IMG/VR virus record: IMGVR_UViG_3300021963_000408
Coordinates: 1-33,111 of that record
Direction: 5' to 3' (one strand)
Origin: a virus
DNA length: 33,111 nt
A model generated the notes under the pieces. That model did not search any database and had not been told where the DNA came from. It worked only from the letters and a program-made list of their open reading frames with translations. This document shows, piece after piece, positions 1 to 33,111 of the stretch (position 1 is the first letter of the stretch; every line of letters starts with the position of its first letter). The position numbers and the translations under genes are program-made.

Positions 1-89
1 TGAAGGCGCAGTTGCTGCTGGAGTCTGACTTGGACCACCACGACCACCTTGTGCAACTGTTGGACGAACTGAAGGCGCAGTTGCTGCTG
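1..89. repeat. in-frame repeat in Ala/Pro linker, 69-base spacing
   Basis: The same 20 bases occur at 1-20 and 70-89, exactly 23 codons apart, inside the LysM-containing gene. They encode AATAPS. Related PVRPTVA and SVRPTVA segments sit near residues 321 and 428. Another unit may lie outside the left edge. This looks like expansion of a flexible Pro/Ala linker between domains. Confidence 0.6.
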
Positions 90-1350
90 CTGGTGCAGCA
101 GCACGCTTAGAAATTCTATCTAAAGTATCACCTTTTTGTACAGTATACGATTTATCTCCACCTAAATTTATTTTTTGTCCAACACTAATTTTATTTACAT
201 CCTTAATGTTATTCAATTTAGCTAAATTTTGTGTAGCACTTGTACCTTTATATGAAGATACTGGCTTAGCAGCTGGTGCAGCAGCTATTGAGCGAACAGG
301 AGAAAGTGGTTTTGGTACACTGGGCGTAAGAGCAGGTGCTGGAGAAGCTACAGGTGAACTTGAAGACGCAACAGTTGGACGAACAGGTGCATTTTTCCCA
401 ATAGGAATATCACTTGGTTTTAATGGAGATTCAGCATCATCCCTGCGTAATGTAGAATTTCTTTTTATTTGTGCAGAATCCATTGGACTACCAGGACGCC
501 GACGGCCTGATACATTTTGTTCATATCCTAGTTCATTAAGTTGCTGACCTTCTGACTCATATGAATTATTCTGCATTGTACGCTTTGCAACGTCTTCAAT
601 CTTTCCCTGTTTTGCTTTTCCTTCTAATGAAGAAGTTGTTCCGGTGTCAGAATCTTCTTTAGGAAGATGACGTGCTGGAAACCCAAGACGTTCCATCTTT
701 ATTTCATCAGATGATTTTTTATTAGTGTATTTTTTTGCGAATTGCATTGATGGGCGATTGAAAAGTTTTTCAATTGGACTTTTTTTGGTTCTTGCTTCGT
801 CAAGCTCTTCACCTTCTGGTTCTACTTCTTCATATTGTTTAAGATATAATTTATTAGTAGCTTTAATTAGGCCTTTAACTCTTTTCGCTCTTTGAGGAGT
901 ATGTGTGGTAGAAGGATTAGCGGAAAAAACAGCTTTCTGTGTATAACTTTTTAATGTTTCTTTGCTTAATTCATTGAGTTCTTCGCCTTCTGGCTCATGA
1001 GAATTCTTAAGAGTTCCAGCAGGATATCTTCTGGTCTCAGCTCCACCAACTCCACCTCTACTTCCAGTTACTACAGTTTTGCCGATCTGAGCATTCTTCT
1101 TTTTAGCAGCAGCGGCAATAGCAGCAAGGCGATCGGGTTTTTCGGCTTCTTCATACACCTGTTGATCTTCGCCTGGATTATAACCATGCTTAGGTATACG
1201 ATCTACAGACTTAACGTTCGTTGCATTAAAGACATCATCTTTATTGCCATTAGCATCTTCTGTTTTCTTAATAACGTGCTTCTTGACGAATCGATCTTCG
1301 TCAGCTGACTTAGGCTTATAGAGTTCTATGATATCTTTAATAGTCTTCAT
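1..1350 (-). CDS. LysM-containing prohead-region protein, 3' end missing
   Basis: The frame opens at an ATG at 1350 and stays open for 450 codons to the left edge, so the C-terminus is missing. The start has a GGAG six bases upstream and overlaps the end of the preceding acidic gene by 14 bases. The N-terminal ~65 residues (KKHVIKKTEDANGNKDDVF, HGYNPGED) resemble a segment I recall from hypothetical proteins of marine T4-like phages. Three acidic motifs follow: EPEGEELNEL (~119), EPEGEELDEA (~177) and ESEGQQLNEL (~265). The first runs into SKETLKSYTQKA. Residues ~310-370 are Pro/Ala/Ser-rich linker. Residues ~371-396 match the second half of a LysM domain (LAKLNNIKDVNKISVGQKI) and 402-416 the first half (YTVQKGDTLDRISKR). 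LysM domains bind peptidoglycan-type glycans. The T4 neighbours here would be gp68 and gp21, and no protease motif is visible. Its role is not established: virion, core or lysis protein are all possible. Confidence 0.75.
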   Translation of the reverse strand, partial: MKTIKDIIELYKPKSADEDRFVKKHVIKKTEDANGNKDDVFNATNVKSVDRIPKHGYNPGEDQQVYEEAEKPDRLAAIAAAAKKKNAQIGKTVVTGSRGGVGGAETRRYPAGTLKNSHEPEGEELNELSKETLKSYTQKAVFSANPSTTHTPQRAKRVKGLIKATNKLYLKQYEEVEPEGEELDEARTKKSPIEKLFNRPSMQFAKKYTNKKSSDEIKMERLGFPARHLPKEDSDTGTTSSLEGKAKQGKIEDVAKRTMQNNSYESEGQQLNELGYEQNVSGRRRPGSPMDSAQIKRNSTLRRDDAESPLKPSDIPIGKNAPVRPTVASSSSPVASPAPALTPSVPKPLSPVRSIAAAPAAKPVSSYKGTSATQNLAKLNNIKDVNKISVGQKINLGGDKSYTVQKGDTLDRISKRAAAPAAATAPSVRPTVAQGGRGGPSQTPAATAPS

Positions 1351-1624
1351 CTTCTTCTCCGGTTTCTATATCGTCGTCAGATAATTCGATCTCATCATCA
1401 ATTTCCAAATCATCTACTTCAATATCATCAAGAGTTTGTTCTAGTTCTTCATCATCAAAATCATCTTCATCTGGATCATTACCAAACATCGAAGCTGCGA
1501 CTTCTTGTTTTTGTGCGTCTATTATTTCTAATGCTTTTTGACCAAGTAGTTCTTTAAAAGTAGAACCAAAATCTATTGGCTGATTATCAGCAGCATATTT
1601 AACTAAATCAATTACTTCTGCCAT
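1337..1624 (-). CDS. 67: acidic prohead core protein, gp67-like
   Basis: This 95-aa protein lies directly after the portal gene, where T4 encodes gp67, a small, highly acidic component of the scaffolding core that is essential for prohead assembly. Residues 1-48 form a probable helix (MAEVIDLVKYAADNQPID, then FKELLGQKALEIIDAQKQE). Residues ~49-95 are mostly Asp and Glu and end in GEEDEDY. Length and the split into a helical N-terminus and acidic tail fit the gp67 family. The call rests on synteny and composition, because such acidic proteins share little sequence. The ATG has a GGAG seven bases upstream. The stop lies inside the start region of the next gene, so translation is probably coupled. 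Confidence 0.7.
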   Translation of the reverse strand: MAEVIDLVKYAADNQPIDFGSTFKELLGQKALEIIDAQKQEVAASMFGNDPDEDDFDDEELEQTLDDIEVDDLEIDDEIELSDDDIETGEEDEDY

Positions 1625-1634
1625 GTGTATCTCC

Positions 1635-1642
1635 TATTTATA
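1635..1642 (-). promoter_or_regulatory. T4-type late promoter sequence before gp67-like gene
   Basis: The minus strand reads TATAAATA exactly, between the portal stop and the acidic core gene. Late promoters of this type are read by the phage sigma factor gp55 with host polymerase. Initiation about six bases after the box would fall inside or next to the ribosome binding site of the core gene and leave almost no leader. It may therefore serve the downstream LysM gene better, or be a chance match in AT-rich spacer. Confidence 0.45.
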
Positions 1643-1644
1643 AA

Positions 1645-3165
1645 TTACTTTTTTGGTGGTTCTTCGCCAGGAGGTGGAGCCAACTGTATAATACCAGCTT
1701 TGATTTCATTATTTATTTGGGTCATTACGGTTTGCATTTCGCTTTCATCTTGACGTAATATATTACGCTTGACCCATTCAGTTGAATAATACTTACCAAC
1801 ATATGGATCAGCTTCAGACATGATAGCATTTCTTTCACGAATAATTTCTAAGTCTTTAAGCTGAGCAAACTGATTATCTTTAGAATAATCAAATTTAAAT
1901 TTATTTGCAAGTGCTGGCCATTCTTCTGGTGCAATGATTCTCTTTAAGACCAATTGCTTCTCTAATGCATCAAGAAATAGTTCACTAAACTTAGTTTGTA
2001 GTCTTGAAACAAACTTAGTAAACTTAACTTCGTCTCTTGTAATTTCCGTAGCACGACCCATCGTATATGTGTTATCAGGTTCAAGTCGGTTGACAGGAAC
2101 ATTTAATGATTTATAAAGGTTACGTTGAAAATACTTAACATCTTCAAGATCACCGGATAATTGACCAGCAGGAAGAGTTGAGATTTCAGTACCTCGGCCA
2201 CCTTCTCGACGTGGTAACCAAAAGTCTTCTAACATTGTCATAAATTTACGATCATCTCGGACTTCGCCAGTAGATGAATCATAAACTACACGATTCTTAA
2301 AACGAGTCATAATATCACGAAGATATTGCTCAGCTTTCATCTTTGGAAGATTACCTACATCAATATAAAATATCCGACGCTCTGGTGCGCGTGAAATCTT
2401 ATAGATAAGTGTAGCATCTTCAAGAGTTCTAAGCTGATTTAGAGCTTTAATAGCCTTATGTAAATGACCTAGAACTAATTGATTATTCTTATCAAGAATA
2501 CCGGCGTTGACTCCAAGGATTGCATCAGCTGAGATCTTTAATCCATTTGAACCAAATGCATTTGAAGTAGCAGAGATATTTGTCTGGAATCCCTTGTCAT
2601 TATAAATGTAATATTCTGATTCCACTTGAGTAACAGAAACACCAGAATCAGCTATTGGTTTTCTTTTCATCTCACGTACTTTACGAATCTTACGTGGATC
2701 TACATATCGTAATTCTTTAATACCATTCTGTGGTGCCTTTTCATCAATAATAACATGATAGACTAAGCGACCATCTACATACCAACGACGAAATACATCA
2801 TAGGATCTTGTATTGAATTCAAATAGTTCAAGAAGATAATTGAATTCAGCAATAATAAGATCTTTAATCTTTGGTGCAACTGGAACATTTTCTAGATTAA
2901 GATGAACGGCACCTTTATCTTCTTCATCGGAGATTGCTTCATTCACAATATCGGAGACAGCAGCATCAATTTCAGGATGCATTGCCATCTCTCGATATTT
3001 AGTAACGAGTTCTGCTTCAGACCTAGCTGATCCTTCAAGATCAACGTAAGTGCCATAAGCGCCGCCTGCAGCAACTGCAACGGCACCGTCATCAAAGACT
3101 GGAGGCGCAAAAGAAACTACTTCGTCTTTTTTGCGCTTAAATTGAAATCCAAAAATGCTTGCCAT
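1645..3165 (-). CDS. 20: portal vertex protein gp20
   Basis: Portal protein of T4-like phages: twelve copies form the ring at one capsid vertex that starts head assembly, passes DNA during packaging and joins the neck. The 506 aa compare with 524 in T4. Family features are the ELVTKYREMAMHPEIDAA segment near residue 53, the wing region FRRWYVDGRLVYHVIID (~125), the YVDPRKIRKVREMKRK segment (~153), DVGNLPKMKAEQYLRDIM (~270) and the strongly conserved LPAGQLSGDLEDVKYFQ region (~330). An ATG at 3165 was chosen and GTGGA lies upstream. The gene follows a strong terminator after gp19, so its expression is partly uncoupled from the tail tube. It precedes the gp67-like core gene, the same order as in T4. 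Confidence 0.97.
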   Translation of the reverse strand: MASIFGFQFKRKKDEVVSFAPPVFDDGAVAVAAGGAYGTYVDLEGSARSEAELVTKYREMAMHPEIDAAVSDIVNEAISDEEDKGAVHLNLENVPVAPKIKDLIIAEFNYLLELFEFNTRSYDVFRRWYVDGRLVYHVIIDEKAPQNGIKELRYVDPRKIRKVREMKRKPIADSGVSVTQVESEYYIYNDKGFQTNISATSNAFGSNGLKISADAILGVNAGILDKNNQLVLGHLHKAIKALNQLRTLEDATLIYKISRAPERRIFYIDVGNLPKMKAEQYLRDIMTRFKNRVVYDSSTGEVRDDRKFMTMLEDFWLPRREGGRGTEISTLPAGQLSGDLEDVKYFQRNLYKSLNVPVNRLEPDNTYTMGRATEITRDEVKFTKFVSRLQTKFSELFLDALEKQLVLKRIIAPEEWPALANKFKFDYSKDNQFAQLKDLEIIRERNAIMSEADPYVGKYYSTEWVKRNILRQDESEMQTVMTQINNEIKAGIIQLAPPPGEEPPKK

Positions 3166-3179
3166 TATATTTTTCCACT

Positions 3180-3206
3180 AAAAAATGGGGGCAAAAATAC
3201 CCCCAT
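3180..3206 (-). terminator. Rho-independent terminator between gp19 and gp20
   Basis: On the minus strand a perfect 7-bp stem, ATGGGGG pairing with CCCCCAT (3200-3206 with 3185-3191), encloses an 8-base A/T-rich loop and is followed directly by six T residues. It lies six bases past the tail-tube stop and before the portal start. It should end most sheath and tube transcripts there. It is the clearest terminator in the window. Confidence 0.9.
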
Positions 3207-3211
3207 GTTTA

Positions 3212-3763
3212 TTAAGTACCACCAGCGTTGCCGGTGATTCCTCCAGAAACTTCCCACCAATCATATTCAAATGTCACTTGAAATTTTTGAATTTGGTCTG
3301 TTGCATTCCAATCTAAACCCATTGCAGCTACACTTGTTGGGAACAATCCATTGAACTGATATGTTCTAATTGGGATACCAGTCTTTGAATATTGAACTAC
3401 TTGTGCTTGTGATTTATAAAGCAGGGGTGAAGCTGAACCAAATTGAGTAATATTTCCTTCATGACTATTTATTGAAGTTAGCCATGATTCCATTGCATTA
3501 CGGATAAGGAAATCTTCATCGTTAATTACTTGAACAGTCCATGCACCAAAAACTCTATCACCTGCAATCTTAACTTTACGACCAAAATAAGGAACTTGAA
3601 TCATACCAATGGTTGACTCTGGGATTGATGTAGCTTCAACCATGAATGGTACTTTAATATCCCCAGCACTATTAGCTGGATTTTGAATTGTGACCTGGAA
3701 AAGCGATGGTCTTGCTCCTCCAAGTACTAATTGACTTCTGATTTCATTTACATTAAATGCCAT
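3212..3763 (-). CDS. 19: tail tube protein gp19
   Basis: Tail tube monomer: hexameric rings stack into the inner tube through which DNA passes into the cell. The 183 aa compare with 163 in T4. The N-terminus MAFNVNEIRSQLVLGGARPS and the following LFQVTIQNP, VEATSIPES and PYFGRKVKIAGDR segments are typical of the family, as is the C-terminal KFQVTFEYDWWEV. The ATG at 3763 has AGGAG nine bases upstream. It sits between the sheath gene and a strong terminator, giving the sheath-tube pair its own 3' end, as suits two of the most abundant late proteins. Confidence 0.97.
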   Translation of the reverse strand: MAFNVNEIRSQLVLGGARPSLFQVTIQNPANSAGDIKVPFMVEATSIPESTIGMIQVPYFGRKVKIAGDRVFGAWTVQVINDEDFLIRNAMESWLTSINSHEGNITQFGSASPLLYKSQAQVVQYSKTGIPIRTYQFNGLFPTSVAAMGLDWNATDQIQKFQVTFEYDWWEVSGGITGNAGGT

Positions 3764-3787
3764 CTAAGCTCTCCTATATAGTTGTTT

Positions 3788-3795
3788 TATTTATC
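3788..3795 (-). promoter_or_regulatory. possible late promoter before tail tube gene
   Basis: The minus strand reads GATAAATA, one base from the T4 late consensus. It lies 25 bases upstream of the gp19 start and leaves room for a leader containing the AGGAG ribosome binding site. It could give extra tube transcripts beyond those from the sheath promoter. Because of the mismatch and AT-rich setting the call is tentative. Confidence 0.4.
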
Positions 3796-3801
3796 TTTAG
3801 A

Positions 3802-5910
3802 TTAAAAACCCTGACCAACTACTTCAGAGAATTCTACACCGGATCGCACTGCAACAAAGTTCAATTGAATATAATTAATTGCACGAGCAGGTTTAACGTA
3901 GATGTCACCTACAAACTCATTTCTATCAATGACTCCTTGGGTATTATTTGTGCTATCACACACTACCTTGAAGTCATAGATGCCGCGTCTTCCTTTGACG
4001 TCTCTGAGGAAAGGTTCAACGATATTCTTGAACTGAGCCCGTGTAAATTCATCATTGAATTCAAAGAGTAAACCCTCAGCAGCACGTGCAATAGTCTTCT
4101 CGAGAACAATGAATAGCCGACGAACGTTGATTCGATCAAAAGCACTTGGAGCACCGATTAGAGTCTTATCGCCGTAAAGAACTGTTCCTTGACCTGGAAA
4201 AGTAACTACTGGGTTTACGTCGTTCTTATAAAGAAGATCGCGATCAGCTTTGCCTGGATTAAAGGCAAGTTTAATCACATTCTTAATTTGACCACGATTG
4301 AAACCAGCAGGCGAAAACCAAGGATCTCTTACGCTATCAGTACGAACAGCCAAACCAGCTATATCACCATTAAGTGGGATATAACGATAAACATCATTGT
4401 ACTTATCGTACTGATACTTGTATCCAGAATCTAATACTGCATATGAAGTAGAAGTAAGTGCATTACGGAAATCAACAATATCTTGTGCTTCATCTTTACC
4501 TGAATTCTGAACAACGTCAGCACGATCAGGAGAAATAAAGGCTACACAGTCTTTACGAACAGAAGCAATATTATCAATTAGATAATTTGCAAGCTGTGAA
4601 TTGTGAGTAGATCCTCTTGCTTTACCCTGTAGTAGTAAAGAAACATCAACATCATCTGGTGACTTAAACTTATCATATGCTAAAGCAAGTGCTGCATTAG
4701 TAACAGTGCTTTCATCAGCCCCATCAGAACCATTGATAAATGAAAAATTTGATGGCTTTGAATTTGTTGAAGAAGTAATGTTTACTGCTGTATTAGATAC
4801 TGCGCCTGACCTATCAGTTGCCCACCAAATGTAATTGGAGTTATCATTTAGAACAGTCTTGTAATAATTAATGGCACCATCATTGGTCTTTGCATCAGTT
4901 GCTCTTGATAGACCTTTATAGACTTCTAGAATTGTTCCAGGAACTCCTGTAATCCTGCCATCTTCATCGGCAACAACAACATGAAGTTCATCATTTGCTG
5001 CGGTGTTACCAAAGTTTGCCACAAATTCAGATTGACCAGGAGCAGAATCTACAGAATTAAAATATTCCCAATCTCTAACAATTGTGTTTGAACTATAATT
5101 AGAAGATAGAGTATATTTGGAAACAAGATTTAATGTAATCGTAGCAGCACCGGTGTTTGTACCGGCAGAGTTATTTACAAGAATGCTTACATTAGAAATT
5201 TTAAGATATTGTTTGCCAATTGAACTATTTCCTACTTCTAAGATATCACCAATTGAGAATAGGTTTGCAACTGTATTTGCATAGGGTACAGGAGTACTAC
5301 CCGTCAAAACAGCAGTATTTACCAAAGAAATAGTGGCAGTATTGGAACCAACAGTAAAATCAATCTTTGTAGCAGTTGCATTACCGAATGATGTATTGGC
5401 AGTGCCAACAGTATTGCCAGAAAGAAAATCGATGGTTTGTGTGTATTGATTAGCAGCACTGCAAACAGAAACTTTAAGTGAATTTCCTAGTTCACCAGGA
5501 TACTTGGCAATGAACTGAACGCCAGCTTCAAAATTTGCAACTTTCGTATCATAATCATCAGCATTAAGAACTAGATGAACTAAGTTGCTGGTAATTGTGG
5601 TGCTATTTGCCATAGCAGAAAGAACACCAGTTGCACCAGTTGCATCAGCCGTATTTGCTGCACGGCTTACGTACAACTGATTTCCATACGCTAAAAAGTT
5701 TGCAGCTGTAAAGAATGTTTCTGGATTGTGATTAGTTGGTTTTCCAAACCGAGCAACTAAATTTTCTTCTGAGTCTACAAGGACTAGTTTGTCGATTGGA
5801 CCCCAACGAAATACACCAGCAAAAGCACCTTCTGTAGTTGCTGCGCCAGGCACAATTGTGGTTAAATCAATTTCGGATACATTAACTCCGGGACTTACTT
5901 GAAATGCCAT
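3802..5910 (-). CDS. 18: tail sheath protein gp18
   Basis: Contractile tail sheath protein, which polymerises around the tube and contracts to drive it through the envelope. The 702 aa compare with 659 in T4. The N-terminus (FQVSPGVNVSEIDLTTIVP, then EGAFAGVFRWGPID and LVARFGKP) and the C-terminal core (RRLFIVLEKTIARAAEGLLF, then FNDEFTRAQFKNIVEPFL and VKPARAINYIQLNF) are diagnostic. Residues ~90-400, rich in Ser, Thr, Asn and Ala, form the variable outer domains. The ATG at 5910 follows GGGAG nine bases upstream. An exact late promoter stands in the 62-base gap before it, so the sheath begins a strong late transcript that ends at the terminator after the tube gene. Confidence 0.97.
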   Translation of the reverse strand: MAFQVSPGVNVSEIDLTTIVPGAATTEGAFAGVFRWGPIDKLVLVDSEENLVARFGKPTNHNPETFFTAANFLAYGNQLYVSRAANTADATGATGVLSAMANSTTITSNLVHLVLNADDYDTKVANFEAGVQFIAKYPGELGNSLKVSVCSAANQYTQTIDFLSGNTVGTANTSFGNATATKIDFTVGSNTATISLVNTAVLTGSTPVPYANTVANLFSIGDILEVGNSSIGKQYLKISNVSILVNNSAGTNTGAATITLNLVSKYTLSSNYSSNTIVRDWEYFNSVDSAPGQSEFVANFGNTAANDELHVVVADEDGRITGVPGTILEVYKGLSRATDAKTNDGAINYYKTVLNDNSNYIWWATDRSGAVSNTAVNITSSTNSKPSNFSFINGSDGADESTVTNAALALAYDKFKSPDDVDVSLLLQGKARGSTHNSQLANYLIDNIASVRKDCVAFISPDRADVVQNSGKDEAQDIVDFRNALTSTSYAVLDSGYKYQYDKYNDVYRYIPLNGDIAGLAVRTDSVRDPWFSPAGFNRGQIKNVIKLAFNPGKADRDLLYKNDVNPVVTFPGQGTVLYGDKTLIGAPSAFDRINVRRLFIVLEKTIARAAEGLLFEFNDEFTRAQFKNIVEPFLRDVKGRRGIYDFKVVCDSTNNTQGVIDRNEFVGDIYVKPARAINYIQLNFVAVRSGVEFSEVVGQGF

Positions 5911-5953
5911 TTTTTATTCTCCCTCTCGAAAAGGTGATTAATCTATGTTCTAG

Positions 5954-5961
5954 TATTTATA
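5954..5961 (-). promoter_or_regulatory. T4-type late promoter for sheath and tube
   Basis: The minus strand carries an exact TATAAATA in the only sizeable gap of the left third, between the large terminase and the sheath. The predicted start lies about 35-38 bases before the sheath ATG, leaving a leader that includes the GGGAG ribosome binding site. No -35 element is expected for this promoter class. Its position fits high sheath and tube expression. Confidence 0.8.
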
Positions 5962-5972
5962 TTTCTTTGGTT

Positions 5973-7583
5973 TTAATCATTATCGTAAAAAAACTTATCA
6001 AAATCACTCATTTCAACTATTGCTGGGGGTGGCATTCCAGTATCAACTATTCCAAATGGGACCATATCTTCTTCGATTTGTTTCATCTTAGCTTCATACA
6101 ATGCTTTTCTAAGATCAACACTATTTATTTCTTTAAAATAGCGAGTAGTTATAAGCCAAGCAAACATAACTAATGTCATAACTAAGTCATCATGATATCC
6201 TTCATCAGCTTCAAAACTACCTCTCTTTTCAATGAATGTTGAAATCTCAGAAATAGTGTCTGCATCTGTGATAAGGAGTTTGCCAGTTTCTATTAATGAT
6301 TTTAAGTTATGGCAACCAATTCTTTTTACTTTACGATCCATTACTATGCCTGGACGCATGCTTTTGCTTGCAAATCCAGATGTAATTGTCTGACTACTTT
6401 TTTCTTTGACAGAAAATAAAATATTATCATATTCTAATTCTGTATGAAGAATATATGCTACCTGTTCATTTACATTCAATTCAATTAAACAGAATGCATC
6501 ATTATATTTTTTACCAACCTCATTAATCACATTGGGATAAAGCAATGGACTAATCACATTATTCTTATACTTAGCAACAATCCTATATGGAATAGTGGAT
6601 ATATCAACGACCGTGAACGCAGAGAAGTCACCCCCAACTCCTTTTGCAGTATCGACGGTCATGACATAAACCGCATGTGGTTCTGGTTCTAAGAATATAT
6701 CGAGACCATCATAACTGTGAATAGGATCAATAATTGACATCTTAGCAATAGCATCTGAACCAATAAGAGTTGCAGACGACCCAAGGAAGTTACAAAGAAC
6801 TTCTTGATTGAACTTGAGTTCACCTAACTGTCTTTTTTGTTCTTCAAGCCATTTATCATCTCTACCAGGAATCTCGTGGTATGGAATAAACAATGGAACA
6901 AAGTCATTACGATTATTCTGTGCATCATTCCAGAATTTCCAGAAATGATTATATCCATACGGTGTAGAAGTAATGATGATTTTTGTAGTCTGACCAGCAG
7001 AAACTACAGGGTATACAGAAGTAAAGAACTGTTCAGCTACATTATTTGGAATAATTGCTGCTTCGTCAATATACAATAAGTTAACTGACTGAGAACGAAT
7101 ACCTGCAGCTGTCGTCGCGGCCGTAAAGATTTTAGATCCATTCTCAAGTTCAATATCGCCTTTATTCCAATTGACCACACCTTGTTGCATCCATTTGGGC
7201 AAGTTCTCATACATCAACTGATATCTTGCAAGAATACCGCGAGCTGTTGCGGCTTTATTTGCTAAGATAGCTACGTTCTTATGAGATTGGAAAACCGTAT
7301 ACCATAAGATATAGGCAACTGAAGTAGTAGTCTTACCTTGTTGCCGACCTTCCATAACGATAACTTTACGGTTCTCATTAATGACTTTTATTTTATTCTT
7401 CTGACAATCGTAAAGCTCAAACTTAATCAGGCCATGATCAAGAGTTTCAATATAGCAATAATTTAATATAAAATACTCTGGATCTTCAGAGGCTTTTATG
7501 TATTCTTCAATTTGTTCTTTTGTAAAATTAAATTTTACATTAGATTTCTTTAGAAGTGGGTTACCAAGATATGCTTCACTCAT
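5973..7583 (-). CDS. 17: large terminase subunit gp17
   Basis: Packaging motor: an N-terminal ATPase pumps DNA through the portal and a C-terminal RNase H-fold nuclease cuts concatemers. The 536 aa compare with 610 in T4. Walker A is GRQQGKTT (79-86, Lys84), Walker B LLYIDEAA with Asp173 and catalytic Glu174, and the coupling motif IITSTPYG is near 203-210. The nuclease acidic residues are Asp311 in TVDTAKG, Glu368 in LIELN and Asp465/466 in YHDDLVM, matching the three catalytic acids of T4 gp17. All catalytic positions are intact. The ATG at 7583 overlaps the gp16 stop by four bases (ATGA), so translation is coupled. The shorter C-terminus is usual in marine relatives. Confidence 0.97.
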   Translation of the reverse strand: MSEAYLGNPLLKKSNVKFNFTKEQIEEYIKASEDPEYFILNYCYIETLDHGLIKFELYDCQKNKIKVINENRKVIVMEGRQQGKTTTSVAYILWYTVFQSHKNVAILANKAATARGILARYQLMYENLPKWMQQGVVNWNKGDIELENGSKIFTAATTAAGIRSQSVNLLYIDEAAIIPNNVAEQFFTSVYPVVSAGQTTKIIITSTPYGYNHFWKFWNDAQNNRNDFVPLFIPYHEIPGRDDKWLEEQKRQLGELKFNQEVLCNFLGSSATLIGSDAIAKMSIIDPIHSYDGLDIFLEPEPHAVYVMTVDTAKGVGGDFSAFTVVDISTIPYRIVAKYKNNVISPLLYPNVINEVGKKYNDAFCLIELNVNEQVAYILHTELEYDNILFSVKEKSSQTITSGFASKSMRPGIVMDRKVKRIGCHNLKSLIETGKLLITDADTISEISTFIEKRGSFEADEGYHDDLVMTLVMFAWLITTRYFKEINSVDLRKALYEAKMKQIEEDMVPFGIVDTGMPPPAIVEMSDFDKFFYDND

Positions 7584-7945
7584 TTATTCTTTATTAACTT
7601 CAATAGTTCAGAGGTTGAGATGTATAAGTTATTATTTATGGTTTTATTACCATCAACATCTTTACCTTTTTCAATACGATTCTTTTTCTCAGCAAGCTCT
7701 AATAGATCTTTGCTTGAATCGGATAATGATTTAATAAGTGTTGAGACTACTTCATAACTTCGTGGGTGCTGAGATAAGTCTGCAACATCAAGCATCTTAT
7801 CTAAAGCAATAGATCCTTTCTCGAGAATAGAACGAATGTTCTTTCGAGCAAAATCGTAATCATCATCGGAACTTGGAATATATTCGACTTGTTCGTCAAA
7901 CCTAGCAATGTCTAATGAGTCAGCAATAATTTTATCGGAGTTCAT
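7580..7945 (-). CDS. 16: small terminase subunit gp16
   Basis: Small terminase, which recognises DNA and regulates the gp17 ATPase and nuclease. The 121 aa compare with 164 in T4. The segment DDYDFARKNIRSILEKGSIA (29-48) and the following helices with HPRSYEVVSTLIKSLSDSSK match the conserved centre of gp16, where T4 has DDYGVVRRNMHF and SPRHMEVFATLMGQM. The N- and C-terminal extensions are shorter than in T4. It is joined on both sides by four-base ATGA overlaps, to gp15 upstream and gp17 downstream, so the three form one translationally coupled unit. Confidence 0.92.
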   Translation of the reverse strand: MNSDKIIADSLDIARFDEQVEYIPSSDDDYDFARKNIRSILEKGSIALDKMLDVADLSQHPRSYEVVSTLIKSLSDSSKDLLELAEKKNRIEKGKDVDGNKTINNNLYISTSELLKLIKNK

Positions 7946-8775
7946 TGGATTATATCTTCATAACTATCAAATTCAGTAATAAACCCATAATTCTCATCAG
8001 CATCAATTTGCGATATATCAACTGATAGTGAAGCATTTGATGTTGGAGAACCATTGGCAAGTAAACCAGGACGTATAGTTACTCTCGAAGCAATATCAGT
8101 GACACCTACAGCATCATCTATGTTTTCAGTTTTAGCCACATAGATATTTGTATTGACTGTCTTGATGATTGAACCTTTCTTAACAGGTCCAAAGAAGTAT
8201 GCTTTCATTGCAAAATCAAGAGTCCAAACTATAGCTCGACGATTCATAAAATCGCCTTCATATGTATCCTGAGAACCAATCGTTTTTAATATAATTGGAA
8301 TATCTACATTTAAACCTAATTGAGGTATTAAATTAGCAGTGATAGTCCATTCAGGTGTAAAATAAGGTAATATCTGTTCTACGATACGCGTGCCATCATC
8401 GACATTCTTTACCATTATGTATAAAGTAAATCCAATATCATATGGCACTGATTGATATTGATATGCTAATGATGCTGTGTTTGCGCTATTGACTTTAACG
8501 TTCCGATTAAGCGTATTCAATTTTCTATCTGATGCATAACTAATAGACGTAATTTCAAATGCCATTCTTGGAAGAACCATTGCTGGACGATTGAATGTTG
8601 GATCACCTTCAAGCCGTGCAAGAAACTTTTCTTTAGGTCCATATGATAATGGAACTTTCATTGATTGAACAGTTTCATTACTACTGTTTATGCGATTGAT
8701 ATAGATGCTATTAAATAATGTACCAAACATAACAACGTATTTTCTAAGTGATCCATGATAGAACTGATTAAACAT
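7942..8775 (-). CDS. 15: tail completion and sheath stabiliser gp15
   Basis: Terminator protein of the tail: a hexamer caps the sheath and tube and binds the neck proteins gp13 and gp14. The 277 aa compare with 272 in T4. The N-terminus MFNQFYHGSLRKYVVMFGTL parallels T4 MFGYFYNSSFRRYATLMGDL. The segments VPLSYGPKEKFLARL (~41), LPRMAFEITSISY (~68) and IVEQILPYFTPEW (~131) are also conserved. The start forms a TAATG junction with the gp14 stop, sharing one base, and the end overlaps gp16 by four bases. The gene therefore sits inside one coupled neck and packaging operon. Confidence 0.96.
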   Translation of the reverse strand: MFNQFYHGSLRKYVVMFGTLFNSIYINRINSSNETVQSMKVPLSYGPKEKFLARLEGDPTFNRPAMVLPRMAFEITSISYASDRKLNTLNRNVKVNSANTASLAYQYQSVPYDIGFTLYIMVKNVDDGTRIVEQILPYFTPEWTITANLIPQLGLNVDIPIILKTIGSQDTYEGDFMNRRAIVWTLDFAMKAYFFGPVKKGSIIKTVNTNIYVAKTENIDDAVGVTDIASRVTIRPGLLANGSPTSNASLSVDISQIDADENYGFITEFDSYEDIIQ

Positions 8776-9518
8776 TAATAGTTACCTTCAGAAAATGGAT
8801 TCGAATCAGTAAAATTAATAACAGCTTCTGCTTCAGATTGAAGATTTTCATTAACAGGATTTTCATTATCTTCAAAACTTGAACCAACTTGTGTAACAAA
8901 ATTATATTGTTCTTGTACTAAATCATATCCATCTTCGTCTGTTATGACAAATGAGTCTTGAGTAAGAATTGCAAATTGTGACATGTCAAATGAATACTTC
9001 TTCTGAAGTAAATCTATATCGGCAATTCCAGTATTCATTATTTCATTTGAGTATTCCCAAAGCTCACACTCTAAATCATATGTCTGTAGAGCACCAAGTT
9101 GGTAAAACACTGCCTCATGTTCAACAAATTTAACTACAAAAACTTTCTTGTTCAACGGAAAATAAATTAGATCTCCTTCTTGAGGACGATCGAGTGCTCT
9201 ATAATTTCCAATTTCATCAAAGAATACTCGCTTTGCAATTGTGAAAGTCATCTGATCACGGACTTGCAAATTAAACTTGGATAAGAAATCGCCTTCACCT
9301 TTAAAGCCCATAACATTCTTAATATACATCTCAATCATGAACTGTTCATTGTATTCAGAGATTGAATCTTCGCCATAGATATTATCTTTATTAATTAAAG
9401 ATCTTGGAAGATAAAAACAATCATGTCCATAGATTCGAATCGACTCTATGACAAGATCTTCGATTAAGCTTTGTTCTTGACTTGAACCAAAATTATTAAA
9501 AAAGACGCTTGTTGCCAC
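8775..9518 (-). CDS. 14: neck protein gp14
   Basis: Neck protein that, with gp13, forms the head completion complex to which the finished tail attaches. The 247 aa compare with 256 in T4. Conserved segments are LINKDNIYGEDSISEYNEQF (~42), IEMYIKNVMGF, GDFLSKFNLQVRDQMTFTI (~76) and RPQEGDLIYFPLNKKVFVVK (~111), then FYQLGALQTYDLECELWEYS. The start codon is GTG at 9518, giving MATSVFF, with AGAGGG seven bases upstream; no nearby ATG fits the alignment better. It lies 11 bases after gp13 and shares one base with the gp15 start. Confidence 0.95.
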   Translation of the reverse strand: MATSVFFNNFGSSQEQSLIEDLVIESIRIYGHDCFYLPRSLINKDNIYGEDSISEYNEQFMIEMYIKNVMGFKGEGDFLSKFNLQVRDQMTFTIAKRVFFDEIGNYRALDRPQEGDLIYFPLNKKVFVVKFVEHEAVFYQLGALQTYDLECELWEYSNEIMNTGIADIDLLQKKYSFDMSQFAILTQDSFVITDEDGYDLVQEQYNFVTQVGSSFEDNENPVNENLQSEAEAVINFTDSNPFSEGNY

Positions 9519-9529
9519 GTTACAACCCT

Positions 9530-10273
9530 CTATCCTACAAGATCAAGGACAGGTAAACTATAAGAATTGATCATTTCGTGTTCAAGCGTATCAATTTCTT
9601 GAATAGCTTCATTATAAAGAGTCTGTCCGTTAAACTGAACTCCTCCCGGAAGAGTCATTCCAGTAAACTTACTTAGGTTAGCTCCCCATTGGCGCTTAAT
9701 TAAAGCAGTAGAATATCTCATTAACCATTGATCTTTCCAAACATCTACATAGTCAGTTGGATCTACGATCTGATAAGCTTCAACTAAAAGAAATTCACCA
9801 TCCGTTAAAGTGTTCCAATCCATGTCGACATATAACTTATTCATATGTCTGTTGTATCGAATTGGTTGCTTACCTACAAGCATCTCAGCAATTAATGCAA
9901 GATTTTCCATTACCATATAGTATGGAAGCATTGATACTGAAGTTAGTGTGTATAAGTCATTTAAAGCAATCTGATAACGAATATTAAAAAGATCATCAGA
10001 ACGAATAGATGGATCAGCTATTGAAAATATGCTAACTGCACCAATAATATTTTCTGGAAGAGTAATATACTTATTGGTTCTATCGGTTGATGTTACAGCG
10101 TGCTTATAGTAAACTTTCTCAGCACCATCGAAATGATAATCCCAATAATAACGCAAAGCATCGTCAATACGATCTTCTACCTGATCTTCATCTACGTTAA
10201 TCTCGATGACAGGCTTACCTAATCGTCTTAAGCAATATTCTTTAAATGCAGAACGAGTTGTTGGAATAGCCAT
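9530..10273 (-). CDS. 13: neck protein gp13
   Basis: Head completion (neck) protein that closes the portal with gp14 after packaging. The 247 aa are shorter than the 309 of T4. The N-terminal block TTRSAFKEYCLRRLGKPVIE, then VDEDQVEDRIDDALRYYWDYHFDG, is highly characteristic of the family, as are ITLPENIIGAVSIFSI (~71) and PTDYVDVWKDQWLMRYSTAL (~170). An ATG at 10273 has CGGAG nearby. The gene is the first of the neck-packaging run and follows a late promoter, so it separates that run from the fibre genes upstream. Confidence 0.96.
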   Translation of the reverse strand: MAIPTTRSAFKEYCLRRLGKPVIEINVDEDQVEDRIDDALRYYWDYHFDGAEKVYYKHAVTSTDRTNKYITLPENIIGAVSIFSIADPSIRSDDLFNIRYQIALNDLYTLTSVSMLPYYMVMENLALIAEMLVGKQPIRYNRHMNKLYVDMDWNTLTDGEFLLVEAYQIVDPTDYVDVWKDQWLMRYSTALIKRQWGANLSKFTGMTLPGGVQFNGQTLYNEAIQEIDTLEHEMINSYSLPVLDLVG

Positions 10274-10285
10274 TTTAATCTCCGA

Positions 10286-10304
10286 GATTTATAGAGTATT
10301 TATA
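10286..10304 (-). promoter_or_regulatory. T4-type late promoter before gp13
   Basis: The minus strand has an exact TATAAATA (10297-10304) in the 33-base gap between the repeat protein and gp13. A second, one-mismatch box, TATAAATC, follows at 10286-10293. Initiation from the exact box would lie about 18 bases before the gp13 ATG, keeping the GGAG site. The inner box would leave almost no leader, so the outer one is the likely promoter for gp13 to gp17. Confidence 0.75.
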
Positions 10305-10306
10305 AT

Positions 10307-13300
10307 TTATAATCCAGTAAGAAATCCAAAGAATCCATTTTGACCATATGTTTTTTGATCGGTAATCACCGTCCATCCGGTGTTATTTGCATTCGTGCAG
10401 TTTTGCCCTCTCCACGTAGCTCCACCGGTTACAGAAGTACTATTAATATTACAGTGTTCAACAAAAGCAGTTCCTGTTGTTTGAGTTAGAGTAAGAGTTG
10501 CTGTAGTGTTTGCTCTAGCTAAAGTACAGGGTAAAGAGGCTGTGCCCGTTAAATATAAATTCGAGAAAGTGGTATTGCACAAATAGAATGCGCTATTTCC
10601 TGCACTTGAAACTAATGAATTAACATTAGCTGAGGCAGACTTCAAATATATTATTCCCCCTGCGGCATCAGTCGTAATATTATAAAGATTTGCAACACTT
10701 GTCACGTTTGCAGTATTAGTTGTGCTTATAGAACACGTTTGAGCAAAACAAGACGTCGAACTAATTGTAATCATATCTTGACCATTAGTTGTAGCAGCAC
10801 TATTAGATGTCCATGTACCAGATCCCATGTATAACGTAAATCCGGATTCAACTTTAATTCGTTTAAATGTTACATTGTAATTGTTTACATATAGTGTACC
10901 TCTATACAACCGAAATGGATTATTTGTTCCACCAAGCGACGTTGAAGCATCTAGCGTAACGTTCATATTGCTATTTAATTGCCAACTAGCGCCTACACCA
11001 CCATCATCAAACCAAACTCCGCAACCGTTAAAAGCGTCACACGTAATAGTTTTAGTTGTAGCTGCCATTCCAGCAAAAACGAAATACGTTGGAGGATTAG
11101 GACTACTTTCTCTAATAATATTGCCAGAGTTCATGGTTAAATTACCATAAACCCTAAAACTGTCATCAGTGCTACCTCCAGCATATATGTCAAATATTTT
11201 TCCAGCCCCTACTGCCCAATTTGATAAGTTAAGATCTAATATAGACATTAATGGATTAAACGTAGGATCCGCTAATAGTATATTAGGACAAGTAGGTGAA
11301 ACTTTAATACCTAATTTTTGAGTGTCGATATTAAGTGCAGATAATCCTGTAACATATACTGTAGGATTTCCAGTAACAGTTAAGTTAGTGTCATTTCTAT
11401 GTGTAAAAGAAGTTCCAGTAATAACTAAATAATCACCAGTGCCCAAATATAATGATCTAACATTTGCATTACTCGTATCAAATGTCGTAACAGTTAAAGT
11501 ATAGTTATTTAAATCTAATATGCCTGCTGTTAAGGTAAATGTTCCATTTGTAGTTAGCGTTATAGCACTTTGTAATTGGAATGTAGCTCCAGGAGAATTA
11601 ACTGTAATTGGGAACGTTATCGATATACCATTAGGCACAATATATTGTGTTCCAGAAGTTGCAGCAAACGTAGTAGCATTAGTACCAGATGTTATAGTAT
11701 ATCCCGTGTTAAGTGTTAAAATTCCGTATATCGTACGAACAGTATTAGTCAAAGTTCCAGTAAATCCATTCATTATTAAGTTTTCATATACTCCAGTAAG
11801 AGCAAGAGAACCTGCTCCTGCAGTAACACTCAAGTTTAGTGCGTTACTTTCAGTTCCTCCAGTAGTACCCATAATAATAGTTCGTGTACCAGATACCATT
11901 GCTCCGTTTACTGTGACGGTAGGAGTTCCTGTATAGGTAAATCCAGTCATAGTAGTCATATCAATAACAGTAGCCGTAGTTGTTAATAATATGACTATAC
12001 TTCCAGTTGATCCAAATGTTATGGCTCTTGTGTTTGAGTTATTGCTACTAAAGATACCTGTAGTAAGAGTTAAATTGTTTAGCGCAAGAGTACCATTAGT
12101 CAGCGTAGTTGTTCTTGTAGCGCCAACAGTTAATGCATCTTGTAAAGTCCAAGTACCTCCTACTCCGTCAAAAGTAACAGGAAAATCAAACGTCTTACCA
12201 AGAGTAGTAATAGATTGGCTACTCGTAGAGGCAAATGTAAGAGTATTTGTACCAGCAGTCAAAGTCGTACCAGCGGTTAATGTTAACGTTCCTGCAATAA
12301 ACAATAAGGTATTTGCTAACGTAACTGTCGACCCGGTAAAGTTCAAATTTCTTACAAACCCAGTTACAGATATAGTATCAGAACCTGCTGTAACGTTTAC
12401 TGATAAAGCATTAACAGCAGAACCGCCGCTGCCAGAGGTTGCCATCGTTACCGTTCTTGTTACAGCACTAGCATTACCACTTAAGGTGATATTAGATGTA
12501 CCAGTAAAGGTAAAATTGGTCATCGTTCCCATTGATACTACAGTAGCAGTGGAAGTTGATGTGACAGTTATTTTGCCTGTAGTACCAAACGCAATAGATC
12601 TAGTATTTGAGTTAATACTAGAAAAAATGTTACAGGTAAGTGTAAAGTCGTTTAATGCGAGAGTACCATTAGTAAGAGTTGCTGTACGAGTAGAACCTAA
12701 AGTCAATGCATCTTGCAACGTAAACGTGCCGCCAACACCATCGAAAGTTACGGGAAAATCGAACGTCTTACTGAGAGTAGTAACAGATTGACTACCAGTA
12801 GAAGCGAACGTAACGGTACTCGCCCCAGCAGTCAAAGTCATACCAGCAGTTAGCGTCAATGTTCCAAAAATACTCAACGCATTATTAGCTAACGTAACTG
12901 TTGATCCAGTAAAAATAGCATCCCTAACGACACCTGCTAAAGATATTGTGTCACTTCCAGCTGTAACGTTTAATGACAAAGCATTAGTGCCAGTACCACC
13001 AATAGTACCCATAGTAACCGTTCTTGTTACAGCACTAGCATTACCGCTTAATGTGATATTAGATGTACCAGTAAAGGTAAATCCAGTCATCGTTGCCATT
13101 GTCACTACAGACCCACCAGTCGTTGATGACACAGTTATTTTACCAGTAGTACCAAACGTTATAGCTCGCGTATTACTAGTGCTACTAGAAAAAGTTTGGC
13201 AAGTAAGTGTAAAGTTGTTTAATGCGAGTGTACCGGCTGTTAACGTAGCAGTTCTAGTTGACCCTAAAGTTAATCCATCTTGTAGAGTAAACGTACCGCC

Positions 13301-14266
13301 AACGCCATTAAATGTTACAGGAAAATCAAATGTTTTGCCTAATGAAGTAACAGATTGGCTCCCGGTAGAAGCAAATGTGACTATATTTGCGCCCGCAGCT
13401 AGAGTAGTACCTGCTACTAATGTCAGCGTTCCACCAATGCTTAATGTGTTATTATCTAAGGTAACTGTTGAACCTGTAAAAACTAAATTTCTAACCCAGC
13501 CTGATAAAGCTATAGTGCCGGAACCCGTAGTAACGTTTAAAGAAAGCGCATTAGTAGCAGATCCACCTGTAGTCCCCATCGTAACCGTTCGCGTAATACC
13601 AGAACCCGATGCTCCACTCAGGGTTATATTTGAAGTACCCGTAAAAGTAAAACCTGTCATCGTTGCCATCGATACTACCGTAGAAGTAGTAGTAGATGTA
13701 CTCGTTATTTTTCCGCTAGTGCCGAATGCTAATACTCGAGTATTAGCATTATTACTGTTCCAAAGTAAGCACGTTAAAGTTAAATCATTTAGATTTAAGG
13801 TGCCAGTAGTCAGCGTTACAGTAGACGTACATGTTAAAGCATCTTGAAGCGTATAAGACACACCAGCAGTATGATTGAATGTTATAGCACCGGCGAACGT
13901 TTTACCCGCAGAAGTAATTGTTCTATTTGTCGCAGTGGCACGAAAAGTAAGAGTCCCGGAATAACTTAAAGTAAAGTTAGTAGCAGGTAAAGTAAAGCTA
14001 CCATAAACGTTTAGCGCAGCAGTACCTGCTAACGTCATTGTAACGAATGAACTTGTAGAGAAGCTAAGACAATTAGCAGTTACATCTACTGTAACAGTAA
14101 ATGGAAGCGTAAGCGTGGGGTTTCCATCTGAAAATTCATTAAACACCACATCATCAGCTAAGGTAGGAAGATTACCAACAGCAGGAGCACCATTGCTGGT
14201 TGCAGCCCAGTGATTGGTTGCATCACTCCAGTTGCCAGATCCTCCTACCCAATATCGAGTTGCCAT
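10307..14266 (-). CDS. giant repeat protein, probable beta-solenoid adhesin
   Basis: A 1319-aa Ser/Thr/Gly/Asn-rich protein with almost no charged residues in its first 950 residues. It begins RYWVGGSGNWSDATNHWA (4-21), a motif seen at the start of large repetitive surface proteins. The body has five units of about 190 aa, marked by GKTF-like sites at 121, 310, 499, 690 and a degenerate one at 880. Each unit carries PVTFDGVGGTFTLQDALTLG, a TATLTNGTLALNNFTLTC-type strand set, NTRAITFGTTGKI, ATMTGFTFTGTSNITLSG and SGWVRNLVFTGSTVTL-like segments. The pattern suggests stacked beta strands. Residues ~960-1319 do not repeat and end QKTYGQNGFFGFLTGL. It lies between the fibre cluster and gp13, near where T4 has the whisker gene wac. 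I infer a virion fibre, whisker-like part or adhesin; no named family is recognised. Confidence 0.8.
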   Translation of the reverse strand: MATRYWVGGSGNWSDATNHWAATSNGAPAVGNLPTLADDVVFNEFSDGNPTLTLPFTVTVDVTANCLSFSTSSFVTMTLAGTAALNVYGSFTLPATNFTLSYSGTLTFRATATNRTITSAGKTFAGAITFNHTAGVSYTLQDALTCTSTVTLTTGTLNLNDLTLTCLLWNSNNANTRVLAFGTSGKITSTSTTTSTVVSMATMTGFTFTGTSNITLSGASGSGITRTVTMGTTGGSATNALSLNVTTGSGTIALSGWVRNLVFTGSTVTLDNNTLSIGGTLTLVAGTTLAAGANIVTFASTGSQSVTSLGKTFDFPVTFNGVGGTFTLQDGLTLGSTRTATLTAGTLALNNFTLTCQTFSSSTSNTRAITFGTTGKITVSSTTGGSVVTMATMTGFTFTGTSNITLSGNASAVTRTVTMGTIGGTGTNALSLNVTAGSDTISLAGVVRDAIFTGSTVTLANNALSIFGTLTLTAGMTLTAGASTVTFASTGSQSVTTLSKTFDFPVTFDGVGGTFTLQDALTLGSTRTATLTNGTLALNDFTLTCNIFSSINSNTRSIAFGTTGKITVTSTSTATVVSMGTMTNFTFTGTSNITLSGNASAVTRTVTMATSGSGGSAVNALSVNVTAGSDTISVTGFVRNLNFTGSTVTLANTLLFIAGTLTLTAGTTLTAGTNTLTFASTSSQSITTLGKTFDFPVTFDGVGGTWTLQDALTVGATRTTTLTNGTLALNNLTLTTGIFSSNNSNTRAITFGSTGSIVILLTTTATVIDMTTMTGFTYTGTPTVTVNGAMVSGTRTIIMGTTGGTESNALNLSVTAGAGSLALTGVYENLIMNGFTGTLTNTVRTIYGILTLNTGYTITSGTNATTFAATSGTQYIVPNGISITFPITVNSPGATFQLQSAITLTTNGTFTLTAGILDLNNYTLTVTTFDTSNANVRSLYLGTGDYLVITGTSFTHRNDTNLTVTGNPTVYVTGLSALNIDTQKLGIKVSPTCPNILLADPTFNPLMSILDLNLSNWAVGAGKIFDIYAGGSTDDSFRVYGNLTMNSGNIIRESSPNPPTYFVFAGMAATTKTITCDAFNGCGVWFDDGGVGASWQLNSNMNVTLDASTSLGGTNNPFRLYRGTLYVNNYNVTFKRIKVESGFTLYMGSGTWTSNSAATTNGQDMITISSTSCFAQTCSISTTNTANVTSVANLYNITTDAAGGIIYLKSASANVNSLVSSAGNSAFYLCNTTFSNLYLTGTASLPCTLARANTTATLTLTQTTGTAFVEHCNINSTSVTGGATWRGQNCTNANNTGWTVITDQKTYGQNGFFGFLTGL
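11345..14045 (-). repeat. five ~570-bp tandem coding repeats
   Basis: Equivalent codons of the units start near 13906, 13339, 12772, 12199 and 11629, a spacing of 567-573 bases. The three middle units are closest in protein sequence, while the first and last are diverged. Synonymous differences between units are common, so the array is old or kept apart by drift while the protein pattern is conserved. Outer limits are approximate. Confidence 0.8.
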
Positions 14267-14269
14267 CTA

Positions 14270-14467
14270 TTATTCTGCTGGTGGTACATAATTGATTATT
14301 GCTAACCAATTATCGAATCTTTGTTGTTTAATTTCTTCAATTTGTTGCTCGGTAAGCGCATCATATTCTGCTTGAGAAAAAATCAAAGCATCGTTGAAGG
14401 TATTCTTACCGTCTGTTTTTTCAAATCTAATTCTAAGCATACCATTGTCAAGTATTTCTAATTCCAT
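14270..14467 (-). CDS. small conserved phage protein, function unknown
   Basis: A 65-aa protein beginning MELEILDNGMLRIRFEKTDG, then a FNDALIFSQAEYDALTEQQI segment and FDNWLAIINYVPPAE. The pattern of a short beta part, an acidic helix with EYDALTEQQIEEIKQQRFDNW, and a Pro-rich tail resembles small proteins that I recall next to fibre genes in tailed phages. No catalytic or binding motif is visible. It ends three bases before the giant repeat protein and starts nine bases after the 1115-aa fibre, with GGAGG upstream. Possible roles are a fibre chaperone or small structural part, but nothing in the sequence decides this. Confidence 0.7.
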   Translation of the reverse strand: MELEILDNGMLRIRFEKTDGKNTFNDALIFSQAEYDALTEQQIEEIKQQRFDNWLAIINYVPPAE

Positions 14468-14476
14468 AATTCCTCC

Positions 14477-17400
14477 TTAGAAGCCAAAATTCTTCGCTAC
14501 AATATTCCACTTGGTTTGCGTTGAGTTGTACATAAAGCCAATATAATCATATCTAGATGCGCCCGAAGTTGCTGTTGGTAACGCTAAATCTACAGAAGCA
14601 TCATATGCTGCGTTAAAAGAAAGTGTTTGAACATTCGTGCTCTGTATTCTAAACATCAATCTTTGACCATCAGAAGGAGTTCCTGTTGGAGCATTGATAG
14701 TTAAAGTACCAGCAACACCAGTATTAATCTGTGTTACTAAATCAGTAGAATCACTGTTTGGCGTAATACTTGTAGCAGAAGCTATTGCAGTAACTCGAGG
14801 TGTGCCAACGCTTGCCCAATATACTGAAGTACCGTTTGACGATAACACTTGTCCTGAAGTACCAATAGTAGCATTTGCCGATACAGCAACACCAGATAGC
14901 GTTACTTGCGTAGTATTAGCAATGAAATTAGATCCTACGCTAAAAGTTGCAGCATTTACTGTCGTGCCCAATATAGTGTTGCTAAAAGTAATATTAGCTT
15001 GGAATGTTTGAGTATTAGACCAAATATATTGAGCAGCTGTATTTGTGCTACTACTTCCTGATGTAACGGTAGACCAATATACGTTACTACTACCATTAGT
15101 GGTTAATACTTGACCTGCTGTTCCTTGAGACCCCGTAGAATCTAATAAAGTTACACCAGCAGGAATTGTTAATCCACCATTATGCGAACTTCTAACCTGA
15201 ATATTAAAGTTGCTTGTTATGCTATTAGCAAAAATTGACCAAACGGCTCTTGGGCCGTATGCTGTATTGGTAGAATAGAATACAAAGTTATCATCAGATT
15301 GTTGAATGAAGTATACATTAGCAGATGAATTAACTGTTGCAAACGCTAATTTTTTGTTATTAACTGTAAGGGTGACTTCAGTGTTACTATTCAATCTTGA
15401 CGTGTTTGCAACAAATCCCGAACCAACAGTAAGGCTAGCAGCATTGACTGTGCCAGTGGTATAGACGCCCGTAGCATTAGCAACAACCGCAGTGCCAATG
15501 TTAGCTGAAGTTGCAGCGTAAAGCGTTGCGGTATTAACTTGACCAGTTATGTTTATAGCAGCAGCATTGACAAGTGTAGCATTAGCAGTAAAAGCTGTAC
15601 CGACAGTCAACAACGCTGAGTTAACACTTGTTGTTACATTAGCATATCCTGTTCCTATAATCGCTGTAGAGTTAGCAATGAAACTTGAACCAACTGTATG
15701 ACTTGCAGCATTAATTGTGCCGGTATGATAAGCGCCTGTGGTGTTGGCGATTAATGATGTGCCAACGGTTAAGAGGGCTGAATTGACACTTGTTGATAAA
15801 TTGGCAGTTCCCCCAATTAAATTAGCAGAAACTGTAGTAGCATAAACATTAGTTGTTATGACATTAGAACTAGCATTTAGTGTAGTACCAACCACGTTGC
15901 CATAAAGCGTCGGAGTAATAACATTAGCTGTCGCATTAATTGTACTTGCATTTACGTTTGCTGATATCGCTGATGACCAATAAACTCCAGTTCCATTACT
16001 CGTTAGAATGTTCCCATCAGATCCTACATCACCATTTGCTCCTATCCCTCCAGTCAATTCTAATGTTGACCCTACGCTAACTATACCTGGAAAACTAGCA
16101 GTAAAGTTATTAATGTATAACCCAGAACTCATAGTTATAGCAGAAGAATTTATTGTCGTGCTATCATTTGAATCTATAGCATAGAAAGTATTGGATTGAA
16201 TTGAATTAGGAGTTAATAAAGTGCTTACTGTAGTATTACCAAGCATTACAATACTTGCATTTGCAAAGTATGAATTTGCATCAGAATCAATCGCGCCATC
16301 AGTACTTTGTAAAGAAGAAACAGTAAATCCTGTGCCATCAACGAATGTTTGTAAAATAGAACCCGCTTTGTTAAAGCGGGACCCCGTAGCGTCAATAATA
16401 ACGTTGGTTGTGCCACCTCCAACAAAAATAGATGTTGGAGTAACTTTAACAGAAGACGTCGAGTTAGCTACTGTTAAATTGATTGGGTTATCTAGAGTAG
16501 CATTTGCTGTTGCAGGTGTCGTTGCAGTATTAGCTATAGATCCAATCGTAATCTTACCAGGAGTAGTTAACGTAGTTAATGCAATGTCAAACCCTATGGA
16601 TACTTGTGCACCAGTATTAAAGGTGCCGGTACTACCAGACCAAGCCTTATCTGTTTTACCGTGTACTGGAGGTAGTGACGATTGAACTGGTGCAATTCTT
16701 GTCACGCTACCAAAGTCATTAGGATAGGTGAATACTTTTCTAGATTTTAAAGTAATATCATCACTATAAACCGTTGTTGTACCAGTACTATATGGAATTT
16801 TACTTCCAGTTGGAGTAGTTACGTTTGTAAACGTCGCTTGAGCATAGTACAAGCTTTTGATATGAGAAGGCAAAGCAGCAGTTAAATTTATAACTAATGG
16901 GACGTCTTGAGTAGCTCCGGCGGGAAGAGAAGAAGCAGTCCAAGTGGTTAAATTTGCTGTAAAATTTACAAGAGAACTGACTGAAATAGTAAACGTATTC
17001 GTAGTTGGCGCACTAGCAATTGTGCCGGTTAAATTGAATCGATTAGCATCAAGAGGAATTCCAGTAATTGTTACGCTCTGTCCCGCAGTTAATCCGTGAG
17101 GGGATGGCGTTGTGTATGTTTGTACTCCATTAGCACGCTGTACAGCTATTACAGATAACGATCCTAGATCAGTTGCTGAGAAAGAAAAAGTGAAAGTGTT
17201 GGATGTTGGTATAGATGTAACTTTTAAAGCACGTCCATCAAACATAGATTTAACGCCAGCAAGAGTAGCTGTATATCCAGGAGTTAAAATTATGCCATGA
17301 TTAACTTGTGTCTGAATTGTTGCAACACCGGCAGCGGTCAAACTGTACGATGTAACGTTAATACTTCTTATTCCTCCTGTTAAATTCAGTTGAGCATTAG

Positions 17401-17824
17401 CAGAAGAATTTCCTACAAAAACAATCTGAGGAGATAAAGAAGAATTTGTTATTGCATTACTGACAGAAATAAAGACGGTATTCACTACGGTATTAACAGA
17501 CGAGTTACCTGAAAATAATGCAGTAGAATTTATTGAAGAATTTACAGTACTGTTGCCAACACTAATCCCGTTAGTAATCGTAACATTAGTTGCAGAAACG
17601 GTATTAGCAGAAACGGTATTAGAAACAACGCTATTTGTTGTAATAGTACTTTGAGTAGCACCAATGGTTATAAGACCTGTGCCATTTGAACTATAAAGAA
17701 CACCATCAGTTAAATTTAATGCAAGTTCACCTGCAGCAATATATTGTGTATTTGCTGCATTCGTTGTATTCGGTGTTCTTCCTGAAACAGTGGTTCTTTT
17801 TACTTGGATTCTTGTATTTGCCAT
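14477..17824 (-). CDS. tail fibre-like protein, 1115 aa
   Basis: A long Asn/Thr/Ser/Val-rich protein with the fibre N-terminus IQVKRTTVSGRTPNTT, then YIAAGELALNLTDGVLYSS (~29-47), a motif found at the start of many T4-like phage fibre proteins. Residues ~165-290 hold two beta modules with LKVTSIPTSNTFTFSFS and PHGLTAGQSVTITGIPL. Residues ~590-830 are a run of short repeats (VNSALLTVGTSLIANTTGAY, INASHTVGSSFIAN-like and VNTATLYAATSANIGTAVV) shared with the other fibres. The C-terminal ~90 residues (RLMFRIQSTNVQTLSFNAAY, then YIGFMYNSTQTKWNIVAKNF) look like a fibre tip domain. It probably trimerises as a host-contact fibre or fibre segment. The ATG at 17824 has AGGGA six bases upstream. Confidence 0.85.
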   Translation of the reverse strand: MANTRIQVKRTTVSGRTPNTTNAANTQYIAAGELALNLTDGVLYSSNGTGLITIGATQSTITTNSVVSNTVSANTVSATNVTITNGISVGNSTVNSSINSTALFSGNSSVNTVVNTVFISVSNAITNSSLSPQIVFVGNSSANAQLNLTGGIRSINVTSYSLTAAGVATIQTQVNHGIILTPGYTATLAGVKSMFDGRALKVTSIPTSNTFTFSFSATDLGSLSVIAVQRANGVQTYTTPSPHGLTAGQSVTITGIPLDANRFNLTGTIASAPTTNTFTISVSSLVNFTANLTTWTASSLPAGATQDVPLVINLTAALPSHIKSLYYAQATFTNVTTPTGSKIPYSTGTTTVYSDDITLKSRKVFTYPNDFGSVTRIAPVQSSLPPVHGKTDKAWSGSTGTFNTGAQVSIGFDIALTTLTTPGKITIGSIANTATTPATANATLDNPINLTVANSTSSVKVTPTSIFVGGGTTNVIIDATGSRFNKAGSILQTFVDGTGFTVSSLQSTDGAIDSDANSYFANASIVMLGNTTVSTLLTPNSIQSNTFYAIDSNDSTTINSSAITMSSGLYINNFTASFPGIVSVGSTLELTGGIGANGDVGSDGNILTSNGTGVYWSSAISANVNASTINATANVITPTLYGNVVGTTLNASSNVITTNVYATTVSANLIGGTANLSTSVNSALLTVGTSLIANTTGAYHTGTINAASHTVGSSFIANSTAIIGTGYANVTTSVNSALLTVGTAFTANATLVNAAAINITGQVNTATLYAATSANIGTAVVANATGVYTTGTVNAASLTVGSGFVANTSRLNSNTEVTLTVNNKKLAFATVNSSANVYFIQQSDDNFVFYSTNTAYGPRAVWSIFANSITSNFNIQVRSSHNGGLTIPAGVTLLDSTGSQGTAGQVLTTNGSSNVYWSTVTSGSSSTNTAAQYIWSNTQTFQANITFSNTILGTTVNAATFSVGSNFIANTTQVTLSGVAVSANATIGTSGQVLSSNGTSVYWASVGTPRVTAIASATSITPNSDSTDLVTQINTGVAGTLTINAPTGTPSDGQRLMFRIQSTNVQTLSFNAAYDASVDLALPTATSGASRYDYIGFMYNSTQTKWNIVAKNFGF
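16362..16380 (-). other. strong hairpin inside fibre gene
   Basis: The minus strand reads CCCGCTTT, AAC, AAAGCGGG: a perfect 8-bp stem with a 3-base loop, within codons for SRFNKAGS of the 1115-aa fibre. The sequence after it (TTCTATTTTAC) is only weakly T-rich, so it is not a clear terminator. It is the most stable local hairpin that I noticed inside a coding region here. Confidence 0.6.
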
Positions 17825-17831
17825 ATGGCTT

Positions 17832-17858
17832 CCCTATTGATTGGTATATACCAAGGGA
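17832..17858 (-). promoter_or_regulatory. possible hairpin masking fibre ribosome binding site
   Basis: In the 40-base gap before the 1115-aa fibre the minus strand has TCCC, the perfect 14-base palindrome TTGGTATATACCAA (17841-17854), a 6-base spacer and GGGA. TCCC can pair with the GGGA of the Shine-Dalgarno sequence, with the palindrome folding inside. This could limit ribosome access. The base-pairing is visible but the regulatory role is inference. Confidence 0.4.
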
Positions 17859-17864
17859 GTAAAA

Positions 17865-18080
17865 TTAAAAAGATTCTGCTTTAATCTCTTTTTTCTGTAC
17901 TCGAGTTTTTTGTTGAGCATCGGCTAATTCTTTTTGCGTTTGCTCAACCATTTGATTAGTGACAATTAATTCTTTTTCATATAAAGCAATTCTAGTTTCT
18001 AAGATAAGAACTTTGCCAACAAGATCATCTATCATTGCTTTTAATTTAGTAATATACACATTTACAAATTCAGTTTCCAT
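17865..18080 (-). CDS. small coiled-coil protein, function unknown
   Basis: A 71-aa protein predicted to be almost wholly helical. Residues ~8-65 show heptad-like spacing of Leu, Ile and Val (LKAMIDDLVGKVLILETRIA, then MVEQTQKELADAQQKTRVQK), as expected of a coiled coil, and the tail is basic then ESF. It is placed between the 488-aa and 1115-aa fibres, with AGAAGGA eight bases before the ATG. Small coiled-coil proteins in this setting can be fibre chaperones or trimerisation partners. That role is only suggested by position and fold; no family is recognised. Confidence 0.75.
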   Translation of the reverse strand: METEFVNVYITKLKAMIDDLVGKVLILETRIALYEKELIVTNQMVEQTQKELADAQQKTRVQKKEIKAESF

Positions 18081-18103
18081 AATGATTCCTTCTTAATCAA
18101 GTT

Positions 18104-19570
18104 CTAAAAACTACCGCCATCTAAAGGACCAAATGCAACTACACCACTACTTACTTGTAATATATGTCCTTCACTTCCAACTGATAGTTTTCTAAACCCA
18201 TTAGTAGAATTGGCTACAAGAATATCTTCTGCTGTATATGTATTTAATCCTGTGCCACCGGATGTACCAGCCAATGCTGTGCTTAATGTTAGTGTGTTTG
18301 CTGTTATGTTTACAGCAACTGTCGAATTTGCTGTAAGTGTAACTGCAGTTGAATTGGATACTAATCCACCACTATTTAAATATGATTGCAATATAGCTTG
18401 AGAACCACCAGTAATAGTTGTAGTAGGCTCAGAAGTTATATTATCTAATAGTTTCCAGTATTTAGAAGTATTATCGCGATAAAGCGCAGTATAATAGCTA
18501 GAAGTAGAATTGGTATAATTGCCATAGATACCAATATCTATATTATCTGAAGTAGAAATATTATTTGATGCTAATCGAATAAGTGGATCTGTTACAGCTA
18601 ATGTTGATACATTAATAGTCACAAGTGTGCCTGTAACAGATAAGTTACCAGCAATACTTACATCCTTTGATACGTTTAAATATTGAGTATTAGTTGTATT
18701 GACAATATTAAGAGCAATAACATTAGCTAAAGAACTATTTGCGGTGAATGCAGTACCTATATTAGCAGATGTAGTAACATACAGAGTTGCTGTATTAACT
18801 TGATTTACAATGTTAAGCGCAGCAGCATTAACCAATGTAGCATTAGCAGTAAACGTTGTTCCAACGGTATGGCTGGCAGCATTAACTGAACCAGTAACGT
18901 TAGCATAACCTGTTCCTACAATTGCTGTAGCGTTGGCTATAAATCCAGAACCAACCGTGTACGATGCAGCATTAACTGTACCGGTATGATAAGCACCAGT
19001 AGAGTTGGCAATAAATGACGTACCAACAGTAAGTAGGGCTGAGTTGACGCTGGTTGTTACGTTAGCATAACCTGTCCCTACAATCGCTGTAGAGTTAGCA
19101 ATGAAATTTGATCCAACAGTATGACTAGCTGAGTTAGTTGTATTTGCAATGTTTAGATTATTAGCAGCAAAATCAAAAGTAAATCCTGCAGACCCGGAAA
19201 GTGCTCCAGATCCATTATACATCACTTGTGTGTTACTTCCTGCTACGCCCGATGTTGGAGATGACCAGTATACGCCGGTGCTATTACTCGTGAGGACTTG
19301 TCCACCTGATCCCAAAGATCCATTAGCATATACGCCAGTGGGTTGAAGATTTGCAACAATTACTTTATCAATACCACTTGTAGAATTAGCTACGAGTGCT
19401 TGATTTGCAGTTAGAACACCAGGGAACCGTTTACCGGTTATTGCAGTAACTGCACCATTGCTTCCAATATAAAGTATTTCCCCGTTAGAGGTGTATGCCA
19501 TTTCACCATTAGCTAATGATGTAGGGATAGAAGTAGTATTACTTCTTTTAATTTGAATTAAATTAGCCAT
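18104..19570 (-). CDS. tail fibre-like protein, 488 aa
   Basis: The N-terminus LIQIKRSNTTSIPTSLANGE, then MAYTSNGEILYIGSNG, is the short fibre attachment motif also seen, in variant form, in the 1115-aa fibre. Residues ~130-300 are module repeats (VNSALLTVGTSFIANSTGAY, VNAASYTVGSGFIANATAIV, VNTATLYVTTSANIGTAFTA) closely shared with that fibre. Residues ~305-395 match a domain common in cyanophage fibres: LSVTGTLVTINVSTLAVTDP, LIRLASNN, DIGIYGNY and ALYRDNTSKYWKLL. The C-terminus is GPLDGGSF. It is probably a structural fibre or adapter segment. The neighbour gene on its 5' side, only 9 bases away, ends in LDGGTF, a similar C-terminal pattern. Confidence 0.85.
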   Translation of the reverse strand: MANLIQIKRSNTTSIPTSLANGEMAYTSNGEILYIGSNGAVTAITGKRFPGVLTANQALVANSTSGIDKVIVANLQPTGVYANGSLGSGGQVLTSNSTGVYWSSPTSGVAGSNTQVMYNGSGALSGSAGFTFDFAANNLNIANTTNSASHTVGSNFIANSTAIVGTGYANVTTSVNSALLTVGTSFIANSTGAYHTGTVNAASYTVGSGFIANATAIVGTGYANVTGSVNAASHTVGTTFTANATLVNAAALNIVNQVNTATLYVTTSANIGTAFTANSSLANVIALNIVNTTNTQYLNVSKDVSIAGNLSVTGTLVTINVSTLAVTDPLIRLASNNISTSDNIDIGIYGNYTNSTSSYYTALYRDNTSKYWKLLDNITSEPTTTITGGSQAILQSYLNSGGLVSNSTAVTLTANSTVAVNITANTLTLSTALAGTSGGTGLNTYTAEDILVANSTNGFRKLSVGSEGHILQVSSGVVAFGPLDGGSF

Positions 19571-19579
19571 GAATATCCC

Positions 19580-19777
19580 CTAAAAAGTGCCTCCATCGAG
19601 GTCTAAGTTTATATTGTTTAGATTAGTTGTTATAGGTTTCACCTCATAATTTCGTATAGTGTATTGTGGAACTACAGTAATGCTTTCATTGACAGGTGCG
19701 TTAAGTGCAATAATATTATTTAAATTTTGAACAACAGTAGAAACGATACCAGTTGTTTGAGAAACAATTGATTTCAT
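19580..19777 (-). CDS. small protein ending LDGGTF, function unknown
   Basis: A 65-aa protein, MKSIVSQTTGIVSTVVQNLN at the start and NNINLDLDGGTF at the end, rich in Val, Ile, Asn and Thr with few charges. No known motif is visible. It begins two bases after the stop of the 108-aa gene and ends nine bases before the 488-aa fibre, so it is co-transcribed with fibre genes. The end resembles that of the 488-aa fibre (LDGGSF), which suggests a shared C-terminal tag or an old partial duplication. A small fibre-associated part is possible; evidence is positional only. The ribosome binding site is weak, so coupling to the upstream gene is likely. Confidence 0.65.
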   Translation of the reverse strand: MKSIVSQTTGIVSTVVQNLNNIIALNAPVNESITVVPQYTIRNYEVKPITTNLNNINLDLDGGTF

Positions 19778-19779
19778 TT

Positions 19780-20106
19780 TTATCTCGTAACTTCAGGTGT
19801 AACTGTTACTATTCCTTCTGCTATTCTTGACACTACACCGGTATTACTAGTGATCTCACAATCGTAAACATATCTTCCAGATGTAATGTTAGCGGTTGTA
19901 TTAGCTGACATAGAAAGAGTAACAGTTCCAGTGTTAGCTACATAAATCGTAAAAGAAAAAGAATTAGATGAAGAATAATGTTTCCTCATCTGCGCCGCAC
20001 CGGTATAATTAGATAAATCAAGAGCAACACCTTCAGCATCTGCAACCGTTATGATTGTAGAAAATGTAGTACCTTGATCTATGACTAAATTTGCTTTTGT
20101 TGCCAT
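19780..20106 (-). CDS. small Ig-like beta-sandwich protein
   Basis: A 108-aa protein of alternating beta strands: ANLVIDQGTTFSTIITVADA, LDLSNYTGAAQMRKHYSS, GTVTLSMSANTTANITSGRY and VYDCEITSNTGVVSRIAEGI, ending VTPEVTR. This pattern is shared with small conserved proteins of T4-like cyanophages, and with the N-terminal beta-sandwich of some baseplate upper proteins. It probably forms a single Ig-like domain displayed on the virion. Its place among fibre genes supports a structural role. The ATG at 20106 has only a weak GGA upstream, behind two late-promoter-like boxes. Confidence 0.75.
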   Translation of the reverse strand: MATKANLVIDQGTTFSTIITVADAEGVALDLSNYTGAAQMRKHYSSSNSFSFTIYVANTGTVTLSMSANTTANITSGRYVYDCEITSNTGVVSRIAEGIVTVTPEVTR

Positions 20107-20132
20107 TTTTTATCCAAAATGTTTACTTTGGT

Positions 20133-20147
20133 TATTTATTATTTATT
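20133..20147 (-). promoter_or_regulatory. possible weak late promoter pair
   Basis: The minus strand carries two AATAAATA boxes, 7 bases apart (20140-20147 and 20133-20140), each one base from TATAAATA, in front of the 108-aa gene. The start from either would leave a leader of roughly 20 bases. The surrounding sequence is very AT-rich, so a chance match is a real alternative. If active it would separate fibre expression from the enzyme island upstream. Confidence 0.3.
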
Positions 20148-21021
20148 TAAAATTAAAAATGATTCTATGAAGCAATCTATCCATATTTGTGTATGCATCT
20201 CTTGAGTGTTGAGTGCATATTGAATCAAAAAACACTAAGTCTCCATCATTCCAATTATGCTTATAAACATTTTCTTCTTTAAATAATAAAGACTTTAACC
20301 ATTTAGTTATCTCAAGACTTTCTTTGAATGTCTTGCCTTTAAACATCACAGCCATATTGTAGTCGTATCCAAATCCTACAAGACCAGTTAATGAGGTTCT
20401 TATTAGCGATCTTTCTAAAACTTCACTTGAATAGTTGTCGATATAGTTTAGTAGAATTTCTTTATGAAGAAGACTAGGATATGATGGTGTATTCTTTTTA
20501 TTCAATACCCTCTCAATACCTTGCATTAATATGTCAGATCGATATTCATATATCAAAGAATTTACAAAATCCTTATCACTTAATGATAATTTGTAATATT
20601 CAGAAATAGTTTCTAAAAAAGAAGTACTTGTATTAACAGTATTTTTGCCGTGTAAACAAATAGCGTTGTATACTTTTCTATATGCAGGACCATCTCTATG
20701 CCAATTTAAGTATTCATTAGTAGGAACAATTCCTTCCGAAACACCTTTTTCATTCTTTTTGGATTGAACTTTTAATACACCCGGATATTCTGGATATGTC
20801 GCAGACTTAAAGAATTCAATATACTCTTTCTTTCCTTGTTGCCCATAATAGAACTCGATAATTGGGTATTTGGGTTCGCCATAATATGCTAAGTCAAGAT
20901 CTTTAAAGAAATACCAAATATCAGAAAGCACTAGATATTTCTTTTTTATAAAAACAATCAAGTTATTTTTAAATGCATCTCTAACTTCTTCAAGAGATTT
21001 CACTTCTTTTACAAATTCCAT
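20143..21021 (-). CDS. TauD/TfdA-like Fe(II)/2-oxoglutarate oxygenase
   Basis: A 292-aa soluble protein with the TauD/TfdA signature. The metal triad is His108 and Asp110 in LNWHRDGPAY, and His272 in TQHSRDAY. Arg282 in NMDRLLHRIIFNF is the likely 2-oxoglutarate carboxylate binder, with a second Arg at 286. NWNDGDLVFFDSICTQHSR is the usual strand before the distal His. TSFLETI (~133) matches the T-x-F region after the HxD motif. Enzymes of this family hydroxylate small molecules such as taurine, fatty-acid derivatives or amino acids; the substrate cannot be read here. It ends just before the 108-aa structural gene and starts only 7 bases after the desaturase stop, so the two probably share a transcript. 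All catalytic residues look intact. Confidence 0.85.
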   Translation of the reverse strand: MEFVKEVKSLEEVRDAFKNNLIVFIKKKYLVLSDIWYFFKDLDLAYYGEPKYPIIEFYYGQQGKKEYIEFFKSATYPEYPGVLKVQSKKNEKGVSEGIVPTNEYLNWHRDGPAYRKVYNAICLHGKNTVNTSTSFLETISEYYKLSLSDKDFVNSLIYEYRSDILMQGIERVLNKKNTPSYPSLLHKEILLNYIDNYSSEVLERSLIRTSLTGLVGFGYDYNMAVMFKGKTFKESLEITKWLKSLLFKEENVYKHNWNDGDLVFFDSICTQHSRDAYTNMDRLLHRIIFNFK

Positions 21022-21028
21022 AATACTC

Positions 21029-21796
21029 TCAATTGAATAATTTTTTACTCACTATACCCAATATATCTATTTCATACCATTTCTTACTATGAACTGCATC
21101 ACCGGGAAATTGATGATGGTTATTCTGATAACCTTCTCCAAATACTAAAAGCCCAATCAAAGTATTGTTTCTGCTTAAGTCTTTTGTATCATATGATATA
21201 TAACCATATAAATGCCCCAGTATACCAATACCCAGACTCGTTGCAATCCAAGACCAAACAGCAGGAGCAACATAACCATATACAAAATACTGAGGACCAA
21301 GCATTAAAAGAGCAATAGAATATACTGCAATGATATGCCAATAATACTTATGGAATTCTAAAGCAAGATGATCTTTGAGTAATCTACCACCGTAATGAAC
21401 GCTGATATTGGTTTCATATTTTAAAGCAGTCCAATATAGTTTAAACGGATTACAGAAATGTGGACTGTGAGGATCTTCTTCCGTATCACTTTTTTTATGG
21501 TGTTTTCGATGTTTCATTACCCATTCTATAATAGTACCCTGAGAAGCTAATGTGCCGAATGTTAATCCAATGCATTTCATCCATTCAGGAAAATACCTAT
21601 AAGATAGGTGTGAGTAATACCGGTGAAAGGTTACTGAGATGCCTATGCCTCCGAATAAGACATAAAACAATAATCCCCAAAGATTATATTCGATAGGATA
21701 TATGAAAAAAGAAGCAAAGAAGATTAGATGCAGAATTACCTGATATGATAACTTTGCATATGGTTTGGCTTTATTTAAAAACGGCGAGAAGAACAT
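21029..21796 (-). CDS. membrane fatty acid desaturase, delta-9 type
   Basis: A 255-aa integral membrane di-iron desaturase of the acyl-CoA/acyl-lipid delta-9 family, which puts a cis double bond into saturated acyl chains. The histidine boxes are HRYYSH (58-63), HRKHH (96-100) followed by the hallmark DTEEDPHSPH, and NNHH (225-228) in GEGYQNNHHQFP. The usual first His of box three is Gln224, a substitution I recall in other bacterial members. His195 in GHLYGY may be an additional iron ligand. Hydrophobic segments lie near 18-35, 40-57, 75-90 and 155-195. I chose ATG at 21796, not a TTG six bases earlier, because AGAAGG lies eight bases before the ATG. The 5' end overlaps the 200-aa gene by 26 bases. 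It lacks a fused cytochrome b5, so needs external electrons, probably from host ferredoxin or a similar donor. Confidence 0.92.
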   Translation of the reverse strand: MFFSPFLNKAKPYAKLSYQVILHLIFFASFFIYPIEYNLWGLLFYVLFGGIGISVTFHRYYSHLSYRYFPEWMKCIGLTFGTLASQGTIIEWVMKHRKHHKKSDTEEDPHSPHFCNPFKLYWTALKYETNISVHYGGRLLKDHLALEFHKYYWHIIAVYSIALLMLGPQYFVYGYVAPAVWSWIATSLGIGILGHLYGYISYDTKDLSRNNTLIGLLVFGEGYQNNHHQFPGDAVHSKKWYEIDILGIVSKKLFN

Positions 21797-22373
21797 TATC
21801 AATACCTTCTATGTGTAAATCCTTAGCTATAGTAACATATGTTACTTGTTTATGAAGGCGTCTATGACCATTAATAACAATTTCACCCTCTAATGGAATT
21901 AGATAAGATTCATCTTCAATAAATTTATACAAATCTTCGCCAGCATTTACCACAATAACATCATTTAAAGTCATAACTTTATCTTCTGTTATTTTCCCAT
22001 CTTGATTTATACAAATAATAGAAGAGTCATTCTCTAACGGATATGCATGCCTAGGAATATTATCATCAATAATTGTTTCTCTTACAGTTTGATTATCAGA
22101 ACATGAGATTATATGAGTTCTGTTTGGAGAATATGCGTTATTGTGAGTAGTAAAATCACCGCGATAATATGTCGGATCAACAGATAATATTGTATCTTTG
22201 TCTGGATGATTGTCTATATCATAAAATCCATATTTCCAAGAACCACTTGATACTATTTGCCCAATTGTAAATTTAGCAATACGTGCAAAATCTTTTGGAA
22301 CTTTAATTGGTTTAGAATTAAATTCTGTAAGATTATGTATCGTTTGTTTTACAAAAAATGGCGTTTGTTTCAT
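21771..22373 (-). CDS. hypothetical protein, 200 aa, possible cupin-like fold
   Basis: A 200-aa soluble protein that I do not recognise. Its start MKQTPFFVKQTIHNLTEFNS is followed by KFTIGQIVSSGSWKYGFYDI, a His-rich central part (THNNAYSPNRTHIISC, then NIPRHAYPL), and a C-terminal beta section DVIVVNAGEDLYKF, YLIPLEGEIVINGHRR. The last section has the feel of a cupin barrel (strand, Gly turn, strand), but the usual His-x-His metal motif is not clear. The stop overlaps the desaturase start by 26 bases, which suggests coupled translation. It lies one base past the preceding 159-aa gene. It may assist or use the desaturase, or be unrelated. Confidence 0.7.
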   Translation of the reverse strand: MKQTPFFVKQTIHNLTEFNSKPIKVPKDFARIAKFTIGQIVSSGSWKYGFYDIDNHPDKDTILSVDPTYYRGDFTTHNNAYSPNRTHIISCSDNQTVRETIIDDNIPRHAYPLENDSSIICINQDGKITEDKVMTLNDVIVVNAGEDLYKFIEDESYLIPLEGEIVINGHRRLHKQVTYVTIAKDLHIEGIDNVLLAVFK

Positions 22374-22374
22374 T

Positions 22375-22854
22375 TTAGAGCACTACGGTTGATGAAGGAA
22401 CGTCAATATCAACTTCTTCTATAATTTCAATTGGATCAGGATAAACTAAATCAATTTCATGTTCTGTTGATAATAGATCAGATAGATCGGATCTTTCTGC
22501 AGCTAGTTTTCTACTATATACAGTTTCAAAATAATCATGAGGATATTGCTTAGCAATATGTTCTGTGAGCTCCTCGGCTGAAATAAAATTACCATCTGAA
22601 TTTACTGGAATATCATAAGAATATACCAAATCTTCATTAGGATTATCTGTATTCATAATCATACGTTTTTCTTTAATACGGTTTCCTTCTAAATCAAAAT
22701 GGTTTGTGTCAACTTCAATTTCAATTAAAAAATCGTCAAGTGAGCGAGTACCAAGTTGTATTGGACCATATGGATTAATAAGACGAACAATACATTGCCC
22801 ATTAATTTGATCAATACTTTCAAATTTAAATAATGTTTTTCTTGTGATTGGCAT
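22375..22854 (-). CDS. hypothetical protein, 159 aa
   Basis: A 159-aa protein of unknown function. The N-terminal half looks like beta strands (KTLFKFESIDQINGQCIVRL, INPYGPIQLGTRSLDDFLIE), and it then has DLVYSYDIPVNSDGNFISAE followed by helix ELTEHIAKQYPHDYFETVYS. The C-terminal ~35 residues are acidic with Pro and Ile (YPDPIEIIEEVDIDVPSS). No signal peptide, membrane segment or catalytic motif is seen. It starts four bases after the glycine-rich protein stop and ends one base before the 200-aa gene, so it belongs to the island transcript. A small structural or chaperone role for the neighbouring adhesin is possible but unsupported. Confidence 0.7.
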   Translation of the reverse strand: MPITRKTLFKFESIDQINGQCIVRLINPYGPIQLGTRSLDDFLIEIEVDTNHFDLEGNRIKEKRMIMNTDNPNEDLVYSYDIPVNSDGNFISAEELTEHIAKQYPHDYFETVYSRKLAAERSDLSDLLSTEHEIDLVYPDPIEIIEEVDIDVPSSTVVL

Positions 22855-22858
22855 ATTT

Positions 22859-23938
22859 TTATCCCGCAGTAGGACCAGTAACTGTGCCGGCTACTGGAAA
22901 TGTTATTAATGAATATCCTTGAATAGCAACCCCAGTAGCACCACCAGTTCCAGCATTAGTTGAAGACGATTCAACATTGGCGGTTGCAGATGGCGTAGTT
23001 GAACCAGAACCAGCGCCACCTGCAGAACCAGCTGCGCCTCTTGCACCGCCAGCACCCCCGGTGCCACCAATAGCAACAAATGTAGCAGGTATAGCCGGAG
23101 CTAGTTTAGGTAATGTTACTGCTGCTGTTGTTGCGCCTCCAGAAGTAGAACCAGATGTTCCTACAGTTCCATTAGCTCTTGCATAGTTTGCTGGAAATCC
23201 TGGAGAAGGAACAGTTGTAGGCACGGTTCCTGCTGGTCCACCGACAGCGACGCTTTGTGAAGATCCTCCACCTCCACTTCCTCCACTTCCTCCTACAACA
23301 GCACCATACCATCCAACTGGATTTGTTGTAGCATATGATTTGCCTCCTCCGCCTCCTCCGCCTCCAGCAGCAATAACTCCTCCGCTATTATTAATAGTTA
23401 TAGGAGAAGCTATTGTCATTCCTCTTCCACCTGCAGAACCAGCAGCACCATTCACGAATGTAACAGGATATGTATTTATATTCTTAGGTGGACCCGAAGG
23501 TGTAGCAGCATTCAAGGTAGCATCGCCACCGCTGCCTCCTGCGCCTCCTTTACCAACAATCGTACCAGCATTTGTTAAAGTAACAGTTGATAGCGCAGGT
23601 AATGCAGGACTTAATGTAAACGCTGCAGTAGGTGTTGCAGTTGAATATACAACAACAGCAGGATTTATTGTAATGCTTGCATTTACATCATCAGTACCAT
23701 TCCAACCAGCAGAAGTTAATTGTGTTCTTAGATTATAATTTGCTGTAGAAACAGATATAGTTTCTGTATAAGTAAACACACCAATAAAAACTTGACGCCA
23801 GGCCACACCATCATTAACATATGTTGATTTTACGTTTCGCCAAGCAGTGCCATCATTAATGTATATAGTTTTTACTCGTTTCCAATCAGTAGCAGGAGTT
23901 GCTGTTTCTGTAACTTTTATGTATGTATTTGCTGCCAT
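22859..23938 (-). CDS. glycine-rich adhesin-like tail protein
   Basis: A 359-aa protein with two parts. Residues 1-50 carry a twofold motif, WKRVKTIYINDGTAWRNVKS and TYVNDGVAWRQVFIGV, typical of phage tail proteins that I recall with such W-x-x-V-x-x-x-Y-V-N-D-G repeats. Residues ~130-345 are full of glycine: GKGGAGGSGGD, AAGGGGGGGGKSY, GGSGGSGGGGSS, GGTGGAGGARGAAGSAGGAG, spaced by small residues. This resembles the poly-Gly helix arrays of the gp38-type receptor-binding adhesin of T4-like Salmonella phage S16. It may thus form the receptor-contacting tip. The C-terminal ~20 residues end FPVAGTVTGPTAG. The next gene upstream is the double 2OG oxygenase, only 5 bases away. Receptor binding is inferred from composition and place, not from a diagnostic motif. 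Confidence 0.75.
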   Translation of the reverse strand: MAANTYIKVTETATPATDWKRVKTIYINDGTAWRNVKSTYVNDGVAWRQVFIGVFTYTETISVSTANYNLRTQLTSAGWNGTDDVNASITINPAVVVYSTATPTAAFTLSPALPALSTVTLTNAGTIVGKGGAGGSGGDATLNAATPSGPPKNINTYPVTFVNGAAGSAGGRGMTIASPITINNSGGVIAAGGGGGGGGKSYATTNPVGWYGAVVGGSGGSGGGGSSQSVAVGGPAGTVPTTVPSPGFPANYARANGTVGTSGSTSGGATTAAVTLPKLAPAIPATFVAIGGTGGAGGARGAAGSAGGAGSGSTTPSATANVESSSTNAGTGGATGVAIQGYSLITFPVAGTVTGPTAG

Positions 23939-23943
23939 GCGTT

Positions 23944-25089
23944 TTACCTAAAATATGGACCAATCATCCAACATACTGTTGCATGTCGAGTACCTGATAT
24001 TACATCTTCTACGCCATGTAGTAAAAATGATGGAAACACTATAACCGTTCCTTTAGTTTGTAATGGATAAAGCTTTTCATCTGATACTTGTAGAAAAAAT
24101 TTACCACCTTCAAAATCATCATTAAGAAATGCAAGAGCTGTAAGCTTTCTACATTCTTTTGTTGGTGTTGTTATAAACGTATCCAAATGAGATTTATATC
24201 TACCTGTTTCATTATATTTTAAATATTCTATTTGTTGGCAATGTGTTAAATCAAATTTCCATGCTTGTTGATTTGCAACAAACGCGTTTGAAATTAATTG
24301 AGTTCCTATCCCTTCATGAATAGGAAGAAGCATTTTCTTAACATTTCTTATTTGCTTATTTATAACTCCATTTGTATGCGAACCAATTTCAGCATCTTCT
24401 AATTCAGAAGAACCATATTTTAAAATAATTGAATCGCAATATTCTTCCGAAATAACATTTGGAAATTGCCAAAAATAAATTACAGAATCTTCTTGTTTCA
24501 CATGAACAACTCTTTGTGTTTCACTAGAAACATTTAAACTTGATCTACCATCATATTTTTGATTTGCGCATGGGCCATTTGCATCAACATAATGAAAGAA
24601 CACTTGGCACTGCCATTCACCCTCAAAAGAATTTCTCCAATGATATATTTCTGTGCCTTTATATAGAGCAACATCACCTGGTTCAAGAATAACAGCATTT
24701 CCATTTTCAGTTGAATTTTCTTTATTAAAAGAAATAGGCCATTCTTTTCCACTAAGACCAAGCGTAACAGTTGCACTTATTTCGCATGCAAGTCTATCTT
24801 TATGAATAGTTAAAATTTCACCAGGTCTATAAACTCTAGCATAACTATATGTAGGAATAAGTTGACGACCAGATATTTCAGAAAAAGTTTCTGTAAGATC
24901 ATTTAAAAGCTGATCAAAATATGGATCGCAATAGACCGCATCTGACGATGGACACTGATCATCATTTACAGTTTGTTTTTTTGAAACTAAATCAAACAGA
25001 CGCATCACAGACGCATCACATGTCTTTTTATCAATTAAATTTTTTAAAACAACATAATACCTATCATTAAAATCATCAACAATATTCAT
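23944..25089 (-). CDS. double-domain 2OG-Fe(II) oxygenase
   Basis: A 381-aa protein with two oxygenase domains in one chain. Domain one (~1-175) has HKD (His96, Asp98) in GEILTIHKDRLACEISATVT and a distal His150 in YHWRNSFEGEW. It resembles the 2OG-Fe(II) oxygenases common in T4-like cyanophages, which have the same PTYSYARVYRPGE lead-in. Domain two (~200-381) resembles prolyl 4-hydroxylase-like enzymes, with HLD (His301, Asp303) in RYKSHLDTFI, distal His358 in LLHGVED and Arg368 in GTRHATVCW. Both metal triads are complete; the 2OG-binding base of domain one is less clear. I chose ATG at 25089 with TGAGG five bases upstream, not the TTG start 24 bases further up. It lies 5 bases before the glycine-rich adhesin gene and 20 bases after the 656-aa fibre. 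Substrate unknown; protein hydroxylation is one option. Confidence 0.85.
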   Translation of the reverse strand: MNIVDDFNDRYYVVLKNLIDKKTCDASVMRLFDLVSKKQTVNDDQCPSSDAVYCDPYFDQLLNDLTETFSEISGRQLIPTYSYARVYRPGEILTIHKDRLACEISATVTLGLSGKEWPISFNKENSTENGNAVILEPGDVALYKGTEIYHWRNSFEGEWQCQVFFHYVDANGPCANQKYDGRSSLNVSSETQRVVHVKQEDSVIYFWQFPNVISEEYCDSIILKYGSSELEDAEIGSHTNGVINKQIRNVKKMLLPIHEGIGTQLISNAFVANQQAWKFDLTHCQQIEYLKYNETGRYKSHLDTFITTPTKECRKLTALAFLNDDFEGGKFFLQVSDEKLYPLQTKGTVIVFPSFLLHGVEDVISGTRHATVCWMIGPYFR

Positions 25090-25109
25090 AAAAGCCTCAC
25101 AGTTTAAAA

Positions 25110-27080
25110 TCAATAATAATAGTATATATCACCAACGGCGCCGCCAGTAGGTGGAATATTGGTAGCATTAGCTGATAATATCGATCTATTTCCTTTTGCA
25201 TTACTATTGGCAGTGATAACAACGTTACTAGTTGAATTACCAACATATAATGCTGAACTATTCACAGTTGCATTAGCAGTTGAATTGCCAATAAACAGTT
25301 GTGAAGTTGTTAACTGTACATTAGCGCCTACGTTAGCACTTGTAGAAAAAGTAACTACGCCAGTAACACCTAGAGTACCACCGACTCCAAGGTTACTGGC
25401 AACACCCAATACACCACCAACGTTAGCATTACCTTGAATGTTAGCTGTACTACTAATATCAACTGCACCAGTAACTCTTAGAGCGACACCGGGAGCAGTA
25501 TTATTGATACCTACACGAGCATTAACAGTATCAACAAATAAGTCACCATCACCAATATTAGTATTAGGAGCTACAGTAAGTGCTGTGGTATTAATCGTTA
25601 ATGCTGTACCAACGTTAGCACTTGTTGTTACAAAAAGCGTTGCTGTGTTTGTTTGACCTGTCACGTTAGCATAACCAGCAGACACATTAGCAAATACTAA
25701 AGGAGCAACTAAGTTAGCTGAAGCGTTAACATATCCAGTAATATTAACGTTTCCAGAAGTAATTGTTCCATCGGAAACCGTTAAAGTATTAGTAGTAACA
25801 CTATTAGCCAACACTACCCAAAGACCAGTTGAGTTTCCTAATGCTATAGCATTCGTTGTTGGAAAGAATCCAGTTGTATTAGATACAGTCGTAGTAGTAG
25901 TATGCGATGCAGCATTAACTACACCACTATGATATATGCCAGATGCATTTGAAATTAGACCCCAACTTGATCCAATAGAAGTTACATTAACTGTAGTGTT
26001 ACCAGTACTGTTTGCTAGGTTAATTGAAGGTGCGCCAGTAATTGTACTATTACCAACAGTCAAAGCTGAACCAGTCAATGACATAGTTGGCGCAGTAGTA
26101 GTATTACCAGTAATACCATATTGTGATACTGTAATTTGAACGTTACCACCAACGTTAGCGCTTGTGGCAGCATAGAACGTTGCAGTATTGACTTGACCAG
26201 TGATATTAGCATATGTACCAGTAACATTGGCAAATACTAAAGGAGCATTAACATTCGCACTAGCATTTACAACAGTAGCTGATACGTTGCCGGTATGAAT
26301 ACCAGACGTGTTTGCATTCACAGTAGTGGCATTCACTGTTGTTATAGTTAACACAGTTGAGTTAATTATAGCGCTACCTATCTTAAGATCAACAGGAGAA
26401 AGATTAGCAGTGCTTGTAGCATTAGAAGCCTGTAATAAATTATAGGCATGTGTTGCATTGGCTGTTGAGTTACCAACAATGATTGCTGTGTTTTGAATAT
26501 TCACACCATTGGTTGTTCCAAAAGCGCCAATGTTAAGATTAGCACTTACATTGACTTGAGCTGGTAAGCGTGCAGTGTTTAAAGTACCAGATGAGATATT
26601 CGTTGCGTTTGATGCATATGTAGTTGCGTTACTATATGCAGTTGATCCTTGTGATATTGCAGTATCATATGCTGCTTTTACTGAGTTAGCTGAAGCTGCA
26701 ACAGTTATGCTAGTACTTACAAGACTATCGAGAATATCACTGTTTGCTAAGAGTTTATAATAAACACTTAATCCGGCATTGGATTGTTCCCATGAGTCAG
26801 TTGTTTCATTCCAACGCAATTGAACGTTTGCTGAACTGCCACGATTGACTTCTAATCCTGCATTTTCAGTAGGACCTGTTGCGCCAGATACGTCAGCGTT
26901 TAGTGTAACAATATTATCTGCAATGTTTAACGTTGCAGTATTAACGTACGTAGTTGTTCCAGAAACAGTTAAGTTACCAGAAATAGTTACATCGTTTGAA
27001 AATGTAGCAGTAGAGTTGACTTGCAAACTAGAACCGACCTGTAAGCCGTTCTTAACAATGAAATCTTTAGAAATTGCCAT
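25110..27080 (-). CDS. tail fibre-like protein, 656 aa
   Basis: The N-terminus is MAISKDFIVKNGLQVGSSLQ, then a domain widely found in T4-like phage fibres: GNLTVSGTTTYVNTATLNIA, DNIVTLNADVSG, ENAGLEVNRGSSANVQLRWN and TTDSWEQ (~33-103). Next is a helical spacer with SNATTYASNATNISSGTLNT. Residues ~175-600 are repeat modules (VNTATFYAATSANVGGNVQI, VSQYGITGNTTTAPTMSLTG, LTVGNSTITGAPSINLANST) shared with the 714-aa fibre. The end is PPTGGAVGDIYYYY. Trimeric fibre or fibre shaft is likely. Start is ATG at 27080, 22 bases after the 302-aa fibre, with GAGAGGG upstream. Confidence 0.85.
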   Translation of the reverse strand: MAISKDFIVKNGLQVGSSLQVNSTATFSNDVTISGNLTVSGTTTYVNTATLNIADNIVTLNADVSGATGPTENAGLEVNRGSSANVQLRWNETTDSWEQSNAGLSVYYKLLANSDILDSLVSTSITVAASANSVKAAYDTAISQGSTAYSNATTYASNATNISSGTLNTARLPAQVNVSANLNIGAFGTTNGVNIQNTAIIVGNSTANATHAYNLLQASNATSTANLSPVDLKIGSAIINSTVLTITTVNATTVNANTSGIHTGNVSATVVNASANVNAPLVFANVTGTYANITGQVNTATFYAATSANVGGNVQITVSQYGITGNTTTAPTMSLTGSALTVGNSTITGAPSINLANSTGNTTVNVTSIGSSWGLISNASGIYHSGVVNAASHTTTTTVSNTTGFFPTTNAIALGNSTGLWVVLANSVTTNTLTVSDGTITSGNVNITGYVNASANLVAPLVFANVSAGYANVTGQTNTATLFVTTSANVGTALTINTTALTVAPNTNIGDGDLFVDTVNARVGINNTAPGVALRVTGAVDISSTANIQGNANVGGVLGVASNLGVGGTLGVTGVVTFSTSANVGANVQLTTSQLFIGNSTANATVNSSALYVGNSTSNVVITANSNAKGNRSILSANATNIPPTGGAVGDIYYYY

Positions 27081-27102
27081 TAGATTCCCTCTCCTCTAAT
27101 GC

Positions 27103-28011
27103 TTATGTAATTTGTGTTCTTAATACTTTGACTGTATATGGATGTGTTACGTTTGGTGCTGCTCCGCTTGCAGTTGCTGTAAACTTTAATTCAACATTTG
27201 CAACGTTAATGTTCACATCAAATGAACCAAGTGAAGTATTAAAAACCTCACCATATTGAGATAAAAGTACATTAGTACCATCATGAATTGCCATTAGTTC
27301 TAATGTATGAACAACTGTGTTGCCTGTATTTCTTGCAAATACAAGATATTTAACACAGTTTGATAGAACTAATGGGAAATCATCAACTAGCACTTGAGTA
27401 GTAGAAGTAACAGATTTACTATTGGATGCAAAAATAGCATTATTAACCACTACTAAAGAAGTAACCAAATTAGCAGAAACGTTAGCATTACCAGTTACTT
27501 GTAAATTTACACCTGTAGTTGGAGCAGTATTGTTTATACCAACCCGGCTATTTGTTCCATCAATAAACAACACACCAGAGTCAATATTAACATTACCGGC
27601 AATAGTGTGTGATGTTCCAGAAATAGTGACGTTACCAGAAATCAATGCAGTGGTAGAAACATCAAGCGTGTTTGAATAAGTTACAAATCTTCGTGTAGTG
27701 TTTCCTAATGGAATAGTGTTATTTAGTGGTAGTACTGCAGTGTTAACAAAAAGATTAGCGGAATAAACATCAAAAGCATAAGTTGTATTACCAATGCCTA
27801 GACCAGCCATGCTGGCAGTGATGTTGCTTACATAAATTTGACCACCTTGAAAAACTTGAGTGCCTTGGACTGTAAGGTTGCCACCAACAAATAACAAATC
27901 ACCACTTACTGTGCAATTACCTCCTACTGTAACTATCTGAGTAAACTCAGCATTACCACCGGTTACGTAAAGTCCATTCTCTGTTTTAAATCTACTATTT
28001 GCTGATGCCAT
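27103..28011 (-). CDS. short tail fibre-like protein, 302 aa
   Basis: A 302-aa member of the same fibre group. The N-terminus SRFKTENGLYVTGGNAEF and the following VGGNCTVSGDLLFVGGNLTV, QGTQVFQGGQIYVSN repeats are beta-helical. Residues ~140-175 (VLFIDGTNSRVGINNTAPTT) match a segment in the 656-aa fibre (LFVDTVNARVGINNTAPGVA). The C-terminal ~100 residues (VKYLVFARNTGNTVVHTLEL, AIHDGTNVLLSQYGEVF, FDVNINVANVELKFTATASG) form a domain also found at the end of the 714-aa fibre and in other marine phage fibres. It begins 11 bases after that fibre. A fibre segment or tip that shares an attachment domain with its neighbour is likely. Confidence 0.85.
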   Translation of the reverse strand: MASANSRFKTENGLYVTGGNAEFTQIVTVGGNCTVSGDLLFVGGNLTVQGTQVFQGGQIYVSNITASMAGLGIGNTTYAFDVYSANLFVNTAVLPLNNTIPLGNTTRRFVTYSNTLDVSTTALISGNVTISGTSHTIAGNVNIDSGVLFIDGTNSRVGINNTAPTTGVNLQVTGNANVSANLVTSLVVVNNAIFASNSKSVTSTTQVLVDDFPLVLSNCVKYLVFARNTGNTVVHTLELMAIHDGTNVLLSQYGEVFNTSLGSFDVNINVANVELKFTATASGAAPNVTHPYTVKVLRTQIT

Positions 28012-28022
28012 TTTGCTTTACT

Positions 28023-30167
28023 TTACTTTATTAGGTGAGCGATTACTTTAATAACAGAACTAGCAGCTGTTTGTTGATATTTCAATTCAACGTTACCAGC
28101 ATTTACGCCAACACTAAAATCACCAAGATCAGATGAAGTTGAAGGAGCTATAACAGTACCATATACAGAAATAAATGCATCTGTTCCATCATGCACAATG
28201 ATCATATCAGAAGTTTGAACATTACCCGAGCGTTTTACTTGAGCCGTAATTTTTGCAGATGAGAAAGAAGTAGCAAATGTGAAAAATACTTGAGCAGAAG
28301 TAATATTTGCATTAAGAGTATTTGACGATACTCGCATCTCACAATCTGTATTAATTACTAAATTATTTGCTGCTACATAAGTAGTATTAACAACCGATCC
28401 GCCAATCGTTAGCAATGCAGGTTGAAGATTTGCAATACCAGTAGAATTAGCTATTGTAACAATTGTTGAGTTTGATAATACGTTTGCTGTTGAATTGCCA
28501 ATAAACAGTTGTGAAGTAGTTAACTGTACATTTGCTCCTACATTAGCAGATGTAGTTGCAAAGAACGTTGTAGTATTAACCTGGCCCGTAATGTTAGCAT
28601 ATGTACCACTAATATTGGCAAATACCAATGGTGCATTTACGTTAGCACTTGCATTTACAACAGTAGCTGATACATTACCCGTATGAATACCAGTGGTGTT
28701 AGCATATACAGTAGTTGTGCTTACTGATGTAGTGTTAACAATCGTATTTCCAAGATTGTTGGCAATATTAATCTGAGGTGCACCAGTAATCGAACTGTTA
28801 CCAATCGTCAAAGATGATGCAGTAAGAGACATTGTTGGAACAGTGGTTGCATTACCCGTGATGCCATATTGAGACACGGTTATCTGAACGTTACCGCCAA
28901 CATTTGCAGATGTTCCTGCATATAGTGTTGTGGTGTTAACTTGACCAGTTACATTAGCATAACCAGCAGATACGTTAGAAGTAACTAATGTAGCAAGTAC
29001 GTTAACAGTACTAACGTTTGAACTAGCAAATAGAGAAGCAGTATTAATCTGATTCACAACGTTAATGGCTGCAGCATTAACTAATGTGGCATTAGCGGTA
29101 AAAGCAGTTCCTATATTGGCTGAAGTTGTAACATAAAGAGTTGCTGTATTTGTCTGATTAACTACATTAAGCGCTATAGCATTTACTAATGATGCATTAG
29201 CAGTAAAGGCAGTTCCTACGTTTGCGCTTGTAGCAACATATAATGTTGCTGTATTAACTTGTCCAGTTACATTAGCATAACTTGTATTTACACCAGTGAC
29301 AGTGACTAAAGAAGAATTTACAACAGTGGCACCAATCGTTAATTCTTTAGGAGTAAGATTAGCTGTTGATGTTGAATTAGATGCTTTTACTAATCCAGAA
29401 TTAACAACAACATTTGAGATTGAATTTACAACTTCAATGCTGGAAGTTGTAAAATTAACATTAGCACCAATGTTTGCACCAGTTGAAAAATTACCTGTTC
29501 CAATTGTAAGAATAGTAGAGTTTACAATTGCACTACCTATTGTAAGATCTGATGGTGTAAGATTAGCAGTAGATGTTGAATTAGATGCTTTTACTAATCC
29601 AGAATTAACCACGACGTTTGAAATTGAATTTACAACTTGAATGCTTGAAGTTGTAAAATTAACATTGGCACCTACATTAACGCCAGTAGAAAAATTACCT
29701 GTTCCAATTGTAAGAACAGTTGCATTTACCACAGCAGAACCAATTGTTAAATCAAGTGGTGATAAATTTGCAATTGATGTTGAATTAGAAATCTTAAGAA
29801 GATTTTGTGTTGCAACTAAATTTATAGTTGAGTTGCCAACAGAAACACTAATAGCATTTAATTGTACATTTGCACCAACTTTTAGAAAATCACCAGTTAC
29901 TGAAGTGTTTGAAAGAATGTTGAGAACATTAGTAGCTGTTGCATTACCGCCGCGCAAACCATCAGTCGCTACAACCGTGTTAGCACCAAAGATACCAATA
30001 AGCTGTGCATTACCCGTTGTATTAGCTAATGTTGCATTACCACCAGTAATAGATGTAGAAACCGTAATAACATCGGTTCTTAAAGCTTCTAGAAGTTTAT
30101 TAGTTTGTGTGATCCATGCTAAGAATGAATCTGTACTTATATTTACATTAGATACACTTCTAGACAT
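28023..30167 (-). CDS. tail fibre-like protein with 68-aa repeats, 714 aa
   Basis: The N-terminal ~35 residues (STDSFLAWITQTNKLLEALR) form an amphipathic helix that may anchor it to the baseplate. Two nearly identical 68-aa units follow, residues 125-192 and 193-260, each with NSTSTANLTPSDLTIGSAIV and a VNFTTSSIEVVNSISNVVV segment, plus a partial third. Residues ~300-590 are modules shared with the 488-, 656- and 1115-aa fibres (VNTATLYVTTSANIGTAFTA, ITVSQYGITGNATTVPTMSL). The C-terminal domain (SDMIIVHDGTDAFISVYGTV, DFSVGVNAGNVELKY) matches that of the 302-aa fibre. Probably a long trimeric fibre protein. The start overlaps the 73-aa gene stop by eight bases. Confidence 0.85.
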   Translation of the reverse strand: MSRSVSNVNISTDSFLAWITQTNKLLEALRTDVITVSTSITGGNATLANTTGNAQLIGIFGANTVVATDGLRGGNATATNVLNILSNTSVTGDFLKVGANVQLNAISVSVGNSTINLVATQNLLKISNSTSIANLSPLDLTIGSAVVNATVLTIGTGNFSTGVNVGANVNFTTSSIQVVNSISNVVVNSGLVKASNSTSTANLTPSDLTIGSAIVNSTILTIGTGNFSTGANIGANVNFTTSSIEVVNSISNVVVNSGLVKASNSTSTANLTPKELTIGATVVNSSLVTVTGVNTSYANVTGQVNTATLYVATSANVGTAFTANASLVNAIALNVVNQTNTATLYVTTSANIGTAFTANATLVNAAAINVVNQINTASLFASSNVSTVNVLATLVTSNVSAGYANVTGQVNTTTLYAGTSANVGGNVQITVSQYGITGNATTVPTMSLTASSLTIGNSSITGAPQINIANNLGNTIVNTTSVSTTTVYANTTGIHTGNVSATVVNASANVNAPLVFANISGTYANITGQVNTTTFFATTSANVGANVQLTTSQLFIGNSTANVLSNSTIVTIANSTGIANLQPALLTIGGSVVNTTYVAANNLVINTDCEMRVSSNTLNANITSAQVFFTFATSFSSAKITAQVKRSGNVQTSDMIIVHDGTDAFISVYGTVIAPSTSSDLGDFSVGVNAGNVELKYQQTAASSVIKVIAHLIK
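29388..29795 (-). repeat. two 204-bp tandem coding repeats plus part of a third
   Basis: Two full 204-base units (29592-29795 and 29388-29591) lie in tandem in the 714-aa fibre gene, and the next ~60-90 bases toward lower coordinates continue as a partial third. The common TGTTGAATTAGA-type positions fall at exactly 204-base spacing. The second and third units match best, so they are the more recent copies. Each unit adds 68 residues to the fibre shaft. Confidence 0.85.
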
Positions 30168-30381
30168 TCTTATTTCCTATTATCTGAAGAAGCATGTGTT
30201 TAATTTCATTGAAATCATTCTTTAAACTTTCAACTTGTAGTTGTACTTCTTTTATGGTGCTTGACTGTTGACGATTTGCAACAATTGTATCATAGTAAGA
30301 ACTATCAGTATTTATAATAGCCATAGTTGACGTATCTCGTGCAAACTGATTATCAATTTTAACTAATCTTGGAAGAGCCAT
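30160..30381 (-). CDS. small coiled-coil protein, function unknown
   Basis: A 73-aa protein. Residues 1-35 are MALPRLVKIDNQFARDTSTM, AIINTDSSYYDTIV; residues ~40-70 form an amphipathic helix (STIKEVQLQVESLKNDFNEI, then KHMLLQII). I recall similar small proteins next to baseplate or fibre genes of marine T4-like phages, but no function is known to me. Its start makes a TAATG junction with the stop of the large structural gene and its end overlaps the 714-aa fibre start by eight bases, so all three are translationally coupled. A fibre chaperone or adapter is possible. Confidence 0.75.
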   Translation of the reverse strand: MALPRLVKIDNQFARDTSTMAIINTDSSYYDTIVANRQQSSTIKEVQLQVESLKNDFNEIKHMLLQIIGNKNV

Positions 30382-33111
30382 TATGCTGATACACCAATGA
30401 CTCTTATATCTTCAACTTCAGGGACCAAGTTAATATTATTTGATAATAATACTATCTTGACTGCCATCACATTATACCCATCGAGTTCTACGTTCGTAGA
30501 AGCATAATATCTTACAATATTATAATTTTGTGGGTTAGTAAAAGCTGCGGTCTTATATTTAAGCCTATCAATCTTAAATCCTGATCCAATTACACTGCTA
30601 TTGGTTGTTGTACTATTTATAGTCATTGATGTTGTATTTGCAATTGAAGTTGCAATTGCTACAAAGTAATTAGTATTAGATTGTAATGGATCATAGATTC
30701 TTATTAAATCATTATTAGCAAGATCTGATGAAAAATTAGTACCAACGCCAGTAATAGTAGCACTACCAGATCCAACAGTAACGCTACCAGTTAGAGTAGA
30801 AAGTACTTCTGGATATTTTGGAAATCCATATGTCAATGCAATAACATCATTTAAATTTGTTTTGCTACTCTGAAGACCAGAACCATCAATCAGTTCTAAA
30901 GCACTCCAACTCTTGTTGGTATAAGCTTCACCATCTGCTGTATGATAAATTTTTGCATAGACTTTAATATCTGTTCCAGATGGTTTGTAAGCAGTCATGA
31001 ATACACGAATATCTTCAGCAAATTTGTTATTTGCAAAAGAAATTTTATTACTTACATACTTAGAATGAGCATTACCAGAACGAGTAGTTTCATTTGTATA
31101 ATCACTATTAACGTCATATTGATAAGTAAACACGTTTAGCATGTCAGTATGAAGAATTGGTGAAACATATAACCCGCCACTAGAAGCAGCATATGGCTTC
31201 TTAGCATTCAACCGTACTTTCATTACTGAAGATTTGTCTGAGTTATAAAGATAAGTTGGGGAACTGACTTCATTAGATCTAGACATTATCATTCCACTAT
31301 ATTTTGTGATATAGTTATTACCATCAGAAGTGGTAGTTAAAAATGATGTATTTACATAATAATTTCCGCCATTTGAATATGCAAAATTATGTTGAATAGT
31401 TAATTCTGTATCAATAGATTCTCTCTTCAATTTTATATCTGGATCAAATACGCTAATTGGTCGATTATCAACAGAAATTAGATTAGCTGAATAAAGAGAT
31501 GTTTCACCAAAGATATATGACCCATCAATATTAGCAGTGAATGTTGCACCGGATCCAGCTGAAGAGTTGGATGTTAATATTGTTGAATTAGATACAATAA
31601 AACTTGGAGCAGAAGCAAATCCAGCACCAACATTTGAGAACCTAAGAGCAACAATTCCACCTGCAGAATTTGTGACTACAGCAGCGGTTGCATTAAGAGT
31701 AGATCCACCGTTATATACACGAAGGATGTCCGTATTCGTATAAGAACTTCCTCCTGCAGTAACGGTTACGTATGCAATTCCAGAACTTTGAAACTTAACT
31801 GAACTGTTAGCATTTGTGTCAAAAAGAATCATGTTATTTGTGCCATAATCGGCATCAAATACTTTAGCAATAGCAGTCTTCTTTACAAAAGCTGCAGTAT
31901 TCGTAAATGTTAATGGTTGATCCGTAGTCAAATATGTGTTATTTGCAATATAAGAAACTTGACGAATATCAGTGTTACTTCTGGTTAAATCTGTAACAAC
32001 TATATAATCACCAATACCAAAGTCTTGAGTGAATACTGTGTTTGTTCCTATAAGAGCTGAATAAGAAGCGGATTCAGTTCCAATTCGTGTATCAACATTC
32101 ACTGTACCTTGCTTAAAGAAACCTGAACCAGTAAATCCATGTGTTACGTTTGCAACTGTGTTACCATAATCTTGATATACAAATTCTCCTGGATATGCAC
32201 TATTTCCTGTCAAAGAATAACTTCCAACAGTAATAAATTCATAATCACGATGAGTAATTTCTACATCTGCTGTATTAGCTTTGAACTTAGCAGCAAAAAC
32301 TTCAAACATTAAATCTTGATCATTTATTGCTCTCAACTGATCATTTGTATAATCAAAATATTTGCCATCACCTTTACCACTTGCACCTGGTGATAGGTTA
32401 GAACCCGATTGGCCAATCGTACCAATTAATCTTTCACCTTGTTTATTAGTCCATAATTGGTATCCATTATCTTCATAATCTACAACAATACCATACAGAG
32501 TATCTGTTTTAACGATTACCGGAGTGTCAAACAAAACCTTTGCAGCATTACCAAATACTTTAGAACCAGAAGAAATACCTGGAACTTTTATAGAACCAGA
32601 AAGAGCACTATCTGTCTTGATTGCGCTAGCATATCTAAGGATACATACTACACTGCAACCTTTTCCTGCACCGAGTTGAATTGTGTATCTTCCGGAATCA
32701 GTTTTCTTATGATTCCACGTAAATTTACCAACACCTTTAATTTCATTCGTTCCTCTTCCATATGACCAATCTGGTAAGGCTATAGCACCACGGCCAGCTT
32801 CAGCGGAATCAAGATACATTTTAGGCCCAACTGATTGTTTTTCAGTTGATGATAATTTAGAAATACCAGGGTAAGTAGCAGATGATGCTTGAATAAAGTT
32901 ACCTTTTGTTGAACTGGAAACATTATAATTTCCACCCTTATTATCTGATCCTTTTGCATTAAAGAATAATGTGGCAGTAGAATCAATTGGAGCAAAATCA
33001 AAATATCGTGGATCGACAGTTAATAAACTATCTTTTGGAACAACTATTTTAAATTTAGCATCAGTGTATAATGGGCTATATGCATATGATTGAAGAGTTT
33101 CAGTATCAATC
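30381..33111 (-). CDS. large baseplate or tail structural protein, 5' end missing
   Basis: The frame is open from the right edge to the stop at 30381, giving 909 visible residues, so the N-terminus is missing; the first in-window ATG (32819) is internal. The visible start (SLLTVDPRYFDFAPIDSTAT, LFFNAKGSDNKGGNYNVSS) shows no break from the rest. Notable segments are YGIVVDYEDNGYQLWTNKQG, a repeated beta linker (GTESASYSALIGTNTVF and GSGSATITGVGTNFSSDL), and a C-terminal block (KIYHTADGEAYTNKSWSALE, LDGYNVMAVKIVLLSNN, PEVEDIRVIGVSA) seen in large baseplate proteins of T4-like cyanophages. Synteny before the fibres fits a gp10-like wedge protein or a fibre-attachment protein. The precise T4 counterpart is not proven by sequence here. 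Confidence 0.75.
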   Translation of the reverse strand, partial: IDTETLQSYAYSPLYTDAKFKIVVPKDSLLTVDPRYFDFAPIDSTATLFFNAKGSDNKGGNYNVSSSTKGNFIQASSATYPGISKLSSTEKQSVGPKMYLDSAEAGRGAIALPDWSYGRGTNEIKGVGKFTWNHKKTDSGRYTIQLGAGKGCSVVCILRYASAIKTDSALSGSIKVPGISSGSKVFGNAAKVLFDTPVIVKTDTLYGIVVDYEDNGYQLWTNKQGERLIGTIGQSGSNLSPGASGKGDGKYFDYTNDQLRAINDQDLMFEVFAAKFKANTADVEITHRDYEFITVGSYSLTGNSAYPGEFVYQDYGNTVANVTHGFTGSGFFKQGTVNVDTRIGTESASYSALIGTNTVFTQDFGIGDYIVVTDLTRSNTDIRQVSYIANNTYLTTDQPLTFTNTAAFVKKTAIAKVFDADYGTNNMILFDTNANSSVKFQSSGIAYVTVTAGGSSYTNTDILRVYNGGSTLNATAAVVTNSAGGIVALRFSNVGAGFASAPSFIVSNSTILTSNSSAGSGATFTANIDGSYIFGETSLYSANLISVDNRPISVFDPDIKLKRESIDTELTIQHNFAYSNGGNYYVNTSFLTTTSDGNNYITKYSGMIMSRSNEVSSPTYLYNSDKSSVMKVRLNAKKPYAASSGGLYVSPILHTDMLNVFTYQYDVNSDYTNETTRSGNAHSKYVSNKISFANNKFAEDIRVFMTAYKPSGTDIKVYAKIYHTADGEAYTNKSWSALELIDGSGLQSSKTNLNDVIALTYGFPKYPEVLSTLTGSVTVGSGSATITGVGTNFSSDLANNDLIRIYDPLQSNTNYFVAIATSIANTTSMTINSTTTNSSVIGSGFKIDRLKYKTAAFTNPQNYNIVRYYASTNVELDGYNVMAVKIVLLSNNINLVPEVEDIRVIGVSA

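Follow-up and report, generated by a model that had tools for sequence, protein, structure and literature searches.

The gene at 23944..25089 of the window, i.e., the whole stretch of 33,111 nucleotides of viral DNA analysed here (IMG/VR record IMGVR_UViG_3300021963_000408), encodes two different oxygenases on one chain, the first of which belongs to a phage family (PHROG 2954/3531, T4-GC 615) that is apparently misnamed ferrochelatase. This N half is almost certainly an Fe(II) oxygenase of the DSBH fold and not a ferrochelatase. As the best way of reconciling fold and active site with the linkage data and the cellular setting, we prefer the reading in which two linked Fe(II)-dependent oxygenases, both using 2-oxoglutarate (2OG), act on amino-acid side chains of the same polypeptide, most likely tail fibres, and we regard this reading as likely. 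The two-oxygenase architecture is not unique; what is new is the reassignment of the “ferrochelatase” family. The gene is laid out as follows:

23944..25089, minus strand: two-domain oxygenase gene, 381 aa, matched by PHROG 3531 over its length
24526..25089, minus strand: N domain, residues 1–188, DSBH oxygenase fold, PHROG 2954 “ferrochelatase” family
24487..24525, minus strand: interdomain linker, residues 189–201, pLDDT under 50
23947..24486, minus strand: C domain, residues 202–381, prolyl-hydroxylase-like 2OG-FeII_Oxy_3, PHROG 61

Matches to portal, terminase and sheath mark the window as part of a T4-like phage genome. Translation of 23944-25089 on the minus strand yields an uninterrupted ORF of 381 residues with an ATG start, and relatives of its product are encoded on 13 viral contigs (best-segment identity 46–89%), so this is no chance frame; M1 is nearly invariant among these relatives in an 11-sequence alignment. 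A sequence-only reading of this DNA had proposed two metal triads, H96/D98/H150 and H301/D303/H358, together with a 2OG-binding R368 in the second half, and all of these residues do lie where it put them, in invariant columns of an 11-sequence alignment. Compared with the contig L002, the gene contains a mosaic boundary (24820-25089), DNA identity being about 62% over codons 1–60 and about 97% from around codon 90 onwards, a jump that is a sign of recombination inside the N domain.

When the 381-aa protein is searched against Pfam, only the C half is recognised (2OG-FeII_Oxy_3: 48 bits vs. a cut-off of 27), while the N half is left without a match. The C half also matches PHROG 61, “2OG-Fe(II) oxygenase” (8.8e-28), as well as PHROG 2297, which is named DNA endonuclease. 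Its active-site residues are the following, with counts taken from alignment A5 (the window plus 52 of the 61 C representatives, nine partial or divergent ones, including L026 and L032, being omitted):

24181..24189, minus strand: H301-x-D303 of the C-domain triad, H in 53/53, D in 52/53 and E once
24016..24018, minus strand: H358, third C-domain ligand, 53/53
23986..23988, minus strand: R368, canonical 2OG-binding arginine of the C domain, R in 52/53 and K once

The C domain thus combines what characterises the Fe(II)/2OG superfamily: a jelly roll, an HxD...H motif and a basic residue after the distal His (R or K in 53/53). By sequence, it matches the prolyl 4-hydroxylases 3itq/5hv0 (E 2e-4), and it shares its fold, triad and arginine with these enzymes, with 4j25 of Pseudomonas putida and with the viral vCPH (5c5t); unlike them, it is fused to a second, different oxygenase. 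Other phage genes named “DNA endonuclease” or “DNA endonuclease V” (PHROG 2297, 274) look like 2OG oxygenases too (L018:8909-9424, L104:3288-3806 and 4411-4995, L016:4250-4813, L058:2411-2989); against 2OG-FeII_Oxy_3, one of these “endonuclease” genes scores above the cut-off and three below, and PHROG 274 and 61 match the same protein.

The N half is a member of PHROG 2954, “ferrochelatase” (9.8e-46; 1.7e-46 in the family-wide search), and the whole protein matches PHROG 3531, “ferrochelatase” (9.4e-33). To characterise the family, N domains were gathered from viral contigs (the best 80 of at least 599 confirmed ones), and the window was aligned with 68 of 70 N representatives (alignment A3, 69 rows, L084 and L052 omitted); the PHROG 2954 profile matches all 69 domains. 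Their sub-threshold Pfam matches are mostly to 2OG families (PhyH in nine members, 2OG-FeII_Oxy_2 in seven, HalD in three), the remainder being assorted families with one or two members each. The best of these weak matches are to PF13532 (1.7e-4) and to the AlkB model TIGR00568 (9.1e-5), AlkB models being matched by two members, and a sequence search of the PDB with the N profile gave weak matches, the best to Tet-like dioxygenases (E 0.2). The fold is predicted far more clearly: the AlphaFold2 model computed from A3 has a pLDDT of 96.4 and a pTM of 0.92, and Foldseek counted 811 PDB matches to it at E <= 0.001, of which the best 50 are all of Fe(II)/2OG type, some according to their titles and others being proteins that we take to be such enzymes. 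These best 50 of 811 include prolyl hydroxylases, AlkB, SnoN, PHD2 and HalD, the top match being the prolyl-4-hydroxylase 4j25 (E 3.6e-9, TM 0.71), while the VIA-align scores are Z 18.0 for SnoN (rmsd 3.1 over 183) and Z 17.5 for PHD2 (rmsd 2.9 over 174). Moreover, a search of a viral structure library matched E3SI68, the UniProt “Ferrochelatase” of phage S-SM1, which has the same predicted fold as the N domain (rmsd 1.8 over 141 columns). A jelly-roll oxygenase is therefore the confident prediction for either half, the N half modelled alone as well as both domains of the full-length model, in line with the two different fused oxygenases of the sequence-only reading; a half lacking the jelly roll, which would have overturned that reading, did not turn up.

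At face value, the family name would instead make the N domain a ferrochelatase supplying haem iron chemistry, and the gene a ferrochelatase-oxygenase fusion. The name is indeed that of PHROG 2954/3531 and of most of the phage records listed, and passages of PMC9599517 and PMC11561400 treat the product as that enzyme. Nevertheless, PF00762 (ferrochelatase, HemH) was found at E <= 0.1 in none of the 69 N-domain members, and in none of 14 records (the window plus 13 phage records selected because they have an N-family gene), whereas 8 of 14 control genomes gave a match; conversely, PHROG 2954 is present in 14/14 of these records and in 0/14 of the controls. Combined with the oxygenases that make up the best 50 of the 811 fold matches, this led us to reject a ferrochelatase identity, and it leaves the haem-iron reading next to no probability.

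The history of the name also speaks against it. The N domain was matched at E <= 1e-4 in 156 of 50,697 phage records; among 60 of these, listed evenly down the ranking of the 156, 48 are named ferrochelatase or ferrochetalase and 12 otherwise, one of the latter being S-SCSM2R, where the gene is annotated as a 2OG-Fe(II) oxygenase. The name goes back to a table row of Sullivan et al. 2010 (PMC3037559), in which T4-GC 615 is given as “Hyp. with ferrochetalase domain”; the sizes in that row (732, 591 and 573) match S-SM2_036 (732 nt), P-RSM4_049 (591) and P-SSM7_163 (573), which are tagged T4-GC 615 and “ferrochelatase” in their records. The misspelling “ferrochetalase” persists in the records of S-P4 and S-E7. 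By sequence, our N domain is a member of this family of cyanophages and pelagiphages (PHROG 2954/3531, T4-GC 615), of which PHROG 3531 spans the fused layout, and differs from it in name only, the evidence pointing to an Fe(II) oxygenase fold.

Like the C domain, the N domain has a jelly roll and an HxD...H motif, the triad being invariant (69/69). Its metal ligands and the two arginines that are candidates for binding 2OG map as follows:

24796..24804, minus strand: H96-x-D98 of the N-domain metal triad, invariant in 69/69
24640..24642, minus strand: H150, third N-domain ligand, invariant in 69/69
24835..24837, minus strand: R85, candidate 2OG-binding residue, 69/69 phage-contig rows and 71/71 cellular ones
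24634..24636, minus strand: R152 (distal His + 2), candidate 2OG-binding residue, 69/69, cellular 70/71 with one gap

The residues invariant in the 69 N domains are Y81, R85, Y87, H96, D98, C102, S105, G138, Y143, G145, H150, R152, Q162, H166 and D180. In the cellular N domains (n = 71), R85 is found in all, and both H150 and R152 in 70, with one gap each; the HxDRxxCExS columns of this set are biased, since the motif itself was used in the scan that collected it, while R85, H150 and R152 lie outside that motif. The canonical Arg or Lys about 10 residues past the distal His is absent from all 69 N domains, as the sequence-only reading had noticed for this protein: the position corresponding to R368 of the C domain (around Q160) is occupied by Q in 32 rows, C in 31, H in three, Y in two and N in one. 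Because of this absence, we put forward the use of 2OG by the N domain on grounds of likeness to the superfamily, other branches of which bind 2OG at different places; that the domain is 2OG-dependent we consider likely. From conservation, we infer that R152 and/or R85 may bind 2OG. Lying two residues past the distal His, R152 would be on the same face of the strand, and R85 presumably sits where AlkB has an asparagine ahead of its tyrosine (N-x-Y motif); a position of both arginines in the pocket can thus be argued from strand alternation and from the AlkB likeness.

The sequence-only reading had also considered the halves too dissimilar for a simple duplication. A blastp search of one half against the other gave E 0.08, and the profile comparison aligns them over the metal-site region (probability 63.5%, E 6.8e-5); with such a remote likeness, a recent tandem duplication is ruled out, and the two halves are, as judged from these comparisons, distant cousins. 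A full-length model was built from alignment A4 (the window plus 27 of 28 fused representatives). It comprises two confident domains with a pTM of 0.52; the linker, residues 189–201, is probably disordered and the predicted arrangement of the domains is uncertain. Its best fold matches are Tpa1 (3mgu) and OGFOD1 (4nhy), which are tandem jelly-roll hydroxylases, with bicupin vicilins ranking high too. Given the vicilins, a two-domain match shows shared architecture only, and, for that reason and because of the pTM, the full-length model was set aside as a guide to function.

The match to Tpa1 and OGFOD1 nonetheless bears on another possibility, namely that the N-terminal jelly roll has lost its catalytic activity, or plays a regulatory part, and aids substrate binding by the C enzyme. 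In yeast Tpa1 and human OGFOD1, one domain is said to be a non-catalytic helper, and it is the lack of a metal triad in one domain that marks proteins of this type. The phage protein is likewise predicted to carry two jelly rolls per chain, and its N domain is missing the canonical 2OG residue. In contrast to Tpa1 and OGFOD1, the metal triad is complete in either domain of the phage protein, and the sequence link to these proteins amounts to one weak PF10637 match among the 69 N domains. The triad is conserved without exception in the 69 N domains, as are many residues that probably line the pocket, and the cellular relatives come close to this; furthermore, some N genes have no adjacent C gene or have other partners, unlike a dedicated subunit. 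A dead N domain is accordingly quite improbable.

Single-domain relatives, which the sequence-only reading had suggested looking for as neighbouring genes in other phages, are indeed common. Our linkage sample comprised 91 contigs (93 loci less the repeats L003 and L005, the sole dereplication applied), and an oxygenase of whatever kind counted as a partner if it matched the C profile at 1e-6. The N domain is fused in 37 contigs, accompanied by a separate gene on the same strand in 48 and without a visible partner in six, five of which end within 540 nt upstream, i.e., on the usual side of the partner (L053 being the exception). The fusion is hence neither rare nor unique to this phage. In the separate pairs, the C-type gene is located upstream in 46/48 (within 100 nt in 16, at 100–1000 nt in 23, beyond in seven) and downstream in 2/48. 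The prevalent split order being the reverse of the fused order, read-through of it was rejected as the origin of the fusion, which more likely arose from the rarer N-then-C order. The latter is found only in L045 and L046, and in L045 the two genes overlap by one base (TAATG), a ready-made precursor of a fusion. One contig with an intervening gene, L093, was examined: the gene separating the pair codes for yet another oxygenase (PHROG 81), whose single-linkage cluster extends over 39 loci.

On the N tree (80 rows; L094, L052, L053 and L084 omitted), the fused rows fall in two places, one being the window's group and the other a group with S-T4, S-SCSM1, S-SCSM2R and ACG-2014f. A single clade for the fused layout was rejected by the AU test (p-AU 0.0046, quick tree without the long-branch rows Syn9, L064 and L047). 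This would fit two separate fusions as well as a single ancient one that was later split in some lineages. The second group contains a protein that had been described as two oxygenase domains in one chain (pfam13640 and pfam05721), ORF248 of Synechococcus phage S-SCSM1 (PMC9602691), which by gene order we take to be gp124 (453 aa, N and C domains) and which lies far from the window's group; the ferrochelatase name does not occur in the text consulted of PMC9602691, and no link to it is drawn there.

The neighbours of the gene suggest what the two enzymes might act upon:

25110..27080, minus strand: upstream neighbour, repetitive 656-aa protein by its own sequence, putatively fibre-like and a possible substrate
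22859..23938, minus strand: downstream neighbour, Gly-rich protein and possible substrate, PHROG 2056 “tail fiber protein; host specificity” (6.1e-8)

A tail-fibre/Gly-rich family (PHROG 863, PF21722) occurs near fused genes at 29 loci, 28 of its 37 copies being at fused genes. These neighbours, here and in other fused loci, make tail fibres the likeliest phage substrate, even if the chance that they are specifically the substrate is somewhat below even. A conserved ORF of at most 159 aa (L025:1553-2032 and its cluster) usually precedes the fused gene immediately; it was seen at 23 loci, all fused, and had no family match. Neither a partner nor a fibre setting is obligatory, since the N gene of P-SSM7 sits in the replication region, with no oxygenase next to it, and that of S-PM2 likewise lacks an adjacent one. 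Further downstream in the window, a fatty-acid desaturase gene (21029-21802; PF00487, 51.9 bits) adjoins that of a TauD-family dioxygenase (20143-21021; PF02668, 56.4 bits).

In the mechanism that we propose, each domain would bind Fe(II) and 2-oxoglutarate and split O2, yielding succinate, CO2 and a ferryl-oxo species, with which it would hydroxylate or otherwise oxidise an amino-acid side chain. The C domain would be an ordinary prolyl-hydroxylase-like enzyme in which R368 holds 2OG, while in the N domain R152 and/or R85 would replace the missing arginine. Fusion or neighbourhood would keep the two activities together because both act on the same polypeptide.

Clues to the substrate also come from cellular relatives, of which a scan of species genomes recovered 68 loci. 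Lasso-peptide hallmarks were detected by similarity in six of them (L122, L125, L162, L163, L169, L170), the lasso B2 model being above cut-off in L122 and L162, and the cyclase and PqqD models being the best-named yet below cut-off. NRPS proteins flank the N relative in L132; proteins similar to that NRPS do so in L130 and L131, two genomes belonging to a single genus, and L146 has one weaker match to it. A CmlA-type hydroxylase is encoded in L134. In about 58 of the 68 loci, many of them short, an evident peptide cluster is absent from the stretch covered, and several loci look like phage contigs in genome bins. The lasso-peptide and NRPS settings of some relatives suggest peptide substrates, and a peptide or protein substrate is in our view fairly likely. 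The lasso-peptide aspartyl beta-hydroxylase CanE, an Fe/2OG enzyme acting on the lasso precursor peptide (PMC9266682), is the known precedent for tailoring of a ribosomal peptide by such an enzyme; it resembles our family in that some cellular N relatives are in lasso-type clusters, as judged from the published description of CanE.

Other arrangements were observed in these bacteria. Two N-type genes lie side by side in L112, L116 and L117, so the N family can also pair with itself; in Verrucomicrobia, it is fused to a DUF6065 protein (L141) or adjoins one (L157, L165), and in an acidobacterial contig it is fused to a methyltransferase domain (L133:1621-2940). Near the N gene and lasso-peptide genes of L122, one protein (L122:6177-8537) combines a C-type oxygenase with TPR repeats and a glycosyltransferase of family GT41, which hints at hydroxylation followed by glycosylation.

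Two further substrate classes have to be weighed against polypeptides. One is small molecules or the 2OG pool, which would take in free amino acids, metabolites and nitrogen signalling. Many members of the superfamily use small substrates, and where NRPS or CmlA-type genes are nearby, the substrate could be an amino acid that is either free or bound to a carrier. Modulation of 2OG and NtcA signalling by the 2OG oxygenases of phages has been proposed by Sullivan et al. 2010 (PMC3037559). The fibre genes nearby in the window and in fused loci, and the lasso-peptide contexts, which imply ribosomal peptides, argue against such substrates, which we deem unlikely. Action on nucleic acid, whether AlkB-like repair or DNA hypermodification, would agree with the weak AlkB-family matches, with the AlkB chains among the best 50 of 811 fold matches and with the dam methyltransferase gene that the N gene adjoins in P-SSM7; as the lasso and NRPS contexts do not fit it and the C partner is prolyl-hydroxylase-like, it is very unlikely. 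The preferred reading remains that of two linked oxygenases of amino-acid side chains.

Taken further, that reading would make the “ferrochelatase” family a hitherto unrecognised branch of Fe(II) oxygenases in which the arginine that binds the cofactor has moved (to R152, next to the distal His, together with R85). The branch would be common to marine phages and bacterial peptide natural-product clusters; in phages, it would work in relay with a prolyl-hydroxylase-like partner, to which it would have become joined on more than one occasion, and would oxidise residues of receptor-binding tail fibres, i.e., serve as a post-translational modification system for phage adhesins. As a whole, we advance this generalisation as a speculative and rather doubtful one. 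The invariance of R85 and R152 makes the unusual cofactor-binding arrangement directly testable, and the fusion offers a single purifiable protein for testing both activities.

The consequences reach beyond this phage. Pelagiphage ferrochelatases have been described as partners of 2OG oxygenases, an oxygenase being adjacent whenever one is encoded (PMC9599517); PHROG 2954 and PHROG 61 are enriched in seasonal viruses, where the abstract names ferrochelatases and the figure PHROG 2954 (PMC11561400); and a marine virome table includes 21 “ferrochelatase” sequences (PMC3620275). In the relevant passages, PMC9599517, PMC3620275 and PMC11561400 count these genes as haem-pathway auxiliary genes, and a literature search covering titles and abstract openings, mostly outside subscription journals, found no correction of the name. 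Since the family bears no likeness to ferrochelatase, the “ferrochelatase + 2OG oxygenase” pair of marine phages looks like a pair of oxygenases. If the family is indeed one of oxygenases, inferences on virus-driven haem or iron-porphyrin metabolism would lose their basis, and what was seen would be a two-oxygenase system common in ocean phages.
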